Source of the DNA: Paraconexibacter algicola
Lineage (GTDB): Bacteria; Actinomycetota; Thermoleophilia; Solirubrobacterales; Solirubrobacteraceae
Direction: 5' to 3'
Length of the DNA stretch: 64,000 nt
Assembly (NCBI RefSeq): GCF_003044185.1
Contig: NZ_PYYB01000002.1
Span: forward strand, 434,001-498,000
Shown: piece by piece, positions 1 to 64,000 of the stretch
How the letters are laid out: the number at the start of each line of letters is the position of its first letter
Numbering within the stretch: position 1 is the first letter of the stretch
Translations under genes and position numbers: made by a program
Notes under the pieces: generated by a model
What the model saw: the letters and a program-made list of their open reading frames with translations, nothing else
Told to the model about the DNA's origin: nothing
Database searches by the model: none

Positions 1-1353
1 GAGCGTGTGGGCGATCGTGCGGATGCCGGCCGCCAGCTCCTCGTCGGTCTGCAGGTGCGCGCCAGGCAGCCGCTCGCTGCCGCGGTGCTCGGCGAAGGCC
101 GGTCGGTCGAGGATCGCGCGGGCGCGGCGCAGGCCGGCGACCATGACGGCCATGTCGTGCCCGTCCGGGTCGCCGAAGTAGTTCGGGTCCACGACGGGCG
201 CGACGCGGGGGTCGCGGGAGGCGAGGCGGACGCGGCCGCGGCTCTCCGGGCGCAGCAGGACGACGCCGACGCTGACCCCGTGCTCCTCCGCGTCGACGAG
301 GCCCTCCCCCTCGAACAGGACGGGCGCGAAGATCAGCTCGTAGTCCGGGGCGGGCAGGGACGGGTCGCTGCGCACGAACGCCGCGATCTCGCCGACGTTC
401 GAGGTCAGCATCCCGGTCCGGCGGGTGAGGAACTTCACGAGCTCGGCGGGCTTCTCGGCCGCGAACAGCGACGTCGGGGTCGACGTCCGGGCGGTCGTCA
501 GCGCGACGAGGTGGTCCTGGAGGTGCTCGCCGACGTGCGGGCTGTCGAGGACGACGTCGATGCCGTGCTCGGCGAGGTGGTCGGCGGGCCCGACGCCGGA
601 GCGCAGCAGGATCTGCGGCGTGTTCAGGGCCCCGGCGCAGAGGACGACCTCGCGGGCCGCGTGGACGGTCTGCGGCGCGCCGGTCGCGTCGAGGTAGGTC
701 ACGCCGGTCGCCCGGCGGTCGCCGTCGAAGAGGACCCGGTCGACGAGCACGTCGGCGCGGATCTCGAGGTTGGGGCGCCCCTTGGCCGGCGTGAGGTACG
801 CGTCGGCGGCGGTGCGGCGCATGCCGCGGCTCTGCGCCAGCGGCGTCACCGCGACGCCGTCGGGCTCGTCCCCGGTGAGCGGCTTGGACAGCGGCAGGCC
901 GTCCTGCTGCGCGGCCTCCAGGAACGCCGCGGAGAGCGGGTTCAGCGAGCGCGGCGCGCGCGGCTGCTGGGCGCGGTTGTGCCGCTCGCGGTAGGGCGCG
1001 AGCTCTCGCGGGCCCCAGCCCTCGGCGCCCTCCTGGACCCAGTCCTCCTGGTCCTGGTGGTGGCCCGGGATCTGCATCATCGCGTTCATCGCCGAGCAGC
1101 CGCCGAGCATCTTTCCGCGCGGCGTGAACACGCGGCGGCCGTCGAGGCCGGGCTGCGGCTCGGTCTCGTAGTTCCAGTCGCGGTCGGTCTTGAAGAGCTT
1201 CGGGAAGGCGGCCGGGATCCGGACCTCCTTGCTCGGCTTGGGCGGCCCCGCCTCGAGCAGCAGCACCCGGGTGCCCGGGTCCTCGCTCAGCCTCGCCGCG
1301 ACCACGCAGCCGGCGGATCCACCGCCGACGACCACCACATCGAACTCGCTCAT
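1..1353 (-). CDS. GMC-family FAD oxidoreductase (choline dehydrogenase-like), 3' end missing
   Basis: Flavin-dependent alcohol/choline dehydrogenase-like enzyme, probably cytosolic. The N-terminus has the FAD Rossmann motif VVVGGGSAGCVVAARL, followed by the GMC signature around LGGCSAMN and the second signature GALNTPQILLRSGVGP. About 451 codons are present and the gene runs off the left edge, so the C-terminal catalytic His/Asn pair is probably outside the window. The ATG at 1353 is supported by TACGCT seven bases upstream, a leaderless-type promoter. Substrate cannot be told from the sequence; GMC members oxidise many alcohols. Confidence 0.9.
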   Translation of the reverse strand, partial: MSEFDVVVVGGGSAGCVVAARLSEDPGTRVLLLEAGPPKPSKEVRIPAAFPKLFKTDRDWNYETEPQPGLDGRRVFTPRGKMLGGCSAMNAMMQIPGHHQDQEDWVQEGAEGWGPRELAPYRERHNRAQQPRAPRSLNPLSAAFLEAAQQDGLPLSKPLTGDEPDGVAVTPLAQSRGMRRTAADAYLTPAKGRPNLEIRADVLVDRVLFDGDRRATGVTYLDATGAPQTVHAAREVVLCAGALNTPQILLRSGVGPADHLAEHGIDVVLDSPHVGEHLQDHLVALTTARTSTPTSLFAAEKPAELVKFLTRRTGMLTSNVGEIAAFVRSDPSLPAPDYELIFAPVLFEGEGLVDAEEHGVSVGVVLLRPESRGRVRLASRDPRVAPVVDPNYFGDPDGHDMAVMVAGLRRARAILDRPAFAEHRGSERLPGAHLQTDEELAAGIRTIAHTL

Positions 1354-1388
1354 GCCTCCCAGCGTACGACACTCGACAACGTGTCAAG

Positions 1389-2819
1389 TCAGGGGCGCTG
1401 CAGCAGCACGACGGCCCCCGGACCGAGGGCTCCGAGGGCGCCCGGGTCCACCGCCGCGCCCGCCGGGTCGGCGGGCGCGTACGCGGCCGCCGACCACGTG
1501 CTCGCGCGGCGCACCGTCGGCGGGGCGAAGCCGGGGACCTGCCCGGGCGGGGCGGGCGCGTCGGTCCGGCCGCCCGCCGAGGTGCCCGCCACGCCGAGCA
1601 CGACGAGGCCGTCGACGACCTCCGGCCGGCGCAGCAGCCGGGCCCCGGGGAGGTAGTGCTCGACCGCGACGCGCCCGCTGCCCGGCAGCACGACGATCGC
1701 GCGACCGCGCCCCGTCGCCTCGTGACCGAACGCCGCGGTCGCGTCGCGCCAGTTCTCCCGCTGCGACCCGTCGTCGACCTGGACGGCGATCGCGGTCGCC
1801 GCCCCGACCGTCGCCAGCGCCACCGCCACCACCGTCCCCGCCCGCGGCGGCAGGCCCGCGGTCCCGACCGCCAGCAGGACGAGCAGCGGCACCGCGACGG
1901 CGAGCAGGTTGCGGGTCACGAGGTAGTCGTCCCCGGCCACGACGAGGAGCAGCGGGACCAGCACCGAGGCGGCCGCGACCGCCGCGAGGGCGCGGACCGG
2001 CCCCCCGGCTCGGCGCAGACCCGCGAGCGCCGCGAGCGCGAGCAGGCCCGCGAGGACCGCGGCGACCACCTCCCCCGGCGCGTCGTAGCCGACGAGGAGC
2101 TGCTTGGGCACCTGCGCCAGCCGGGTGCCCAGCGGCTCCTCGCCGATGAACGACGCCCGGCCGGCGGAGCGCTGGTCGAGCGCCAGCGGCAGCAGGGCCA
2201 GCCCGAGCACCGCGGGCGGGGCGAGCGCCATCGCCAGCAGCCGGCGGTCGGCGCGCAGCGCGACCGCCAGCCACACGACCTCCCCGGCGACGAGGAACAG
2301 CGCGAAGAAGTGCGTGGCGAGCGCCGCGCCCGCGCAGGCGCCCCACGCGAGCAGCCGCCCGCGCGACGGGAGCTCCAGCACGCGCAGCAGCAGCAGCACC
2401 GAGGCCCCCGCCATCAGCACGAGCAGGGCGTAGGCGCGCGCCTCCTGCGAGAACCAGACCAGCAGCGGGCTGGTCGCGACGAGCGCCGCGGCGGCCAGCG
2501 CCGCGCGTGCCCCGCCGAGCCGCGCGCCGATCGCCGCGGCGACCGGGACCGTCGCCAGCCCGAAGACCGCCGAGAGCGCGCGCAGCGCGGCCTCCGAGTC
2601 CCCCAGCGGCTGCGTCCAGACCCAGGCGAGCAGGTAGTAGAGCGGCGGCGTGGACTCCTGGTCGCGCACCGCGCCCAGCAGCTCGCCGAGCGGGTGGCGC
2701 AGCACGTCGACCGTGGCCGCCTCGTCGGCCCAGTAGGACTGCGCGCCGAGCGTCGGGAACCGCAGCGCCGCGGCCAGCAGCAGCAGGCCGAGCAGCGTGG
2801 TGCGGGTCCGGCGGTCCAC
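1389..2819 (-). CDS. GT-C type membrane glycosyltransferase (ArnT/PMT-like)
   Basis: A 476-aa multi-spanning membrane protein. The N-terminus has a first hydrophobic segment, then SYWADEAAT, the acidic DE motif in the first extracytoplasmic loop typical of GT39/GT83-type GT-C enzymes, which use polyprenyl-phosphate sugars. Many Leu/Ala/Val-rich helices follow, then a soluble C-terminal part. The GTG start at 2819 has TAGGTT six bases upstream (leaderless type). It is divergent from a pair of secreted glycosidase-like genes, suggesting a surface-glycan role (inference). Donor and acceptor are unknown. Confidence 0.75.
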   Translation of the reverse strand: MDRRTRTTLLGLLLLAAALRFPTLGAQSYWADEAATVDVLRHPLGELLGAVRDQESTPPLYYLLAWVWTQPLGDSEAALRALSAVFGLATVPVAAAIGARLGGARAALAAAALVATSPLLVWFSQEARAYALLVLMAGASVLLLLRVLELPSRGRLLAWGACAGAALATHFFALFLVAGEVVWLAVALRADRRLLAMALAPPAVLGLALLPLALDQRSAGRASFIGEEPLGTRLAQVPKQLLVGYDAPGEVVAAVLAGLLALAALAGLRRAGGPVRALAAVAAASVLVPLLLVVAGDDYLVTRNLLAVAVPLLVLLAVGTAGLPPRAGTVVAVALATVGAATAIAVQVDDGSQRENWRDATAAFGHEATGRGRAIVVLPGSGRVAVEHYLPGARLLRRPEVVDGLVVLGVAGTSAGGRTDAPAPPGQVPGFAPPTVRRASTWSAAAYAPADPAGAAVDPGALGALGPGAVVLLQRP

Positions 2820-2889
2820 GTCCGCAACCTACGCCACCCGCCGGGTCGGGCGGCGCGCCGCGGGCCCGGCCGGGGCTATGCTCGCAGCA

Positions 2890-4053
2890 GTGCCCCGGGT
2901 CCTCCGTCTCGTCGCGGCCTGCGCCCTGACGGTCGCGGCCGTCCTCCCCTCCAGCGCCGCCGCGAAGGTGCCCCAGGGCTTCTTCGGCGTGATGGTCGAC
3001 GGCCCCGCCACCGAGACGCCGGGGATCCTCGAGCGCGAGGCGCCGCGGATCCGCGCCGCGGGCGCGCAGACCGTCCGGTTCGCGATCGACTGGGCGTCCG
3101 CGCAGCCGTACGCGACCGCCGCCGAGGTCCCGGAGGCCGAGCGGGCGCGCTTCACCGACGTCGACGGCGTCCCGACCGACCTCTCCCGCAGCGACCGGAT
3201 CGTGCGGCTGCTCGCCGCGCAGGGCCTGCGCCCGCTCCCCGTGATCCTGCACGCCCCGGACTGGGCGGCGAAGTTCCCGGGGTCGCTGCTCACCGACCCG
3301 CGGCGCTACGCGTCCCCGCCGAGCGGCCCGGAGCCCTACGCGCGGTTCGTGGCGGCGCTGGCGCGCCGCTACGGCCCGACCGGATCGCTGTGGAGCACCG
3401 TGCCGCCGCAGCGACGCCGGCCGATCCGGACCTGGCAGGTCTGGAACGAGATGAACCTCAACGTGTTCTGGAACGAGCCCGACTTCCAGGAGGGATACGT
3501 GCCGCTGCTGCGGGCGACCCGCGCCGCGGTGCGGGCGGTCGACCCGCGCGCGCTGATCGCGACCGGCGGGCTGACGAACGGCTCGGTGCCCGCCTGGACG
3601 GCGCTGCGCAGGATCTACGAGGCCGGCGGGCGAGGCAGCTTCGACGTCGTCGCGATCCACCCGTACACCCGCAGCGCCGCCGGCGTGCTCGCGACCGTGC
3701 GCGCGACCCGGCGCGTCACCGCGGCGCGCGGGCAGCGCACGATCCCGATCGTGCTCACCGAGGTCGCGTTCTCCTCCTCGGGCGGGGACTCCCCCGACGC
3801 GCGACGGTTCGCCACCTGGGACACCACCGAGCGCGGCCAGGCGGACCGCCTGCGCAGCACGTTCCGGCTGCTCGCCCGCCAGCGCCGCGCGCTCGGGATC
3901 GGCGGGGTGTCCTGGTACACCTGGCTCTCGCCGCAGGCCCGCCGGGCGAACTGGTCCTCCTACGCGGGCCTCAGCCGCCTGTCCGGGGACCGCATCGTCC
4001 GCAAGCCTGCGCTGTTGACGTATCGGACCACCGTGCGCGAGCTGTCGCGCTGA
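2890..4053 (+). CDS. Secreted glycoside hydrolase-like protein (clan GH-A fold)
   Basis: A 387-aa protein with a signal peptide (hydrophobic residues about 5-20, Ala-rich cleavage near SSAAAK). The TIM-barrel glycosidase pattern includes TWQVWNEMN with the likely acid/base Glu at 187 and IPIVLTEV with the likely nucleophile Glu at 291, as in GH39/GH5-like enzymes. I chose GTG 2890 over ATG 2878 because TATGCT (2877-2882) lies seven bases before the GTG and contains that ATG, so it reads as a -10 element. The next gene is a paralogue nine bases downstream. Substrate unknown. Confidence 0.75.
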   Translation: MPRVLRLVAACALTVAAVLPSSAAAKVPQGFFGVMVDGPATETPGILEREAPRIRAAGAQTVRFAIDWASAQPYATAAEVPEAERARFTDVDGVPTDLSRSDRIVRLLAAQGLRPLPVILHAPDWAAKFPGSLLTDPRRYASPPSGPEPYARFVAALARRYGPTGSLWSTVPPQRRRPIRTWQVWNEMNLNVFWNEPDFQEGYVPLLRATRAAVRAVDPRALIATGGLTNGSVPAWTALRRIYEAGGRGSFDVVAIHPYTRSAAGVLATVRATRRVTAARGQRTIPIVLTEVAFSSSGGDSPDARRFATWDTTERGQADRLRSTFRLLARQRRALGIGGVSWYTWLSPQARRANWSSYAGLSRLSGDRIVRKPALLTYRTTVRELSR

Positions 4054-4061
4054 CCTCCCCC

Positions 4062-5705
4062 ATGCCCACGCCTCGTCTCCTCCTCCTGCCCGTCCTGCTC
4101 CTCCTCGCGCTCGCCGCGGCCGCCCCCGCGGGCGCGTCGACGACGCAGGAGTCGATGTTCCAGGACGATCCGCTGCTCGTCTACGGCACCGAGACGACCG
4201 GGGCGCTCCCGACGGGCCAGAGCTTCAGCGCCGCGCAGGAGACCGTCCAGAAGCGCACGCTCGACAAGCTGAAGCGGCTCGGCGTCGACCGCATCCGCGT
4301 GTCGGTGTTCTGGGCGCTCGTGGCGCCGGCCAACGCGTCGCGGACGAAGCCCGCCTTCAACGCCGCCGATCCCGGCCAGTACGACCCGGAGGCGTGGACG
4401 CGCTACGACAAGCTGCTCGTCAACGCGGCGAACCGCGGCATCGCGGTGAACATGAACATCACCTCGCCGGTGCCGCGCTGGGCGGCGGGCAACCCCGAGC
4501 GCGAGGACCTCGTCGGCACCTACGAGCCCGACCCGGTGGAGTTCGCCCGCTTCGTCACCGCGGTCGGCACCCGCTACAGCGGCACCTACCGCCCGGTCGC
4601 GGGCGGGCCGGCGCTCCCGCGGGCGGACTACTGGTCGATCTGGAACGAGCCGAACCAGCCCGGCTGGCTGACCCCGCAGTGGGTGCCCGACCGCTCCGCG
4701 CCCGGTGGCTTCGCCGAGGCCGCGCCGCGGATCTACCGGGCGCTCGCCGACGCGATGTGGTCCGGCCTGCAGGTCAGCGGGCACGGCGGCGACACGATCC
4801 TCGTCGGCGAGATGGCCCCGAAGGGCCAGGTCACCGCCCGCGGCATCAGCCGGGCGATGAAGCCGCGACGGTTCATCCTGCGCGTCTACTGCCTGGACGA
4901 CAACGCGGTGCCGCTGCGCGGTGCCGACGCGACCCGCAACGGGTGCCCCACCGACGGCCCGGTCGAGGCGTTCCGCGACGCGCACCCGGGCCTGTTCAAG
5001 GTCACGGGCCTGGCCCACCACCCCTACGAGGTCTCGCAGCGTCCCGATGCGCCACCACTGGACCCGGAGTTCTTCACGACCGCGAACCTGCGGGCGCTCG
5101 GCTCGCTGATGGGCCGGATCTTCGCCCGTTACGGCGCCCCGGTCCCGGGGAAGCTCCCGGGGAGCTTCCCGCTCTACCTGACCGAGTACGGGTACCAGAC
5201 CTCGCCGCCGGACCCGCTCGGCGTGACGCTCGCCCAGCAGGCCGCCTACCTCAACCAGGCCGAGTACCTCACCGCCCGCAACCGGGCCGTCAAGACGCTG
5301 TCGCAGTTCCTGCTGATCGACGACCGGCCGGTCGCCGGGAAGACGGCGGCGGCGCGGTTCGGCGCGACCTTCCAGAGCGGGCTGCAGACGCTCCAGGGTC
5401 GGCGCAAGCCCGCCTACGCCGCCTACCGGTTCCCGCTGCACGTCGTGCGCTCCGGGCGCGACGCCAAGGTCTGGGGACTGCTGCGCGTCGGGCGGCCGAA
5501 CACGCGCGAGACCGTCCGCATCGAGGGCCTGGCCCGCGGCGCGAAGCGCTACCGGACCCTGCGGACCGTGCGCACGGAGCCGCGCCGCGGCTACCTCGAG
5601 GCGGCCGTGCGGCTGACGCGCACGACGCGCGTGCGGCTGGCGTGGACCGATCCGGCGACGAAGGCCGTGGTGCGCTCCCGCAGCGCGGTCATCGGCGTCC
5701 GCTGA
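4062..5705 (+). CDS. Secreted glycoside hydrolase-like protein, paralogue of the upstream gene
   Basis: A 547-aa protein with a clear signal peptide (Leu-rich residues 6-20, cleavage near APAGAS). The putative acid/base Glu is at 196 in YWSIWNEPN and the nucleophile Glu at 375 in LYLTEYGYQ, again the GH-A arrangement. About 140 residues follow the barrel and look like a beta-rich C-terminal domain. It starts eight bases after the first glycosidase stop, so the two are probably co-transcribed and act together on one extracellular polysaccharide. No SD is evident; reinitiation is likely. Confidence 0.75.
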   Translation: MPTPRLLLLPVLLLLALAAAAPAGASTTQESMFQDDPLLVYGTETTGALPTGQSFSAAQETVQKRTLDKLKRLGVDRIRVSVFWALVAPANASRTKPAFNAADPGQYDPEAWTRYDKLLVNAANRGIAVNMNITSPVPRWAAGNPEREDLVGTYEPDPVEFARFVTAVGTRYSGTYRPVAGGPALPRADYWSIWNEPNQPGWLTPQWVPDRSAPGGFAEAAPRIYRALADAMWSGLQVSGHGGDTILVGEMAPKGQVTARGISRAMKPRRFILRVYCLDDNAVPLRGADATRNGCPTDGPVEAFRDAHPGLFKVTGLAHHPYEVSQRPDAPPLDPEFFTTANLRALGSLMGRIFARYGAPVPGKLPGSFPLYLTEYGYQTSPPDPLGVTLAQQAAYLNQAEYLTARNRAVKTLSQFLLIDDRPVAGKTAAARFGATFQSGLQTLQGRRKPAYAAYRFPLHVVRSGRDAKVWGLLRVGRPNTRETVRIEGLARGAKRYRTLRTVRTEPRRGYLEAAVRLTRTTRVRLAWTDPATKAVVRSRSAVIGVR

Positions 5706-5726
5706 CCGGCGCTCTACGCTGACTGG

Positions 5727-7067
5727 GTGGACGCCCACCCCGCACCGACCTCCGGCGTCCCGGGCTCCGCGCTCCCCGGCCCCTACCCCGTGGGCCGCTA
5801 CGCACTGCGGCTGCGCGAGCGGCTGCGGGAGTTCGCCCGCGTCCAGCTGACCGGGGAGGTCACCGGCCTGCGCGTGCGCGCGCGGACCGTGTACTTCGAG
5901 CTGCGCGACGGGGACGGCGCCCTGCCGTGCGCGATGTGGCGCGACGACCACGACCGGCTCGGCCTGCCGCCCGGGGCGCTGGTCGACGGCGCGCACGTCG
6001 TCATCGCCGGCGGCGTGGACTACTACCCGGGCTCACGGACCTCGTCGGGCGCGTTCAGCTTCCGCGTGCAGACCCTGCGCGTGGCGGGCGACGGCGACCT
6101 GCTCGCCCAGATCGCGCTGCTGCGCGAGCAGCTGCGCGCCGAGGGCCTGCTCGAGCCCCAGAAGACGCTGCCGCGCCCGGCGCTGCCGCGCACGGTCGGC
6201 GTCGTCACGGCGGAGACCGGCGAGGCGCGCCACGACGTCCTCGCCGGGCTGCGGCGACGCGGGTACACCGGCCGGGTGGTGTGGGCGTTCGCGCCCGTGC
6301 AGGACCGTCACGCCGCGCCACGGATCGCCCGCGCGCTCCAGGACCTGGCGGCGACGGGGGCGGTCGACGTCATCGTCGTCGCGCGCGGCGGCGGCTCGGT
6401 CACCGACCTGCTGGCGTTCAGCGACGAGACGCTGTGCCGCACGGTCGCGCTGCTGCGCACGCCGGTCGTGGCGGCGGTCGGGCACCACGGCGACCGCACC
6501 CTGCTGGACGACGTCGCCGCGGTCTCGTGCTCGACCCCGACCCACGCGGCGGAGGCGGCGGTGCCGCTGGACGCCGCGGCCGAGCGCGGCCGGGCGCTCG
6601 CCGCCGCCCGGCGCCTGGAGCACCACGGCCGCCACGCGGTGCTCGGCCGTGCCCGGATCCTGCAGCGCCTGGCGCGCGCGCCCGCGGAGCACGTGCTGCG
6701 CCACCGCGTGCGCCTGCACCAGCTGCTGCGCGAGCTGCGGGCCAGCGGGCGCCGGCAGCTCGACGGCGCCGCCCGCGAGCTGCGCGCGTCGGCCGACCGG
6801 CTGGAGGGTCGCGGCACCAGCGCCGCCGGCGCGCAGCAGGCGGCGCGCCGCGCCCGCCTGGACTCGCTGGCGCTCGCCCTCGCCGCGCACGATCCCGAGC
6901 GGGTCGTCGGCCGCGGCTACGCGATCGTCCGCGACGCCGACGGCGCGATCGTCACCACCGCGGCCGCCGCCCGCGCCGCCGGGCGCCTGCAGCTGCGCTT
7001 CGCCGACGCCGCGGTGGACACGCGCGTCGAGGAGCCCACGTCCCCCGAGGAGGAGCCCACCGCATGA
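5727..7067 (+). CDS. xseA: Exodeoxyribonuclease VII large subunit
   Basis: Catalytic subunit of ExoVII, which degrades single-stranded DNA to oligonucleotides in mismatch repair and recombination. The 446-aa protein has the N-terminal OB fold (about residues 20-120; GEVTGLRVRARTVYFELRDG), the nuclease core with TVGVVTAETGEARHDVL and VARGGGSVTDLLAFSDE, and a long Ala/Arg-rich coiled-coil C-terminus. The GTG start has TACGCT six bases upstream. Its stop overlaps the xseB start (ATGA), so the two subunits are translationally coupled. Confidence 0.95.
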   Translation: MDAHPAPTSGVPGSALPGPYPVGRYALRLRERLREFARVQLTGEVTGLRVRARTVYFELRDGDGALPCAMWRDDHDRLGLPPGALVDGAHVVIAGGVDYYPGSRTSSGAFSFRVQTLRVAGDGDLLAQIALLREQLRAEGLLEPQKTLPRPALPRTVGVVTAETGEARHDVLAGLRRRGYTGRVVWAFAPVQDRHAAPRIARALQDLAATGAVDVIVVARGGGSVTDLLAFSDETLCRTVALLRTPVVAAVGHHGDRTLLDDVAAVSCSTPTHAAEAAVPLDAAAERGRALAAARRLEHHGRHAVLGRARILQRLARAPAEHVLRHRVRLHQLLRELRASGRRQLDGAARELRASADRLEGRGTSAAGAQQAARRARLDSLALALAAHDPERVVGRGYAIVRDADGAIVTTAAAARAAGRLQLRFADAAVDTRVEEPTSPEEEPTA

Positions 7068-7315
7068 CCGAGCCGGACCCGACGACGAGCTACGAGGACG
7101 CCGCGGCGCGCCTGGAGGCGATCATCCGGCGCCTCGACGGCGGTGAGGCGGGCCTGCGCGAGACGCTCGAGCTGTGCCGCGAGGGCAAGCTGCTCGTCGA
7201 GCGCTGCGCGGCGGAGCTCGAGGCGGTCGGCGAGAGCCTGCAGGAGCTGCGGCTGGACGAGCTCGTCGCGCGGCTGGAGCGGGGGCCCTCCCAGCCGGGC
7301 GCCGCGACCCCGTAG
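7064..7315 (+). CDS. xseB: Exodeoxyribonuclease VII small subunit
   Basis: An 83-aa regulatory subunit that binds the XseA coiled coil. It has the family pattern YEDAAARLEAIIRRLDGGEAGL followed by a helical segment with LCREGKLLVERC. Size and position directly after xseA with a 4-base ATGA overlap are typical. The C-terminus is Pro/Gly-rich and probably disordered. Confidence 0.95.
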   Translation: MTEPDPTTSYEDAAARLEAIIRRLDGGEAGLRETLELCREGKLLVERCAAELEAVGESLQELRLDELVARLERGPSQPGAATP

Positions 7316-7324
7316 GCTCGCCCC

Positions 7325-8377
7325 ATGGCCACCTGGGACCGCATCAAGGACCTGCCGCTCACGATCGAGGAGTACGCGCTGGAGCGCCTGCAGCGCGACG
7401 TCTCGACCGGGTTCCTGCGGGTCACGACCGTGATCCGCCTGCAGGGCGGCGGGCACGACGGCGTCGGCGAGGACGTCAGCTACGAGGCGGAGGACCAGGA
7501 CGCGCTGCAGGCCGCCGGGCCGGTGCTCCCGCTCGCCGGGACGTGGACGCTCGAGTCCTTCTGCGACCACCTCGCGACGCTCGACCTGTGGCCCGAGCCG
7601 CCGCGGCACGAGGCCTCGCGCCTGTACCGCGTCTGGGCCTACGAGTCGGCCGCGCTGGACCTCGCGCTGCGCCAGGCCGGCCGCGCGCTGCACGAGGTCC
7701 TGGGCCGCGAGCCGCGCCCGCTGACGTTCGTGATGTCGCTGCGGCTCGGGCAGCCGTCGACGATCGCGCCGCTGCGCGCCCGCCTCGACCCGTACCCGAC
7801 GCTGCGGTTCAAGCTCGATCCGACCGCCGACTGGGACGACGCCCTGATCGCGGAGCTCGTGGCGACCGGCGCGGTCGACTCGGTCGACCTGAAGGGCCTC
7901 TACGAGGGGTCGGTGGTGGACAACGCGGCCGATCCCGACCTCTACCGGCGCGTCGCCGAGGCGTTCCCCGACGCGTGGATCGAGGACCCGAAGCTCACGC
8001 CCGAGACCGATCCGGTCCTCGCCCCGTACCGCGACCGGATCACCTGGGACGCCCCGATCCACTCGGTCGCGGACATCGACGCACTGCCGTTCCCGCCGCG
8101 GATGGTGAACGTCAAGCCGTCGCGCCTGGGGGGCCTGCGGCCGCTGCTGCACTGCTACGACACCTGCGACGAACGCGGGATCGGCATGTACGGCGGCGGT
8201 CAGTTCGAGCTCGGTCCGGGCCGCGGCCAGATCCAGTACCTGGCGTCGCTGTTCCACCCCGACACGCCCAACGACGTGGCGCCCGGCGCCTACGACGAGG
8301 ACCCGCCCCCGGCGGGCCTCCCCACGAGCCCGATCCCCCCGGCGCCGTCCGCCGTGGGCTTCCGCTGGGACGGCTGA
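7325..8377 (+). CDS. Enolase-superfamily protein (mandelate racemase/muconate lactonizing-like)
   Basis: A 350-aa cytosolic protein. The C-terminal barrel shows beta-strand-end acids in the enolase-superfamily order: LRFKLD, WIEDPKL and the MVNVKPSRLGG strand. The KxK catalytic element is not obvious, and FKLD takes the place of the usual K-x-K end, so the reaction (o-succinylbenzoate synthase-, dipeptide epimerase- or dehydratase-like) cannot be assigned. TAGGCT six bases before the ATG indicates its own leaderless promoter just after xseB. Confidence 0.65.
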   Translation: MATWDRIKDLPLTIEEYALERLQRDVSTGFLRVTTVIRLQGGGHDGVGEDVSYEAEDQDALQAAGPVLPLAGTWTLESFCDHLATLDLWPEPPRHEASRLYRVWAYESAALDLALRQAGRALHEVLGREPRPLTFVMSLRLGQPSTIAPLRARLDPYPTLRFKLDPTADWDDALIAELVATGAVDSVDLKGLYEGSVVDNAADPDLYRRVAEAFPDAWIEDPKLTPETDPVLAPYRDRITWDAPIHSVADIDALPFPPRMVNVKPSRLGGLRPLLHCYDTCDERGIGMYGGGQFELGPGRGQIQYLASLFHPDTPNDVAPGAYDEDPPPAGLPTSPIPPAPSAVGFRWDG

Positions 8378-8421
8378 GGACCGGCAGGCGCGCGGCGCCC
8401 GGTCGGGCGGCGCGCCGGTCC
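8378..8421 (+). terminator. GC-rich hairpin after the enolase-superfamily gene
   Basis: Outer arms GGACCGGC (8378-8385) and GCCGGTCC (8414-8421) are perfectly complementary, with further GC-rich pairing possible inside. There is no T-tract, so termination is a guess from position only. Confidence 0.35.
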
Positions 8422-8487
8422 GGCGGGCGGTCCCGTACAGTTCCGCACCGCAGTTGACTGACTCGTCGATCAAGGGATCTGAATCTC

Positions 8488-9285
8488 GTGAGTGAACGTC
8501 TGGGAATCGCCGGCAGCGGCGCCATCGCAACCGGCCTGGCCGCCACCGCCTCGGTGCTCGGCGACGTCGTGCTGGTCGCGCGCAGCGACGCGTCGGCCGA
8601 TCGGGCCCGCGCGACCATCGAGAAGCTGTGCGGCCGCGTCGAGGGCGCGGACGCCTCGCGCGTCACGGTCACCACCGACAGCTCGCTGCTGGCCGACCGC
8701 ACCTTCGTGGTCGAGGCCATCGCGGAGGAGCTCGACGCCAAGAAGGAGCTCCTCGCCAAGCTGGCCGGGATCATCGCGCCCGACGCGGTGCTCGGGTCCA
8801 CCACCTCGTCGCTGTCGGTCGCCACGCTCGCGCAGGCCGCGGGCGTCGCCGACCGCTTCGTCGGGCTGCACGTGTTCAACCCGGTCACGATGATGAAGCT
8901 CGTCGAGCTCGCGTACGCCGACGCGGCGACGTCCGAGACCCGCGGCCGCGCGTTCGCGCTGTGCGAGGCGCTCGGCAAGACGCCGGTCGACGTGCCGGAC
9001 ACGCCCGGCTTCGTCGTGAACCGCCTGCTGTTCCCGTACCTCTTCAGCGCCGCCGCGTTCCTCGAGGAGTCGGGCATGGAGCCCAAGGACGTGGACACCT
9101 GCATGAAGCTCGGGGCCGGGCACCCGATGGGCCCGCTCGCCCTCCTGGATTTCGTCGGCCTCGACGTGTCGATCGCGATCGGCGAGACGATCGGCGCCGA
9201 CATCCCGGCGAACGTCCGCGCGCTCGCCGCCGAGGGGCACCTCGGCAAGAAGTCCGGCAAGGGCTTCTACGACTACGCGCGCTAG
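8488..9285 (+). CDS. 3-hydroxyacyl-CoA (3-hydroxybutyryl-CoA) dehydrogenase
   Basis: NAD-dependent oxidation of L-3-hydroxyacyl-CoA in beta-oxidation or C4 metabolism. The 265-aa protein has an N-terminal Rossmann motif GIAGSGAIATGLA (a slightly divergent GxGxxA), the catalytic His in GLHVFNPV, the family signature DTPGFVVNRLL and the C-terminal dimerisation domain. The GTG start is preceded by AAGGGA about ten bases away. TTGACT lies 17 bases before a weak -10 that ends five bases from the GTG, so either leadered or leaderless initiation is possible. Confidence 0.9.
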   Translation: MSERLGIAGSGAIATGLAATASVLGDVVLVARSDASADRARATIEKLCGRVEGADASRVTVTTDSSLLADRTFVVEAIAEELDAKKELLAKLAGIIAPDAVLGSTTSSLSVATLAQAAGVADRFVGLHVFNPVTMMKLVELAYADAATSETRGRAFALCEALGKTPVDVPDTPGFVVNRLLFPYLFSAAAFLEESGMEPKDVDTCMKLGAGHPMGPLALLDFVGLDVSIAIGETIGADIPANVRALAAEGHLGKKSGKGFYDYAR

Positions 9286-9310
9286 CCCGCGCACTACACC
9301 ACCGCACGTC

Positions 9311-9344
9311 ACGGAGCCGCGGGCCGCACGGGCCGCGGCTCCGT
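9311..9344 (+). terminator. Hairpin terminator after the hydroxyacyl-CoA dehydrogenase gene
   Basis: A perfect 12-bp stem: ACGGAGCCGCGG (9311-9322) pairs with CCGCGGCTCCGT (9333-9344) around a 10-base loop. It sits 26 bases after the stop. There is no long U-run, as is common in high-GC actinobacteria. Confidence 0.7.
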
Positions 9345-9382
9345 CGCGGTCACCCGGCCGGTGCGCGTGGGACCCTGCCGGC

Positions 9383-10006
9383 ATGGACCTGCGCGTGCAC
9401 CGCATCCCGTTCAGCACGAACGTCGAGCGCATCGCGCTCGCCGCGGGGATCAAGGGGCTCGCGGTCACCTGGGTCGACCACGACGCCGCCGACCGCGCCG
9501 CGCTGCGGGCGCTCTCCGGGCAGGAGCTCGTCCCGGTCGCGGAGCTGCCCGACGGGACCGTCGTGACCGACTCGCCCGAGATCCTGCGGCAGATCGAGCT
9601 GCTCGCCCCGGAGCCCCCGCTGTGGCCCGCCGATCCCGCGGAGCGCGCCCGGGCCGAGATCTTCGTGGCGTGGTTCAACCGCGTCTGGAAGCTCGCCCCC
9701 AACGCGCTGGAGGCGGAGCTCGCCCGCGCCGCACCCGACGCGGAGCGGGTGACGGCCCTCACCGCGGAGCTGCGCGGCACGCTGTCGTGGTTCGAGGACC
9801 TCCTGCGGGACCACGACCACCTGCTCGGCGACCGGGTCGGGATCGCCGACGTCGTCGCGTTCCCGTTCCTGCGCTACGCGCTGCTGCACGACCCCGCCGA
9901 CGATGAGCCGTTCCACCGCGTGCTGATCGAGCGACTCGCGCTGCGCGACGGATTTCCCGCGCTCGCCGCCTGGATCCGGCGGATGGACCGGCTGCCGCGG
10001 GCCTGA
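9383..10006 (+). CDS. Glutathione S-transferase-fold protein
   Basis: A 207-aa protein. The thioredoxin-like N-terminal half (MDLRVHRIPFSTNVERIALA, then VPVAELPDGTVVTDSPEILR) carries the cis-Pro and Ser/Asp gamma-L-glutamyl-binding pattern. The C-terminal half is all-alpha. Actinobacteria mostly use mycothiol, so the thiol substrate is unclear. GACCCT six bases before the ATG is a weak match to the leaderless promoter pattern. A second GST-like gene lies at 58904. Confidence 0.8.
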   Translation: MDLRVHRIPFSTNVERIALAAGIKGLAVTWVDHDAADRAALRALSGQELVPVAELPDGTVVTDSPEILRQIELLAPEPPLWPADPAERARAEIFVAWFNRVWKLAPNALEAELARAAPDAERVTALTAELRGTLSWFEDLLRDHDHLLGDRVGIADVVAFPFLRYALLHDPADDEPFHRVLIERLALRDGFPALAAWIRRMDRLPRA

Positions 10007-10015
10007 GCGGGCCGG

Positions 10016-11164
10016 TCAGGCGGTGGCGCGCAGCGCCAGCTGGAGCGCGAAGCGGCCGTCCGGGTCGTCGAGCGCGTCCCCGAGCAGCTCCCGCAGCCGC
10101 GCGAGGCGGTAGCGGACGGTCTGCGGGTGGACGTCCAGCGCCCGCGCCACCGTCTCGATCCGCCCCTGGTGGTCCAGCCAGGCCCGCAGCGTCGCCGTCA
10201 GCCGCTGCGCGCTGGCCGGGGTCTCCTCCTGCAGCGGGGCGAGTGCGTGGGCGGCGAGGTCGGCGGCGAGCGCCGGGTCGCGGCGCAGCAGCAGCGCGGG
10301 CAGGTGCGCATCCGCGACGACGACGGGGCTGTCGGTGCGGCCGGTCTCCCCGAGCCGTCGTGCGGCACGGGCGCGGCCGGCGCTCGTGGCCGCCTCGGCC
10401 GGCGGGAGCGCGGAGCCGAGCCCGAGGACGTCCCCGGGACGGACCGCGGCCGCGAGCCGCTCCTCCAGGCCGGGGGCGCCCGGGTCGGCGACGACCGCGA
10501 CGACCTCGTCGTCGAGCACGGCGAGCAGGTCCTCGGGCTGGAGCCGGGCGACGAGCGCACCCGCGGCGTCCGCGGGACCGACGACGACCGCCAGGCGCGC
10601 GGGCGGCGTCCAGTCGAGCTCCGCGGCGGTCGCGGCGACCTCCGCCTCGGACTGCGGGCGGGCCAGGAGCGCGCGGACGCAGGCGCGGGTGCGCCGCGAC
10701 CGCTCGCCCGCCTCGCGCGACTGCTCCTGCGCGTAGCCGTCGGCGCTCTCGGCGCTGAGCTCGTCGATGTAGGCGAAGATCGCCTCGCCGAGCGCGTAGA
10801 GGTCCTGCGGGTCGAGCCCGCCCGCGACGCCCGCCTCGACCGCCCGGCGCCAGGCGATGCGCGCGCCGGTGCGGTAGGCGGAGAGCAGGGCGTCGAGCGA
10901 GCGGCCGGCGGCCCGCTCGCCGCGGCCGAGGCCGACGTAGATCTCGCGCCCGATGCGCTGCGAGCGCGCCGGGTCCTCGACGATGTCGGCGAACCGCTCG
11001 AGCGCCTGCGCGACGCCGAGGCGCACCGCGTCGCCGAAGGGCCCGCGCAGCGGCCGGTCGTACTCGGGGACCTCCTCGCGCAGCGCCGCCATGATCTCCG
11101 CGGAGATCGCGGGGAGCACCGGCCGCAGGACGGCGGCGGCCCGCGGGTTGGACTCGACCTGCAT
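10016..11164 (-). CDS. PucR-family helix-turn-helix regulator
   Basis: A 382-aa transcription regulator. The N-terminal half (about 1-165) is helical and resembles the RsbRD-like domain found in such proteins. A central region resembles the GGDEF-like fold of CdaR/PucR. The C-terminal HTH is clear: LDVHPQTVRYRLARLRELLG. The ATG has TAGATT seven bases upstream. It is divergent from the fatty-acid desaturase across 83 bp, so control of that gene, perhaps in response to membrane or fatty-acid state, is the natural guess. Confidence 0.85.
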   Translation of the reverse strand: MQVESNPRAAAVLRPVLPAISAEIMAALREEVPEYDRPLRGPFGDAVRLGVAQALERFADIVEDPARSQRIGREIYVGLGRGERAAGRSLDALLSAYRTGARIAWRRAVEAGVAGGLDPQDLYALGEAIFAYIDELSAESADGYAQEQSREAGERSRRTRACVRALLARPQSEAEVAATAAELDWTPPARLAVVVGPADAAGALVARLQPEDLLAVLDDEVVAVVADPGAPGLEERLAAAVRPGDVLGLGSALPPAEAATSAGRARAARRLGETGRTDSPVVVADAHLPALLLRRDPALAADLAAHALAPLQEETPASAQRLTATLRAWLDHQGRIETVARALDVHPQTVRYRLARLRELLGDALDDPDGRFALQLALRATA

Positions 11165-11247
11165 TGACAGAAATCTACAAGTTCCGCGCGCCTGCGGCGA
11201 CCAATACCCACAAGCGCCCGTCGCGCTCTGTGACTTACGGTGGAACC

Positions 11248-12222
11248 ATGTCGACCCCGACCACCTCCGCGGACCCGACCCCCGCCCAGGGCGCCGCCGC
11301 CCGGGCCGCCCGCCGGCCCGACCACGACCGCGACTACGAGATGCCGCGCTCGCAGCAGATCGCCAACCTGATGGCCGTCGTGCTGCCCTTCGTCGCGTTC
11401 CTCGTGGCGATCTACGCCGGCTGGAACGCCTGGGTCGACGGGATCGACCTCGCGATCTTCGCGTTCATGTACGTCATCACCGGCTTCGGCGTGACGATCG
11501 GCTTCCACCGCCTGCTCACGCACCGCGGGTTCACCGCCCCGAAGTGGGTCGAGTACTCGCTGGCGATCGCCGGGTCGATGAGCATCCAGGGCCCGGTGAC
11601 GAGCTGGGTCGCCGACCACCGCAAGCACCACGCGTTCACCGACGCCGAGGGCGACCCGCACTCCCCGCACGTCGGGCACGGGTCCGGCCTCAAGGGCCTG
11701 ATCCACGCGCACGTCGGCTGGATCATGACCGACCAGGGCTCCGCCCAGCGCTCCAAGTACGCGAAGGACCTCGTCGAGGACCGGGGCATGCGCCGCATCT
11801 CCAAGAACTTCGAGCTCATCGCGCTGGCGAGCCTCCTGATCCCCGCCGTCCTGGGCTTCGCGCTCCACGGGTTCACGCTCGAGGGGTTCCTGCGCGGCCT
11901 GCTGTGGGGCGGCTTCGTGCGGATCTTCCTGCTGCACCACATCACGTGGTCGATCAACTCGATCTGCCACTTCCACGGCAAGCGCCGCTTCGACATCGAC
12001 GACCACTCCACGAACGTCGCGTGGCTCGCCGTCCCGTCGCTGGGCGAGGCGTGGCACCACAACCACCACGCGTTCCCGCGCGCCGCGGTGCACGGCATGG
12101 GCCGGCGCGAGATCGACATCACCGGCTGGGTGATCGCCGGGATGGAGAAGGTCGGCCTGGCACGCGACGTCGTGCGGATCAGCCCGGAGCGGCAGGCCGC
12201 GAAGGAGCTGCGCCCGTCCTGA
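11248..12222 (+). CDS. Acyl-CoA / fatty acid desaturase (delta-9 type)
   Basis: Integral-membrane di-iron desaturase that introduces a double bond into fatty-acyl chains. The 324-aa protein has the three His boxes HRLLTH, HRKHH and HHNHH in the right order, between pairs of transmembrane helices (about residues 40-80 and 190-240). The ATG at 11248 is chosen because TACGGT ends six bases upstream and the conserved protein begins soon after. The PucR gene is divergent. The downstream 3' region holds a structured RNA candidate. Confidence 0.92.
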   Translation: MSTPTTSADPTPAQGAAARAARRPDHDRDYEMPRSQQIANLMAVVLPFVAFLVAIYAGWNAWVDGIDLAIFAFMYVITGFGVTIGFHRLLTHRGFTAPKWVEYSLAIAGSMSIQGPVTSWVADHRKHHAFTDAEGDPHSPHVGHGSGLKGLIHAHVGWIMTDQGSAQRSKYAKDLVEDRGMRRISKNFELIALASLLIPAVLGFALHGFTLEGFLRGLLWGGFVRIFLLHHITWSINSICHFHGKRRFDIDDHSTNVAWLAVPSLGEAWHHNHHAFPRAAVHGMGRREIDITGWVIAGMEKVGLARDVVRISPERQAAKELRPS

Positions 12223-12240
12223 GCGGCCGTCACGGAGGTT

Positions 12241-12347
12241 TTAGCCCGCGGTAAGGATGCGGGCCGATACTGCTCCTGCGAACGAATCCCTCGCAGATGT
12301 GCACCTCCTCCCAGAAGCACTGACGGCCCGCCTTTCGGCGGGCCGTC
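12241..12347 (+). ncRNA. Candidate structured small RNA downstream of the desaturase gene
   Basis: Three hairpins lie in line in a gene-free stretch: GCCCGC/GCGGGC (12244-12249/12259-12264), CTGCGA/TCGCAG (12276-12281/12291-12296) and a strong 11-bp terminator stem ending at 12347. Between the second and third is single-stranded CCTCCTCCC (12304-12312), complementary to Shine-Dalgarno sequences. GATACT at 12266-12271 could be a -10 placing the 5' end at the second hairpin. It may be an independent small RNA, a 3'-UTR-derived one, or just an extended terminator region. Confidence 0.35.
12322..12347 (+). terminator. Strong rho-independent-like terminator
   Basis: GACGGCCCGCC (12322-12332) pairs perfectly with GGCGGGCCGTC (12337-12347) around a TTTC loop, followed by TGCGTT. 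It ends the desaturase and/or small-RNA transcript. From 12348 to 12527 I see no convincing gene or signal on either strand. Confidence 0.8.
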
Positions 12348-12527
12348 TGCGTTCTGCTGATGCTTGGTGGACCCACCCCGGCCCACCGCTGCTCTCATCT
12401 CCCCGACCACCGTCCCACGGGAGGCGGGGAGTGTCCTGCAGGGTGCCTCGCGTCGTCCCACGGACACGGTGCACCAGCAGCAACGAGACCGGGGCCGCGA
12501 AACTTGCGGCGGCGACCGGACACGGCG

Positions 12528-13328
12528 TCAACCTGGCGTACTGACGCTCGTCAGGTCGGGCTGGGTCCACTCGAGCACGAGCGCCGCGGTCTCCACCGGG
12601 ACATCGAGCTGCGGGCAGTGACCGACCCCGTCGAGCTCGACCCAGTCGGCCCCGACGAGCTCGCGCTGCCAGCGCCGTGCCGCCGACGGCCACGGCAGCA
12701 GCCGGTCCTCCCGTCCCCACACCACCCGCACGGGGCACCGCACCGCGGCGGCCTGAAGCGGCCAGCCGTGCTCGCGCGCGGCGGCGATCAGCGCCGGACC
12801 GCCCGTGCACCCCGCCGGGGCCCGCACGAGCGCCGCGACGAGCCGCGCCGGCAGGTCCTCCCCGCGCTCGCAGACCAGGGCCGTCGCGCGGCGCCGCCCC
12901 TCGGGCGTGGCGGCGATCACGTCGGCGTGCGCCGCGCCCGCGCGCGCCAGCGCCAGCAGGCGCGCCTGACGGTCGAGGGTCGCCGCGGGGCCCGGCCCCT
13001 CCCCTGCGCCCCACCCGCCGGCCGGCGCCAGCGCGACGACGCTGCGCGCCCGCCCGCGCTGCGCCAGGCGCAGGGCCAGGTAGCCCCCGAGCGAGGACCC
13101 GACGACGTCGACCGTCCCGTGCCCGGCCGCGTCGAGCTGCGCCTCGACGGCGTCCACGAGCGCGTCGGCGGACGGCGGATCCGGCAGCGGCGGCCCGCCG
13201 AGGTGCCCGGCGAGGGCGGGCGCGAGCAGGGTGTGGTGCGCGGCCAGGCGCGGCGCGAGCAGGTCCCAGGTGCACGGGGCGTCGGCGAACCCGTGCAGGA
13301 GCAGCAGCGGCGGCCGGTCGGCGCGCAC
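12528..13328 (-). CDS. Alpha/beta hydrolase
   Basis: A 266-aa alpha/beta-hydrolase with the oxyanion-region LLLLHGFAD, the nucleophile elbow GSSLGG (Ser near residue 78), the acid in VWGREDRLLPW and the catalytic His in GVGHCPQLD. This is the esterase/acyltransferase-like Ser-Asp-His triad; substrate unknown. The GTG start 11 bases after the stop of the CNNM gene fits the first conserved strand, so the two are probably one transcript. Confidence 0.8.
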   Translation of the reverse strand: MRADRPPLLLLHGFADAPCTWDLLAPRLAAHHTLLAPALAGHLGGPPLPDPPSADALVDAVEAQLDAAGHGTVDVVGSSLGGYLALRLAQRGRARSVVALAPAGGWGAGEGPGPAATLDRQARLLALARAGAAHADVIAATPEGRRRATALVCERGEDLPARLVAALVRAPAGCTGGPALIAAAREHGWPLQAAAVRCPVRVVWGREDRLLPWPSAARRWQRELVGADWVELDGVGHCPQLDVPVETAALVLEWTQPDLTSVSTPG

Positions 13329-13339
13329 CGCGGGCGGCG

Positions 13340-14662
13340 TCAGTCGTCGTCGCGGCCCGGGGCCGCCGGTGCACGCCGCTGACGGATCCGGACCGCCTCG
13401 ATGCGGTTCTCGCGCACCGACTCGACCCGGATCGAGAAGCCGTTGGCGGTGATCGTGTCGCCGCGCTTGGGCAGCCGTCCCAGCTCCGCGAACACGAACC
13501 CGCCGACCGAGTTGTAGGCGTCGGTGTCGACCGGGAGCTCGAGCCCGTGGTCGGTGAGGTCGGTGACCGCGACGTGCCCACGCACGAACCAGTCGCCGTT
13601 GGCGAGCTGGCGGATCTCGCCGCCCGCCGGGTCGGTCTCGTCGTCGATCTCCCCGACGACCTCCTCGACGATGTCCTCGACGCTGACGATGCCGGCGACG
13701 CGGCCGTACTCGTCGACGACGACCGCCAGCGACGAGCGGCTGCGCTGCAGGTCGGCCAGCAGGTCGTCCAGGGGCTTGGTCTCCGGCACGATCGGCGCGT
13801 CCTTGACGAGCCCCTCGATCGACGCCTGCGGCCCCTCCGCCATCAGCTGGCGGGCCAGCGAGTTGGAGTGCACGATGCCCTTGACCCGGTCCTGGTTGTC
13901 GTCCTCGGTCACGAGCAGCCGCGTGTGGCCGGAGCTGATGCAGCGCCGCAGCGCGGTCTCGACGTCCTCGCTCGTGTCCACGGTGACGACCGCGGGGATC
14001 GGCGTCATGACCTGACGGGCCTCCTGCTCGTGGAGGTGGAAGACGCCCGAGAGCATCACCGCCTCCCCCGGGTCCAGGCGGCCGACGTCGCCCCACTTGT
14101 CGATCAGGACCCGCAGCTCCTCCGGGCTCGGACCGTCCTCGAGCTCGGCGTCCGGGTTGATCTTCACCGCGCGCAGCATCCCGTTGGAGGCCGAGTTCAG
14201 CGCCGCGATGAACGGGCGCATGCCGATGTTGAACCAGCGCAGCGGCCGCGCGATCCGCACCGCGATGTCCTCCGGACGGACGATCGCGTAGATCTTGGGC
14301 ACCTGCTCGCCGACGGTGATGTGCGCGGAGGTGACGATGATGTACGCGATCGCGATCGACAGGCCGACCGCGACGCCGTGGGAGAGCGCGTCGCCGAACA
14401 GCGGCTCGACGAGCTCGGCGATCGCGGGCTCGCCGAGGAACCCGATGCCCAGCGACGCGAGCGTGATCCCGAACTGGCAGGCCGACAGGTACTCGTTGAG
14501 GTCCTCGTGGACCTTGAGCGCCAGCGCGGCGCCGCGGCGGCCGTCCTGCGCCATCTCCTCGAGCCGGTTCGGCCGCACGCGGACGAGCGCGAACTCGGCC
14601 GCGACGAAGAACCCGTTCACGAGGACGAGCAGGAGGACCGCGACGAGCAGCAGCGCGGTCAT
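13340..14662 (-). CDS. CNNM/HlyC-CorC-type transporter with CBS domains
   Basis: A 440-aa membrane protein: N-terminal DUF21 transmembrane domain (about 1-190; VNGFFVAAEFALVRVRP), a CBS pair (about 215-340; ends VVVDEYGRVAGIVSVEDIVEE) and a C-terminal CorC/HlyC domain (DAYNSVGGFVFAELGRLPKRGD). The family handles Mg2+/Co2+ or similar ions at the plasma membrane; hemolysin naming is historical. Full length for the family. Confidence 0.92.
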   Translation of the reverse strand: MTALLLVAVLLLVLVNGFFVAAEFALVRVRPNRLEEMAQDGRRGAALALKVHEDLNEYLSACQFGITLASLGIGFLGEPAIAELVEPLFGDALSHGVAVGLSIAIAYIIVTSAHITVGEQVPKIYAIVRPEDIAVRIARPLRWFNIGMRPFIAALNSASNGMLRAVKINPDAELEDGPSPEELRVLIDKWGDVGRLDPGEAVMLSGVFHLHEQEARQVMTPIPAVVTVDTSEDVETALRRCISSGHTRLLVTEDDNQDRVKGIVHSNSLARQLMAEGPQASIEGLVKDAPIVPETKPLDDLLADLQRSRSSLAVVVDEYGRVAGIVSVEDIVEEVVGEIDDETDPAGGEIRQLANGDWFVRGHVAVTDLTDHGLELPVDTDAYNSVGGFVFAELGRLPKRGDTITANGFSIRVESVRENRIEAVRIRQRRAPAAPGRDDD

Positions 14663-14775
14663 CGGGCGCTGGCGCGGGCCTGCGGATCAGGCGGTCCGGG
14701 GGGTCGGCCCGGACTTCGAGGGCGATCGTCGTTCATGGAGCGACGCGGCAACGGTACCGCAAAGCCCGGGTGGCC

Positions 14776-17424
14776 TCAGCGCACGCGCGACGGGGCCGCC
14801 CGGGTCAGGTAGATCTGCGACGGGCCGTCCCGCTCGTCCTCCCAGGCGACGATCACCCGGCGGCGGGTGACCGCGACCGCGGGGCGCCACTGGTTCGTCC
14901 CGGCGCGGCCGGTGTCGTCGACGCGCACGGGCCGCCGCGCGGTCCGTCCGGGCGTGAGCCGCGTGATCCGCACGTCACCCGGCCCGTCGGCGTGGTCCTG
15001 GAAGGCGACGAGCACGTCCCCGCCCGGGACGGCCGCGATCGCGGGCGCGAACGCGCTCGCGGGGGTGCGCCCGCGCCCGTCGACCTGCACCGGGAGACGG
15101 TCGCCGGCCGCGGCGACGACGTCGTGCTGGCGCGAGGCGACCGTCGCGCCGCGCAGCTCCTTCTCCCAGCGGGTGTGGGCGATCACGACGGGGCCGCCGC
15201 CCGCGGGGTACGCGGCCCGGGGCGTGTCGTCGAGCGCCTCCACCTCGGCCGCCGTCCGGGAGACCGGGCGCAGCGGCCCGAACGTCGCGCCGCCGTCGGC
15301 GGACTCGCGCGCCACGGTGCGCCAGTCGTAGGTGCGGAAGTCCAGCCAGGCGACCGTCACGCGGTCGCCCGCGGCCGCGACCGTCGGGGCCCAGGCGTGG
15401 TCCAGCGACGCGGCGAGCGGGACCGGTGCGGGCGCGTCGTCGAGCCGGCGGGCGTCGAGCACCGCGCCGCCCTGGAGCCGCGCGGTCCACAGCTGCGCCT
15501 GCGCGCGGTCCTCGGTCGCGAAGCGGCCACGCTCGTCGATCCAGGCGACGACCGCCCGTCCGGGGCCGGTCGCCGCGATCGCCGGACGCCACTGCGCCGC
15601 CCCCGCGGGCGCGTCGGCCCCGACCGCGACGGGGGGCCCGAAGCGCCGTCCGCCGTCGTCCGAGCGGCTGACGTAGACCCGCCAGGTGCCGCTGCTGTCG
15701 TCCTGCCAGGCCACCCAGACCGTGCCGTCCGGACCGGTGGCGACGGCGGGCCACCACTCGCGCACCGCCCCGGCCGGCCGACCGGTCGGCCGCACGCGCG
15801 CCGACCAGCTCGCCCCCTCGGTGGTGGAGCGCACCAGCGCGATCTGGTCGCGTCCGCCGCCCTGCTCCTCGAAGACCGCCCAGGCGGTACGGCCGCGGGC
15901 GGCCAGCGCGACGTTGCGCTGCGCCGTGGCGGCACGCGCCAGCGGACGGTCCGCGGTGAAGACGCGCCCGCGGGCGCGCGGGCGGCGCGGCACGGGACGC
16001 AGCCGCGGCGGGTCACCGACCTGGACGTCCGCGAACAGGACGCCCTCGACGTGCCCGTTCTCGCACGGGGCCGGGACGGTCCGGGAGGCGCAGCGCACGC
16101 CGCTGCCGGGCAGCAGCGCCTCGCCCGCCTGTCCGAGGCGCGCGCGCCGCTCCACGAGCGGCTCGCCGGGACGCGCCGGGTCCGGCACGACCCACGGCGA
16201 CACGGCGACGAGTCCGGGCATCCGGTCCTGGCCGAGCAGCGCACCGCCGGGCTCGGTCCGCGACCGGGGCTTGCGCATGATCGCCTGCTGGTTGTCGGCG
16301 GAGAAGTCGAACAGGTTGCCGGTGAGCTCGGGCAGCACGAGCGTCTCGATCGACGGGTGGCGCAGCACGTCGCTGTAGCCGGAGGCACGGATCGTGTCGG
16401 GCGCCCAGGGACCGTCGCGCCGCACCGTGTCGCCGACGAAGAACTCAGGCTGGACGAGGACCTCGACGCGGTCCTGGTCGAGCTTCGCGGTGACGTCGGG
16501 CATCCACGCGTCCTTCGACGTCGCGACGCCGAGGCGGCCGACCGGCGTGGCGACGGCCCGCAGGCCGCTCACCGGACCGGGCGCGAGGTCGAGGGAGCCG
16601 GGCAGCTCGACCGGCGTCAGGTACGCCTTCACCTGCCGGGAGATCAGCCGGCCGTCCGGGTCGAAGACGAGCGCCATGTTCACGGGCTCGGGCGTCGTCG
16701 CCTCGTACGCGTAGGTGCGCGTGAGGTCCTCGGGGGCGCGCAGCAGCGCGACCGCTGCCGGGTCCTCCTGCGCGCACGGCTCGCCGCCGGGCGGCGGCAC
16801 GTACGTGGCGCGGTCGACGCAGACGATCCGCCAGTCGCGGGCCATGTTCACGCCCGCGACGAGATAGGCGTCGCTGCGGTCGGCGAGCTCGGCGAACGTC
16901 TCGACCGCGACGTGCGCGAACGTGTCGGTGAGCGCGGTCGCGAGCAGGCGGGTCGGCGGGAACGGCCGGCCCGCCAGCGCCGGGAACCGCGACTGGTAGT
17001 AGGCGGCCTGCGGCGCGTAGGTGGCGAGCAGCCCGACGATCGAGGTGGTGATGTCGGTCGCCGAACGGGCGGTCACGCCGCGCACGCCGGTGAAGGCGGC
17101 GAGCAGCCCGAGGTCCTCCGGCAGCGTGACGAGGTCGCGCGCCGTCGCGACCGCGCGCGCCGGGTCCGCGGGACCGAGGAGGTGCGAGGCGACGTCGTCG
17201 GCCCCGTCCTGGATCGGGACCCCGGCGGCCGCGGCCGCCGGCCGCTCGCGCGCGTCGGTCAGGCCCAGGAGCTTCGCGCGGAACGTCGCGCGGTCCTGCA
17301 GCCACGACGGGTCGATCTTCGGGCCGACCGCGAAGACCCGGACGCGCTTGGCGTCCGCCGGGCCCGCCGCGAGGGCGCAGAGGACGGCCGCGGCGACCGC
17401 GGCCAGGACGACGCGCACGCTCAC
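14776..17424 (-). CDS. Secreted nitrilase-fold / sialidase-like (BNR) fusion protein
   Basis: An 882-aa protein with a signal peptide (residues 4-26, ending near GPADAK). Residues about 27-430 resemble the carbon-nitrogen hydrolase fold: Glu103 in LPEDLGL and Lys266 in RQVKAYLTP match the Glu-Lys of the Glu-Lys-Cys triad. The Cys position reads ATSKDAWMPD, placing Ser303 where Cys is expected, so classic nitrilase chemistry is doubtful. From about 500 to the end, repeated units with Asp-box-like STTEGASWS, SRSDDGGRRFG and ESADGGATFG indicate a sialidase-type beta-propeller. The GTG start overlaps the pterin dehydratase stop (GTGA). Confidence 0.75.
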   Translation of the reverse strand: MSVRVVLAAVAAAVLCALAAGPADAKRVRVFAVGPKIDPSWLQDRATFRAKLLGLTDARERPAAAAAGVPIQDGADDVASHLLGPADPARAVATARDLVTLPEDLGLLAAFTGVRGVTARSATDITTSIVGLLATYAPQAAYYQSRFPALAGRPFPPTRLLATALTDTFAHVAVETFAELADRSDAYLVAGVNMARDWRIVCVDRATYVPPPGGEPCAQEDPAAVALLRAPEDLTRTYAYEATTPEPVNMALVFDPDGRLISRQVKAYLTPVELPGSLDLAPGPVSGLRAVATPVGRLGVATSKDAWMPDVTAKLDQDRVEVLVQPEFFVGDTVRRDGPWAPDTIRASGYSDVLRHPSIETLVLPELTGNLFDFSADNQQAIMRKPRSRTEPGGALLGQDRMPGLVAVSPWVVPDPARPGEPLVERRARLGQAGEALLPGSGVRCASRTVPAPCENGHVEGVLFADVQVGDPPRLRPVPRRPRARGRVFTADRPLARAATAQRNVALAARGRTAWAVFEEQGGGRDQIALVRSTTEGASWSARVRPTGRPAGAVREWWPAVATGPDGTVWVAWQDDSSGTWRVYVSRSDDGGRRFGPPVAVGADAPAGAAQWRPAIAATGPGRAVVAWIDERGRFATEDRAQAQLWTARLQGGAVLDARRLDDAPAPVPLAASLDHAWAPTVAAAGDRVTVAWLDFRTYDWRTVARESADGGATFGPLRPVSRTAAEVEALDDTPRAAYPAGGGPVVIAHTRWEKELRGATVASRQHDVVAAAGDRLPVQVDGRGRTPASAFAPAIAAVPGGDVLVAFQDHADGPGDVRITRLTPGRTARRPVRVDDTGRAGTNQWRPAVAVTRRRVIVAWEDERDGPSQIYLTRAAPSRVR

Positions 17425-17702
17425 CCGAGCTCGTCGATCGCGGCGACGAGCGCGAGATCGGCGGCGGTGATCCCGCCCTCGGAGTGGGTGGAGACCCGCA
17501 GCCGCACGGTGTTCCAGCCGTGGACCTCGAGATCGGGATGGTGGTCGCGCGCCTCGGCGACCTCGGCGACGCGGTTCACGTACGCGATCGCGGCGGCGAA
17601 GTCCGCCACGGTGCGCTCGAGCACGAGCTCGGCGCCCGCCCGGCGCCAGTGGGGACGGTCCGCGAGGGCCCGGTCGATCTCGTCGTCGTGCAGCAGTGCC
17701 AT
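17421..17702 (-). CDS. Pterin-4-alpha-carbinolamine dehydratase
   Basis: A 93-aa protein of usual family length. It recycles 4a-hydroxytetrahydropterin to quinonoid dihydropterin, or acts as a related pterin-binding protein. The catalytic pattern DHHPDLEVHGWN with a later THSEGGIT is intact. It starts 14 bp from a divergent gene; TACCCT nine bases upstream overlaps that gene's start codon. Its stop overlaps the nitrilase-sialidase start. No aromatic hydroxylase gene is visible nearby. Confidence 0.92.
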   Translation of the reverse strand: MALLHDDEIDRALADRPHWRRAGAELVLERTVADFAAAIAYVNRVAEVAEARDHHPDLEVHGWNTVRLRVSTHSEGGITAADLALVAAIDELG

Positions 17703-17717
17703 ATCGTGTGGAGGGTA
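17702..17717. promoter_or_regulatory. Ultra-short divergent promoter between pterin dehydratase and BtuF-like gene
   Basis: Only 14 bases separate the two ATG codons. TATCGT (17702-17707) for the plus gene overlaps the minus start codon, and TACCCT (17717-17712) for the minus gene overlaps the plus start codon. Each lies nine bases from its start. GGAGGG also precedes the plus ATG and could act as an SD. Confidence 0.5.
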
Positions 17718-18619
17718 TGCGGATCGTCAGCCTCGTGCCCCACGCGACCGAGCTGCTCTTCGCGCTCGGGCTCGGCGACCAGGTGGTCGCCGTGACCCAC
17801 GAGTGCGACCACCCGCCACAGGCGCAGGAGCTGCCCACCGTCACGCGCGACCGCCTGCCCGCCGGGCTCTCCCCCGGGGAGATCGACGCGGCGGTCCGCG
17901 CGAGCACCCAGGAGGGCGAGGCGATCTACACGCTCGACGAGGAGCTGCTGCGCGAGCTCGAGCCCGACCTGATCGTCACGCAGGAGCTCTGCCCCGTCTG
18001 CGCGGTGAGCTTCGACGAGGTCGAGGGCATCGCCAAGGAGCTGCCCAGCTGCCCGAAGGTCCTCGCGCTCGACCCCAAGACGTTCGGCGAGACGATGGGC
18101 GACATCCGGACCGTCGCGCAGGCGACCGACAGCAAGCGGGCCGCCCTGGACCTCGTCGAGCGCCAGCGACGCCGCGTCGACGCCGTGAAGATCGCGGTGA
18201 AGGACGCGCCGCGGCGCACCGTCGTGGCGATCGAGTGGTTCGACCCGGTGTACATCGCCGGGCACTGGACGCCGCAGCTGATCGAGCTCGCCGGGGGCGT
18301 CGACCTGCTCGGCTTCGCCGGGGAGCACAGCGAGGTCGTCACGTGGGAGCAGGTCACGGCGGCGCAGCCGGACGTGATCGTCTGCATGCCCTGCGGCTAC
18401 GACGCCTACCAGTCGCTCGAGCAGGCGCAGCCGTTCCGCGAGCAGCTCGCCGCCACCGGGGCCGACACGATCGTCGCCGTCGACGCGGCCGCGTACTTCT
18501 CGCGCCCGGGTCCGCGGCTCGTCGACGGGCTGGAGCTGCTCGCCCACGTGCTGCACCCGACGTGCGTGCGCGAGGCACCGGGGGTCGCGCTGCCGGTGCT
18601 CGACGGCGCGCCCGCGTGA
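17717..18619 (+). CDS. BtuF-like periplasmic-binding-fold protein without signal peptide
   Basis: A 300-aa protein matching cobalamin/iron-siderophore binding proteins: MRIVSLVPHATELLFALG at the N-terminus and PDLIVTQELCPVC and PDVIVCMPCGYD in the two lobes. There is no signal peptide or lipobox and no ABC transporter beside it, so this is probably the cytosolic cobalamin-binding-like branch of the family. It overlaps the next gene as GTGA. Confident on fold, unsure of ligand. Confidence 0.75.
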   Translation: MRIVSLVPHATELLFALGLGDQVVAVTHECDHPPQAQELPTVTRDRLPAGLSPGEIDAAVRASTQEGEAIYTLDEELLRELEPDLIVTQELCPVCAVSFDEVEGIAKELPSCPKVLALDPKTFGETMGDIRTVAQATDSKRAALDLVERQRRRVDAVKIAVKDAPRRTVVAIEWFDPVYIAGHWTPQLIELAGGVDLLGFAGEHSEVVTWEQVTAAQPDVIVCMPCGYDAYQSLEQAQPFREQLAATGADTIVAVDAAAYFSRPGPRLVDGLELLAHVLHPTCVREAPGVALPVLDGAPA

Positions 18620-19758
18620 CGCGGACCGCGCTCTACCTGCACTCCTCGGCGGGCCGCTACGGCGCCGACCGCCAGCTGCACGCGATCGCGACCGGCCTGG
18701 ACCCCGACCGCTGGCGCGCGCTCGTGGTCCTGCCCGAGGAGGGCGAGCTCGCCGAGGACCTGCGCGGCGACGGCGTCGAGGTGCTCGTGCGGCCGCTCGC
18801 GGTCCTGCGCCGCTCGATCATGTCGCCCGCCGGCGTCGGACGGGTCGCCGCGGCGTGGGCGGCGGACGCGGGCGGCCTGGGCCGGCTCGCCCGCGCGCGC
18901 GACGTGGCGCTCGTGCACACGAACACGTCGGTCACCCTCGGCGGGGCGGCCGCGGCGCGCGTCGCGGGCGTCCCCCACGTCTGGCACGTGCGCGAGATCT
19001 ACACGGGGTTCGAGCGCTGGTGGCCGGGCTACCGGCGGCTGCTGCTCACCGCCGACGCCCTGCCGTGCGTGTCCCGCGCGACCTGGGTGCAGTTCGAGGG
19101 CGCCCCGGAGGCCTCGATGCTGCCGGACGGCCTGGCGATCGACCCGCAGCGCGCCGAGCGGGCCGCGGCGCGCGCGGCGCTCGGCGTGCCGCAGGACGCG
19201 GTGGTCGTCGCCGTGCTCGGTCGCATCAGCGGCTGGAAGGGCCAGGACGTCCTCGTCCGGGCGCTCGGGCACGGGCCGCTCGCCGCCCGCGGGGACGTCG
19301 TCGCGCTCGTCGCCGGGGAGCCGTGGCGCGGCGAGGAGCGCCACCTGCGCGAGCTGCACGAGATCGCGGCCGGGCTCGGCGTGGGCGGGCGCGTCGTGCA
19401 CTGCGGCTTCCGGCCGGACGTCGACACGGTCTACGGGGCGGCGGACGTCGTGGTCGTCCCCTCCAAGCAGCCCGACCCGTTCCCCAACGCGGCGCTCGAG
19501 GCGGCCGCGGCCGGCTGCTGCGTCGTCGCCAGCGCGCACGGCGGCCTGCCGGAGATGCTGCGCGACGGGGAGACCGGCGTGCTCGTGCCCCCGGGCGACC
19601 CGGCGGCGCTGGCGGCCGCGCTCGGGGACCTCGTCGACGATCCGGCGCGCCGCGACGCGCTCGGCGCGGCCGCCCGCGAGGACGTGCGCCGCCGGTTTTC
19701 GACGCGGCTGATGCTCGACCGCATCCAGGGGCTGTACGACCATCTCGCGCGCCGCTGA
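18616..19758 (+). CDS. GT4-family glycosyltransferase
   Basis: A 380-aa retaining GT-B glycosyltransferase. It has the acceptor-side HVREIYTGFERWW, the nucleotide-sugar domain AVLGRISGWKGQDVL, and the E-x7-E region with PDPFPNAALEAAAAG and GLPEMLRDGETGVLVPPGD. Cytosolic or membrane-peripheral. The GTG start overlaps the upstream stop, so it is translated with the BtuF-like gene. Substrate is unknown; phosphatidylinositol-, polysaccharide- or trehalose-type reactions are all possible. Confidence 0.88.
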   Translation: MTRTALYLHSSAGRYGADRQLHAIATGLDPDRWRALVVLPEEGELAEDLRGDGVEVLVRPLAVLRRSIMSPAGVGRVAAAWAADAGGLGRLARARDVALVHTNTSVTLGGAAAARVAGVPHVWHVREIYTGFERWWPGYRRLLLTADALPCVSRATWVQFEGAPEASMLPDGLAIDPQRAERAAARAALGVPQDAVVVAVLGRISGWKGQDVLVRALGHGPLAARGDVVALVAGEPWRGEERHLRELHEIAAGLGVGGRVVHCGFRPDVDTVYGAADVVVVPSKQPDPFPNAALEAAAAGCCVVASAHGGLPEMLRDGETGVLVPPGDPAALAAALGDLVDDPARRDALGAAAREDVRRRFSTRLMLDRIQGLYDHLARR

Positions 19759-19776
19759 GCGCGGCGCCTCGCGGCC

Positions 19777-20619
19777 TCAGCCGCGCACGCCGGGCGGCAG
19801 GCCCGCGTCGGCGGCGACCACGCCGACGACGGCGAACACGACGCACAGCACGATCAGCCCCGCGATGCCGTACGGCCGACGCTGCTTGCTGGAGGTCTGC
19901 TGGATCAGCGTGATCGCGATCGCGCCGCCGATCAGGCCGCCGATGTGCCCGCCGATCGAGATGTTGAAGCCGGGCACGAAGGTGATCACGAGGTTCAGCA
20001 GGATCAGCGGTCCGATCCCGGACGCCATCGGGTCGAAGCCGCGCTGACGCAGCTCCAGGAACGCGGCGGCCATCAGCCCGAACACCGCGCCGGACGCGCC
20101 GACGGTCACCGCGTTGGGCTCCACGAGGAGCGCGCCGGCGGACCCCGCCAGCAGCGAGGTGAAGTACAGCAGCCCGAACCGCACCTGACCGAGCGCGGGC
20201 TCAAGCAGGTTGCCGAGCATCCACAGCAGGTACATGTTGAAGCCGAGGTGGATGAGGCCCGAGTGCAGGAAGCCGCCGGTGATCAGCCGCCAGTACTCGT
20301 GGTCCAGCGCGATCAGCGGGCCGAACAGCGCCCCGCGCTCGAACAGCTGGTTGCCGGCGCCACCGGCGCCGACGGAGCCGCTCGCCAGCCCGGCGATGAC
20401 GCACACCGCGATCAGGACCGGGGTGAGCTGCACCGCCGCCTGCACGTTCTGGATCGTGCGGACCTGGGTGCGGTCGCGGCTGCACTCCGGGCAGCGCATC
20501 CCGACCGGCGTCGAGGTCATGCAGTCGGGGCAGATCGGCCGCCCGCAGTTCGAGCAGGAGACCCGGGTCTCGCGGCTCGGATGCCGGTAGCACGTCTGCG
20601 CGGACGTCGAGGTCGCCAT
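19777..20619 (-). CDS. Rhomboid family intramembrane serine protease with N-terminal zinc finger
   Basis: A 280-aa protein. Residues about 9-48 hold a Cys/His cluster (CYRHPSRETRVSCSNCG, then CPDC and CPEC) resembling a B-box-type zinc-binding domain. Six or so TM helices follow, with the catalytic Ser in VGASGAVFG and His in GGHIGG. ALDHEYWRLITGGFLHSG is the rhomboid family pattern. Related actinobacterial proteins share this zinc-finger-rhomboid layout. TACGCT lies nine bases before the ATG. Confidence 0.93.
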   Translation of the reverse strand: MATSTSAQTCYRHPSRETRVSCSNCGRPICPDCMTSTPVGMRCPECSRDRTQVRTIQNVQAAVQLTPVLIAVCVIAGLASGSVGAGGAGNQLFERGALFGPLIALDHEYWRLITGGFLHSGLIHLGFNMYLLWMLGNLLEPALGQVRFGLLYFTSLLAGSAGALLVEPNAVTVGASGAVFGLMAAAFLELRQRGFDPMASGIGPLILLNLVITFVPGFNISIGGHIGGLIGGAIAITLIQQTSSKQRRPYGIAGLIVLCVVFAVVGVVAADAGLPPGVRG

Positions 20620-20657
20620 GCGCGACTCAGCGTAGCCGTGGGGGCGTCACGCCGCCG

Positions 20658-21416
20658 TCACGCGAGCGTGGCGGCGACGATCGGCGCCGAGGTGGGCGCC
20701 ATGCTGCCGCCGCTCGGCTCGGCCGTGACGAGCAGCTGGTCGACGCCGTCGACGCCCTCGTCGATCTTCACCGCCGCCCGGCCGTCCGGCCGCACCGTGA
20801 AGAGGGTGTGCGTCGGCAGCGGATCCTGGCCGGAGCGCTTGAGCCACACCTGGTAGACCCGGCCCGTGGGAGCCGCCGGGAGGCCGCGCACGTGCAGCGT
20901 GGCACGGCCGTCCTGCAGCGCGACGTTCGCGGTCGCGCCGGGTGCGGCGGCGACCTGGGCGGGCACGGTGCGGATCGGGCCCGGACCGTCGTCGCCGCCG
21001 AGCAGCAGGCCGCCCCCGACGCCCGCCAGCACGAGCACGGACGCCGCGGCCGCGGCGAAGCCGGGCGAGACGCCCCAGCTCGGCCACCAGATCCGGTCGC
21101 GCAGCCGCATCGTGTCGCGCGGCGGCGCCACGCGGTCGGCCTCGGGGCCGGCGGCGCGCAGGAGCTGCGCCTCGGACTCCACGACCGCCATCAGACGCGT
21201 GCGGATGTCGGTCGGGGGCACGAGCTGCGGGGCCGCCATCGGCAGCTGGTCCGCGACGATCTGCAGCTCCTCGACCTCGGCCCGGCACGACGCGCAGGAC
21301 TCGAGGTGCCGGGCGAACCGGAGACGCTCCCCGTCGCTCAGCGCCCGCAGGACGTAGGCGCCGGCCTCGTCGCCGAACTCGCAGGTGCTGCCGAAGATGC
21401 CGAACGGCTCGCTCAT
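20658..21416 (-). CDS. Anti-sigma factor, RskA-like
   Basis: A 252-aa single-span membrane anti-sigma factor. The cytoplasmic N-terminus has the zinc-associated HLESCASC motif. A TM helix lies at about residues 118-138, and the extracytoplasmic C-terminal domain matches the anti-sigma-K (RskA) type (VYQVWLKRSG, then LLVTAEPSGGS near the end). Its start overlaps the sigma gene stop as ATGA, so the pair is made in fixed ratio. Activation probably involves regulated proteolysis; whether the neighbouring rhomboid takes part is speculation. Confidence 0.9.
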   Translation of the reverse strand: MSEPFGIFGSTCEFGDEAGAYVLRALSDGERLRFARHLESCASCRAEVEELQIVADQLPMAAPQLVPPTDIRTRLMAVVESEAQLLRAAGPEADRVAPPRDTMRLRDRIWWPSWGVSPGFAAAAASVLVLAGVGGGLLLGGDDGPGPIRTVPAQVAAAPGATANVALQDGRATLHVRGLPAAPTGRVYQVWLKRSGQDPLPTHTLFTVRPDGRAAVKIDEGVDGVDQLLVTAEPSGGSMAPTSAPIVAATLA

Positions 21417-22021
21417 GAGGGGATCTCCTGCAGGCCTCCGAGCTGCCCGCGCATCTTCTCGAGGCCGAGCCGCATGCGGCCCTTCACGGTCCCGATCGGG
21501 GTTTCGAGCATCGCGGCGATCTCGCTGTGGGTGAAGCCGCCGAAGTAGGCCAGCTCGATGACCTTGCACTGCTCGGGCGGCAGGGTCTTGAGCGCGCTGC
21601 GCACCTCCTGGGCCTCGCTGCGGCGCGCGACCTCGACGTCGGTGCGGTCCTTCGCCTCGAACCGCTCCTCGATGCCCTCGTCCGACGCGCGGCGCCGGTC
21701 GTGGACGACGCTGCGGCGCAGCGAGTCGATCGCGCGGTTGTGGACGATGCCGAGCACCCAGGTGCGGACGCTGCCGCGGCTGCGGTCGTAGCGCGCGTTG
21801 GAGCGCCACAGGCTCAGGAACGCCTCCTGGACGACGTCCTCCGCCTGGTTGCGCGCGCCGGTCATCCGGTACGCGAGCGAGAAGGCGGCCGTGGCGTGGC
21901 GCTGGTAGATGAGGTCGAACGCTCCGGGCTCGCCCTGGCGGACGAGCTGCATGAGGTCCTCGTCGGCGAGGTCGCTGAACGGGGCGCTCACCGGGGATTG
22001 GCTACGTCGGACGAGGGGCAT
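21413..22021 (-). CDS. ECF sigma factor, SigK-like
   Basis: A 202-aa ECF sigma factor with region 2 (YQRHATAAFSLAYRMTG, AEDVVQEAFLSLW) and region 4 (LPPEQCKVIELAYFGGFTHSEIA, then TVKGRMRLGLEKMR). It is paired with the RskA-like gene. The start is uncertain. ATG 22021 is given, but GTG 21991 lies exactly at the stop of a leaderless-type upstream ORF (22065-21988, 25 codons plus stop) and may be the true, coupled start. The extra ten residues before it are not conserved-looking. Confidence 0.9.
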   Translation of the reverse strand: MPLVRRSQSPVSAPFSDLADEDLMQLVRQGEPGAFDLIYQRHATAAFSLAYRMTGARNQAEDVVQEAFLSLWRSNARYDRSRGSVRTWVLGIVHNRAIDSLRRSVVHDRRRASDEGIEERFEAKDRTDVEVARRSEAQEVRSALKTLPPEQCKVIELAYFGGFTHSEIAAMLETPIGTVKGRMRLGLEKMRGQLGGLQEIPS

Positions 22022-22090
22022 CCTGCGAGTTCTTCGCGTCGGGCCGTCGCCCGGATCAGTGGCATGGTGCCAAGTATCGCGGGTTGCGCC

Positions 22091-22615
22091 TCAGGCGGGG
22101 TCGGGTTGGCGCACGATGCCCTCGAGCTGCTTGATCGCGCGGTGGATCAGGACCTTCGTGGCCCCGTCGGTGCGACCCATCGCCCGGGCGATCTCGCGGT
22201 TGTCCATGCCGAGCGCGAAGCGCATGATCAGCGCCTCCCGCCGGTCGTCCGGCAGCTCCTGGATCCCCTCCAGGATGCGGGCCAGCTCGTCCCGGCCCTC
22301 GACGAGGTCCTCGGTGGTGTGGACCGCGGAGATCACGGTCGTGTCGTCGATCGGCGTCTGCGGCTTGCGCGAGCGGTCCCGGTAGAGGTTGGCCGCGAGG
22401 TTGTGCGCGATGCGGATCAGCCACGGGCGCAGCGGGCGCCCGTCGGACTCGGCCAGGGCGCGCTCGAAGTGCCGGTAGGCCTGCAGGAACGTCTGCTCGG
22501 TGAGGTCCTCGGCGTCGTGGTGGTTGCCCACGCGGTAGTACGCGTACGAGTACACGTCCCGCAGGTGCGCGCGGTAGAGCTCGGAGAACTCGTGGTCGAG
22601 CTGCGCCTTGTCCAC
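22091..22615 (-). CDS. ECF-type sigma factor
   Basis: A 174-aa sigma-70 family protein with region 2 (YRAHLRDVYSYAYYRVG, AEDLTEQTFLQAYRHF) and region 4 (LPDDRREALIMRFALGMDNREIA, then GATKVLIHRAIKQL). GTG 22615 has TAGGCT six bases upstream. No zinc anti-sigma gene is attached. The 119-aa membrane protein encoded just upstream is the only candidate partner. Target promoters are unknown. Confidence 0.88.
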   Translation of the reverse strand: MDKAQLDHEFSELYRAHLRDVYSYAYYRVGNHHDAEDLTEQTFLQAYRHFERALAESDGRPLRPWLIRIAHNLAANLYRDRSRKPQTPIDDTTVISAVHTTEDLVEGRDELARILEGIQELPDDRREALIMRFALGMDNREIARAMGRTDGATKVLIHRAIKQLEGIVRQPDPA

Positions 22616-22648
22616 CGGCGCAGCCTATCCCGCGGGCCGGGACGCCGC

Positions 22649-23008
22649 TCAGCGGCGGTCGAGCAGGCGGCGCGCGTCGTCGGCGAGCGCGCGGGCGGTC
22701 TGCTCCACGAACTCGAGCGCGTTGTCGGAGCTCGCGAGCCGCGCCTTCTGGCGGTTGCGGACCCGCAGCACGACGAGCGCGGCACCCGCCGCACCACCGA
22801 TCGCGGTCGCCGCGACGGGGCGCACCCAGTTGCGCGGGTCGCGCATCGCGCCGAGCTCCCACGCCTCGAGCTCCTCCCCGGCGAGGCCGGCGAGGTTGCT
22901 GAGCGTCTGCTCGAACCGCTCGGAGAGGTTCGGCGGCGGCTCGACCGGCGCGAGGGCGCGGGCGAGCAGGTGCTCGAAGTCGATGTCGCTGAACGCGGTC
23001 TCGCTCAT
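22649..23008 (-). CDS. Single-span membrane protein of unknown function
   Basis: A 119-aa protein I do not recognise. It has an acidic/Pro-containing cytoplasmic N-terminus (FEHLLARALAPVEPPPNLS), a TM helix at about 67-84 (VAATAIGGAAGAALVVL) and a short basic C-terminal tail. AGGAGA about nine bases before the ATG serves as SD. It lies between plsC-gpsA and the ECF sigma gene on the same strand. The layout (short cytosolic domain plus one TM) would suit a zinc-less anti-sigma factor, but no sequence motif proves that. Confidence 0.7.
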   Translation of the reverse strand: MSETAFSDIDFEHLLARALAPVEPPPNLSERFEQTLSNLAGLAGEELEAWELGAMRDPRNWVRPVAATAIGGAAGAALVVLRVRNRQKARLASSDNALEFVEQTARALADDARRLLDRR

Positions 23009-23051
23009 GGGGGGATCTCCTGCGGGCACGCGTCTCGCTCCGGGACGGGGC

Positions 23052-24716
23052 TTACGCCGCGCGGCGCCTCGTGGTCTTCGTGGGGGTCGTGACGCCGCGC
23101 GCCCAGGCGTCGGCGTCGGCGCGACCGTCGACGACGGCCGCGAGCCCTGCGAGCGTCGGGGCCTCGAGGCCCTCGGCGGCGATCGCGGTGGCCAGCAGCG
23201 GCAGCGCGTCGAGCGACTCGACGGCCTGGCCGAGCCGCGGCGCGATGTCGTGACCGGGCACACCGGCGGCGAGCAGCTCGCCCGCGCGGCGGTTGCGGCT
23301 GCCGGCCGCGACCACGGTGGCGACGAGATCGCCGGCACCGGCGAGGCCCGCGAACGTCTCGGGCCGCGCGCCGCGGCGGCGCGCGTACGCGTCGACCTCG
23401 GCGAAGACCTTGCCGGCGGCGGCCCCGGCCGCGTTGGGCCCGGCCGACGCGGCCGCCGAGGCGGCCAGCACCGCGGCGTTCTTCGCCGCGCCGGCGAGCT
23501 CGGCGCCGGTGATGTCGGTGGTGGTGCTCACGTCGAGGTCGCAGCGCTGCAGCAGCTCGGCGAGCTGCCGGGCGAAGCCGCGGTCGGCGCTCGCCGCGAC
23601 GAGCGAGGCCCCGGCGGCCAGCGCGTCGGCGGCGTGGCCGGGACCCGCGAGGCACGCCACGGCGCGGGCCGAGCAGCGCTGCGCGACGTAGTCGCTCGGG
23701 GAGACCGGGTGCTCGGGGTCGTGGCCGACGAGCCCCTTGGAGAGGACGAGGACGCCCGAGCGCGCGGTGATGTGCTCGCCGTGGGCCGCGATGGTCGCGG
23801 GCAGCGCGCGGGTCGGGACGGCGAGGACGACGAGGTCGTGCGCGGTCAGGTCGAGGTCGGCGGCACGACCGACGGTGATGCCGGCGTCGAGGGTCACGCC
23901 GGGCAGGTACGCGGCGTTCTCGCGCGCGCCCGCCAGCGCGGCGGCCTGGTCCGCGGTGCGGCAGCCGAGGTCGACGGCGACACCCGCGCGCTGGAGCGCG
24001 ACCGCCATCGCCGTGCCCCAGGAGCCGGCGCCGATGACCGCGGCGCGACGGATCGGCGGCAGGCCGCCGAGCCACTCCCACTGCAGCGACACGCACGGCC
24101 AGATCCGCTCGGTCACCGCGGCGGCGAGCTCGGGCGACGGCGTCTGCACGGTCGGGAAGCGCAGCGGGCTGCCGGCGCGGACGCGGACCTTGTGCGGCCG
24201 GATCCGCCAGCCGCGGCGGATCGTCTCGGTGCCGATGATCGCGACCGGCACGACCGGGGCGCCGGTCTCGAGCGCGAGGCGGCCGACCCCGCGGCGCGGC
24301 GCGCCGAGCGTGCCCGGGCGGACCCGCGTGCCCTCGGGGAAGATCAGGACGCCGTCGCCGCGCTCGAGGATCGCGCGGGCCGTGGCCATCGCGTCCCCGT
24401 CGCCGTTGCCGCGGTCCACGGGGAAGGCCCCGAGGCTGTTGAGGAACCAGGCGGTGAGGCGCTTCTCGAACAGCTCCTTCTTCGCGACGAAGTAGATCGG
24501 CCGGCGCGCGAGCGTCGCGATGATGAACGGGTCGAGGAAGCTGCGGTGGTTGGCCGCGAAGATGACCGGCCCCTCCTGCGGCACGTGCTCCCGCCCGACC
24601 CGGCTGAGCCGGAAGTAGAGGTGGAAGAACGGCTGGAAGAGCGCACGGACGATCCAGTACACGAAGGGATTGACCCCCTTCGTCCGGGCGCGGTCCAGGA
24701 GGGCGGAGTGATCCAT
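23052..24716 (-). CDS. Fused 1-acyl-glycerol-3-phosphate acyltransferase (PlsC) / glycerol-3-phosphate dehydrogenase (GpsA)
   Basis: A 554-aa two-domain enzyme. Residues about 1-212 are a PlsC-type acyltransferase (NHRSFLD, H57 to D62, and FPEGTR at 126-131). Residues about 222-554 are NAD(P)-dependent sn-glycerol-3-phosphate dehydrogenase (VIGAGSWGTAMA, LSKGLVG, and the catalytic Lys in GAAKNAAVLA). GpsA makes G3P and PlsC makes phosphatidate, two non-adjacent steps of phospholipid synthesis. The reading frame is open and both domains are near full length, so this is a genuine fusion rather than a misread stop. The ATG at 24716 begins just before the first conserved helix. Confidence 0.92.
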   Translation of the reverse strand: MDHSALLDRARTKGVNPFVYWIVRALFQPFFHLYFRLSRVGREHVPQEGPVIFAANHRSFLDPFIIATLARRPIYFVAKKELFEKRLTAWFLNSLGAFPVDRGNGDGDAMATARAILERGDGVLIFPEGTRVRPGTLGAPRRGVGRLALETGAPVVPVAIIGTETIRRGWRIRPHKVRVRAGSPLRFPTVQTPSPELAAAVTERIWPCVSLQWEWLGGLPPIRRAAVIGAGSWGTAMAVALQRAGVAVDLGCRTADQAAALAGARENAAYLPGVTLDAGITVGRAADLDLTAHDLVVLAVPTRALPATIAAHGEHITARSGVLVLSKGLVGHDPEHPVSPSDYVAQRCSARAVACLAGPGHAADALAAGASLVAASADRGFARQLAELLQRCDLDVSTTTDITGAELAGAAKNAAVLAASAAASAGPNAAGAAAGKVFAEVDAYARRRGARPETFAGLAGAGDLVATVVAAGSRNRRAGELLAAGVPGHDIAPRLGQAVESLDALPLLATAIAAEGLEAPTLAGLAAVVDGRADADAWARGVTTPTKTTRRRAA

Positions 24717-24759
24717 CGCTTGGACTACCCGCCGTGATCGCCCCCGGTTACAGGGGAGT

Positions 24760-25215
24760 ATGCGGGGTATGCCGACCGATCCTGCCCGCATCGCCCGCGG
24801 CGCCGCCGCGGGCGCCGTCGCCGCCACCGTCTGGGCCCTGCAGCAACCCGCCGATCAGCGGGTGTTCGGGGTCGCCTACGACGACACGGAGCTGCTGGGC
24901 AAGCTCGTCACGCGCGGGCCCGCGTGGCGCCCGGTCGGGTTCGCGATGCACGTCGCCAACGGGGCGGCGTTCGGCGCCGGATACGCGGCGGTGCGCGACC
25001 GCCTGCCGCTGCCCGCGGCGGCGCGCGGCCCGTTCGTCGCGATGGTCGAGAACGTGGCCTCGTGGCCGGGCGTCGCGGCCGCCGACCGGCTGCACCCGGC
25101 CCGCGACGAGCTGCCGAAGCTCTGGCGCACGCCGGGGGCGTTCCCGCAGGCGACCTGGCGGCACCTGCTGTTCGGCGTCGTGCTGGGCGAGGTCGAGCGC
25201 CGGCTCAACCGGTAG
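24760..25215 (+). CDS. Conserved-looking small protein of unknown function
   Basis: A 151-aa protein, Ala/Gly-rich, with an N-terminal helix (ARGAAAGAVAATVWALQQP) and another hydrophobic stretch (VANGAAFGAGYAAV), perhaps membrane-associated. ATG 24769 is an alternative start three codons in. It is divergent from plsC-gpsA across 43 bp. Its 3' end overlaps the convergent DnaJ-domain gene by 11 bases. I do not recognise the family. Confidence 0.65.
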   Translation: MRGMPTDPARIARGAAAGAVAATVWALQQPADQRVFGVAYDDTELLGKLVTRGPAWRPVGFAMHVANGAAFGAGYAAVRDRLPLPAAARGPFVAMVENVASWPGVAAADRLHPARDELPKLWRTPGAFPQATWRHLLFGVVLGEVERRLNR

Positions 25216-25837
25216 CGCGCTGCGCGTCGTCGTCGTCGCGGACGGCGCGCGGCTCCATCCCGTCGGCGACGTTGCGCTCGATCAGCGCGGCGGCGTCCGG
25301 CTCGAGGTCCCCGAAGGAGAGCTTGCGCCCGGCGTGGGTGACGAGCCGGACGACCGCGCGGCGACGCAGCGGCCGACGGACGCGGTGGCCGACCTCGGCC
25401 ACGTCGGCGAGCCGCAGCACGTGGACGCGCGGGCTGAACGTGTGCACCGGCGCCCAGAGCAGCCGGCCCGCGGTCACCGCGAGGACGACCTGCGGGCTCT
25501 GCCAGGTCGACGGCCGGGCGACGAGGCGCACGTCCTCGAACGGGTGCAGCGCGCCGAGCAGCTCGGGCGGCAGCGCCTCGCGCACGCGCTCCGACAGCCA
25601 GCTGCCCGGCGCGGGGCGCCGTCGCGGCGGCTCGGGTGCGGCGGGACGGTCGGGCTCCTCGCCGGCCGAGCGGATCGCGTCGTAGGCCGCGTTGATCTGC
25701 GCCATCCGGGCGTGGGACGCCGCGCCCCCGGCCCCCGGGAGGTCCGGGTGCCACTGCTTCGCGAGCTCCTTGTAGGCGCGGGCGACGTCCTCGTCGCTCG
25801 CGTCGGCGGTGAGGCCGAGGACGGCGTAGGGATCCAA
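25205..25837 (-). CDS. DnaJ-domain protein
   Basis: A 210-aa protein with an N-terminal J domain (about 1-60; DPYAVLGLTADASDEDVARAYKELAKQWHPD with the HPD motif), which should stimulate a DnaK ATPase. A Pro/Arg-rich linker follows, then a C-terminal region of unknown fold (VLAVTAGRLLWAPV) that resembles a PH-like or short beta domain. The only usable start before the J domain is TTG at 25837, two bases after the tRNA-Thr 3' end; an in-frame TAG inside the tRNA excludes a longer ORF. Confidence 0.85.
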   Translation of the reverse strand: MDPYAVLGLTADASDEDVARAYKELAKQWHPDLPGAGGAASHARMAQINAAYDAIRSAGEEPDRPAAPEPPRRRPAPGSWLSERVREALPPELLGALHPFEDVRLVARPSTWQSPQVVLAVTAGRLLWAPVHTFSPRVHVLRLADVAEVGHRVRRPLRRRAVVRLVTHAGRKLSFGDLEPDAAALIERNVADGMEPRAVRDDDDAQRATG

Positions 25838-25839
25838 GG

Positions 25840-25912
<73 letters not shown>

Positions 25913-26010
25913 GCGGCCGGTCCAGCGTACCGCCACCCTGCAGCCACCCCCACCCCCGCGACGGGTCGTCCCCCCTTCCCGTCGCGCGTCCGCGCGCCTA
26001 GCCTGCAGAC

Positions 26011-26700
26011 GTGGTCAGCACGCGTCCCGGTCCCACCCCGCTGCCGTCCTCGGCGCCGCAGGACCCGCCGAAGCCCCGGCTGCGCGGGGTCTTCCACCAG
26101 TGGTCGTTCTTCGCGGCGGTCGTGTTCGGCGTCCTGCTCGTCGGCGCGGCCGACTCCACGCGCGCCACGGTCGGTGCGTCGATCTACGCGGCGGGCGTCT
26201 GCGGCCTGTTCGGCATCAGCGCCCTGTACCACCGCCGCACGTGGGCGCCCGCGCAGCGGCGCTGGATGCGCCGGGCCGACCACGCGATGATCTTCGTGTT
26301 CATCGCCGCGACGTACACGCCGATCGCGCTACTGGTCCTCAGCGAGCCGCTGCAGACGATCATCCTCGCGATCATCTGGGCGTGCGCGGCGGGCGGGGTC
26401 GCGCTGCAGCTCATCTGGGTCGACGCGCCGAAGACGGTGCAGGCCCCGATCTACATCGCGATGGGCTGGGTGTCGATCGCGACGATGCCGCAGATCCTCG
26501 ACCGGCTCGGCGTGCTGAGCGTGGTCGGGCTCGCGGTCGGCGGCGTGCTCTACACCGCCGGCGCGATCGTCTACGCGCGCGGGCGCCCGGACCCGCGGCC
26601 GCTGGTCTTCGGCTACCACGAGATCTTCCACGTCGCCGTGGTGCTCGCGGCGCTCTGCCACTACGCGGTCATCGCGTTCGCCGTGCTGCCGCGCGGCTGA
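26011..26700 (+). CDS. Hemolysin III / PAQR-family membrane protein
   Basis: A 229-aa seven-TM protein of the YqfA/HlyIII family. It has conserved SALYHRRTW in the first loop, DHAMIFVFIAATYTP in the third helix and a C-terminal HEIFHVAVVLAALCHY, the His/Ser/Asp metal-binding set of PAQR proteins (probable hydrolase-like membrane site). GTG 26011 has TAGCCT six bases upstream. The last 40 bases overlap the convergent MFS gene. Confidence 0.9.
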   Translation: MVSTRPGPTPLPSSAPQDPPKPRLRGVFHQWSFFAAVVFGVLLVGAADSTRATVGASIYAAGVCGLFGISALYHRRTWAPAQRRWMRRADHAMIFVFIAATYTPIALLVLSEPLQTIILAIIWACAAGGVALQLIWVDAPKTVQAPIYIAMGWVSIATMPQILDRLGVLSVVGLAVGGVLYTAGAIVYARGRPDPRPLVFGYHEIFHVAVVLAALCHYAVIAFAVLPRG

Positions 26701-28088
26701 GGGGTCGCGGGCGCGGGGACGCGCCGCAGCAGCAGCGCGACGCCGGCCGCGAGGAGGACGGCGACGATCGCCACGAGGTAGCCGCGGTGGGCGGCGTCGA
26801 GCGCGTCGGCGGGCGCAGGCTCCCCGACGACGGCGACGAGCAGCGCGGTCCCGATGACGGCGCCGAACTGGCGGAAGGCGCCGTTGATGGCGCTCGCCGC
26901 ACCGAAGCGGTCGGCGGGCACGTCGGCGACGGCGGCGGCCCCGAAGGTCGGGAAGACGAGCCCGATCGCGATGCCGTTGAGGACCATGCCCGGCAGCCAG
27001 TGGCCGACGTAGTCGGGCTCGGCCGGCGCGGAGCCGAGCACGAGCAGGGCGGCGACGTAGACGAGGCAGCCCGGGACGATGACGGCGCGGTGCCCGAAGC
27101 GGTCGGCAAGCCGGCCGGCGGGCCCGGAGACGACGACGGTGGCGAGCGGGCCGGGCACGGTGCCCAGTCCGGCGTCGAGGACGCTGTAGCCCCAGATCTG
27201 CGTGAGGAACAGGATGTTCCCGAGGATCACGCTGAAGAAGGCGGTGGCGACGAGCAGCGTCCCGATGCTGCCGAGCCGGAACGAGCGGATGCGCATCAGC
27301 GCGGGGTCGATCACGGGGACCGGGTGGGTCAGGCAGCGCCGCACGACGACGGCCAGCGCGACGGTGGCGATCGCGAACGACGCGGCGCTCTCGGCGCCGG
27401 TCCAGCCCCATTCGCGGCCCTCGACGAGCGCGAGGGCGAGGGCCCCGAGGCCGACGACCGCGATCGCGGCCCCGAGGAGATCGGGGCGGCCGCTGGCGTG
27501 CTCGTCGCGCGACTCGCGCAGCACGCGGGCACCGAGGACGACGAGCAGCGCGGTGACCGGGAGGTTGACGAGGAAGATCCAGCGCCAGTCGGCGACCTCG
27601 ACGAGCAGGCCGCCCAGCGGGGGGCCGCAGGCGGCGGCGAGCGCGGCCGCGGCGCCCCAGATGCCCACGGCGGTGGCCCGCTCCTCGCGCGGGAACTCCG
27701 GCAGCACGAGCGCGAGCGAGACCGGGGCGATGATCGCGGCGGCGACCCCCTGCAGGACGCGGGCGGCGACGAGCGTCTCCCAGGTCGGGGCGATCGCGCA
27801 GAGGAGGCTCGTGACGCCGAACAGCACGACGCCGACGAGGAACGCGCGCTTGCGGCCGACGCGGTCGGCGAGGAGCCCGGCGGGCACGAGCAGGGCGGCG
27901 ATGACGATGAAGTAGGCGTCGAGGATCCACGACAGCTCGGAGCGGCCGGCCTCCGGGAAGGAGGCGGCGATGTCGGGGAACGTCGTGTTGACGATCGTCG
28001 TGTCGAGGAACGCCAGGAAGCCGGCGCCGGAGGCGATCGCGAGGATCGCGGACCGGCTGCGGGCGGGTGTCGGTGCGTCGGTCGTCAT
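26661..28088 (-). CDS. MFS drug-efflux transporter (DHA2/EmrB-QacA type)
   Basis: A 475-aa, probably 14-TM major facilitator. Motif A-like GLLADRVGRKRAFL, motif C-like region GPPLGGLLVEVADWRWIFLVNLP, and FLDTTIVNTTFPDIA in helix 1 (motif D1) mark the DHA2 multidrug family. The ATG at 28088 is chosen because the longer ORF runs through the operators. Two inverted repeats upstream and a divergent HxlR gene indicate repressor control and induction by a toxic or redox-active compound. Confidence 0.92.
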   Translation of the reverse strand: MTTDAPTPARSRSAILAIASGAGFLAFLDTTIVNTTFPDIAASFPEAGRSELSWILDAYFIVIAALLVPAGLLADRVGRKRAFLVGVVLFGVTSLLCAIAPTWETLVAARVLQGVAAAIIAPVSLALVLPEFPREERATAVGIWGAAAALAAACGPPLGGLLVEVADWRWIFLVNLPVTALLVVLGARVLRESRDEHASGRPDLLGAAIAVVGLGALALALVEGREWGWTGAESAASFAIATVALAVVVRRCLTHPVPVIDPALMRIRSFRLGSIGTLLVATAFFSVILGNILFLTQIWGYSVLDAGLGTVPGPLATVVVSGPAGRLADRFGHRAVIVPGCLVYVAALLVLGSAPAEPDYVGHWLPGMVLNGIAIGLVFPTFGAAAVADVPADRFGAASAINGAFRQFGAVIGTALLVAVVGEPAPADALDAAHRGYLVAIVAVLLAAGVALLLRRVPAPATPQPRGSTANAMTA

Positions 28089-28106
28089 GGTGCCTCCAGA
28101 CCCGTC

Positions 28107-28121
28107 GTTGCAAAAAGCAAC
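28107..28121. promoter_or_regulatory. HxlR operator 1 (inverted repeat)
   Basis: GTTGC-A5-GCAAC, a perfect inverted repeat 19 bp upstream of the MFS ATG. It shares both arms with the second repeat at 28141 (centres 34 bp apart), so one regulator probably binds both. Confidence 0.7.
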
Positions 28122-28140
28122 GGGCACGGTAGGGCACGTC

Positions 28141-28155
28141 GTTGCGTTTCGCAAC
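28141..28155. promoter_or_regulatory. HxlR operator 2 (inverted repeat)
   Basis: GTTGC-GTTTC-GCAAC, the same arms as operator 1, lying 19 bp before the TACGAT -10 of the HxlR gene (28174-28179). Suits autorepression plus repression of the divergent efflux gene. Confidence 0.7.
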
Positions 28156-28185
28156 TGCGCGGTCGGACGGCGCTACGATCGGTCC

Positions 28186-28689
28186 GTGCGACACGACGAG
28201 CTCTTCGAGACCAACTGCGCCATCTCGCGCACCGCGGGCATCCTCGGGGAGCGCTGGATGATCAGCATCCTGCGCGCCGCGTTCTTCCGCTGCCGCACGT
28301 TCGAGGAGTACCAGCGCGCCACCGGCGTCGCGCGGAACATCCTCACCGACCGCCTCAACCGGCTCGTCGACGTCGGCGTGCTCGAGCGCCGCGCCTACGA
28401 GGAGCACGCGCGCCGCACGCTGCACGAGTACCGGCTCACCGAGGCCGGCATGGACCTCTACCCCGCGATCGCGATGCTCATGGCCTGGGGGAACAAGCAC
28501 GCCGGGTTCGTGCACGGCCCGCCCGTCGAGCTGGTGCACGACGGCTGCGGCCGGGTGACCGAGCCGGTGGTGACGTGCTCGTGCTGCGGCGAGCCGCTCG
28601 ACCCGCGCGAGGTCACCCCCCGCCCCGGCCCCGGGGCGACGAAGCTCGCCCCGCCGCTCGGCACGGTGGGCGCCGACGCGGCCGGCTGA
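28186..28689 (+). CDS. HxlR-family winged-helix regulator
   Basis: A 167-aa regulator, longer than the usual 110-130. The HxlR core is residues about 1-100: NCAISRTAGILGERWMISIL with the conserved N-terminal Cys10, then the wing RRTLHEYRLTEAG. The extra C-terminal tail has CSCCGEPLDPREV, a Cys-rich knot that could bind metal or sense redox. GTG 28186 has TACGAT six bases upstream. Divergent from the MFS pump it most likely controls. Confidence 0.92.
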   Translation: MRHDELFETNCAISRTAGILGERWMISILRAAFFRCRTFEEYQRATGVARNILTDRLNRLVDVGVLERRAYEEHARRTLHEYRLTEAGMDLYPAIAMLMAWGNKHAGFVHGPPVELVHDGCGRVTEPVVTCSCCGEPLDPREVTPRPGPGATKLAPPLGTVGADAAG

Positions 28690-28697
28690 CGCCCGCC

Positions 28698-28717
28698 CAC
28701 CCCCCGACCGGGGGGTG
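28698..28717. promoter_or_regulatory. Perfect GC palindrome abutting the TetR promoter (operator or terminator)
   Basis: CACCCCCC (28698-28705) and GGGGGGTG (28710-28717) form an 8-bp inverted repeat around GACC. TACAGT (28719-28724), the probable -10 of the TetR gene, follows at once. Either the TetR operator or the terminator of the HxlR gene. Confidence 0.5.
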
Positions 28718-28734
28718 TTACAGTTTGACGCGGG

Positions 28735-29366
28735 ATGTCACAGCGTCACGCACAGCAGCTGGACCACACCCGGACCGACCCGGCCGACGACCCGTACCTC
28801 GACGCCGTCCGCGCCTGCGTCATGGCCGTCGGCGTGCGCCGCACGACCGCCACCGACGTCGCCCGCCGCGCCGGCGTCAGCCGGATGACGCTCTACCGCC
28901 GCTTCGAGGACGTCGCGGCGATGATCGCCGCACTCATGACCCGCGAGTTCACCGGCGTCGTCCGCGACGCCGCGCTCGCCGCCGCCCACCTCGAGCCCGC
29001 CCGCGCCCGCCTCGTGCGCGCCGCCGTGCAGGGCGCCGAGGACATCGCCTCCAACGACCTCTGGCGGCGCATCCTCGACATCGACCCCGAGCTCGTCCTC
29101 CCCTACGTCACCCAGCGCCTGGGCGGCGTGCAGGAGGCCGGCCTCGCGATGCTCGCCGTCCAGGTCCAGGCCGGCATCGACGACGGCTCGATCCGCGACG
29201 AGGACCCGGCGCGGCTGGCGGCGACGATCGAGCTGACCCTCCGCGGTCACGTCCTGGCCGCCCACGCGTACACGGCGCCCGAGCGCGCCCGCACCTGCCA
29301 GGAGCTCGAGCGGATGCTCGACGGCTACCTGCGCCCCGACCCGCCGACCACCACCGGAGGCCGCTG

Positions 29367-29367
<1 letters not shown>
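28735..29367 (+). CDS. TetR-family regulator upstream of glpD
   Basis: A 210-aa TetR-type repressor with an N-terminal HTH (TTATDVARRAGVSRMTLYRRFEDV, about 39-62) and a helical ligand-binding domain. The ATG is ten bases after TACAGT. Its stop overlaps the next start by one base (TGATG) with GGAGG inside its 3' end, so it is co-expressed with glpD and the AGPS-like gene and is likely their autoregulated repressor, perhaps sensing a lipid or CoA ester. Confidence 0.9.
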
Positions 29368-30958
<1,591 letters not shown>

Positions 30959-30962
<4 letters not shown>

Positions 30963-32707
30963 GCACCGACACCGCCGTCCCGGCGGTCACCGCGATCACC
31001 GAGCGATCGGTCACGCCGGTCGGGACCGGCCCGGCCGCCGATCCCACCGCGCCGCGGATGCGGTTCTGGGGCTGGGGCACCGACGGCCACGACGAGCCGC
31101 TGCCCGCGGGGGCGCTCGAGCTCCTGCGCCGCGAGCTCGGGGACGCCGCCGCCGACGCGACCCCACGGCCCCCCGTTGCGCTCGAGGACGTCCGGCTCCC
31201 GGCCGCGACGCTGACCGACCAGGCGCGAGCGGCGCTCGTCGCGGCGGTCGGCGAGGCGCACGTGCGCGACGACCACGCCACGCGGGTCCTGCACGCCGCG
31301 GGCAAGAGCTACCCGGACCTCGTGCGGCTGCGCGCGGGCACGGTGCCGTCCGCCCCGGACGCGGTCGTCTACCCGGGCGACCACGACGAGGTCGCGGCGG
31401 TCCTGGCGGCGTGCGCGGAGCACGGCGTCGCCGCGGTGCCGTTCGGCGGCGGCACGAGCGTGGTCGGCGGCGTCGAGGCGCTGCGCGGCCCCGACCACGC
31501 GGCCGTGGTCACGGTCGACCTCGCGCGGCTCTCGTTCGTGCGGGAGGTCGACGCGCGCTCGCAGCTGGCGACGGTCGGCGCCGGGACGACGGGCCCGGAG
31601 GTCGAGCGGCTGCTCGCCGAGCACGGCCTGACGCTCGGCCACTACCCGCAGAGCTTCGAGTTCTCGACCCTCGGCGGCTGGGTCGCGACCCGTTCCGCCG
31701 GCCAGGCATCGACCGGGTACGGCCGCATCGACGACCTCGTCGCGGGCCTGCGCGTGGCGACCCCGTCGGGCACGATCGCCACCTCGGCCGTGCCCGGGAC
31801 GGCCGCGGGCCCCGACCTGCGCGAGCTGCTGGTCGGCAGCGAGGGGACGCTCGGGGTCATCACCGAGGTCACCGTGCGCGTGCGGCCGCGCCCCACGACG
31901 GCGCGCTACGAGGTCTGGGCGCTCCCCGACCTCGCGGCCGGGATCGAGACGCTGCGCGAGCTGCGCCAGGCGGGGATCGCCCCGGCCGTGTCGCGGCTCT
32001 CCGACGAGGAGGAGACGCGCCTGCAGCTCGCGATGGCGGGCGACTCGTCGACGGCGAAGATCGGCCGGGCCTACCTCGCCGCGCGCGGACGCGCGCACGG
32101 CTGCACGCTGACGCTCGGCTTCGAGGGCGGCGCCGACGGCGTGGCCGACCAGCGCGCCCGGGTCCACCCGGTCGTCCGCCACCACGGCGGCGTGGCGCTC
32201 GGCTCGCGGGCCGGCGAGAAGTGGCGCGACGGCCGCTTCCACGGCCCGTACCTGCGCGACGAGCTGCTGACGCGCCGCGTCCTGGTCGACACGCTGGAGA
32301 CGGCGACGACCTGGGGCGACCTCCTCGACCTGTACCGGGCGGTCGGCGCGGCGATCCGCCGCGCGCTGCGCGACCGTGGCACCCCGCCCCTGGTCATGTG
32401 CCACGTCTCCCACGTGTACGCGACCGGCGCGAGCCTGTACTTCACGTTCGTCGCCGCCCAGGAGGACGGGGCCGAGCTCGAGCAGTGGCACGCCGTGAAG
32501 GCGGCGGCGGGCGACGCGATCGCGGCGGCCGGCGGCACGATCACCCACCACCACGCGATCGGCCGCGACCACGCCCCGTGGCTGGGCGCCGAGGTCGGGC
32601 CGCTCGGGCTCGATCTTCTGCGGGCGGCGAAGGCCCGCCTGGACCCGACGGGGGTGCTGAACCCGGGCAAGCTCGTCGACGCCGGGCCGCTTCCGGGCGC
32701 GGGCTGA
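30959..32707 (+). CDS. Alkyldihydroxyacetonephosphate synthase-like FAD enzyme
   Basis: A 582-aa FAD-linked oxidase-fold protein. The start region has the AGPS-type MRFWGWG. The PP-loop PFGGGTSVVGGVEAL and SFEFSTLGGWVATRSAGQAS match AGPS, and the C-terminal THHHAIGRDH holds the His triplet essential in the eukaryotic enzyme. AGPS swaps the acyl chain of acyl-DHAP for a fatty alcohol, creating an ether lipid. Bacterial homologues are widespread and not all are proven AGPS. Being fused by ATGA overlap to glpD supports a glycerolipid function. Confidence 0.85.
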
Positions 32708-32730
32708 GCGGGCCGCGGTCCGTCGCGCCG

Positions 32731-33939
32731 TCAGGCGGCGGGGCGCTCGGCGGCGAGGTCGCGCACGAGCGCCTCGGCGAGCGCGGTCGCGTCGGCGACC
32801 GTGTCGTAGTCGACGTTCGCGGCGGTGTCGCTCATCAGGTGGTAGTTCGACAGCGCCTTGGTGTCGTCGACGCTGGCGATCGTGGCGGTCGGGTAGCCGC
32901 CGCGGCTGGTGATGACGCTGTCGGTGCTCGTGCGGGCGCGCAGGCCGCGGCGCAGCGGGACGCCGATGCGCTCGGCGACGGCGGCGACCCGGTCGCGCCA
33001 CGCGGGGTCGGTGTAGTCCTCCATGACGAACGGGCCCTCCCCCTCGAGCATCACGAGGTGCGGCGAGCCGATCGTGTCGAGGTTCAGCACCGCGGTCCGG
33101 TCCGGGTCGAGTGTCGGGAAGCGGCGGGCGGCGAACGCCCGGATGCCGCCCTGGAGGCTCTCCTCCGCCCCGCAGCTGACGAGCATCACGCACAGCCCGT
33201 CGACGGGGCGCTCGCGCAGCGCGGCGGCGAGGGCGAGCAGCGCCGCGACCGCGGTGAGGTTGTCGTTGGCCCCCGGGACGGTCGGGCTGCGCTCGATGTC
33301 GACGAAGGTCAGGACCGACAGCGCGCCGAGGCCGACGCCCGCGCGGGCGAGACGCGGGCGGCCGCCGAGCGCGCCGGCGACGGCGAGCAGCGGCCCGGCG
33401 ACGACCGGCCACCACAGCGGCAGCGAGGTGTCGATGCGCTCGACGACGCCGGGGAAGCGGGCGGCGAACGCACGGTGGCCGGACTGGTCGAAGACGAGAC
33501 CGGTGGAGGCGGCGTCGTGGTGGGCGAGCACGACGAGCGTGCGGTCGGCCTCCGCGTCGCCGGTGACGGCGACGACGTTCTGCGTGGGCCGGCGGCGCAT
33601 CGTCAGGCGGCGGAACAGCTGCGGTCCGTTGCTGACCTCCTCGACGATCCCGGCGGTCGCGACGACGCCGAGGGCGGCCCCGAGGGCCCGCGTCCGCGGG
33701 CGGGGCGTGGCCGCGAGCCCGGCGGCGAGCAGGCCGACGGCGCTCTGCCCGGCGAGCGAGCGGGCGTAGCCGCCGTAGGCGGTCTCCTCGTCGACCTCGA
33801 CCGCGCAGCCCGCCTCGCGCAGCCGGTCGGCGATCCAGGTCGCGGCGCGGCGCTCGCCGTCGGAGGCCGACGGCCGCTCGATCGCGGCGAGCAGCTCCAC
33901 CGTCCCGCGCAGGCCGTCCCGGTCGATCATGGTGCGCAC
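32731..33939 (-). CDS. M28-family zinc peptidase with membrane segments
   Basis: A 402-aa protein. The zinc ligands of the M28 aminopeptidase fold are all visible: AHHDAAS (His), GANDN (Asp), CGAEES (Glu pair), NLDTIGS (Asp) and NYHLMSD (His). Two or three hydrophobic stretches (about 65-105 and 170-215) are inserted in the N-terminal half, so it is probably membrane-bound with an unusual topology. GTG 33939 is preferred over ATG 33930 because TACGGT ends six bases before the GTG. Divergent from a TetR gene across 56 bp. Confidence 0.85.
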   Translation of the reverse strand: MRTMIDRDGLRGTVELLAAIERPSASDGERRAATWIADRLREAGCAVEVDEETAYGGYARSLAGQSAVGLLAAGLAATPRPRTRALGAALGVVATAGIVEEVSNGPQLFRRLTMRRRPTQNVVAVTGDAEADRTLVVLAHHDAASTGLVFDQSGHRAFAARFPGVVERIDTSLPLWWPVVAGPLLAVAGALGGRPRLARAGVGLGALSVLTFVDIERSPTVPGANDNLTAVAALLALAAALRERPVDGLCVMLVSCGAEESLQGGIRAFAARRFPTLDPDRTAVLNLDTIGSPHLVMLEGEGPFVMEDYTDPAWRDRVAAVAERIGVPLRRGLRARTSTDSVITSRGGYPTATIASVDDTKALSNYHLMSDTAANVDYDTVADATALAEALVRDLAAERPAA

Positions 33940-33955
33940 CGCGCGACCGTAGAAG

Positions 33956-33978
33956 AACCTTGGACGTTTGTCCAGGTT
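33956..33978. promoter_or_regulatory. TetR operator candidate between M28 peptidase and TetR genes
   Basis: AACC-T-TGGAC-GTTT-GTCCA-GGTT: the arms AACC/TGGAC and GTCCA/GGTT are inverted repeats with one extra T. It lies just upstream of TAGGTT (33984-33989), the -10 of the TetR gene, and close to the divergent TACGGT. Confidence 0.65.
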
Positions 33979-33995
33979 GCTGCTAGGTTCGCCGC

Positions 33996-34622
33996 GTGGG
34001 GACGGAGGTCAAGACGCGGCGGGCCCGCGGGGAGCGCCGGCGTGAGGAGCTGCTGCGCGCGGCGCTGCGCGTGATCGGCGAGCGCGGCGTCGGCCAGACG
34101 ACCCACCGCGCGGTCGCCGAGGAGGCCGGCGTCCCGCCCGCCACCACGACCTACTACTTCAGCTCGATCGACGAGCTGCTCGAGGAGGCGCTGCTGCTGT
34201 TCGTCCGCGAGGAGGTCCAGCGACTGCGCGCGCTGGCCGAGCGGCTGGACGGCGGGGTCGGGACGGTCGACGAGATCGCGGCGCTGTTCGCCGTCGAGCT
34301 GCTCGGCGACGACGACGCGGGCGACCCGATGTCGCGGACGCAGACGACCGCCCAGTTCGAGCTGTACCTCGAGGCGACGCGCCGCCCCGCGCTGCGCACG
34401 GTCGCCCGCGACTGCGTGCAGGGCTACGTCGACGTCGCCGTCGCGGCGCTGCGCGCCACCGGCATCGCGGACCCCGAGCGCGCCGGCCCCTCGTTCCTCG
34501 CCCTGATCGACGGGCACGCGCTGCAGGGCCTGGCCTCCCCCGACCACGCGATCGGGGCGGACGACCTGCGGGTCGCGCTCGGTGCGCTCTGGGCGGGCTG
34601 GGCCGCGCTCGACGCGGCCTGA
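33996..34622 (+). CDS. TetR-family regulator
   Basis: A 208-aa protein with a typical N-terminal HTH (IGERGVGQTTHRAVAEEAGV, then TTTYYFSSIDELLEEAL) and a helical C-terminal domain. GTG 33996 has TAGGTT six bases upstream. The palindrome before it and the divergent M28 peptidase make autoregulation and control of that peptidase likely. Confidence 0.9.
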   Translation: MGTEVKTRRARGERRREELLRAALRVIGERGVGQTTHRAVAEEAGVPPATTTYYFSSIDELLEEALLLFVREEVQRLRALAERLDGGVGTVDEIAALFAVELLGDDDAGDPMSRTQTTAQFELYLEATRRPALRTVARDCVQGYVDVAVAALRATGIADPERAGPSFLALIDGHALQGLASPDHAIGADDLRVALGALWAGWAALDAA

Positions 34623-34641
34623 GCCGGCGACGCCGCGCGGG

Positions 34642-35013
34642 TCAGCGGGCGACCCAGGCGCCGTCCCGGCGCCCGAGGGCGACCTGCGTCTCGGCGCCGC
34701 CGGACACGACGCGGAAGACCGCCTCGTCGGCGTCGGTCCCCGGGAGGTCGAGGACCTGGACGAGATGCAGCTCGTCGATCGGCCCACCGCCGGCGGCGGC
34801 GTGGACCTCGCGGGCCGCGGCCTCCATGGTCGCGCGGTCCCAGCCCTTGTCCTGCGCGTGGGCGAGCGCGAGCTCCTCGTTGGCGCGCTCGAGGCGGGCG
34901 CGCAGGGCGCCCTCGGTCGAACGGGCGCGACGGGCCGCCCCCACGAGGCCCCCGGCGAACAGCCCCAGGACCACGACGGCGACGACGATCAGCACGACGG
35001 CAAGGACGCTCAC
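34642..35013 (-). CDS. Membrane-anchored protein of unknown function
   Basis: A 123-aa protein with one N-terminal TM helix (VLAVVLIVVAVVVLGLFAGGLVGA), a coiled-coil stretch with STEGALRARLERANEELALA, and a small C-terminal beta-rich domain (ELHLVQVLDLPGTDADEAVF). Not recognised. GTG 35013 has TACCAT seven bases upstream, so it is transcribed on its own. Convergent with the TetR gene. Confidence 0.75.
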   Translation of the reverse strand: MSVLAVVLIVVAVVVLGLFAGGLVGAARRARSTEGALRARLERANEELALAHAQDKGWDRATMEAAAREVHAAAGGGPIDELHLVQVLDLPGTDADEAVFRVVSGGAETQVALGRRDGAWVAR

Positions 35014-35119
35014 GCTCCGGATGGTAGGGCGTCCAGGGCTCCGGTCGGCGCGCGGCCCGGGGTCTCCCCGACCCGGGCACGGCCTGACATCACGTTCGGC
35101 GCACGCCGACCGGGGCGCG

Positions 35120-35767
35120 CTAGTTCATGACGTTGCGCGACACGAGGTGCGTGCCGACCTTGCGCTTCACGCGCTGGAGCGCGTTGTCGACGGTCTTGGC
35201 GTCGCAGCCGAGCCGCTCGCCGATCGCCTCGTAGCTGTTGCCGTCGAGGTAGAGCGAGAGCACGCGCGACTCGAGCTCGCTGAGGACCGAGGAGAGGCAC
35301 GAGACGAGCGCCTGCAGCTCCTCGGAGCTGATGACCTGGTTGACCGGGTCGTTGACGGTCGGGCCCGGGATGACCTCCTCGAGCGTCGGCTCGCCCTCGG
35401 TGGCGCTGGCCGGCGACTGCGAGAACGAGACGTACTGGTTCAGCGGGCTGTGCTTGTTGCGCGTCGCGGTCTTCACCGCGGTGATGATCTGGCGGGTGAT
35501 GCAGAGCTCGGCGAAGTTGCGGAAGCTCGACTCGCGGTCGGAGCGGTAGTCGCGCACGGCCTTGTAGAGGCCGACGAGGCCCTCCTGGATGAGGTCGTCG
35601 CTGTCGCCACCGGCGAGGAAGTACGACGAGGCCTTCATCCGCACGAAGCCGTGGTAGCGGCGCACGATGCGGTCGTAGGCGAGCGGGTCGCCCTGCTTGG
35701 CGAGGGCGATCAGGTAGTGGTCGTCGACCTGGACCTGACCCTGAGTTGCTGCGGAGAGACGTGCCAC
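35120..35767 (-). CDS. sigH: RNA polymerase sigma factor of the Bacillus SigH (sigma-30) type
   Basis: A 215-aa sigma-70 family factor: region 2 (YHGFVRMKASSYFLAGGDSDDLIQ, then EGLVGLYKAVRDYRS) and region 4 (LSELESRVLSLYLDGNSYEAIGERL, CDAKTVDNALQRVKRK). The pattern is that of sporulation SigH rather than ECF. Its position at the end of the cysS-rlmB block matches Bacillus gene order, although no sporulation genes are here. AAAGGA lies eight bases before the GTG, so it uses an SD, unlike most neighbours, and it has a long leader. Confidence 0.9.
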   Translation of the reverse strand: MARLSAATQGQVQVDDHYLIALAKQGDPLAYDRIVRRYHGFVRMKASSYFLAGGDSDDLIQEGLVGLYKAVRDYRSDRESSFRNFAELCITRQIITAVKTATRNKHSPLNQYVSFSQSPASATEGEPTLEEVIPGPTVNDPVNQVISSEELQALVSCLSSVLSELESRVLSLYLDGNSYEAIGERLGCDAKTVDNALQRVKRKVGTHLVSRNVMN

Positions 35768-35905
35768 GAGTAGTCCTTTCGTGCCCGTCAGCAGGTGCTT
35801 CCGGGCAGGCGGAGTAACTCAGTGACGCACTCCTCCCCTGGCGCCATCTGAAACTGAATGTTCCCTGAAGCTCGCTATTGCTCGACCTCAGGTTGAACGT
35901 GATGT
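35768..35905 (-). promoter_or_regulatory. Long structured 5' leader of sigH
   Basis: About 138 bases lie between the predicted transcription start and the sigH GTG. The leader is clearly less GC-rich than its surroundings. Two short hairpins are visible near the gene: GGAGT/ACTCC, and TGCCCG/CGGGCA just before the SD. Suggests post-transcriptional control (temperature, small RNA or protein); no known riboswitch recognised. Confidence 0.45.
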
Positions 35906-35911
35906 GGCGCG

Positions 35912-35940
35912 AACCTATGGCGGTTATGGGCCCTTGTCAA
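35912..35940 (-). promoter_or_regulatory. sigH promoter, TTGACA-N17-TAGGTT
   Basis: Minus-strand TTGACA (35940-35935) and TAGGTT (35917-35912) are separated by exactly 17 bases, the best housekeeping-type promoter in the window. Predicted start about 35905. Confidence 0.75.
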
Positions 35941-35980
35941 GGGCGGTGGACGGAATGCACGCGTCCTTGCAGACGCAGGA

Positions 35981-37090
35981 CTACGCGGAGGTCGTGCGTC
36001 CCCGCACGATCTCGTAGAGCAGGGCCGCCGCGGCCGCGCTGACGTTCAGCGACGAGATCCGGCCGGCCAGCGGTAGCGCCACGAGCGCGTCGCAGGAGTC
36101 CGCGACCCGCGGGCGCAGGCCGGTCCCCTCCGCGCCCATCACGAGCACGATCCCGCCCGCGTAGTCCGGGGTCGTCCACGGCACGGCCTCCGCCGTGCCG
36201 GCCGCCCCGTAGATCCAGCAGCCCGCCGCCTTGGCGTCGGCGAGGAAGTCCGCGAGGTTCCGCACGCGCGCCACCGGCAGGTGCTCGACCGCGCCCGCGC
36301 TCGCCTTCGCCGCCGCCGGGGTCACCTCGGCGGAGCGCCGCTCGGGGATGACGAGCCCGGTCGCCCCGGCGCACTCCGCGGTGCGCGCGATCGCCCCGAG
36401 GTTCTGGACGTCCTGCACCTCGTCGAGCGCGACGATGAGCGGTGCCTCGGCGGCCAGGAAGCCGGCGGCGTCGGCGTAGGGGTAGCCGTCGGCCCGCGCG
36501 CAGACGCCCTGGTGGGCGTCGGTGCCCGCCAGGCGGGTCAGCTCGTCGGCGTCGACGACGTCGACCGTCCGCGACTGCAGCCAGCCCTCGGAGCGCAGCG
36601 TCGACTGCGTCGCCCAGATCTGGTGCACGGGCCGGCGCCGCGCCCGCAGCGCCTCGTGGACCGCGTTGCGGCCGTAGAGGATCGGCCGCCCGTCGGGAGC
36701 CGTGCGCTCCTCGCCCCAGGACCGGCCGCCCGGTCCCCGCGCCTCGCCGTCGGGACGTCCACCGCCGCGCCCGGCCGGACCGCCACGGCCCGGACCACCA
36801 CCGGGACCGCCCGGCCGTCCGCCCGGCGCTCCCGCGCCACCGGGACGACCGCCGCCCCGGGGCCCCGCCGCGCCGCCACGACCCCCAGAGCCGCCGCCGC
36901 GCGCGCCGCCACCGCCGCCGGCACCGCCGCGGCCGCCCGGCGAGCCGCCGGAGCGTCCCGCGCCCGGGGCGCCGCCACGACCGCCTGCACCACCACCACG
37001 GCCTCCGGCACCGCCGGAGCGTCCGCCGCCCGACCCGCCGCCGCGGCCCGACCCGCCCCGTCCGCCGCCACCCCGGCCCGCGGCCGCCAT
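35981..37090 (-). CDS. rlmB: 23S rRNA (guanosine-2'-O-)-methyltransferase RlmB with long Gly/Arg-rich N-terminal extension
   Basis: A 369-aa protein. Residues about 133-369 are a normal SpoU-type methyltransferase: ILYGRNAVHEAL substrate-binding start, then the knot motifs ALDEVQDVQNLGAIARTAE, LVMGAEGTGLR and LPLAGRISSLNVSAAAAALLYE. It 2'-O-methylates 23S rRNA. Residues 1-132 are almost only Gly, Arg, Pro, Ala and Ser, with many RGG repeats, a disordered RNA-binding-type tail not found in ordinary RlmB. The ATG overlaps the cysS stop (TGATG). A start after the tail would lack the coupling. Confidence 0.92.
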   Translation of the reverse strand: MAAAGRGGGGRGGSGRGGGSGGGRSGGAGGRGGGAGGRGGAPGAGRSGGSPGGRGGAGGGGGARGGGSGGRGGAAGPRGGGRPGGAGAPGGRPGGPGGGPGRGGPAGRGGGRPDGEARGPGGRSWGEERTAPDGRPILYGRNAVHEALRARRRPVHQIWATQSTLRSEGWLQSRTVDVVDADELTRLAGTDAHQGVCARADGYPYADAAGFLAAEAPLIVALDEVQDVQNLGAIARTAECAGATGLVIPERRSAEVTPAAAKASAGAVEHLPVARVRNLADFLADAKAAGCWIYGAAGTAEAVPWTTPDYAGGIVLVMGAEGTGLRPRVADSCDALVALPLAGRISSLNVSAAAAALLYEIVRGRTTSA

Positions 37091-38472
37091 CACGCGCCCC
37101 GCACGAGCTCGGCGCCGCCGGCCCCGTCGCGCACGACCCAGCCGCGCGCGGCGAGCTCGTCGCGCAGCCGGTCCGCCAGCGCCCAGTCCCGTGCCGCGCG
37201 CGCCTCCTCGCGCCGGGCCAGCAGCGCCGCGGCCTCCGCGTCCGGCCCGTCGCCGTCGCCCGCGGCGTCCAGGACGTTCGCGAGCCCGAGCACGTCGAGC
37301 ATCGCCCGCAGGTCGTCCGCGCCGACCGCCTCGCCGGCGTCCAGGCGCCGGTTGGCCTCGCGCACCCAGGCGAACACGGCGGCGAGCGCCTCGGGCGTCG
37401 TGAAGTCGTCGGCGAGGGCGGCGAAGAACCGCTCCCGCTCGCCCGCGAGGTCGGCGGGCGACGCGCCGGGCGTCAGGCGGCGGCCGAGCTCGCGCAGGCG
37501 GCGGACCGTGGCCTGCGCCTGCTCCATCGCCTCGGGCGTGTACTTCAGCGGCTGGCGGTAGTGGGCGCTGCAGAAGAACGCGATGACCGCGTCGCGGCCG
37601 TAGCGCTCGAGCACGTCGGGCAGCAGGGCGATGTTGCCGGCGCTCTTGGACATCTTGTCGTCCTCGCCGCCCCCGGCCATCTGCAGCATCCCGTTGTGCA
37701 TCCAGATCCGGGCGAGCTCCTCGCCGCGGCCCGCGCGGGTCTGCGCCGCCTCGTTCTCGTGGTGGGGGAACGTCAGGTCGTTGCCGCCGCCGTGGATCTC
37801 GAAGCCGAGGCCGAGGATCTCCTCCGCCATCGCCGAGCACTCGATGTGCCAGCCCGGACGGCCGCGGCCCCAGGGGGCGTCCCAGGCGGTGTCCTCCCCC
37901 GGCTTCTGCGCCTTCCACAGCGCGAAGTCCAGCGGGTCCTCCTTGAGGTGCAGGCCGTCCCCGCCCTCCCCCTGGTTCATGTCGTCGACCTGGCGGTGCG
38001 ACAGCGACCCGTAGTCGCCGTCGGCGCGGACGCGGAAGTAGACGTCGCCCTCGGCGGCGTAGGCGGCCCCGCGCTCGATCAGCGCGGCGATCAGGTCGAC
38101 GATCCCGTCGATCGTGTCGACGACCTTCGGCTCGTGGTCGGGCCGGCCGAGCCCGAGGCCGTCGGTGTCGGCCTCGTAGTGCGCGGTCATCTCGGCGGCG
38201 AGCTGCTCGCTGGGGACCCCGGCGGCCGTCGCGGCGGCGTAGATCTTGTCGTTGACGTCGGTGACGTTCGCGACGAACGTCACCGCGTAGCCCTCGTGCT
38301 GCAGGAACCGCTTGAGCAGGCTGAAGACGACGAACGGCCGCGCGTTGCCGAGGTGGATGCGCGCGTACACCGTGGGTCCGCAGGCGTAGATCCCGACCTT
38401 CCCGGGCTCCCGGGGCTCGAGCCGGGCCAGGCGCCCGGACTTCGTGTCGTGCAGGTGGATCTCGCGCGGCAT
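37090..38472 (-). CDS. cysS: Cysteinyl-tRNA synthetase
   Basis: A 460-aa class I synthetase of normal length. HIGH-type motif ARIHLGNARP, zinc ligands in CGPTVY, GWHIECSAM and GGNDLTFPHHENE, KMSKS loop DKMSKSAGN, and the C-terminal anticodon-binding domain. In the conserved ispF-cysS-rlmB order. The start overlaps nothing; it lies 15 bases after the nhaP stop. Confidence 0.97.
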   Translation of the reverse strand: MPREIHLHDTKSGRLARLEPREPGKVGIYACGPTVYARIHLGNARPFVVFSLLKRFLQHEGYAVTFVANVTDVNDKIYAAATAAGVPSEQLAAEMTAHYEADTDGLGLGRPDHEPKVVDTIDGIVDLIAALIERGAAYAAEGDVYFRVRADGDYGSLSHRQVDDMNQGEGGDGLHLKEDPLDFALWKAQKPGEDTAWDAPWGRGRPGWHIECSAMAEEILGLGFEIHGGGNDLTFPHHENEAAQTRAGRGEELARIWMHNGMLQMAGGGEDDKMSKSAGNIALLPDVLERYGRDAVIAFFCSAHYRQPLKYTPEAMEQAQATVRRLRELGRRLTPGASPADLAGERERFFAALADDFTTPEALAAVFAWVREANRRLDAGEAVGADDLRAMLDVLGLANVLDAAGDGDGPDAEAAALLARREEARAARDWALADRLRDELAARGWVVRDGAGGAELVRGA

Positions 38473-38487
38473 GACCCCCGATGATGC

Positions 38488-40110
38488 CTAGATCTCCAGG
38501 CGGGTGTGCTCCAGGTCGAGGTCGTACATGATCCGCCGCATCACCTCGTCGTCGATCTCCCCGCGGTTGCGCAGGCGGATGATCTCGGCGTACTCCGCGT
38601 CGAGCACCTCGCGGCGCAGCCGCTGGTAGGCGAGCGAGCCGCGCTCGATGTCGCCGTCGTCCTCGTCGTCGAAGCGCGCCTCGAAGCGGCGGATGCGGAA
38701 CTCGTACAGGCCGCGCATGCGCTGGTGGGTCGGCCGGCGCACCCAGTCCTCGGCCTCGAGCTGCTCCAGCCGCTCCAGCGCGGCGCGGGCGGCGGCGATC
38801 CGCGCCCGGGCCTCGTGCTCGGCGTGGCGTGAGCCGTCCTCCTCCACCCCGAGCCAGCGGATCACGTACGACAGCGACAGCCCCTGCACGAGCAGCGTCG
38901 CCATGATCACCGCGTAGGTGCAGAAGACGACGATCTCGCGGCCGGGGAGCGCCTCGCCCGCGTCGGTCTCCAGTGGGATGGCGAGCGCCGCGGCGAGCGA
39001 GACCGCGCCGCGCATGCCGGTCCAGCTGACGAGCAGCGGGTACTGCCACGGCGGCGTGCGCCGGGCCGGACGCCCGGAGCGGGGCCGCCAGAGCTTCTGC
39101 GGCAGGTAGGTCATCGGGAAGACCCAGACGAACCGCAGCACCACGACCGCGGCCGTGACCGCGAACGCGTACCAGGCGAGCTCGAGCGCCCCGTAGCCCT
39201 CGAGGCCCTCGACGACCGCGGGCAGCTGCAGGCCGAGCAGCACGAACAGCATCGCGTTGAGGACGAAGACGACGATCTCCCAGACCGCGAACGCCTGGAT
39301 CCGCGTCTGCGGCGTGATCAGGTGCGGCGAGCGGAAGCCGAGGAAGATGCCCGAGACGACGGCGGCGAGCACCGCGGACACCCCGGCGGCCTCCGCGGGC
39401 AGGTACGCGAAGTACGGGGTGAGCAGCGAGATCGTGATCTCGGTCGGCGCGTCGTCCAGACGGGCGCGCAGCTGCGCGACGAGCCAGCCGACGGCGAGGC
39501 CGATCGCCACGCCGGCGACCGCCCCCCAGACGAAAGCGCCGGAGGCCTCCATCAGCGAGAAGCTGCCGCCCGCCGCCGCGGCGACCGCGAACTTGAAGCA
39601 GATCAGGGCGGTCGAGTCGTTCACGAGCGACTCGCCCTCGACGATCGACACGAACCGCCGCGGCGCCCCCACCCGGCCCGCGATCGCCGTCGCCGCCACC
39701 GGGTCCGTCGGGGAGAGCACCGCGCCGAGCACGAACGCCGCCTCCCACGACAGGCCGTCGATGATCGTGTGCGCGACGACGGCGACGCCGAGCACCGTGA
39801 TGATCACGGCGCCGACCGCGAGCAGCGCGATCGGCTGCACGTTCTCGCGCAGGTCGCTGAGCGACGAGAAGAACGCCGCCGAGTACAGCAGCGGCGGCAG
39901 CGCGATCACGAGCACGAGCTCGGGGGCGAGCTCGACCTCGGGGATGCCGGGCACGAGCGCCAGCAGGGCTCCGCCGACGACGAGCAGGATCGGGTAGGGC
40001 AGCGCGGTCCGGTACGCGGCGAGCAGCAGGACCGCGACGGCGACGAGGATCCCGAGGAGCTGGAGGTCGAACGCGGCCCCGCCCTCGGTGGCGGCGAGCA
40101 GCCCGCTCAT
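38488..40110 (-). CDS. CPA1-family Na+/H+ antiporter (NhaP-like)
   Basis: A 540-aa protein with 12-13 TM helices in residues 15-410. Ion-binding motifs LSPTDPVAATAI (ND/TD pair) and EGESLVNDSTALICF mark the CPA1 Na+(K+)/H+ exchangers. The cytosolic C-terminal about 120 residues are charged and helical (RIAAARAALERLEQLEAEDW) and probably regulatory. It sits between ispF and cysS, an insertion into the conserved cluster. Confidence 0.93.
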   Translation of the reverse strand: MSGLLAATEGGAAFDLQLLGILVAVAVLLLAAYRTALPYPILLVVGGALLALVPGIPEVELAPELVLVIALPPLLYSAAFFSSLSDLRENVQPIALLAVGAVIITVLGVAVVAHTIIDGLSWEAAFVLGAVLSPTDPVAATAIAGRVGAPRRFVSIVEGESLVNDSTALICFKFAVAAAAGGSFSLMEASGAFVWGAVAGVAIGLAVGWLVAQLRARLDDAPTEITISLLTPYFAYLPAEAAGVSAVLAAVVSGIFLGFRSPHLITPQTRIQAFAVWEIVVFVLNAMLFVLLGLQLPAVVEGLEGYGALELAWYAFAVTAAVVVLRFVWVFPMTYLPQKLWRPRSGRPARRTPPWQYPLLVSWTGMRGAVSLAAALAIPLETDAGEALPGREIVVFCTYAVIMATLLVQGLSLSYVIRWLGVEEDGSRHAEHEARARIAAARAALERLEQLEAEDWVRRPTHQRMRGLYEFRIRRFEARFDDEDDGDIERGSLAYQRLRREVLDAEYAEIIRLRNRGEIDDEVMRRIMYDLDLEHTRLEI

Positions 40111-40114
40111 CGGC

Positions 40115-40606
40115 CTAGACGGGGACGCAGGTGACGACCGCCTGCGCGACGGCGCCCTCGCCGCGGCCGACGGGCCCCATGCCCTCGCCGCGGGTGGCCT
40201 TGACGTTCACGGCGTCCTCGCCGACCCCGAGGCCCGCCGCGAGGTTCGCGCGCATCGCGGGCTTGTACGGCAGCAGCTTCGGGCGCTCCAGCAGCACGGT
40301 GGCGTCGGCGTGGACCGGGCGCCAGCCCGCGGCCGCGCACCGCGCCACCGTCTCGCGCAGCAGCACCATCGAGTCCGCGCCGCGGAACGCCTCGTCGGTG
40401 TCGGGGAAGTGCTCGCCGATGTCGCCGAGCCCGGCGGCGCCGAGCAGCGCGTCGATCACCGCGTGGGTGAGCACGTCGGCGTCGGAGTGGCCGTCGAGGC
40501 CCAGCTCCGACGGGACGGTGACCCCGCCGAGGACCAGCGGCCGGCCGGCGACGAGCCGGTGCGTGTCCCAGCCAATGCCCGTGCGCGGGACGGCGGCGTC
40601 GGGCAT
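40115..40606 (-). CDS. ispF: 2-C-methyl-D-erythritol 2,4-cyclodiphosphate synthase
   Basis: A 163-aa MEP-pathway enzyme forming MEcPP. Zinc ligands and signature are intact: [23 protein letters not shown], and the C-terminal CDP-binding [16 protein letters not shown]. The ATG overlaps the PHP gene stop (TGATG). Confidence 0.97.
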
Positions 40607-41439
40607 CAGGTCGGCCCGATCTCCACGAGCGTCCGCTCGCGACCGGAGAACACGCACAGCTCGGTCACGCCGACGGAGGCCAGCAGCTCCTGCGCCTGGT
40701 CGTAGCCGTGGGCGACGTGCTCGGGAACGTGCGCGTCGGAGGACAGCGCGACCGGGACCCCGGCGTCCACGAGCATCTCCAGGAACGCCAGCGACGGGTA
40801 GATCTCGCCGACGGGCTTGCGCAGGCCGGCGGTCGACAGCTCGAACGCGGCGCCGCCCTCGACGATCCCCTCGAGCGCGATCTCGTAGTAGTAGCGCAGG
40901 TCCCTGTCGGGCCACGGACGCGTCTGCCCCCAGACCTTCACGAGGTCCGGGTGGGCCATGACGTCGAACATGCCGCTGGCGGCCGCCTGCCCGAGCACCT
41001 CGAAGTAGCGGCGCCAGACCTTGTCGGCGTTGTCGGCCCGGGTCCACACGTCGTACTTGTCGTAGTCGACGGCGTCGTCGCCGAGGAAGTGCACGGAGCC
41101 GATGACGTAGTCCCACGGCCGCCCGTCCAGGAGGTTGGCCATCCGGTCCTCGCGGCCGGGGATGAAGTCGGCCTCGATCCCGAGCTTCAGGTCGGTCTCC
41201 TCGCGCACGAAGGCGCAGTACGCGTCGAGGTCGTCGAACGCGCTGTCGCGCCAGTACTCGTGGTCCCACACGTCGAGGGCCTGCACGAAGCGGTACACGT
41301 GCTCGCTGACGCCGAGCTCGGCGACGCCGCGGTCGGAGGCCGCCTCGCGGAAGCGGTCGACGTTGGTCGTCGTGAAGTAGCGGGACGACGGCGTGTCGGG
41401 ACCGTCGGGGCGCAGGTGGACGTGGTAGTCGGTGAGCAT
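40606..41439 (-). CDS. PHP-domain phosphoesterase (histidinol-phosphatase-like)
   Basis: A 277-aa protein. The four PHP metal motifs are present: [27 protein letters not shown] and [10 protein letters not shown], with the last pair in [11 protein letters not shown]. It resembles histidinol phosphatase HisJ/HisK. It is translated with ispD and ispF by TGATG overlaps at both ends, which is odd for a histidine gene, so a phosphatase role linked to isoprenoid intermediates or a simple passenger are both possible. Confidence 0.88.
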
Positions 41440-42119
41440 CAGGGGGTGGCGGCCTCGCGGGCGGTGAGGAGCAGCTCGGCGAGCTGCAGGTCCTCGGGGG
41501 TCGTGACCTTCAGGTTCGTGCGCGGTGATGGTACGAGGACGACGGTCCCGCCCGCCGCCTCGACGAGCGAGGCGTCGTCGGTCGCGGCCGCGAGCACCGC
41601 GTCGGGCTGGGCCAGGACGCGCTCGAGGACCGACCGGCGGAACACCTGCGGGGTCTGCACCGCCCACAGCCGCGAGCGGTCGAGCGTCCCGGCGACCCGG
41701 ACCTGCCCGTCGACCCGGTCGGCCTCCTTGACCGTGTCGGTCACCGCCGCGGCGGCGATCGCCGCGTCGACGGACGGGTCCTCCATCGCCGCCAGGCAGT
41801 CCGCGACGATCGCCGCCGTGAGCAGCGGCCGTGCGGCGTCGTGCACGAGGACGAGCTCCGCCTGCGCGGGCGCGGCCGCGAGCGCGTTGCGGACCGAGTG
41901 CGAGCGCTCCGCCCCACCGGGGACGGTGCGGACCCCGTCGGCGGCGAACGGCGTGTCGGCCGGCAGCGCGACGACGACGTCGTCGACCGTCGCGCGGAGG
42001 ACCTCGAGGCTCCATCGGAGCATCGGGCGGCCCCCCAGCACGACGAACGCCTTGGGCCCGTCGGACCCAAGGCGCTCACCCTTGCCGGCGGCCACGACGA
42101 GCGCGACCGTGGCGGTCAT
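41439..42119 (-). CDS. ispD: 2-C-methyl-D-erythritol 4-phosphate cytidylyltransferase
   Basis: A 226-aa MEP-pathway enzyme coupling CTP to MEP. N-terminal nucleotide-binding [18 protein letters not shown], then [11 protein letters not shown], the conserved QTPQVFR and the C-terminal [10 protein letters not shown]. First of the ispD-PHP-ispF coupled set. CarD lies 57 bases upstream. Confidence 0.97.
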
Positions 42120-42176
42120 CCGGGGCGGCGGAGGCGGCCGTCGGGCCGCCGTGGCTGGGTCCCGGTCCTCACGGCC

Positions 42177-42815
42177 TCAGCCCTTGGCGCCGATCTTCTC
42201 GCCGGCGGACTCGGCGAGCAGCGCGTCGAGGTGCGCCTCCGCCTCGTCCTCGGTCTTGTCGAGCGCGTACATCAGCTCGGACGCGAGGATCTTCTTCGCG
42301 CGGGTGAACATCTGCTTCTCGCCCGTGGACAGGCCCTTCTCGTGCTCGCGCAGCGCGAGGTTGCGGACGACCTCGGCGAGCTCGTAGATGTCGCCGGTCT
42401 TGATCTTGTCGCGGTTGTGCTTGAACCGGCGGTTCCAGTTCTTGGGCATCTCGGACACGTCGTCCTGCAGCACGCCCAGCACCTTCTGCACGGTCTCCTC
42501 GTCGATCACGCGACGCAGGCCCGCGATCCCGGCGTTCTCGCACGGGACCATCACGGTCATGTCGTTGTGGAGGATCTTGATGGTGAGGTACTCACGCTCC
42601 TCACCGAACATCTTGCGCAGCTCCTTCTTGAGGACCTTGCCCGCGCCGTGGTGCGGGTAGACGACGTTGTCGCCACACTCGAACTCGATGTTCTCGATGA
42701 CATCGGGCTCGAGGTCCTCGAGCAGCTCCGCCTCGTTCAGCTCCGTCTCGGAAATGGTGATCTCTCCTTGGAATGTCAGCCGGTCGCGGGGGTCCGCGGC
42801 CGGGTACGGCGTCAC
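42177..42815 (-). CDS. carD: CarD-family transcription regulator
   Basis: RNA-polymerase-binding protein that stabilises open complexes at housekeeping promoters. N-terminal RNAP-interaction Tudor-like domain (FECGDNVVYPHHGAGKV) and C-terminal helical DNA-binding domain (NWNRRFKHNRDKIKTGDIYELAEVVRNL). As annotated from GTG 42815 (overlapping the disA stop as GTGA) it has 212 aa, with about 47 residues before the conserved domain. A strong AAGGAGAG lies internally, eight bases before an in-frame ATT followed by SETELNE, which may be the true start. Confidence 0.92.
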   Translation of the reverse strand: MTPYPAADPRDRLTFQGEITISETELNEAELLEDLEPDVIENIEFECGDNVVYPHHGAGKVLKKELRKMFGEEREYLTIKILHNDMTVMVPCENAGIAGLRRVIDEETVQKVLGVLQDDVSEMPKNWNRRFKHNRDKIKTGDIYELAEVVRNLALREHEKGLSTGEKQMFTRAKKILASELMYALDKTEDEAEAHLDALLAESAGEKIGAKG

Positions 42816-43924
42816 GTCTGCAGGTACCGGTCCACGAGGTTGATCTCCTGAAGCCGGCGAAGGCCCTCGCGGATCTCCTTCGCCCGCATCTCGCCCACAC
42901 CCTCGACGGATTCCAGCTCCGCGTCGGTGGCGGCGAGCATCTCGTCGAGCCCGCCGAACTCCTGCACGATCTGCTGGACGACCAGCTTCGGCAGGCGTGG
43001 GATGCGCCCGAGGATCCGGTAGCCGCGGGGCGACACCGGATAGTCGAGCGTGTTGAGCTTGCGGTCGTACCCCATGACCTCGCCGAGCCGGCCGAAGTCG
43101 AGGAGGTCCTGGTGCGGCAGGCGACCGATCTGGTCCAGCGCTGCCGCGAAGGCGTCGTCGGTGTGCTCGGCGAGGTAGTCGTGCACGAGCGCGGACTTGT
43201 CCGCGGCGGTGCCGACCATCGTCTCCTCGAGCTGCATCTCGATGAGACGGCCCTCGGTGCCGAGCTCGACGATGTAGCGCTCGATCTCGACCGCCATGCG
43301 GGTGACGAGCTCGGAGCGCTGCAGGACCGTGAGGACGTCGTGGAGCGTCGCGCCGCCCTCGAACTCCAGGGCGGTGAGGCGCGTGGAGACCTGGTCCAGG
43401 CGGGTGCGGTACTTGTCGAGGGTCGCGAGCGCCTGGTTGGCCTTCGCGAGCACCACGGGGATGTCCTCGAGGATGTACTTCGCGCCGTCGACGTAGAGCG
43501 AGACGACCTCGCGGCGCTGCGAGATCGCGATCACCAGCGCGTCGGTCTGCTTGGAGACGCGTTCGGCGGTGCGGTGGCGGGTGCCGGTCTCCAGCGAGAG
43601 GATCGTCGGGTCCGGCATCAGCTGGACGTTCGCCATCGCGATCTTCGTCGCGTTCGCGTTCAGCGTGATGCCGCCGTCCATCTTCGCCACCTGGTAGAGC
43701 AGCGCGGGCGTGTAGTCGACGTCGAGCTTGATGCCGCCCGAGAACAGGAAGCTGAGCTCGTCCGTGTCGCCGATGACGATGAGGCCGCCGGTGCGCGCGT
43801 GGAGGATGTTGTCGAGGCCCTCGCGGAGCGCGGTGCCCGGCGCGACCATCTCCAGCGCCTTCACGAGGCGAGGTTCTTGACGACCCTCGAGCTCGTTCGG
43901 GTCATCGCTGGAACGCTGCGCCAT
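42812..43924 (-). CDS. disA: DNA integrity scanning diadenylate cyclase DisA
   Basis: A 370-aa enzyme making cyclic di-AMP from two ATP, also scanning branched DNA. N-terminal DAC domain with KMDGGI (DGG instead of the usual DGA) and GTRHRTAER (RHR motif), a central helical spine and a C-terminal HhH domain (ESVEGVGEMRAKEIREGL). ATG 43924 is preferred over GTG 43927 because TAGAAT ends seven bases before the ATG. A palindrome precedes it. Confidence 0.95.
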   Translation of the reverse strand: MAQRSSDDPNELEGRQEPRLVKALEMVAPGTALREGLDNILHARTGGLIVIGDTDELSFLFSGGIKLDVDYTPALLYQVAKMDGGITLNANATKIAMANVQLMPDPTILSLETGTRHRTAERVSKQTDALVIAISQRREVVSLYVDGAKYILEDIPVVLAKANQALATLDKYRTRLDQVSTRLTALEFEGGATLHDVLTVLQRSELVTRMAVEIERYIVELGTEGRLIEMQLEETMVGTAADKSALVHDYLAEHTDDAFAAALDQIGRLPHQDLLDFGRLGEVMGYDRKLNTLDYPVSPRGYRILGRIPRLPKLVVQQIVQEFGGLDEMLAATDAELESVEGVGEMRAKEIREGLRRLQEINLVDRYLQT

Positions 43925-43931
43925 CACGGCG

Positions 43932-43958
43932 ATTCTACCAGGGAATCCGCATTTCCCT
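43932..43958 (-). promoter_or_regulatory. disA leaderless promoter with upstream palindrome
   Basis: TAGAAT (43937-43932) is the -10. Just upstream AGGGAA/TTCCCT arms (43940-43945 and 43953-43958) form an inverted repeat about a 7-base centre, occupying the spacer where RNA polymerase sits. Operator candidate; not a LexA box. Confidence 0.5.
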
Positions 43959-45352
43959 TAGCTCGTCTTGAGATTCGGCGCCGGGGCCCCGAGCGCCGCC
44001 TTCAGCGCCTGCCGCAGCGTCGGCGCCGACTCGGGCGAGATCACGGGGTCCAGGCCGAACTTGCGCGCCTCCTGGCGGCGCCGGTCGCCGTGGCCGACGC
44101 TGCGCAGCTCACCGGTGAGCCCGACCTCCCCGAAGCACGCGAGCGGCAGCGGCCGGTCCTCGCCCCCGGCGGTGACGCCGCGCGCCGCGCTGGCGACCGC
44201 GAGCGCGACCGCGAGGTCCGCCCCGGGCTCGTCGACGCGGACCCCGCCGACGACGTTGACGAAGACGTCGGCGGTGCCGGTCCCGACCCCCGCGTGGCGG
44301 CCCAGGACGGCGAGCACGAGCGCCAGCCGGTTGCGGTCGATGCCGTTGCAGACGCGTCGCGGCGGCACGATCTCGCTCGGCGACACGAGCGCCTGCACCT
44401 CCACGAGCAGCGGCCGCGTGCCCTCCATGGCGGCGAGCACGACGCTGCCGGGCTTGCGGGTCGCCTCCCCGACGAAGCGGGCGCTGGGGTCGAGCACCTC
44501 GACGAGGCCGCCCTGCGCCATCTCGAACACGCCGGTCTCGTTCGTCGACCCGAAGCGGTTCTTCAGGGCACGCAGGGTCCGGTAGGTCCGCTCGCGCTCC
44601 CCCTCGAACTGCAGGACGCAGTCGACGAGGTGCTCGAGCACCCGCGGGCCGGCGAGCGCGCCCTCCTTCGTGACGTGGCCGACGAGGAACACCGCGGTCC
44701 CCTGCCCCTTGGCGACGGCCATGATGCGGGATGCGACCTCGCGGACCTGGCCGACCGACCCCGGCGCGCCGCTGAGCTCGGCGGCGTGGAGGGTCTGGAC
44801 CGAGTCGATGACGCAGACGTCGGGCTTCTCGGCCACGAGCGTGGCCAGCACGGTGTCGAGGTCGGTCTCGGCGAGGACCGGCACGTCCAGGGCGGCGCAG
44901 CCCTCCGTCTCCAGGCGCTCCGCGCGCAGCCGGATCTGGGCGGCGGACTCCTCACCCGACACGTAGAGCGTCCGGCGGCCGGCCGCCGCGAGATGCCCCA
45001 TGACCATGTTCGTCAGCGTCGACTTGCCGATGCCCGGCGAGCCGCCCAGCAGCACGAGCGAGCCCGGGACGATGCCGCCGCCCAGGACCCGGTCGAGCTC
45101 GCCGATCCCGGCGGGCAGCCGTGCGACACGGACCTGCTCGACCTCGCGCAGCGGCCGGACCGCGACGGCACCGGCCGTGCCCGCGGCGCCGCGGGCCGCC
45201 GACCGGGAGCCGCCCGCGCGACCGGTCAGGGCGGCGACGGGCCGCTCCTCGACCAGCGTGTTCCACGCCCCGCAGCCGGGGCACTGCCCCATCCATCGGG
45301 GCTCGCTGTGCCCGCAGTCGCTGCAGACGTGGAGGGTGGCGGTGCGGGGCAT
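43958..45352 (-). CDS. radA: DNA repair protein RadA (Sms)
   Basis: A 464-aa RecA-like branch-migration helicase. N-terminal C4 zinc finger (CSDCGHSEPRWMGQCPGCG), Walker A GGSPGIGKST, the RadA-specific LKNRFGSTNETGVFEM and a C-terminal Lon-protease-like domain (GVRVDEPGADLAVALAVASA). ATG 45352 places the finger about nine residues from the start. TACCGT lies nine bases before it. Confidence 0.96.
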   Translation of the reverse strand: MPRTATLHVCSDCGHSEPRWMGQCPGCGAWNTLVEERPVAALTGRAGGSRSAARGAAGTAGAVAVRPLREVEQVRVARLPAGIGELDRVLGGGIVPGSLVLLGGSPGIGKSTLTNMVMGHLAAAGRRTLYVSGEESAAQIRLRAERLETEGCAALDVPVLAETDLDTVLATLVAEKPDVCVIDSVQTLHAAELSGAPGSVGQVREVASRIMAVAKGQGTAVFLVGHVTKEGALAGPRVLEHLVDCVLQFEGERERTYRTLRALKNRFGSTNETGVFEMAQGGLVEVLDPSARFVGEATRKPGSVVLAAMEGTRPLLVEVQALVSPSEIVPPRRVCNGIDRNRLALVLAVLGRHAGVGTGTADVFVNVVGGVRVDEPGADLAVALAVASAARGVTAGGEDRPLPLACFGEVGLTGELRSVGHGDRRRQEARKFGLDPVISPESAPTLRQALKAALGAPAPNLKTS

Positions 45353-45414
45353 GGCCCGCACACGGTAGGCCTCGGCCCCGACGGGACGGGCCCGTCAGGT
45401 CGCGATGAGGCCGA

Positions 45415-45510
45415 TCAGAGGCCCGGGCCGCCGATGAGGGCGGCGAGGACGCCGAACACGCCGCAGACGGCGACGAGGACGGCGAGGGATGTTCCGCTCT
45501 GGGTGCGCAT
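45415..45510 (-). CDS. Candidate 31-aa single-TM microprotein
   Basis: The ORF begins MRTQSGTS and continues with one hydrophobic helix (LAVLVAVCGVFGVLAALIGG), ending PGL. It is too short for standard gene calls. It is supported by an ECF-type promoter whose predicted start lies within about three bases of the ATG. Lies between the PLP enzyme gene and radA on the same strand. Function unknown; small single-TM peptides often modulate membrane complexes. Confidence 0.45.
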   Translation of the reverse strand: MRTQSGTSLAVLVAVCGVFGVLAALIGGPGL

Positions 45511-45519
45511 CTGAACTAC

Positions 45520-45545
45520 CAACGGACGGGGTGCCCCGAAGTTCC
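45520..45545 (-). promoter_or_regulatory. ECF-sigma-type promoter GGAAC-N16-CGTTG
   Basis: Minus-strand GGAACTTC (GGAAC at 45545-45541) and CGTTG (45524-45520) are 16 bases apart, matching the general ECF consensus of GGAAC and CGTT-type boxes. It would drive the 31-aa ORF as a near-leaderless transcript. Which sigma uses it is unknown. Confidence 0.5.
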
Positions 45546-45571
45546 GCTGCACAAACGCGGTCTCGCGAGCG

Positions 45572-46636
45572 TCAGCCCGCCAGGTCCAGGGCGGCGAGCA
45601 CGTCGGCGACGACGTCGGCGGTGGCCTCGACGCCGACGCTCAGCCGGATCCAGCCCTCCGCGACCGCGTCCGTGCCCCACCGCGCGCGCCGCTCGGCGCT
45701 CGAGTGCACGCCGCCGAAGCTCGTCGCCTCCGCCACCAGCCGGCAGTGCCCGAGGAACGCGCGGGCCGTCGCCGCGTCGCGCAGCGTGAAGCACACCACC
45801 GGCCCGACCTGCGGCCAGCGGACGTCGGTGACGTCCTCGCGTCCGCGCAGCGCCGCGACGAGCGCTCGGGCCGTGTCCTCCTGGCGGGCGGTCCGCACCC
45901 CGAGCGTGGCGAGCGAGCGGTGCGCGAGCCACGCCTCGACCGCGCCCGGGATCGCGCCGACCGTCGTGCGCCACGCCCGCAGGGCCGCGAGCCGCACGGG
46001 ATCGCGGACGGTCACGGTGCCGAGCACCAGGTCGGAGTGGCCCGTCAGCTGCTTGGAGGCGCTGAGCATGCTGACGTCGGCCCCGAGCTCCAGCGGCCGG
46101 ACCCGCAACGGCCCGGCGAGCGTGTTGTCGACGAGCAGCACGGCACCGGCGGCGTGGACGTCGGCGGCCAGCGGCGCGAGGTCGAGGACGTCGAGGCCCG
46201 GGTTGCTCGGGCTCTCCACCCAGACCGCGGTGGCGCCCGGGAGCGCGGCGCGGATCGCCGCCTCGTCGGTGGGCACGAGCCGGCACTCCACGCCGATCGG
46301 CTCGAGGTGGTCGTGGCAGACCGCACGCACGCCCGGGTAGGCGTCCGACGGGGCGACCAGCACGTCGCCGGGCCGCAGCGCGCTCAGCAGCGCGGCCGAC
46401 AGCGCCGCCATCCCCGACGGGAACAGGACCGTGCTGCCGCCCTCGAGCTCGCCGACCGCGGCCTCGAAGGCCTCCCAGGTCGGCGTGGTGAAGCGCGCGT
46501 AGCCCTCGCGCGTGGGCAGCTCGGGGTCGCCGCGCAGGTGGAAGGGCGCCGCGAGCACCGGTCCGGGCAGGAACGGCGCGCCGTCGACGGGCGCCGGCAG
46601 GCCGGCGTGCACGACACGGGTCTCGGGATCGTCCAC
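45572..46636 (-). CDS. PLP-dependent trans-sulfuration enzyme (cystathionine gamma-synthase/beta-lyase family)
   Basis: A 354-aa fold-type I aminotransferase-like enzyme. Substrate/PLP elements: ETRVVHAGL start, YARFTTPTWEAFE, the phosphate-binding FPSGMAALSAAL, DNTLAGPLRVRPLELGADVSMLS split around the Asp, and the Schiff-base Lys in SASKQLTGHSD. Shorter than typical 380-400-aa members. The reaction could be gamma-synthase or beta-lyase. GTG 46636 has TACGGT seven bases upstream. Confidence 0.85.
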   Translation of the reverse strand: MDDPETRVVHAGLPAPVDGAPFLPGPVLAAPFHLRGDPELPTREGYARFTTPTWEAFEAAVGELEGGSTVLFPSGMAALSAALLSALRPGDVLVAPSDAYPGVRAVCHDHLEPIGVECRLVPTDEAAIRAALPGATAVWVESPSNPGLDVLDLAPLAADVHAAGAVLLVDNTLAGPLRVRPLELGADVSMLSASKQLTGHSDLVLGTVTVRDPVRLAALRAWRTTVGAIPGAVEAWLAHRSLATLGVRTARQEDTARALVAALRGREDVTDVRWPQVGPVVCFTLRDAATARAFLGHCRLVAEATSFGGVHSSAERRARWGTDAVAEGWIRLSVGVEATADVVADVLAALDLAG

Positions 46637-46687
46637 CCGGCACACCGTAGCTCGGCCGACCCGCGGCCGCCCGGCTAGGCTCCGGCC

Positions 46688-47197
46688 ATGCCGCCCAGCG
46701 AGCCCGCCCGCGTCGGCCGCCGCGCCCTCGCGCACCTCCTCGACGTCCTCCTGCTGTCGGCCGTGCAGCTCGCGGTGTTCTTCGCGATCGCCGACCGGGG
46801 ACCCGCCGACGGCGGCTCGGCCACCGGCGGCACGGGCGGTGTCGAGGCGAGCGCCACCGCGGAGATCACGCTCGGGGACGACCGCTGGTTCCTGGAGGGC
46901 GGAGCGGCGGCGCTGTACCTGCTCGGCGTCCTGGCCCTCTGGTCGCTGGTCTACGTGCTGCTCCAGGGCCGCACCGGGCAGACGCCCGGCAAGCGGCTGC
47001 TGGGTCTGCGCGTCGTGGACGAGGCGGGCACGCCGCCCGGTCCGGGCCGGTCCGCGATCCGCTCGCTGCTGTGGGTCGTCGACGCGTTCCCGTTCTTCGT
47101 GCCGTGGCTGACCGGCTTCCTCGTCGCCCGGGGCGACCGCGAGCGCCGGCAGCGGATCGGCGACCGCGTGGCGCGCACGTTCGTCGTGCGCGCCTGA
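46688..47197 (+). CDS. RDD-family membrane protein
   Basis: A 169-aa membrane protein with the RDD pattern: Arg-Arg-x-x-Ala-x-x-x-Asp near ALAHLLDVLLLSAVQLAVFF, a second helix ALYLLGVLALWSLVYVLLQ, and GQTPGKRLLGLRVVD. Function unknown for the family (sometimes linked to ion transport). TAGGCT six bases before the ATG. Confidence 0.85.
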   Translation: MPPSEPARVGRRALAHLLDVLLLSAVQLAVFFAIADRGPADGGSATGGTGGVEASATAEITLGDDRWFLEGGAAALYLLGVLALWSLVYVLLQGRTGQTPGKRLLGLRVVDEAGTPPGPGRSAIRSLLWVVDAFPFFVPWLTGFLVARGDRERRQRIGDRVARTFVVRA

Positions 47198-47212
47198 CGC
47201 GGCGCCGTCGCG

Positions 47213-47605
47213 CTAGGCGTGGTCCTTGCGCTCGGAGATGAGCGCCTTGAGCTTCTCGGCCACCGACGGGGCGGCCTTCGCGAGCTTCTTCGCGTCCCAG
47301 CGGTCGAGCGTGACGAGCAGCATCGACGAGGTCGCGGTGACCGTCGCGCTGCGCTGGCTGCGCTCCAGGACCCCCATCTCGCCGATGATGTCGCCCGGCC
47401 CGAGCTCGGCGATGACGGTGCCGCCGCGCTCGACCTTGGCGGTCCCCTCCTCGATCGCCAGGAGCTCGTAGCTGTAGTCCCCCTCGCGCACGAGCTCCTT
47501 GCCCGCCGGAACCGAGACCTCCGCGGCGAGCCCGGCGACCGCCTCGAGCTCCGCCTCGCTGAGGTCCGCCAGGACCGGGATCCCCTTCAACCGTGCTGCG
47601 TCCAC
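47213..47605 (-). CDS. Stand-alone cyclic-nucleotide-binding domain protein
   Basis: A 130-aa protein consisting of one cNMP-binding (CRP-type) beta-barrel. The phosphate-binding cassette GDIIGEMGVLERSQRSATV keeps the Glu and Arg needed for cAMP binding. No HTH or enzyme domain follows, so it may sense cAMP and act on a partner, or be an anti-type regulator. GGGAGA precedes the GTG. It is divergent from the MFS-cNMP-patatin gene 120 bp away, which has the same domain. Confidence 0.88.
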   Translation of the reverse strand: MDAARLKGIPVLADLSEAELEAVAGLAAEVSVPAGKELVREGDYSYELLAIEEGTAKVERGGTVIAELGPGDIIGEMGVLERSQRSATVTATSSMLLVTLDRWDAKKLAKAAPSVAEKLKALISERKDHA

Positions 47606-47725
47606 TGCGTCTCCCTCGATGTCGAACCTGAACGACCGAATCCTCGCTCATCGGGCGGTCGGTTGTGAAGTCGGGCCCGTCGGCGCACCCACGGCCCGGC
47701 GCACCGGCTCTAGACTCGCGGCCAG

Positions 47726-50700
47726 GTGGGGACCCGCAGGGACGAGATCAGCACGCCGGTCGGCGGCCACGCGCGCGCGACCGCGTCGGCGGGACGGGTG
47801 CTGGTCGTCTCCTCGCTCGGGGCGACGCTCGCGTTCGTCGACGCCACCGTCGTGAACGTCGCCTTCCCGGACATCGCGCGCGACCTCGGCGGCCGCGACC
47901 TCGCGACCGTGTCCTGGGTCCTCAACGCGTACAACATCGTCTTCGCCGCGTTCCTCGTCACCGCGGGGCGCGTGGCCGACCTGCTCGGGCGCCGGCGGCT
48001 GTTCAGCGCCGGGATCGTGCTGTTCACGGGGGCGTCGGTGCTCTGCGCGCTCGCGCCCGGGCTCGGGTGGCTGATCGCCGCGCGGGTCCTGCAGGCGCTC
48101 GGCGCCGCGATCGTCGTGCCCGCCTCGCTGGCGCTCGTCGTCCACGCCTACCCGGCCGAGGAGCGCGCCCACGGCGTGGCGCTGTGGAGCGCGATCGCGG
48201 CGCTCGCCGCCGGGCTCGGCCCGACGATCGGCGGCCTGCTGGTCGAGCTCTCCGGCTGGCGTCTGGTGTTCCTCGTGAACCTCCCGATCGGCGCCCTGGC
48301 GCTCGTGCTCGCCCGGCGCACCCTGGTGGAGAACCGCGCCCCCGGCCGCCGCAGCCTCCCCGACCTCGCGGGGGCGTGCTGGCTGGCGGCGGCGATCGCG
48401 CTCGTGACGCTCGGGCTCGTCCGCGGCGAGGGCTGGGGCTGGACCGACCCGCGCACGCTCGCGAGCTTCGCGCTCGCCGCGGGGCTGCTGGCCGTCGTGC
48501 TGCGGCGCTGCCGCTGGCACCCGTCGCCGATGCTCGACCTCGACCTGCTGCGCGACCGCACGACCGCGATCGCGAACCTGCTGACGCTCGTCGGGGCGGC
48601 GGGCTTCTACGCGTACGTGCTCTGCAACGTCCTGTTCCTGACCGCGGCGTGGGACTACACCGTGCTCGAGGCGGGCCTCGCGCTCACGCCCGGCCCGTTC
48701 GTCGCCGCCGCGGTGGCACGCCCGGCCAGCCGCGTCGCGGAGCGGCTCGGGCCCGGACCGGTGCTCGCGGTCGGTGCCGCGACCTGGGCGGCCGGGGTGC
48801 TGCTGCTCGTGGAGGCCGTCGGGCCCGATCCGGCGTTCGTGCGCGCCTGGCTGCCCGCGATCCTCGTCCTGGGGGTCGGGGCGGGGATCACGTTCCCGGT
48901 GGTCGGGGCGACGGCGGTCGCGGGCGCCCCCGGGGACCGCTTCGGCAGCGCGACGGGGCTGAACGCGGTCGCCCGGCAGCTCGGCGCCGTGCTCGGCGTC
49001 GCGCTCGTCGTGGCCGTCCTGGGGGTGCCCGAGGGTGCCGCCCCGGACGTGACGCCCGCGTTCGACGACGGCTGGCGCCTGGCCGGACTGTGCTTCGTCG
49101 CGACCGCGCTCGGCGCCGTCCTGCTCGGGCGGGCCGTGCCGCTCGCGCCCGCCGCGGCACCGGCCGCGGCCCCGGTCACGCCCGCCGTCGCGCCGCGCGC
49201 CCGCGCGCCCCGCCCGGCCGCCCCCGCCCCGGTCGCCGCCGCCCCGGACGCCGACGACGACGCGCTCGCCGGCGTGGGCCTGCTCGCCGACCTCCCGGCG
49301 GACGTGCGCGAGCAGCTGCGCCCGCTGCTGCGTCGCCGGCTCGTCCGCGCCGGGGAGACGGTCCTGAGCCAGGGCGCACCGGCCGACGCCCTGCTGCTCG
49401 TGGCCTCCGGGCGGCTGGACGTCGTCAAGGACGGGCAGCCCGCCGGCGCCGTCGGACGCGGCGCGGTCCTGGGCGAGCTCGGCCTCCTGACGGGCGCGCC
49501 CCGCAGCGCCACCGTCGTCGCCCGACGCGACAGCGAGCTGCTCGAGCTGCCGCGCGCGGCGTTCCTCGCGCTGCTGGACCGCGAGCGGAGCGTCGAGCGG
49601 GCGCTGCTGCGCACGCTGGCCGCCCAGGTCGCCGCGCTCCCCGCCGCCCCGGCTCCCGCCTCCCCCGCGCGCTCCGGGACACTCGCGGTCGTCGAGCGGC
49701 ACCCCACCGGCCTGCACGACGCGCTGCTCGACGCGGTCGCGCACGAGCTGACCGGGCACGGGCCCGTCGCGCGCCTGGGGCCCCGGGACGGGGGCACCGA
49801 CCCGCGCGCCCGCCTGGACGCGCTCGAGCGCACCCACGGCACCGTCGTGCTGGCCGTGCCCCACGACGCGCCCGAGGCGTGGCGGACCTTCGTCACCCGG
49901 CACGCCGACCGCACCGTGCTGCTGGTCGACGCGGACCGGGACCCCGACCCGGCCGACGCGCGCACCGCGGGCGCCGGCCACCTCGTGCTCGTCGACGCCG
50001 CCCCGGGAGGCGCGGCGACGCGCTGGCGGGCCGCGCACCCCGGCTGGGCCCACCACCACGTCCGGCGCGCGGACCGCTCCGGCACGCTCGGGCGCGCCGC
50101 CCGCCGCATCGCGGGCACCTCGGTCGGCCTCGTGCTGTCCGGTGGCGGCGCCCGGGCCCTCGCCCACATCGGCGTGCTGGAGACGCTCGCGGCGCACGGC
50201 GTCGTGGTCGACCGCGTCGGCGGCTGCTCGTTCGGGGCGTTCGTCGGGGCACTGCTCGCCGACGGCCGCGGCCCCGCGGAGATCGACGCCGTCTGCTTCG
50301 AGGAGTTCGTCCGACGCCGCCCCGCCTCCGACTACACGCTCCCCCGCGTGGCGCTGGCGCGCGGACGGCGGCTGCGCGCGCTCGGCGACCGGCTGCTCCC
50401 CGGGCTCGTCGAGGACCTCCCGCTGAGCTTCTTCTGCAACTCCGCCGACCTGCAGAGCGGCGAGCTGCGCATCCACCGCGACGGCCCGGTCGCCGACGCG
50501 CTGCTGGCCAGCTCCGCCGTCCCCGGGCTGCTGCCGCCCGTCGCCAGCCACGGGCGGCTGCTCGTCGACGGCGGCGTCCTCAGCAACCTGCCCGTCCTGG
50601 AGATGCGCCGGTCGGGCGAGGGGCCGGTCATCGCCGTCGACGTGTCCTCGCGCTTCGATCCGAGCACCGCGCGCCCGCGCACGACCCGCCCGCGACGCGG

Positions 50701-50935
50701 TCGCGCACCCGAGGACGCCGACACGCTCCCGGCGATCGGCGACACGCTCACCAGCGGCCTGCTGCTGGGCAGCGTGGCGGAGCTCGAGGCCAACCGGCGC
50801 GCCGCCGACCTGCTCATCGAGCCGCGCCCCGACGGCGTCGGGCTGCTCGAGTTCCACCAGCTCGACCGGGCGATCGCCGCGGGCCGCGAGGCCGCCGAGC
50901 GCGCGCTCGCGGCCGCCCCGCCACCGGGGCGCTGA
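47726..50935 (+). CDS. MFS transporter - cNMP-binding - patatin-like phospholipase triple fusion
   Basis: A 1069-aa protein. Residues about 24-470: DHA2-type MFS (FVDATVVNVAFPDIA; GRVADLLGRRRLF; GPTIGGLLVELSGWRLVFLV). About 470-512: Ala/Pro linker. About 515-640: cNMP domain with cassette GELGLLTGAPRSATV (Glu584, Arg593). About 650-790: a linker domain as in bacterial NTE-like proteins. About 798-1069: patatin lipase with oxyanion loop SGGGARALAHIG, nucleophile Ser835 in GCSFG and Asp948 in DGG. All parts look intact. Probably a membrane lipase gated by cyclic nucleotide and joined to a lipid/drug flippase-like pump (inference). GTG start with TAGACT nine bases upstream. Confidence 0.92.
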   Translation: MGTRRDEISTPVGGHARATASAGRVLVVSSLGATLAFVDATVVNVAFPDIARDLGGRDLATVSWVLNAYNIVFAAFLVTAGRVADLLGRRRLFSAGIVLFTGASVLCALAPGLGWLIAARVLQALGAAIVVPASLALVVHAYPAEERAHGVALWSAIAALAAGLGPTIGGLLVELSGWRLVFLVNLPIGALALVLARRTLVENRAPGRRSLPDLAGACWLAAAIALVTLGLVRGEGWGWTDPRTLASFALAAGLLAVVLRRCRWHPSPMLDLDLLRDRTTAIANLLTLVGAAGFYAYVLCNVLFLTAAWDYTVLEAGLALTPGPFVAAAVARPASRVAERLGPGPVLAVGAATWAAGVLLLVEAVGPDPAFVRAWLPAILVLGVGAGITFPVVGATAVAGAPGDRFGSATGLNAVARQLGAVLGVALVVAVLGVPEGAAPDVTPAFDDGWRLAGLCFVATALGAVLLGRAVPLAPAAAPAAAPVTPAVAPRARAPRPAAPAPVAAAPDADDDALAGVGLLADLPADVREQLRPLLRRRLVRAGETVLSQGAPADALLLVASGRLDVVKDGQPAGAVGRGAVLGELGLLTGAPRSATVVARRDSELLELPRAAFLALLDRERSVERALLRTLAAQVAALPAAPAPASPARSGTLAVVERHPTGLHDALLDAVAHELTGHGPVARLGPRDGGTDPRARLDALERTHGTVVLAVPHDAPEAWRTFVTRHADRTVLLVDADRDPDPADARTAGAGHLVLVDAAPGGAATRWRAAHPGWAHHHVRRADRSGTLGRAARRIAGTSVGLVLSGGGARALAHIGVLETLAAHGVVVDRVGGCSFGAFVGALLADGRGPAEIDAVCFEEFVRRRPASDYTLPRVALARGRRLRALGDRLLPGLVEDLPLSFFCNSADLQSGELRIHRDGPVADALLASSAVPGLLPPVASHGRLLVDGGVLSNLPVLEMRRSGEGPVIAVDVSSRFDPSTARPRTTRPRRGRAPEDADTLPAIGDTLTSGLLLGSVAELEANRRAADLLIEPRPDGVGLLEFHQLDRAIAAGREAAERALAAAPPPGR

Positions 50936-50949
50936 GCCCCACGACGACC

Positions 50950-50975
50950 GAGGGCGGCCCGTGCGGGCCGCCCTC
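50950..50975. terminator. Bidirectional hairpin terminator between convergent genes
   Basis: GAGGGCGGCCC (50950-50960) pairs perfectly with GGGCCGCCCTC (50965-50975) around GTGC, 14 bases after the fusion gene stop and 31 bases past the clpC stop on the other strand. Confidence 0.8.
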
Positions 50976-51006
50976 GTGACGGAATCCTGCGGGAGCGGCG
51001 GGGCCG

Positions 51007-53628
51007 CTACTCGTCGCCGGCGGGCTCCTCGTCGGCCGTCGCGTCCGCCTCCGGGGCGTCCGCGACCGGGGCGTCCTCGCCCTCGGCGCCGACCGCCGCC
51101 GGCACCTTCTTCGGGTGCTTGGGCGCGATGACCGAGAGCTTCACCGGCTCCTCGTCCTCGCCGTCGCCGCCGCGGTCCACCATGACGGTGCCGCCCGGCT
51201 CCAGCTCGGCGCGGAGCACGAAGTCCGCGAGCGGATCCTCGATGTAGCGCTGGATCGCGCGGCGCAGCGGTCGGGCGCCCATCGACGGGTCCCAGCCCTT
51301 CTCGACCAGGTACTCCTTGGCCTCGTCGGACAGCTCCAGCTGCAGCTCCCGCTCCGCGAGGCTCTCGCGGATGCGGCGCAGGAGGAGCTCGACGATCGTC
51401 TTGATCTCGTCCTTCTGCAGCTTGTGGAAGACGATGACGTCGTCGATGCGGTTGATGAACTCGGGGCGGAAGACCTTCTTCAGCTCGCCCATCACCCGCG
51501 CCTTCATGTCGTCGTACGTCATGCCGTGGTCCTCGTCGCCGACGGAGAACCCGAGCGGGGTGTTCCGGGCGATCTCGGACGCACCGATGTTCGACGTCAT
51601 GATCACGATGGCGTGACGGAAGTCGACCGTGCGGCCCTGGGAGTCGGTCAGGCGACCGTCCTCCAGGATCTGCAGGAGGATGTTGAAGACGTCCGGGTGC
51701 GCCTTCTCGATCTCGTCGAGCAGGAGCACGCAGTACGGCTTGCGCCGGACCGCCTCGGTGAGCTGGCCGCCCTCGTCGTAGCCGATGTAGCCGGGGGGCG
51801 AGCCGACGAGCCGCGAGACCGCGTGCTTCTCCATGTACTCGGACATGTCGATGCGGATCATCGAGTCCTCGTCGCCGAACAGGAACTCGGCGAGCGTGCG
51901 GGCCAGCTCGGTCTTGCCGACGCCGGACGGGCCGAGGAACACGAACGAGCCCGTCGGGCGCTTCGGGTCCTTCAGGCCGGCGCGGGACCGACGGATCGCC
52001 TTCGAGATGACCTCGACGGCGGCGTGCTGCCCGATGACCCGCTTGTGGAGCTCGTCCTCCATGCGCATGAGCTTCTGGGTCTCGGCCTCGGTGAGCTTGA
52101 AGACCGGGATGCCCGTCCACATCGAGACGATGTCGGCGATCTCCTCCTCGCCGATCGCGGGACGCTCCTGGCCCTCGGCCTCGCCGGCCTCCCACTGCTC
52201 CTCGAGCTCGCGCTTCTTGTTCGTCAGGCGCCGCTCGGCGTCGCGCAGCGACGCGGCCTTCTCGAACTCCTGCGCCTCGATCGACGCCTCCTTCTGGCGG
52301 CGCGTCGTCTCGATCTCCTCCTCGAGCTCCCGGTACACGGGCGGGGAGGTCATCGACTTGATGCGCATCCGCGAGGCGGCCTCGTCGATCAGGTCGATCG
52401 CCTTGTCCGGCAGCTGCCGGTCGGCGATGTACCGGTCGGCGAGCTCCGACGCGGCCTCGAGGGCCTCGTCGGTGATGTCGACCTTGTGGTGCTCCTCGTA
52501 GCGGTCGCGCAGGCCCTTGAGGATCTGCACGGTCTCGTCGATCGAGGGCTGCTCGACGCGGATCTGCTGGAAGCGACGCTCCAGCGCGGAGTCGCGCTCG
52601 AGGTACTTGCGGTACTCGTCGAGCGTCGTGGCGCCGACGGTCTGCAGCTCGCCGCGGGCGAGCGCCGGCTTGAGGATCGAGGCCGCGTCGATCGCGCCCT
52701 CGGCCGCGCCGGCACCGACGAGGTTGTGGATCTCGTCGATGAACAGGATGATGTCGCCGCGCTGGGTGATCTCCTTCATCACCTTCTTGAGGCGCTCCTC
52801 GAACTCGCCGCGGTACTTCGACCCGGCGACGAGCGCCGCGAGGTCGAGCGTGTAGATCTGCTTGCCCTTCAGCAGCTCCGGCACGTCGGCGTTCGTGATG
52901 CGCTGGGCGAGGCCCTCGACGACGGCGGTCTTGCCGACGCCCGGCTCGCCGATCAGCACCGGGTTGTTCTTCGTGCGGCGCGAGAGGATCTGCATGATCC
53001 GCTCGATCTCCTTCTCACGGCCGACCACGGGGTCGAGCTTGCCGTCGGAGGCGAGCTTCGTGAGGTTGCGCCCGAACTGGTCGAGCAGCTTGGAGCTCTT
53101 CTTGCCCTCGCCCTGGGCGGTGCCGGAGCCGGAGCCCGACCCGGAGCCCGAGCCGGAGGCCTGGCCCGCGCCGGAGCCCGAGCGGCGACCGCCGGGACCG
53201 GACAGCATGCGGATGACCTCGTTGCGGATCTTCTCGCTGTCGGCGTCGAAGTCGAGGAGGATCCGCGCGGCGACGCCCTCGTTCTCCCGGACGAGCCCGA
53301 GCAGGATGTGCTCGGTGCCGATGTAGTTGTGGCCGAGGCTGAGGGCCTCGCGGAGGGCGAGCTCGAGCACCTTCTTGGCGCGCGGGGTGAAGGGGATCTG
53401 CCCGGAGGTGACCTCCTCGCCCGAGCCGACGATCCGCACGACCTGTGCGCGGACGCGCTCGACGGTGATGTCGAGGCTCTCCAGGACGCGGGCCGCGAGA
53501 CCCTCCTCCTCGCGCAGCAGGCCGAGCAGGATGTGCTCGGTCCCGATGTAGTTGTGCTTGAGCGTCCGCGCCTCTTCCTGCGCGAGAACGACGACCTGGC
53601 GGGCCCGTTCGGTGAATCGCTCGAACAT
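51007..53628 (-). CDS. clpC: ATP-dependent Clp protease ATPase subunit ClpC
   Basis: An 873-aa Hsp100 unfoldase. Two Clp_N repeats ([13 protein letters not shown] and [13 protein letters not shown]), AAA-1 with Walker A GEPGVGKT, a UVR/middle domain ([15 protein letters not shown]), AAA-2 with Walker A GPSGVGKT and [20 protein letters not shown], and the C-terminal D2-small domain. Feeds ClpP. Odd points: a Ser-Gly repeat linker after the N-domain (about residues 146-170) and an acidic Ala/Asp/Glu tail. The ATG overlaps the stop of a 53-codon upstream ORF. Confidence 0.97.
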
Positions 53629-53789
53629 CAGTGCTGATCCTTCCTGCTGGCGGCGTGCGGGTCGTCAGCGTGGCTTCGTGCGTGGTCCGGAACGTCGGGG
53701 GTGATCATGGGGACGCCGAGGCGCCCGTCACTCATGTATTCGGCCGCGAGGGCGCAAAGGATGAGTTCCGGGACCGGATCGACGCGCAT
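53628..53789 (-). CDS. Small ORF (53 aa) translationally coupled to clpC
   Basis: The ORF begins MRVDPVPELILCALAAEYMS and ends with a charged His/Asp-rich tail. Its TGA overlaps the clpC ATG by one base (TGATG). TAGGAT five bases before its ATG resembles the leaderless promoters of the window. It may be a real microprotein or a leader ORF that times clpC translation. In Firmicutes mcsA-mcsB occupy this place; no similarity to them is seen. Confidence 0.55.
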   Translation of the reverse strand: MRVDPVPELILCALAAEYMSDGRLGVPMITPDVPDHARSHADDPHAASRKDQH

Positions 53790-53907
53790 GGGTCATCCTA
53801 CCAACCGGCCTGCACCGGTCCGACATCTACCGCGGGGAGAGAACCCGCAACGTGCGGGTGGCCCGATCGGAGGGCGGCCGGCGCGCCAGCCCGGCCGCGC
53901 CACCCGC

Positions 53908-54933
53908 TCAGCGCGCGGCCGCCTCCTCGTCGGCGGGCCGGTGCCACACGGTCTGCTGCGGGAACGGGATCTCGATGCCCGCCGCGTCGAAGCCGGTCTT
54001 GATCTGCTCGCGCAGCATGCGGCTCACCCGGTACTGCTCCGACGGTCGCGTCTTGACGACGACCCGCAGCGTGATCCCGGAGGCGCCGAGCGCCTCGACG
54101 CCCCACACCGACGGCTGCTCCAGGATCGCCCGGTCGGCCTTCCAGGCCCGGTCGGCGACCTCCTGCAGCACCTCCTTGGCCTGCTCGAGGTCGGTGTCGT
54201 AGGCGACCTCGACGTCCAGCAGGGCCCGCGACCAGTGCTGGCTCTGGTTGCCCGCCCGGCGGATCTCGCCGTTGGGGACGTGCCAGACGGTCCCGTCGAC
54301 GCTGCGCAGCCGCGTCGTGCGCAGCGACACCGCCTCGACCGTGCCGCTGGTCTCGTTGTCGAGGCTGACGATGTCGCCGACCCCGTACTGGTCCTCGATG
54401 AGGATGAAGATCCCCGAGAGGAAGTCCTTGACGAGGGTCTGCGAGCCGAAGCCGAGCGCGACGCCGACGATCCCGGCGCTGGCCAGCAGCGGCGCGAGGT
54501 CCACGCCCATCCGCCCGAGCGCGACGAACCCGGCGACGAGGAACACGACGAACGAGGCCACGCTCTGCAGCACGCCGCTGAGCGCGTCGATCCGCTGCTC
54601 GGCCCGCAGCGACGTCTCGCGCGTCTCGAGCAGCGCGTCCGGGGTCATCCGGCGCATCCGCCCGCCGACGCGCTCGGCGACCCCACCGGCGTGCAGGCGG
54701 CGCAGGAAGCCCTTGATCGAGCGGCGGATGATGCGGTTGGCGACCAGCGCGACGAGGAAGATGCCCAGGAGCGCCAGCGGGGTCCCGACGAACGTGTCGG
54801 CGAGCCCCGCCAGGGTGCGGTCCTCGGTGGCGTTCATCACCTCCCGGCACCAGAAGGAGGGGTCCTCGCCACAGGCACCACGCAGGCGGCCGGCGGACAC
54901 CTCGGCGAGCGGGACGGACAGCGTCGAGAGCAT
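53908..54933 (-). CDS. MscS-family mechanosensitive channel
   Basis: A 341-aa membrane protein with three or so TM helices. The pore helix is Gly/Ala-rich (LLASAGIVGVALGFGSQTLVKDFLSG) and is followed by the MscS beta-domain (DQYGVGDIVSLDNETSGTVEAVSLRTTRLRS). Releases solutes on osmotic downshock. Placed between lysS and clpC where ctsR-mcsAB stand in Bacillus. The start is uncertain; ATG 54933 precedes a short periplasmic N-terminus with two Cys. Confidence 0.9.
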   Translation of the reverse strand: MLSTLSVPLAEVSAGRLRGACGEDPSFWCREVMNATEDRTLAGLADTFVGTPLALLGIFLVALVANRIIRRSIKGFLRRLHAGGVAERVGGRMRRMTPDALLETRETSLRAEQRIDALSGVLQSVASFVVFLVAGFVALGRMGVDLAPLLASAGIVGVALGFGSQTLVKDFLSGIFILIEDQYGVGDIVSLDNETSGTVEAVSLRTTRLRSVDGTVWHVPNGEIRRAGNQSQHWSRALLDVEVAYDTDLEQAKEVLQEVADRAWKADRAILEQPSVWGVEALGASGITLRVVVKTRPSEQYRVSRMLREQIKTGFDAAGIEIPFPQQTVWHRPADEEAAAR

Positions 54934-54995
54934 CCCGGGAGGCGTTCCCGGAGTGCCCGTGCGCCCAAACGTCGGGCGCCGGGCGGCCCGCGACC

Positions 54996-56465
54996 TCAGT
55001 CGCGCATGGCCGGGAAGAGCACGACCTCGCGGATCGAGCGCTGCCCGGTCATGAGCATCACGAGCCGGTCGATGCCCAGGCCCAGGCCACCGGTGGGCGG
55101 CATGCCGTGCTCCATCGCCTGGACGAAGACCTCGTCGTAGGGCTGGGCCTCCTCGTCGCCCTCGCCGGCGAGGCGGACCTGCGCCTCGAACCGCTCGCGC
55201 TGGACGTCGGGGTCGTTGAGCTCGGTGAACGCGTTGGCGATCTCCATGCCGCCGCAGAAGGCCTCGAACCGCTCGGTGAGCCCCGGCTCGGAGCGGTGCG
55301 CCTTCGCGAACGGGGAGATCTCGACCGGGTAGTCCATGACGAGCGTCGGCTGCTGGAGCGTCGGCTCGACGTACTTGGACAGCAGGTCGTCGACGAGCTG
55401 CGGCCACGTGAGGTCGGCGGTGGGCAGGTCGACCCGCTCGGACCGCTCGACGGCGGTGCGCAGGGCGGCCGCGTCGCGGTGCTCGAGGATGTCGATGCCG
55501 GTCTCGTCGCGGATCGCGCCGACGAACGTGACGCGCCGCCACGGGGCGCCGAACTCGAGCTCGCCCGTGTAGCCGACCGCCTCGGCGACCGCGCCGACGA
55601 TCGCCTCGAGGCGGCGTGCGGCGTCCTGGTAGTCGGCGTAGGCCTCGTACCACTCGATCATCGTGAACTCGGGGTTGTGCTTGAAGCTCACGCCCTCGTT
55701 GCGGAAGTCCTTGCCGAGCTCGTAGACGCGCTCGAGGCCTCCGACGATGCACCGCTTGAGGTACAGCTCGGTGGCGATCCGCAGGTAGAAGTCGCGGTCG
55801 AGCTGGTTGTGGTGCGTGACGAACGGCCGGGCCATCGCGCCGCCGTAGAGCGGCTGCAGCATGGGCGTCTCGACCTCGACGAAGCCGTCGTCGTCGAGCA
55901 TCCGGCGCACGGTCGAGATGACCTTCGCCCGCGTCAGGAAGATCGCGCGGGACTCCTCGTTGGCGATCAGGTCGAGCTCGCGGCGGCGGAAGCGGGTCTC
56001 GACGTCCTGGAGGCCCGCGTGCTTGTCCGGCGGCGGACGCAGCGACTTCGCCAGGACGGTGAAGCCGTCGACGCGGAGCGTGAGCTCGCCGCGGCGCGAC
56101 ATGAACGCGGTCCCGTCGATCCCGAGCAGGTCGCCGAGGTCGAGGCCGAGCAGGCGCTCCATGAGCTCGGGGCCGAGGACGTCGAGCTTCGCCTGCAGCT
56201 GGATGCGGCCGCTGCGGTCGACGAGGTCCAGGAACGCCATCTTGCCCTGGCCGCGCCGGGCCGCGAGCCGCCCGGCGACCCGGTGGGTGCTGTCGGTCTC
56301 GGCGCCGTCCTCGAGCCCGGCGTGCGCCGCGCGGACGTCGCCGATCGGCTCGACGTCGGGGAAGGCGTGCGGGAACGGCTCCACGCCGTCGGCGCGGAGC
56401 TGGTCCAGCTTCTGGCGGCGGACGGCGAGGAGCTCGGCCTCGGTACCGCCCGCGGGCTCGGTCAG
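54996..56465 (-). CDS. lysS: Lysyl-tRNA synthetase (class II), apparent CTG start
   Basis: A 489-aa enzyme: OB-fold anticodon domain (THRVAGRLAARRGQGKMAFLDL), then class II motif 2 region (GKDFRNEGVSFKHNPEFTMIEWYEAY) and motif 3 (GLGLGIDRLVMLMTG). The conserved N-terminal RRQKLDQLRADGVEPFP continues upstream of the GTG at 56384 with no ATG, GTG or TTG. The only start-like codon is CTG at 56465, which overlaps the greA stop as CTGA. The GTG would delete a conserved helix. Confidence 0.93.
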   Translation of the reverse strand: MTEPAGGTEAELLAVRRQKLDQLRADGVEPFPHAFPDVEPIGDVRAAHAGLEDGAETDSTHRVAGRLAARRGQGKMAFLDLVDRSGRIQLQAKLDVLGPELMERLLGLDLGDLLGIDGTAFMSRRGELTLRVDGFTVLAKSLRPPPDKHAGLQDVETRFRRRELDLIANEESRAIFLTRAKVISTVRRMLDDDGFVEVETPMLQPLYGGAMARPFVTHHNQLDRDFYLRIATELYLKRCIVGGLERVYELGKDFRNEGVSFKHNPEFTMIEWYEAYADYQDAARRLEAIVGAVAEAVGYTGELEFGAPWRRVTFVGAIRDETGIDILEHRDAAALRTAVERSERVDLPTADLTWPQLVDDLLSKYVEPTLQQPTLVMDYPVEISPFAKAHRSEPGLTERFEAFCGGMEIANAFTELNDPDVQRERFEAQVRLAGEGDEEAQPYDEVFVQAMEHGMPPTGGLGLGIDRLVMLMTGQRSIREVVLFPAMRD

Positions 56466-56944
56466 AGCCCGACCTCGATCTTGGTGATCTTGAGCTTGCG
56501 CGCCGGGCCCTTGGGCACCTGCACGGAGACGACGTCGTTCTTCTTGTGGCCGATGAGCGCCCGGCCGACCGGGGACTCGTTGGAGAGCTTCATCTCGGCC
56601 ATGTCCGCCTCGGCGGAGCCGACGATCGTGAAGGTCTGCGACTTCTCGGTCTTCTCGTCCTTGATCGTGACGACCGAGCCGATGCCCACGACGTCCTTGG
56701 AGACCTCGTCGGCGTCGATGACCTGCGCGGAGCGGAGCTTCTCCTCCAGCGCGAGGATCCGCGACTCGAGCATCGCCTGCTCGTTCTTGGCGTCGTCGTA
56801 CTCCGAGTTCTCGGAGATGTCCCCGAACTCCCGCGCCTCCTTGATGCGCTCGGCGACCTCGCGGCGCTTCTCGGTCGAGAGGTGCTCGAGCTCCTCCTTG
56901 AGCTTCTCGAGGCCTTCGGGGGTGAGGATGACGTCCTTCGGCAT
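56462..56944 (-). CDS. greA: Transcription elongation factor GreA
   Basis: A 160-aa factor that rescues backtracked RNA polymerase. N-terminal coiled coil (LKEELEHLSTEKRREVAERI, then EFGDISENSEYDDAKNEQ with the acidic tip) and C-terminal FKBP-like domain (NESPVGRALIGHKKNDVVSV). ATG 56944 matches the family start; a GTG nine codons upstream is possible. It lies behind a terminator, so must have its own promoter, which I could not place. Confidence 0.96.
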   Translation of the reverse strand: MPKDVILTPEGLEKLKEELEHLSTEKRREVAERIKEAREFGDISENSEYDDAKNEQAMLESRILALEEKLRSAQVIDADEVSKDVVGIGSVVTIKDEKTEKSQTFTIVGSAEADMAEMKLSNESPVGRALIGHKKNDVVSVQVPKGPARKLKITKIEVGL

Positions 56945-56987
56945 GGGGCTACCTGGCTTCGCGGATTCCACCGGCCCTCAGGGCGAC

Positions 56988-57011
56988 AAAAACCCCGCAC
57001 CTGGCGGGGTT
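56988..57011 (-). terminator. Rho-independent terminator after dus
   Basis: Minus-strand AACCCCGC/GCGGGGTT stem (57011-57004 and 56998-56991) with a 5-base loop, followed by TTTTT ending at 56988. A textbook terminator separating dus from greA. Confidence 0.85.
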
Positions 57012-57067
57012 CGCCGTCCCGACGTGGGCCGGGCGAGCGGCGGAGTATAGCGAGTGCGTCAGCGGCC

Positions 57068-58084
57068 TCAGGCCGCAGCCGCCGCGGCGTCGCGCAGGGG
57101 CGCGAGGACGGCTCGCGCCTCCTCCACCGTGCTGGTCTGCTGGAGCGCCTGCTGCAGCGCCGTGCCCTCCCCCAGCGTGGTCACGTACCAGGGGTAGAAC
57201 TTGCGCAGGTAGCGGCCGCCGCGGTCGGGCCCGAGGTGCTCGACCGCGCGATCCATCACCCAGTCGAGCTCGTCGAGGACCTCGGCGCGGGTCGGGGGCT
57301 CCTCGCGCAGGCCGAGCACCTGCGCGAACAGCCACGGGTTGCCCAGGCAGCCGCGCGCGAGCATCACGGCCTCCGCGCCGGTGTACTCGAACGCCGACCG
57401 GATCGAGGCGACGTCCTGCAGGCCACCGGTGAGGATCACCGGGGCGGGCAGCGTCTCCACGAGCTCCCGGGCGAGGTCGTAGTCCGGCACGCCCTTGTGG
57501 TGCACCTGCGCCGAGCGCGGGTGGAAGGTGATCGCGGCGACCCCGGCCTCGGCGACGAGCCGGTGGGCGAGGTCCAGGCCGCTGCGGTCCCCCTTGCGCT
57601 CGCCGGAGCGCAGCTTGACGGTGACCGGCAGGCCGCTGCCCTCGCGGGCCGCGGTGGCGACGGCGACCGCCGTGTCGGGGTCCTTGAGCATCGCGGCGCC
57701 GGCCCCGGTCTTCATGACCTTCGGGACCGGGCAGCCCATGTTCAGGTCGATGATGTCGACGCCGCCGACCCGCGCGACCGAGGCGGCGGCCGAGCGCATC
57801 ACGTCGGGGTCCTGGCCGAACAGCTGCAGCGAGGTGACCCCGCCCGAGCCGTCGGTGCCGACGCGACGCTCCTCGGGGTGGATGCGCAGCATCTCGGTGC
57901 AGGTCTTCTCGTTGCCGTGGTGGATGCCGAAGCTCGACACCATCTCGCTGACGGCCATCCCCGCCCCGTAGCGCTTGGCCTGCAGGCGCACGAACCAGTT
58001 GCCGATGCCCGCCAGCGGCGCGAGCATCACGCGGTTGGGGACGTGCACGCCCCCGAGCTCCCAGCTGTCCGTCAGGCTCCGCAT
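57068..58084 (-). CDS. tRNA-dihydrouridine synthase (DusB-like)
   Basis: A 338-aa FMN enzyme reducing U to D in tRNA. TIM barrel with VMLAPLAGIGNWFVRLQAKRY, the catalytic-Cys region LNMGCPVPKVMKTGAGAAML, and ITFHPRSAQVHHKG; C-terminal helical tRNA-binding domain. Followed by a terminator. ATG 58084 is preceded by in-frame GTG GTG codons that could also serve. Confidence 0.94.
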   Translation of the reverse strand: MRSLTDSWELGGVHVPNRVMLAPLAGIGNWFVRLQAKRYGAGMAVSEMVSSFGIHHGNEKTCTEMLRIHPEERRVGTDGSGGVTSLQLFGQDPDVMRSAAASVARVGGVDIIDLNMGCPVPKVMKTGAGAAMLKDPDTAVAVATAAREGSGLPVTVKLRSGERKGDRSGLDLAHRLVAEAGVAAITFHPRSAQVHHKGVPDYDLARELVETLPAPVILTGGLQDVASIRSAFEYTGAEAVMLARGCLGNPWLFAQVLGLREEPPTRAEVLDELDWVMDRAVEHLGPDRGGRYLRKFYPWYVTTLGEGTALQQALQQTSTVEEARAVLAPLRDAAAAAA

Positions 58085-58112
58085 CACCACGGATGATGCC
58101 AAGCGGCGCGCC

Positions 58113-58880
58113 TCAGGCGTTGCGCGCGTGCAGCAGCCGCAGCCCCTCGAGCGTGAGCAGGTCGTCCTGCTCGTCGATCGAGCGGCAGTACGGCACGACG
58201 GTGCTGGCCAGCCCGCCGGTGGCCAGGACCGGCGCCGTCGCCTCGAGCTCCTCGTGGATGCGCTCGATCAGGCCGTCGACCGCCGAGGCGTAGCCGTAGA
58301 TCACGCCCGCCCGGATCGCCTCGACCGTCCCCTTGCCGATCGCCCGGCGCGGCGGCACGAGGTCGATCCTCGGGAGCTTCGCGCCGCGCGAGGTCAGCGC
58401 GTCCAGCGAGATCTCCACGCCGGGCATCAGGACGCCACCGACGTACTCGCCCTCGGCGCTGACGACGTCGAAGTTCACCGCCGTGCCGAAGTCGACGGAG
58501 ATGCACGGGCCGCCGAGCCGCTCGAACGCGGCGACCGCGTTGACGAGCCGGTCGGCGCCGAGCTCGCGCGGGTTGTCGATCTTGATCGGCATGCCGGTGC
58601 GGATCCCGGGGCCGACGGCGAGCATCTCGTGACCGAGGTAGTGCCCCGCCATGCGCACCCACTCGGGCTCCAGCTGCGGGACCGTCGAGGAGACGATCGA
58701 GGCGCTGAGGTCGGCTAGTCCGACCCCGCGCAGCTCGAGCAGGTTGCGCAGCGCCGCCCCGAGCTCGTCGGCGGTCGACGAGCGCACGGTCGCGAAGCGC
58801 CAGTGCTCGACGAGCTCGCCCTGCGGCGAGTAGGTGCCGAAGTGCGTCTGCGTGTTCCCGACGTCGACCACGAGGAGCAT
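58113..58880 (-). CDS. coaX: Type III pantothenate kinase
   Basis: A 255-aa ASKHA-fold kinase for the first step of CoA synthesis. ATP site VVDVGNTQTHFG, pantothenate-binding PNxxx region with GADRLVNAVAAF, and catalytic/adenosine part SVDFGTAVNFDVV. The ATG has TACTGT seven bases upstream, which overlaps the divergent gene's -10. Confidence 0.95.
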   Translation of the reverse strand: MLLVVDVGNTQTHFGTYSPQGELVEHWRFATVRSSTADELGAALRNLLELRGVGLADLSASIVSSTVPQLEPEWVRMAGHYLGHEMLAVGPGIRTGMPIKIDNPRELGADRLVNAVAAFERLGGPCISVDFGTAVNFDVVSAEGEYVGGVLMPGVEISLDALTSRGAKLPRIDLVPPRRAIGKGTVEAIRAGVIYGYASAVDGLIERIHEELEATAPVLATGGLASTVVPYCRSIDEQDDLLTLEGLRLLHARNA

Positions 58881-58903
58881 GAGGCCGACAGTATGCTCGC
58901 CCG
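58881..58903. promoter_or_regulatory. 23-bp divergent leaderless promoter with overlapping -10 elements
   Basis: Minus -10 TACTGT (58893-58888) and plus -10 TATGCT (58892-58897) share two base pairs. Each is six or seven bases from its own ATG. Any -35 contacts must lie inside the opposite coding sequence. Confidence 0.6.
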
Positions 58904-59653
58904 ATGCCGAACAAGCTCTTCATGATCGACGGCTCCCATCCGTGCGCGACGGTCGAACGCGCCCTGACGATGAAGGGCATCCCGTACAAGACGGTCGAGC
59001 TGGTGCCGCCGCTGCACGCGCCGGTCGCCAAGGCGCTCTTCGGCGTGCGCACCGTCCCGGCGATGACGTTCGAGGACGGCCTGAAGGTCAGCGGGTCCCG
59101 CGCGATCCTCGCCGAGCTCGAGCGCCGCGTGCCCGAGCCGTCGCTGTGGCCGACCGACCCGGAGCGCCGCGCCGCGGTCGCCGCCGCCGAGCGCTGGGGC
59201 GACGAGGTGTTCCAGTCGATCCCGCGGCGGATCCTGTGGCCCGCGTTCCAGCGCAACCCCAAGGCGCTGCCGTCCTTCACCGAGAACTCGAAGATCCCGG
59301 CCCCCGGCGCGGCGCTCGTCGCGGCCGCCCCCGTGCTGACGCGGATCGAGCGGCGGATGAACGGCGCGACCGACGCGGCGACGCGCGCCGACCTGCTCGC
59401 GCTCCCCGCGCACCTCGACCGCATCGACGCCTGGATCGCCGACGGCACGCTCGGGGGCGAGCCGCCGAACGCCGCGGACCTGCAGATCCTGCCGTCGGTC
59501 CGACTGCTGATGACGATCGGCGACGTCGCCCCGCTGATCGAGGGCCGGCCGGTCGCCGATCTCGTGCGCCGGGCGCTGCCCGCCATCGGCGGGCACGTCC
59601 CGGCCGGGACCTACCCGGCCGAGTGGCTGCCGGCGCCGGCCGCGGCGACCTGA
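58904..59653 (+). CDS. Glutathione S-transferase N-terminal-domain protein
   Basis: A 249-aa protein. The thioredoxin-like N-domain (DGSHPCATVERALTMKGIPYK, VRTVPAMTFEDGLKVSGSRAIL) contains a Cys at the position of the GST/glutaredoxin CPYC-type motif, then a helical C-domain. Thiol cofactor unknown. TATGCT six bases before the ATG. Its last 43 bases overlap the convergent hydrolase gene. Confidence 0.85.
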   Translation: MPNKLFMIDGSHPCATVERALTMKGIPYKTVELVPPLHAPVAKALFGVRTVPAMTFEDGLKVSGSRAILAELERRVPEPSLWPTDPERRAAVAAAERWGDEVFQSIPRRILWPAFQRNPKALPSFTENSKIPAPGAALVAAAPVLTRIERRMNGATDAATRADLLALPAHLDRIDAWIADGTLGGEPPNAADLQILPSVRLLMTIGDVAPLIEGRPVADLVRRALPAIGGHVPAGTYPAEWLPAPAAAT

Positions 59654-60486
59654 GCCGCGGCGAACGCCCGGATCTCGTCCGCGAGCCGCTGCGGCTGATC
59701 CCACGCGACGAACGTCTTCGCGTCGGGGATCTCCACCAGCCGCGCGTCGCGGCAGGCGTCCCGCAGGCGCCGGGCGAGCCCGATCGTGAAGAAGCGGTCG
59801 GCCGGGGCCCAGGCCAGCAGGACGGGACCGTCGAAGCGGTGCAGGCGCGTGGAGGCCTCGACCAGGTCGCGGGGCCAGGCGGCACGCAGGAACGTCATCG
59901 TTTCGCGGCGGATCGCCCGGTCGGTGAGGAACGGCTCGCTCCACGCGCGCAGCAGCTCGTCCGGGATCCGCGTGCGCGCGAGCGTCCCGAGCGCGATGTG
60001 GCGGCCCAGCCGCAACCGCATGGGCGCCAGCGCCACCTCCACGCCGCCGGGGACGCGCTTGAGCAGGTGGACGAGGTTGAACGGCGCGGGCGGGAACGTC
60101 TCGAAGCCATCGCAGTTGGTCAGGACCAGCCGGCCGACGCGGGACGGGCGCTCGTCGAGGACGAACTGGCAGATCGCGCCGCCGGTGTCGTTGCCCACGA
60201 GCGTCACGTCCTCGAGGTCGAGCGCGTCGAGGAGTTCGAGGACGAGGCGGGCGACACCGCGCGGAGAGAGCGCGGCGTACGTCCCGATCGGCGTCCGGTG
60301 CGCGCCGAGTGGCAGGTCGGGGCGGACCACGCGATGGTCGTCCGCGAGGGCCTCGGCGGTCGCCTCCCACAGCCGGGAGTCGACGAGGAAGCCGTGGACG
60401 AACACGACCGCGGGGCCATCGACGGGACCGTCGTCGTGCACGACGAGGGGGCCGGACGGGAGCTTCAGGGTGGACGGGTGGCTCAT
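59611..60486 (-). CDS. Alpha/beta hydrolase with Asp in the nucleophile elbow
   Basis: A 291-aa alpha/beta-hydrolase: HGFLVDSRLWE oxyanion region and nucleophile elbow GNDTGG, where Asp replaces Ser as in haloalkane dehalogenases and epoxide hydrolases. The acid is in LAWAPADRFF. The usual His near the C-terminus is not obvious (the region reads IPDAKTFVAWDQPQ), so activity is uncertain. AGGAGA precedes the ATG. Divergent from a TetR gene with palindromic operators. Confidence 0.8.
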   Translation of the reverse strand: MSHPSTLKLPSGPLVVHDDGPVDGPAVVFVHGFLVDSRLWEATAEALADDHRVVRPDLPLGAHRTPIGTYAALSPRGVARLVLELLDALDLEDVTLVGNDTGGAICQFVLDERPSRVGRLVLTNCDGFETFPPAPFNLVHLLKRVPGGVEVALAPMRLRLGRHIALGTLARTRIPDELLRAWSEPFLTDRAIRRETMTFLRAAWPRDLVEASTRLHRFDGPVLLAWAPADRFFTIGLARRLRDACRDARLVEIPDAKTFVAWDQPQRLADEIRAFAAAQVAAAGAGSHSAG

Positions 60487-60521
60487 GGGTGTCTCCTGGT
60501 TCCGGTAGCGTCACGTTGATG

Positions 60522-60536
60522 CGTACAAGCTGTACG
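60522..60536. promoter_or_regulatory. Palindrome 1 in the hydrolase/TetR intergenic region
   Basis: CGTACA-AGC-TGTACG, a perfect inverted repeat 36 bp upstream of the hydrolase ATG. Candidate operator of the adjacent TetR protein. Confidence 0.55.
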
Positions 60537-60542
60537 GAAATT

Positions 60543-60563
60543 ACATACAGACAGTCTGCATGT
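60543..60563. promoter_or_regulatory. Palindrome 2 overlapping the TetR start
   Basis: ACATACAGAC-A-GTCTGCATGT, an inverted repeat with one mismatch in a TetR-like ACAG/CTGT style, covering the likely -10 region and the first ATG of the TetR gene. Suits autorepression. Confidence 0.65.
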
Positions 60564-61189
60564 CAATGAGCGGCGCGTCGGACCCTGCCCCGACCAAGCA
60601 CGCGGCCCGCTCCGCGGCGACCCGGTCCGCGCTCATCGCTGCAGGCCGCGAGCTGTTCGCCACCCGCGGCTACGCGGAGGTCGGGACCGAGGAGATCGTC
60701 CGGACCGCCGGGGTGACCCGGGGGGCGCTCTACCACCAGTTCGCCGACAAGCGCGAGCTGTTCGCCGCCGTGTACGAGGAGATCGAGGCGGAGCTGACCG
60801 CCCAGCTCGCCCCCGGCGCCCTGGAGGCCGCCCGGACCGGCGACCCGCTCGACGCGCTCGGCGCGGCCGCCCGGGCCTTCTTCGCCGGCGTCCGAGACCC
60901 CGCCGTCGAGCGGATCGCCCTGGTCGACGCACCCGCCGTGCTTGGGTGGGACCGCTGGCGCGCGATCGGGCTGGCCCACGGCCTCGGGCTCACCGAGACC
61001 GTCCTGCAGGCCGCGATCGACGCCGGGGTGCTCGCACCGCAGCCGACCCGCCCGCTCGCGCACGTGCTGCTCGGCGCGCTCGACGAGGCGGCCCTCTACG
61101 TGGCCCGTGCCGCGGACCCGGACGCGGCCGCCACCGAGGCGATCGCGGTCGTGGACGCCCTCATCGCCGGACTTCGCCGACCCGCATGA
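60560..61189 (+). CDS. TetR-family regulator
   Basis: A 209-aa protein. HTH: ATRGYAEVGTEEIVRTAGV, then TRGALYHQFADKRELFAAVY. Helical C-terminal domain with a hydrophobic pocket region (AHGLGLTETVLQAAIDAGVL). ATG 60566 is an alternative start. Divergent from the Asp-nucleophile hydrolase it probably controls, and coupled (ATGA) to the AAA ATPase. Confidence 0.92.
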   Translation: MSMSGASDPAPTKHAARSAATRSALIAAGRELFATRGYAEVGTEEIVRTAGVTRGALYHQFADKRELFAAVYEEIEAELTAQLAPGALEAARTGDPLDALGAAARAFFAGVRDPAVERIALVDAPAVLGWDRWRAIGLAHGLGLTETVLQAAIDAGVLAPQPTRPLAHVLLGALDEAALYVARAADPDAAATEAIAVVDALIAGLRRPA

Positions 61190-62505
61190 GCGTCCAGCGC
61201 CTGCGCGGCTACCTCGCCACCGCCGCCACCGCCGCGCGCGAGGGCCGCGACGCCGACGCCCTCGCCGCGCTGCGGCTCGCGCAGGACGCGGCCCGGACGC
61301 TGCCGGCGACCGCGCCCGAGCGCGCCGAGCTCGCCGTGGCGCGCGCGGAGCTCGCGCAGCGGGCCGGGGATCCGGCCGCGGCGGCCGCCGCCTTCGCGGA
61401 GGCCTGCGAGGTCGACCGCGCCGCCTCACGGGTCGACGGACTCGCCGTCATCCGGCGGCTGCGCGCCGCGCTCGCCACCGACGCGGCCGGGGACCGCGAC
61501 CGGGCACGGGACCTGGCCGACGAGGCGGTGCGGCTGTCCGCCGGTCTCGGGGACGCGCTGCGCGCCGAGGCCCGCACGGTCCGCGACCGGCTCGAGGGCG
61601 GCCCGCCCCCGGCGCCCGTCCGGCGTGCGGCCCCGCCGGCCACGCCCGCCGCGCCGGCGCCGGACCCCGCGACGGTCGAGGACCTGCTCGCCGAGCTCGA
61701 CGGCCTGATCGGCCTCGCCGGTGTCAAGGCCGAGGTCCGCCGCCTCGTCGCGCTCGCGCAGGTCGCGCAGGCCCGCGGCGCCGCCGGCCTGCCCGTCGGC
61801 GTGCGCACGCGGCACCTCGCGATGGTCGGCGCGCCCGGCACCGGCAAGACGACCGTCGCCCGCATCGTCGGGCGCCTCTACGGCGCGCTCGGCGTCGTCG
61901 GCAGCGGGCACCTCGTCGAGGTCACGCGCGCCGACCTCGTCGCGGGGTTCGTCGGGCAGACCGCGCAGCGCACGAACGCCGTCTGCGACCAGGCGCTCGG
62001 CGGCGTCCTGTTCGTCGACGAGGCGTACAGCCTCGTGTCCGGCGGCCAGGAGGACTTCGGGCGCGAGGCGCTCGCCGAGCTCGTCAAGCGCATGGAGGAC
62101 GACCGCGACCGGCTCGTCGTCATCCTCGCCGGCTACCGGGACGAGATGGAGACGCTGATCGCCGCCAACACCGGCCTGCGCTCGCGGCTGCAGGCGACGC
62201 TCGAGTTCGCCGACTACGACGCCGCCGAGCTCGCCGCGATCTTCGACCGGGTCGTGGAGCGCGACCACTGGACGCTCACCGCCGGCGCCCGCGAGCGCGC
62301 GCACGCCGCCCTCGCCGCCCTGCACGCCGACCGTGGCGCCGACTGGGCCAACGCGCGCACCGCGCGGAGCTTCTACGAGCGCTGTCTCGCGCACCAGGCG
62401 CTGCGCGTGACCGCCGACGGCGTCGTCGCGGGCCCGGACCTGGACACGATCGACGAGCAGGACGTGCCCGACGGTCCCGGGTGGGCGACCGGGCCGGGTC
62501 GGTAG
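61186..62505 (+). CDS. CbbX/SpoVK/EccA-like AAA+ ATPase
   Basis: A 439-aa protein. Residues 1-135 form an Ala-rich TPR-like helical domain. After a Pro-rich linker the AAA+ module has Walker A GAPGTGKT (215-222), Walker B VLFVDEA (274-280) and the CbbX-type pore and sensor regions (GFVGQTAQRTN; VILAGYRDEME; NTGLRSRL). Relatives remodel Rubisco or act in type VII secretion; no Rubisco or ESX genes are here, so the client is unknown. Coupled to TetR by ATGA. Confidence 0.88.
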   Translation: MSVQRLRGYLATAATAAREGRDADALAALRLAQDAARTLPATAPERAELAVARAELAQRAGDPAAAAAAFAEACEVDRAASRVDGLAVIRRLRAALATDAAGDRDRARDLADEAVRLSAGLGDALRAEARTVRDRLEGGPPPAPVRRAAPPATPAAPAPDPATVEDLLAELDGLIGLAGVKAEVRRLVALAQVAQARGAAGLPVGVRTRHLAMVGAPGTGKTTVARIVGRLYGALGVVGSGHLVEVTRADLVAGFVGQTAQRTNAVCDQALGGVLFVDEAYSLVSGGQEDFGREALAELVKRMEDDRDRLVVILAGYRDEMETLIAANTGLRSRLQATLEFADYDAAELAAIFDRVVERDHWTLTAGARERAHAALAALHADRGADWANARTARSFYERCLAHQALRVTADGVVAGPDLDTIDEQDVPDGPGWATGPGR

Positions 62506-62516
62506 CCTTCGCGTCC

Positions 62517-62855
62517 GTGCCGACGTTCCAGGGCCTCGAGTTCGACTACGCGCTGCACCTGCTCCCGCCCGGCCGCATGGGCTTCAGCCGCTGGCGCTGG
62601 GAGCTGTGGCACGGCAGCACGCTGCTGGCCACGGGCTGGCGCACAGACCGCGGCGCCGCCGTGCGCGCCCTCCAGGGCCACGGGGCGCGCGTCGCGCTGC
62701 GGATGTTCGGCCTGCGGCGCGAGCCGCCCGCGCCCGCGACGCTCACGCGCGACCTCGCGCCCGGCCGGGCGCTGAAGGTCGAGCTCGGTGCCGTCAGCTT
62801 CACGCTGATGCCGCGCGGCCTGGACCGGGACCTCGTCCCGGTCGCCGCCGGCTGA
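62517..62855 (+). CDS. Small protein of unknown function
   Basis: A 112-aa protein, beta-rich in appearance with many Trp and Arg (GFSRWRWELWHGSTLLATGW). No TM or signal. TAGCCT eight bases before the GTG; that TAG is also the stop of the AAA gene. Not recognised. Three bases separate it from the convergent folK stop. Confidence 0.65.
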   Translation: MPTFQGLEFDYALHLLPPGRMGFSRWRWELWHGSTLLATGWRTDRGAAVRALQGHGARVALRMFGLRREPPAPATLTRDLAPGRALKVELGAVSFTLMPRGLDRDLVPVAAG

Positions 62856-62858
62856 CGC

Positions 62859-63380
62859 TCAGCCGGCCGGCGGGACCTGCAGCGGCGCGCCCTCGCGGCG
62901 CACGCCCTCGTCCAGCGGCAGCGCGGCGAGCGCCTGCGCCAGCGACGCCCCGTCCGGGGTGCGCAGCTCGAGGTCGAGCTCCAGCAGCGGCACGAGCACG
63001 AAGCGGCGCGAGGTCACCTGCTCGTGCGGCAGCGTCAGCCGCTCGCTGCGGTACGGGGCGTCCCCGAGCAGCAGCAGGTCGACGTCGATCGGGCGCGGCC
63101 CGTGACGCACGTAGCCGTCCTCCCCGGCGAGGATGCGACCGAGCTCCCGCTCGACGGCCTTGCACGCGTCGAGCAGCGCCTCGGGCGCGAGATCGGTCTC
63201 GATCCGCACGCACGCGTTGAGGAACGACGGCTGGTCGAGGACCTCGCCGACCGGATCGGTGTCGTAGGTCGAGCTCGCCGCCGTGACCGTGACGCCCTGT
63301 GCGGGCAGCAGGTCGACCGCCCGCTGCAGGTTGCCGCGCCGGTCGCCGACGTTGGAGCCCAGGCCGAGGTAGCCGGTCAC
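62859..63380 (-). CDS. folK: 2-amino-4-hydroxy-6-hydroxymethyldihydropteridine pyrophosphokinase
   Basis: A 173-aa HPPK, transferring pyrophosphate to the pterin in folate synthesis. Signature GLGSNVGDRRGNL, YDTDPVGEVLDQPSFLN, and the catalytic RHGPRPIDVDLLLLGD and LPHEQVTSRRFVLVPL. The GTG start overlaps the NTF2-like gene stop (GTGA). Confidence 0.96.
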   Translation of the reverse strand: MTGYLGLGSNVGDRRGNLQRAVDLLPAQGVTVTAASSTYDTDPVGEVLDQPSFLNACVRIETDLAPEALLDACKAVERELGRILAGEDGYVRHGPRPIDVDLLLLGDAPYRSERLTLPHEQVTSRRFVLVPLLELDLELRTPDGASLAQALAALPLDEGVRREGAPLQVPPAG

Positions 63381-63769
63381 GCGCCGGTCCCCTGCTCCTG
63401 GAGCGCGGCGAGCGCGCGGCCCATGCCCTCGACGACGGCCTGCAGGCCGCTCAGCGGGCGGATCATCACCGTCAGTTCCGTGACGAGGCCGTCCGCGCCG
63501 ACGGTCAGCAGGTCGACGCCCTCGATCTCGCGGTCGCCGACGGTGGCGCGGAAGCGGAGCACCGCGCGGTCGCCGTCGTGCAGCTCGTCGACGTAGCGGA
63601 AGTCCTCGAACACCTGCAGCACCCCGGCGAGCACGAACGCGGTCGCGTCGCGGCCCGCGTAGGGCTTGTGGACCGCCGGGGAGCAGAAGACGACGTCGGG
63701 CGCCAGGGTGGCGACCAGCGCCGCGTGGTCGTGGGCCACGACGGCGTCACGGAAGGCGAGCGTGCTCAT
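63377..63769 (-). CDS. SnoaL-like / NTF2-fold protein
   Basis: A 130-aa alpha+beta barrel protein of the SnoaL type (FRDAVVAHDHAALVATLAPDVVF, PYAGRDATAFVLAGV, and beta strands to the C-terminus). A small polyketide-cyclase-like or ligand-binding fold; function unknown. Coupled to folK. Confidence 0.82.
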   Translation of the reverse strand: MSTLAFRDAVVAHDHAALVATLAPDVVFCSPAVHKPYAGRDATAFVLAGVLQVFEDFRYVDELHDGDRAVLRFRATVGDREIEGVDLLTVGADGLVTELTVMIRPLSGLQAVVEGMGRALAALQEQGTGA

Positions 63770-63788
63770 GCGCAGACCCTCTCACGTC

Positions 63789-64000
63789 TCAGCGGTCGCG
63801 TCGCGCCCGCAGCAGCGCCAGCTGCCGGCCCTGCACCAGCAGCGTGCCGTCGGGCGCCCAGATCTCGGCGTCCTCCTCCGACAGTCCGTCCCGGGACGTC
63901 CCGGAGCGGTAGCGGCCGATCAGCGGCGTCGCCGGGTCGAGCGCGAGCGCGACCTCGGGCGCCCGGAAGTGGACGGTGAGGTCGAGGGTCGGCGCGCCCG
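63789..64000 (-). CDS. Acyl-CoA thioesterase-like (hot-dog, TesB type) protein, 5' end missing
   Basis: The last 70 residues of a gene entering from the right edge. LDLTVHFRAP and DGLSEEDAEIWAPDGTLLVQ with the final QLALLR match the second hot-dog domain of TesB-family thioesterases. The catalytic N-terminal part is outside the window. Confidence 0.65.
   Translation of the reverse strand, partial: GAPTLDLTVHFRAPEVALALDPATPLIGRYRSGTSRDGLSEEDAEIWAPDGTLLVQGRQLALLRARRDR

What the first reader, a model, noticed from the sequence alone, without database searches (positions are those of the whole stretch)
47726..50935. MFS transporter, cyclic-nucleotide sensor and patatin lipase in one polypeptide
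One unbroken 1069-codon frame encodes a full DHA2 transporter, a cNMP domain keeping the Glu584/Arg593 cassette, an NTE-like linker domain and a patatin domain with Ser835 and Asp948. cNMP-patatin proteins are known (NTE family), and MFS-acyltransferase fusions exist (lysophospholipid flippase/acyltransferases). An MFS fused to cNMP plus lipase would couple lipid hydrolysis, lipid or drug export and second-messenger sensing. Function is inference.
Basis: partly seen in the sequence, partly recalled or inferred. Interest (0 to 1): 0.75.

Follow-up and report, generated by a model that had tools for sequence, protein, structure and literature searches.

The report
Transporter–lipase fusion, known actinobacterial family
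One actinobacterial gene really does encode a membrane transporter, a cyclic-nucleotide sensor and a lipid-cutting enzyme in a single protein, but the same fusion is found across many actinobacteria including mycobacteria, so it is a new member of a known and poorly understood family rather than a new kind of protein.

Summary
It is not a joining artefact: third-position GC stays at 0.97-0.98 throughout, and over 50 homologues in other genomes cover the same full length at 38-52% identity.

The architecture is not new. It occurs across Actinomycetota (Mycobacterium, Nocardioides, Knoellia, Microbacterium, Solirubrobacterales), with four copies in M. szulgai. By my own knowledge, M. tuberculosis Rv3728 and Rv3239c are this kind; reviews list Rv3728 both as efflux protein and as esterase. 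The fused transporters form one clade (one origin), with two apparent later losses of the lipase half in Patulibacter. Catalytic, cNMP-binding and transport residues are almost invariant in 52 fused proteins.

Best reading: an amphiphile or lipid exporter (nearest solved relative: lipid-bound EfpA) coupled on its cytoplasmic side to an NTE-type lysophospholipase whose cNMP domain senses cyclic nucleotides. Folds and residues are shown; substrate and cAMP control are inferred. New member of a known kind; interest 0.3.

The parts
47726..50935 (+). whole fused gene, 1069 aa, GTG start, stop at 50933-50935
   Evidence: full-length homologues
47789..49135 (+). MFS transporter module, residues 22-470, 14 transmembrane helices, DHA2/EmrB/EfpA-like
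   Evidence: Pfam MFS_1 3.5e-46; 14 helices in the model; best fold match EfpA, TM-score 0.84-0.86 by target length
49136..49270 (+). Ala/Pro-rich tether, residues 471-515, predicted disordered
   Evidence: pLDDT under 50 at 479-510; identity over this stretch to the seven homologues compared 14-36%
49271..49645 (+). cNMP-binding domain, residues 516-640 (Pfam 538-619); E584 codon 49475-49477, R593 codon 49502-49504
   Evidence: E584 in 50/52 and R593 in 52/52 fused homologues
49658..50119 (+). NTE P-loop-like domain, residues 645-798, ParA/MinD fold, without an intact P-loop
   Evidence: NTE_Ploop in 32 of 54 aligned members, not in this one; model pLDDT 93; ParF Z 12.9
50120..50914 (+). patatin lipase domain, residues 799-1063; GGGAR oxyanion motif at 806-810, S835 codon 50228-50230, D948 codon 50567-50569
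   Evidence: S835 in 52/52 and D948 in 51/51 scorable; PlpD fold match, TM-score 0.79-0.83 by target length
47213..47605 (-). neighbouring divergently transcribed 130-aa stand-alone cNMP-binding protein; a link to the fused gene is only suggested by position
   Evidence: Pfam cNMP_binding 3.8e-14

Best explanation
It is a one-chain membrane protein of an actinobacterial family. An EfpA/DHA2-like 14-helix MFS module moves an amphiphile or lipid, most likely outward or between leaflets. A flexible cytoplasmic tether holds an NTE-type unit (cNMP-binding domain, degenerate ParA/MinD-like domain, patatin hydrolase) next to it. The patatin unit most likely cleaves (lyso)phospholipid or a related acyl ester on the cytoplasmic side with the S835/D948 dyad. 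The cNMP domain most likely binds cyclic nucleotide and sets where or when the hydrolase works. Shown here: one frame, the folds, the conserved active-site, cNMP and transport residues, and the common origin of the fusion. Inferred: substrate, transport direction, hydrolysis, cyclic-nucleotide binding and coupling.
For: Pfam domains. Model with mean pLDDT 86.5 and pTM 0.83, with 14 helices before the tether; an even number, so the C-terminal half lies on the same side as the N terminus, the cytoplasm in known MFS proteins (the topology is established knowledge). Best fold match is lipid-complexed EfpA 8x6x, which its authors propose is a lipid flippase like MFSD2A (PMC10802681). The lipase half matches PlpD and the linker is NTE_Ploop-like. 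In 52 fused homologues S835, R593, D39, R120 and the GPxxGG glycines and proline are invariant, D948 is 51/51 and E584 is 50/52. The fused transporters form one clade, SH-aLRT 99, and divergence of the four modules is strongly correlated, r 0.83-0.92. The genome has eight class III cyclase domains. PNPLA7 of the NTE family hydrolyses lysophospholipids (PMC5704489).
Against: No activity, ligand or substrate data exist for this protein. cNMP analogues left PNPLA7 hydrolase activity largely unchanged (PMC5704489), so control of catalysis by cAMP is not a safe inference. Two mycobacterial fused copies carry Ala for the key Glu of the cNMP cassette. Patulibacter keeps this transporter without the lipase half, so transport does not need it. 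The transporter also matches drug-efflux families.
Confidence: 0.5

Rival explanations
1. The MFS part is an ordinary multidrug exporter and the NTE-type lipase is only anchored to the membrane by it. The two share no substrate, and the MFS replaces the single anchoring helix of eukaryotic NTE.
For: The MFS scores well against EmrB, LfrA, TcmA and similar efflux models. M. tuberculosis Rv3728 is listed with drug efflux (PMC6300501, PMC3816664). PNPLA7 uses one helix as anchor (PMC5704489). Stand-alone versions of both halves exist.
Against: Transport residues D39, R120 and GPxxGG are invariant in 52 fused proteins, so the MFS is kept as a working transporter and not only as an anchor. The pairing has one origin and has persisted across the phylum. 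Neither point shows a shared substrate.
Confidence: 0.33
2. The cNMP domain no longer senses cyclic nucleotides and is a structural or membrane-positioning part.
For: Two homologues lose the key Glu. PNPLA7 catalysis did not respond to cNMP analogues (PMC5704489).
Against: The Glu/Arg cassette is kept in 50/52 and 52/52 fused proteins, and the genome has eight cyclase domains.
Confidence: 0.2
3. An uptake carrier: a proteomics paper proposes that M. smegmatis MSMEI_5033 and its homologue Rv3728 take up lactate.
For: Stated in PMC10747050 from induction on L-lactate.
Against: [quoted passage not shown] The fold and family matches here are to DHA2 exporters and EfpA.
Confidence: 0.05
4. An assembly or sequencing artefact joins two genes.
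For: None found.
Against: More than 50 homologues in other genomes with the same junction; GC by codon position is in one phase across it.
Confidence: 0.01

Closest known systems
M. tuberculosis Rv3728 and Rv3239c and their mycobacterial homologues
   Same: Full-length MFS + cNMP + patatin homologues in many Mycobacterium genomes, about 43-47% identical over most of the length for intact copies. Rv3728 is listed as an efflux protein (PMC6300501) and as an esterase/lipolytic enzyme (PMC10865251). That these two Rv proteins have this architecture is my own knowledge; their sequences were not fetched.
   Different: The window protein belongs to the Solirubrobacterales branch of the tree and is a single copy; M. 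szulgai has four fused copies.
NTE / PNPLA6-PNPLA7 family (cNMP domains, P-loop-like domain, patatin)
   Same: Same order of cNMP, NTE_Ploop-type domain and patatin; the same Ser-Asp dyad motifs.
   Different: One cNMP domain, where PNPLA7 has three; a 14-helix transporter in place of one anchoring helix.
EfpA / DHA2 exporters
   Same: Fold and sequence match over the whole MFS part.
   Different: EfpA has no lipase or cNMP part; 27% identity to EfpA in the fold alignment.
MFS-acyltransferase fusions for lysophospholipid recycling (LplT-Aas type)
   Same: Concept only: an MFS joined to a lipid-modifying enzyme (own knowledge).
   Different: Hydrolase of the patatin type; no acyltransferase domain among the Pfam matches.
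PlpD / RssA bacterial patatins
   Same: Patatin fold and catalytic motifs.
   Different: Not a stand-alone patatin; far below the RssA equivalog cut-off (90.2 against 272 bits).

Membership tests
MFS+cNMP+patatin fused family (Rv3728/Rv3239c type) | All three domains in one frame in this order | tested here: met
MFS+cNMP+patatin fused family (Rv3728/Rv3239c type) | MFS part falls inside the clade of fused proteins | tested here: met
   SH-aLRT 99 clade of 53 fused and 2 stand-alone rows
MFS+cNMP+patatin fused family (Rv3728/Rv3239c type) | Direct alignment with Rv3728 and Rv3239c themselves | not tested
   Sequences not fetched; other mycobacterial members were compared
Major facilitator superfamily | Pfam MFS_1 above cut-off and MFS fold | tested here: met
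   158.2 against 33.4 bits; fold match to EfpA
DHA2 (EmrB) exporters | 14 transmembrane helices and motif C GPxxGG | tested here: met
DHA2 (EmrB) exporters | TIGR00711 curated cut-off | tested here: not met
   226.9 against 230.2 bits, 3 bits short; homologues L010 and L013 pass with 271.1 and 244.8. Hence called DHA2-like.
NTE family (PNPLA6/7 type) | cNMP domain followed by patatin with GxSxG and DG(G/A) dyad | tested here: met
NTE family (PNPLA6/7 type) | NTE P-loop-like domain between them | tested here: inconclusive
   No Pfam match in this protein; 32 of 54 aligned members match; ParA/MinD-type fold
NTE family (PNPLA6/7 type) | Lysophospholipase activity | not testable with these tools
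   needs an enzyme assay
Cyclic-nucleotide-binding domain | Phosphate-binding cassette Glu and Arg | tested here: met
   E584 and R593
Cyclic-nucleotide-binding domain | Binding of cAMP or cGMP | not testable with these tools
   needs a binding assay
MFS-acyltransferase (LplT-Aas type) fusion | Acyltransferase/acyl-ACP synthetase domains | tested here: not met
   None among the Pfam matches

The most novel reading that the evidence does not exclude
The family is a single-chain, cyclic-nucleotide-responsive lipid remodelling machine: an EfpA-like flippase and an NTE-type lysophospholipase share one substrate pool, so that flipping and deacylation of lysophospholipids are coupled and switched by cAMP at the actinobacterial membrane, often together with a stand-alone NTE-type partner encoded next door.
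Probability: 0.2. Interest if true: 0.7.

Novelty: new member of a known kind. Interest (0 to 1): 0.3.

Why it matters
The fusion is widespread and multi-copy in mycobacteria, yet I found no functional study of the complete protein in the open library. If transport and hydrolysis are coupled, it would link cyclic-nucleotide signalling, membrane lipid turnover and efflux in one molecule. The conserved residues listed here make that directly testable in a harmless actinobacterium. As a find in this window alone it is ordinary.

Tried and rejected
Frameshift or assembly join near residue 470: rejected. Independent recent fusion in this genome: rejected, because the MFS part sits inside one clade of fused proteins; the lipase-half tree is compatible but weakly resolved near the window protein. 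A conserved operon partner beyond cNMP-type proteins: clustering of flanking frames gave mostly shadow frames and position-variable genes. Wider prevalence counts by family, order and phylum failed because the search machine gave no answer. Plasmid collection: no match at E 1e-60. Promoter and terminator scan: none found. Viral structure library: only generic MFS and patatin matches. Two papers that would document the mycobacterial cNMP proteins were not readable here: Genome Res 10:204 is not held, and the held text of PMC2447327 lacks the passage. No atomic coordinates were available, so the geometry between lipase active site and transporter was not measured.

Full report
Check of the observation. 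The frame at 47726-50935 (+) is open for 1069 codons from a GTG. Pfam finds MFS_1 (3.5e-46), cNMP_binding at 538-619 (8.5e-20) and Patatin at 802-959 (1.8e-25), each above its curated cut-off. In this 75% GC window long shadow frames are common, and one of 1515 codons lies antisense to the gene. The sense frame is the coding one: GC at codon positions 1/2/3 is 0.83/0.57/0.98, the third-position value stays at 0.97-0.98 in every module including the tether, and homologues are alike at the protein level in this frame.

Anatomy. An AlphaFold2 model on 52 aligned sequences has mean pLDDT 86.5 and pTM 0.83. It shows 14 membrane helices (22-464), a disordered tether (low confidence at 479-510), a cNMP beta-roll, a domain of alternating strands and helices at about 645-798, and the patatin fold. 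The best solved matches are EfpA from M. tuberculosis with bound lipids (8x6x, TM-score 0.84 by target length) for the transporter and PlpD (5fya, 0.81) for the lipase. The middle domain modelled alone (pLDDT 93) resembles ParF and MinD (Z 12.9 over 148 residues at 2.8 A), but no intact P-loop is visible in its sequence. Pfam has a family for this piece of NTE proteins, NTE_Ploop; 32 of 54 aligned members match it, though the window's own sequence does not.

Distribution. A scan of genome contigs returned 74 loci, most covering nearly the whole protein at 38-52% identity: Mycobacterium, Nocardioides, Knoellia, Phycicoccus, Microbacterium, Actinotalea, Frankiaceae and Solirubrobacterales. M. 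szulgai has four fused copies. Among 40 relatives of the window's genome only one, G020 in the same family, shows a full-length match; none of the seven congeners does, and two family members have a stand-alone cNMP-patatin protein. So the protein is widespread in the phylum but patchy near home.

Origin. In a tree of 95 transporter domains the fused ones form one group with SH-aLRT 99. It also holds two stand-alone transporters of Patulibacter, which read as losses; the P. minatonensis genome has no lipase-half match at the limit used. The tree of the lipase halves is compatible, but weakly supported around the window protein, whose lipase half has a long branch. Pairwise identities of the four modules rise and fall together (r 0.83-0.92); this reflects common descent and is not by itself proof of interaction.

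Conservation of function. In 52 fused homologues S835, R593, the transport-type residues D39 and R120 and the glycines and proline of GPxxGG never vary. D948 is kept in all 51 that reach it, and E584 in 50, with Ala in two mycobacterial copies. Selection therefore keeps the transporter, the nucleotide site and the lipase together. The genome encodes eight class III cyclase domains and five cNMP domains, two of which lie at this locus.

Neighbourhood. In the window the gene stands divergently beside a 130-aa stand-alone cNMP protein (47213-47605, -) and near an RDD membrane protein. In 9 of 58 loci with a fused gene a stand-alone cNMP-NTE-patatin gene lies within about 2 kb, in three Solirubrobacterales directly upstream on the same strand. 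In others the neighbour is an MFS+cNMP protein without lipase. This recurring company of cNMP proteins hints at a shared signal, but was not tested against chance.

Mechanism. I favour a membrane protein that moves an amphiphile, probably a lipid, and cleaves acyl chains from a lipid on the cytoplasmic side, with a cyclic nucleotide tuning the position or activity of the enzyme. The lipid reading rests on EfpA, whose authors see three lipids inside it and propose a flippase like the lysophospholipid transporter MFSD2A (PMC10802681), and on PNPLA7, a lysophospholipid hydrolase of the NTE family (PMC5704489). In that same paper cNMP analogues moved PNPLA7 towards lipid droplets without changing its activity, so 'cAMP switches the lipase on' should not be assumed. 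The main rival is a drug exporter that merely anchors the lipase. Substrate, direction and coupling are all inferences.

What is known. Reviews list M. tuberculosis Rv3728 as an MFS efflux protein linked to rifampicin (PMC6300501) and as an esterase with efflux and lipid annotation (PMC10865251); a microarray table calls it a 'probable conserved two domain membrane protein' (PMC3908365). One proteomics paper proposes lactate uptake (PMC10747050). That Rv3728 and Rv3239c share this architecture is my own knowledge, supported by the mycobacterial homologues found here. No open-library paper held all of patatin, major facilitator, cyclic nucleotide-binding and fusion, so the architecture looks annotated but little studied.

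Verdict.

Noticed in passing
L006:4120-5895(+), L008:1537-3363(+), L041:1696-3492(+); L013, L030, L049, L059, L064, L074: A stand-alone cNMP-NTE-patatin gene lies within about 2 kb of the fused gene in 9 of 58 loci, directly upstream on the same strand in the three Solirubrobacterales.
   Followed up: partly
L040:9160-10959(+), L053:4088-6067(-), L042:1-930(+): MFS+cNMP proteins without a lipase part lie near the fused gene in several loci; another transporter-sensor fusion. L017:9111-10958(-) has a cNMP domain after an N-terminal part with no Pfam match.
   Followed up: partly
window 47213-47605 (-): Stand-alone 130-aa cNMP-binding protein with an intact-looking GE...RSA cassette, divergent from the fused gene.
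   Followed up: partly
window 26685-28058 (-): Stand-alone DHA2-like MFS transporter, 46% identical to the MFS part of the fused protein.
   Followed up: no
L063:5791-9041: In Mycobacterium genavense the fused gene is spread over different reading frames and looks disrupted.
   Followed up: no
L057, L052: Patulibacter species carry the transporter of this clade without the lipase half, apparently by loss.
   Followed up: partly
L039:1218-4319(+): Full-length fused homologue in a MAG contig labelled Burkholderiales; horizontal transfer or a wrongly binned contig.
   Followed up: no
L036 and L071: Two mycobacterial fused paralogues have Ala for the key Glu of the cNMP cassette, so they may not bind cyclic nucleotide.
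   Followed up: no

What the first reader, a model, noticed from the sequence alone, without database searches (positions are those of the whole stretch)
58878..58906. Divergent coaX/GST promoter compressed into 23 bp with overlapping -10 boxes
TACTGT (minus) and TATGCT (plus) share two base pairs, each at leaderless distance from its ATG. Two polymerases could not occupy it together, so expression of the two genes should be mutually exclusive or alternate, with -35 contacts in coding DNA.
Basis: partly seen in the sequence, partly recalled or inferred. Interest (0 to 1): 0.55.

Follow-up and report, generated by a model that had tools for sequence, protein, structure and literature searches.

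The report
Two genes sharing one two-way promoter
Two genes that face away from each other are separated by only 23 bases that read as one shared start signal for both directions, an economical but known kind of arrangement that recurs in this bacterium's genome and probably does not force the genes to take turns.

Summary
coaX (minus, ATG at 58880) and a GST-like gene (plus, ATG at 58904) are 23 bp apart. TACTGT (minus) and TATGCT (plus) lie 7 and 6 nt before their ATGs and share T58892-A58893, forming ACAGTATGCT (ANNNTANNNT), the only such motif in the window. It fits a bidirectional promoter of the published 23-bp TSS class serving two leaderless genes.

It is not unique. In 2.4 Mb elsewhere in the same genome, 37 of 340 divergent pairs have TANNNT before both starts. 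Nine of the 37 overlap, in two registers only: TANNNTA (4) and ANNNTANNNT (5). Of 15 pairs 17-26 bp apart, 8 carry such a motif, against 10 of 603 control stretches.

The inferred consequence is weak. Two polymerases cannot sit there together. But of 90 coaX loci (own included) 44 have a divergent GST, 27 of the 38 with both -10s have them apart, and the compact state changes at least 9 times on the coaX tree. Published E. coli work found basal bidirectional promoters too weak to compete. Alternating expression is not supported. No start site was measured here.

The parts
58113..58880 (-). coaX, type III pantothenate kinase, 255 aa; first gene of a run coaX-dus-greA-lysS on the minus strand
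   Evidence: ORF; Pfam PF03309 E 1e-65, and Dus PF01207 for the next gene; greA and lysS named by eye from translations, not searched
58904..59653 (+). GST-like protein, 249 aa
   Evidence: ORF; Pfam GST_N_3 E 4e-13, GST_N_2 E 3e-8
58881..58903 (.). whole intergenic region, 23 bp
   Evidence: sequence
58888..58897 (.). shared bidirectional -10, ACAGTATGCT (ANNNTANNNT)
   Evidence: sequence; only match in the window
58888..58893 (-). coaX -10, TACTGT, 7 nt before the ATG
   Evidence: sequence; leaderless peak from 6 nt in the same genome
58892..58897 (+). GST -10, TATGCT, 6 nt before the ATG
   Evidence: sequence; same peak
58892..58893 (.). the TA step used by both -10 hexamers
   Evidence: sequence
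58880..58881 (-). predicted coaX transcription start (at or one base before the ATG)
   Evidence: inference from -10 to start spacing of about 7; not measured
58904..58904 (+). predicted GST transcription start (A of ATG), 23-24 bp from the coaX start
   Evidence: inference from -10 to start spacing; not measured

Best explanation
The 23 bp are a bidirectional sigma-70-family promoter in which one TA step serves a -10 hexamer on each strand. Housekeeping RNA polymerase can open the same place in either orientation and start a leaderless mRNA at or next to each ATG, with start sites 23-24 bp apart. Only one polymerase can be bound at a time. At ordinary promoter strength this should not make the two genes alternate; each fires at its own low rate. 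It is one example of a genome-wide economical solution for divergent leaderless genes (registers ANNNTANNNT and TANNNTA), not a dedicated coaX/GST switch. Shown: the anatomy, its recurrence, and its instability in relatives. Inferred: transcription from both -10s, the start sites, and independence of expression.
For: Anatomy. Leaderless -10 peak in the same genome. Census of 2.4 Mb (another contig than the window's): 9 overlapping pairs, only in registers d=-1 (4) and d=4 (5). 8 of 15 divergent pairs 17-26 bp apart carry ANNNTANNNT or TANNNTA anywhere between the starts, against 10 of 603 control 23-mers, Fisher p 5e-10. The own genome has 8 sites of CATN{5,8}ANNNTANNNTN{5,8}ATG, this locus included, against 1 for the reversed pattern; at all 8 both ATGs open ORFs of 99 codons or more with GC3 0.95-0.99, and 15 of these 16 proteins match a Pfam family (the one without is 143 aa, minus side of L096). 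Published classes: divergent starts 18, 10 and 23 bp apart are the common ones in E. coli (PMC12825309). M. [quoted passage not shown] coaX has an [N]ANNNT 5-10 nt before its start in 78 of 90 loci (no control was run for this looser rule).
Against: No RNA data. The two hexamers are weak matches to TATAAT (3 of 6 and 4 of 6, counted by eye). The register preference can come from base sharing alone: among 113 co-directional leaderless promoters, a backward ANNNTA in the two shared registers occurs in 6 (2 + 4), and in registers 5 to 20 together in 2. Starts in the census come from a simple gene finder; 4 of the 9 overlapping pairs needed shifted starts. At C1:796881, one of the 8 pattern sites, the gene finder runs the minus gene through the site, so that pair is missing from the census although both its proteins match Pfam from near their N-termini. 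In relatives only 4 of 14 pattern loci checked have two clearly coding flanks.
Confidence: 0.82

Rival explanations
1. The overlap is a regulatory device: competition of two polymerases for the shared -10 makes coaX and GST expression mutually exclusive or alternating.
For: The steric argument holds for overlapping -10s. In E. coli, strong activation of one side can repress the other through polymerase competition (PMC12825309 abstract). Compact spacing occurs in 11 of 38 usable loci, own included.
Against: 27 of 38 loci with both -10s have them apart, including the two sister rows in the coaX tree (43 and 58 bp). The compact state needs at least 9 changes and is barely clustered (34 of 500 shuffles as low). 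46 of 90 coaX loci have no divergent GST by my rule. Basal bidirectional promoters showed little competition.
Confidence: 0.08
2. Two leaderless promoters that share bases only through sequence economy: one extra A turns an existing -10 into a two-way one. This is the same physical object as the best explanation with a neutral history, so its odds overlap with it.
For: Base sharing predicts the observed registers (control). The spacing of the pair drifts among relatives.
Against: Tight pairs carry the symmetric motif far more often than control stretches (8 of 15 against 10 of 603), though this is also expected if every leaderless gene needs its own -10.
Confidence: 0.45
3. Only one gene (most likely coaX) uses the site; GST is transcribed from a start inside coaX or its ATG is misplaced.
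For: coaX has a -10-like hexamer in 78 of 90 loci although 46 of 90 lack a GST partner, so coaX alone would explain its conservation.
Against: In relatives with longer spacing the GST has its own TANNNT 6-7 nt before its start (L002, L003, L005, L011, L032, L033; start choice there leaned towards a -10, but these starts are the ones that align with the window's GST start). Coding-only prediction gives the same GST start in the window.
Confidence: 0.1

Closest known systems
Bidirectional promoters with a symmetric -10 (Warman et al. 2021, known here only through PMC10268837 and PMC12825309; the 2021 paper is not held)
   Same: A shared -10 read on both strands; predicted start sites 23-24 bp apart, close to one of the three common classes (18, 10, 23 bp).
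   Different: Here both products are predicted leaderless, so the promoter fills the whole intergenic region; no -35 is visible; start sites are predicted, not mapped.
Leaderless genes with TANNNT about 12 bp before the start codon (Zheng et al. 2011, PMC3160421; passages seen)
   Same: First T of TANNNT 12-13 bp before each ATG; high-GC actinobacterial genome.
   Different: Two of them back to back sharing bases; the text of that paper has no occurrence of 'divergent'.
Juxtaposed divergent promoters of M. tuberculosis, e.g. the leaderless pair prpD/Rv1129c (Cortes et al. 2013, PMC3898074; figure legend passage seen)
   Same: Divergent pair, both leaderless, TANNNT promoters without conserved -35.
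   Different: The spacing of that pair was not checked here; mapped there, only predicted here.

Membership tests
Bidirectional promoter (Grainger/Wade definition) | -10 elements on opposite strands share bases | tested here: met
   T58892-A58893 belongs to both hexamers
Bidirectional promoter (Grainger/Wade definition) | Divergent TSSs 7-25 bp apart (definition in PMC10268837) | tested here: inconclusive
   23-24 bp predicted from -10 positions and ATGs; no mapped TSS
Bidirectional promoter (Grainger/Wade definition) | RNA produced in both directions from the site | not testable with these tools
   needs 5'-end mapping or in vitro transcription
Leaderless gene | TANNNT about 12 bp upstream of the start codon | tested here: met
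   first T 13 bp (coaX) and 12 bp (GST) before the ATG; same peak genome-wide
Leaderless gene | mRNA begins at the start codon | not testable with these tools
   no RNA data
Conserved regulatory coupling of coaX and GST | Overlap or spacing kept among relatives | tested here: not met
   11 compact, 27 apart of 38 loci with both -10s; at least 9 changes on the tree

The most novel reading that the evidence does not exclude
In Solirubrobacterales, back-to-back leaderless genes form a quantised class: they either share one symmetric -10 (19-20 or 23-25 bp between starts) or stand well apart, with few at intermediate spacing because two separate but colliding polymerase sites are disfavoured. In the 2.4 Mb census 2 pairs have register 5-28, where 12.75 would be expected from the 17 pairs at 29-60 (Poisson 3e-4); with unshifted starts alone 0 against 9 expected from 12 pairs. 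The limits 5, 28 and 60 were chosen after seeing the data.
Probability: 0.3. Interest if true: 0.5.

Novelty: new member of a known kind. Interest (0 to 1): 0.3.

Why it matters
It shows how small a divergent promoter region can be: in a leaderless-rich genome the intergenic region can shrink to the promoter itself. The set found here (9 pairs in the 2.4 Mb census, besides this locus) would allow a test, in one organism, of whether polymerase competition at a shared -10 ever matters for expression. The locus by itself is an ordinary example.

Tried and rejected
Cross-genome pattern counts as proof of register preference, rejected. In the same 61 genomes (own included) the sums were 186 against 33 for the reversed pattern for ANNNTANNNT (summed), 107 against 37 for TANNNTA (summed), 11 against 1 for register 7, 11 against 1 for register 8 and 18 against 2 for register 11; the last three were added by eye. 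Patterns with more fixed bases are rarer by chance, and one-sided leaderless promoters inflate the shared registers without touching the reversed control. Of 14 relatives' loci (those that one search gave as loci), only 4 (L179, L183, L184, L190) have two clearly coding flanks by a criterion set after seeing the table: both ORFs at least 90 codons, GC3 at least 0.85, GC3>GC1>GC2. All 8 own-genome sites meet the same criterion on the numbers. I therefore rely on the gene-based census.

Phylum-wide scan: 106 of 119 genomes have a match, but many genomes with high counts match the reversed pattern nearly as often (e.g. 38 against 38, 51 against 49), so it was not used as evidence.

A conserved coaX/GST regulatory unit, rejected. 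A -35-dependent promoter: no support.

Papers: I looked for leaderless bidirectional promoters in actinobacteria with searches (listings); one search (Thermoleophil- with leaderless) listed 2 papers, not opened. One search found 11 papers holding both 'leaderless' and 'bidirectional promoter'; I saw passages of two. PMC6283541 (Streptomyces filipinensis) maps a leaderless phoR next to a 'phoRP-phoU bidirectional promoter region'; the passages do not speak of shared -10 bases. PMC4512697 has the second term only in its reference list. The other nine were not opened, and most subscription papers are not held, so this is no claim that the combination is absent from print.

Rows dropped: of 93 genomes with a coaX match, 90 loci were read; G043, G085 and G096 were left out as broken or partial matches. 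'No divergent GST' means no alignment score of 60 or more to the first 75 GST residues within 700 bp on the opposite strand of the DNA held; a contig end or a more distant gene would be missed, and L019 and L074 look like partial cases. Of 44 loci with a divergent GST, 6 lack a -10 on one side by my rule; the tree counts these 6 as 'apart' (33 in all). Where several GST start codons were possible, preferred one with a -10.

Corrections made on re-reading: the register-11 sum is 18; one search used 16 pairs at register 29-60 where there are 17, so the Poisson value is taken.

Full report
What is there. The window comes from a genome of about 75% GC held as G000. A genome that the tools place in the same genus (G007, contig of 5,138,448 bases) has exactly the length of the Paraconexibacter antarcticus chromosome listed, and most GST relatives there are titled Solirubrobacterales or Solirubrobacteraceae. 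coaX (minus, 58113-58880) and a GST-like gene (plus, 58904-59653) are divergent with 23 bp between their ATGs. TACTGT on the minus strand and TATGCT on the plus strand share T58892-A58893. Together they are the ten-base motif ANNNTANNNT.

Is it more than chance? The motif occurs once in the 64 kb, here, although shuffled sequence holds 6.45 on average. TANNNT is a real start-linked signal in this genome: before 892 genes with free space upstream in 1.6 Mb it ends 6, 7, 8, 9 and 10 nt before the start 83, 68, 49, 38 and 20 times, against 0 to 5 at most other positions. So each hexamer stands where a leaderless -10 should. No -35-like hexamer accompanies either, as in M. tuberculosis, where TANNNT precedes 73% of primary start sites and no -35 motif was found (passages of PMC3898074).

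Is it special to this pair? No. In the own genome the pattern CAT-N5-8-ANNNTANNNT-N5-8-ATG has 8 sites, this one included, against 1 for the reversed pattern. At all 8 both ATGs open ORFs of 99 codons or more with GC3 0.95-0.99, and 15 of the 16 proteins match a Pfam family. I then called genes in 2.4 Mb of another contig by codon usage alone: 2065 genes, 340 divergent pairs, 37 with TANNNT 5-8 nt before both starts (starts allowed to shift by up to 12 codons). Nine of the 37 have overlapping -10s, and these fall only in two registers: TANNNTA (4 pairs, 19-20 bp between starts) and ANNNTANNNT (5 pairs, 23-25 bp). Two pairs have intermediate registers (11, 22); the other 26 are at 29 or more. 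Four of the nine needed shifted starts (summed shift 12, 7, 5 and 3 codons). With unshifted starts, 8 of 15 divergent pairs 17-26 bp apart carry one of the two symmetric motifs, against 10 of 603 stretches of 23 bp before co-directional genes (Fisher p 5e-10). The census misses at least one true pair: at C1:796881 the gene finder runs the minus gene through the site, while Pfam domains (DUF3817 on one side, ACT_7 and A9CJY8-like_N on the other) support two genes starting there.

These two registers correspond to the 18-bp and 23-bp start-site classes of bidirectional promoters described for E. coli (PMC12825309, Introduction; 18 bp explained in passages of PMC10268837). That equation of register with class is my own arithmetic (start distance = register + 19 with a 7-nt -10 to start spacing).

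A caution on the registers. Sharing bases makes these two registers cheap: from an existing -10, one further A makes the backward hexamer. Among 113 co-directional leaderless promoters, 2 and 4 already have a backward hexamer in these two registers, and 2 in all registers from 5 to 20. The registers therefore show economy, not selection for mutual exclusion. For the same reason the cross-genome pattern counts are not used as proof; of 14 such loci in relatives only 4 have two clearly coding flanks.

What relatives say. Of 101 genomes searched, 93 have coaX; 90 loci were read, the own one included. coaX has [N]ANNNT 5-10 nt before its start in 78 of 90. A divergent GST lies beside it in 44 of 90, and both -10s are found in 38 of these. 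In 11 of the 38 they overlap (20-26 bp; 2 shared bases in 3, 4 shared bases in 8, the latter with hexamers such as CATAAT). In 27 they stand apart (31-460 bp). On a coaX tree the compact state needs at least 9 changes and is little clustered (34 of 500 shuffles as low). The two rows that are sister to the window's coaX, 84-85% identical, have 43 and 58 bp. So both genes tend to keep a leaderless-type -10 of their own, while the overlap comes and goes.

How it most likely works. One polymerase at a time binds the shared -10 in one of two orientations and starts a leaderless mRNA for coaX or for GST. Whether that matters depends on occupancy. For five E. coli promoters of this kind basal activity was too low for competition, and interference can appear when one side is strongly activated (PMC12825309, abstract and one Results section). 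coaX is followed on the same strand by dus and, by eye from the translations, greA and lysS, a housekeeping run for which alternation with a GST would be odd (inference). I expect independent low-level firing.

Verdict. A well-formed bidirectional leaderless promoter by sequence, a new member of a known kind. The wider pattern in this genome is more interesting than the locus, and the apparent gap at intermediate spacing (2 pairs where 12.75 would be expected, limits chosen afterwards) deserves a larger test. It rests on one genome, and the coaX/GST spacings in relatives do not show it (7 of 38 lie at 31-39 bp).

Noticed in passing
own genome G000: C1:691450, C1:796881, C1:2636009, C2:25216, C3:307189, C4:313900, C6:62393 (loci L091-L094, L096-L098): Seven further divergent ORF pairs 22-25 bp apart with the same motif between two ATGs; by Pfam they include glyoxalase facing metallo-beta-lactamase-fold, radical SAM, thioredoxin facing alpha/beta hydrolase, and AMP-binding enzyme facing enoyl-CoA hydratase.
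   Followed up: partly
G000 C1:1-2,400,000: Divergent leaderless pairs are rare at intermediate spacing: 2 with -10 register 5-28 against 17 at 29-60.
   Followed up: partly
G003:C24:72272-72308 and G012:C82:11902-11938: A similar site with two separate -10s occurs in two genera together with an inverted repeat GGAGAAG...CTTCTCC between the two ATGs, which looks like an operator.
   Followed up: no
L014, L016, L022, L028, L036, L040, L042, L044 upstream of coaX: A second compact form: the two -10s share four bases (AGCATAAT, ACCATAAT or AGCATACT), giving about 21 bp between predicted starts, not one of the three common published classes.
   Followed up: partly
L019 upstream of coaX: By eye a GST-like N-terminus begins 25 bp from coaX with overlapping -10-like hexamers, but no GST match was scored, perhaps a decayed copy.
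   Followed up: no
G167, G203 (same phylum, unnamed): Genomes with a strong excess of the motif between ATGs over the reversed pattern: 68 against 18 and 42 against 8.
   Followed up: no
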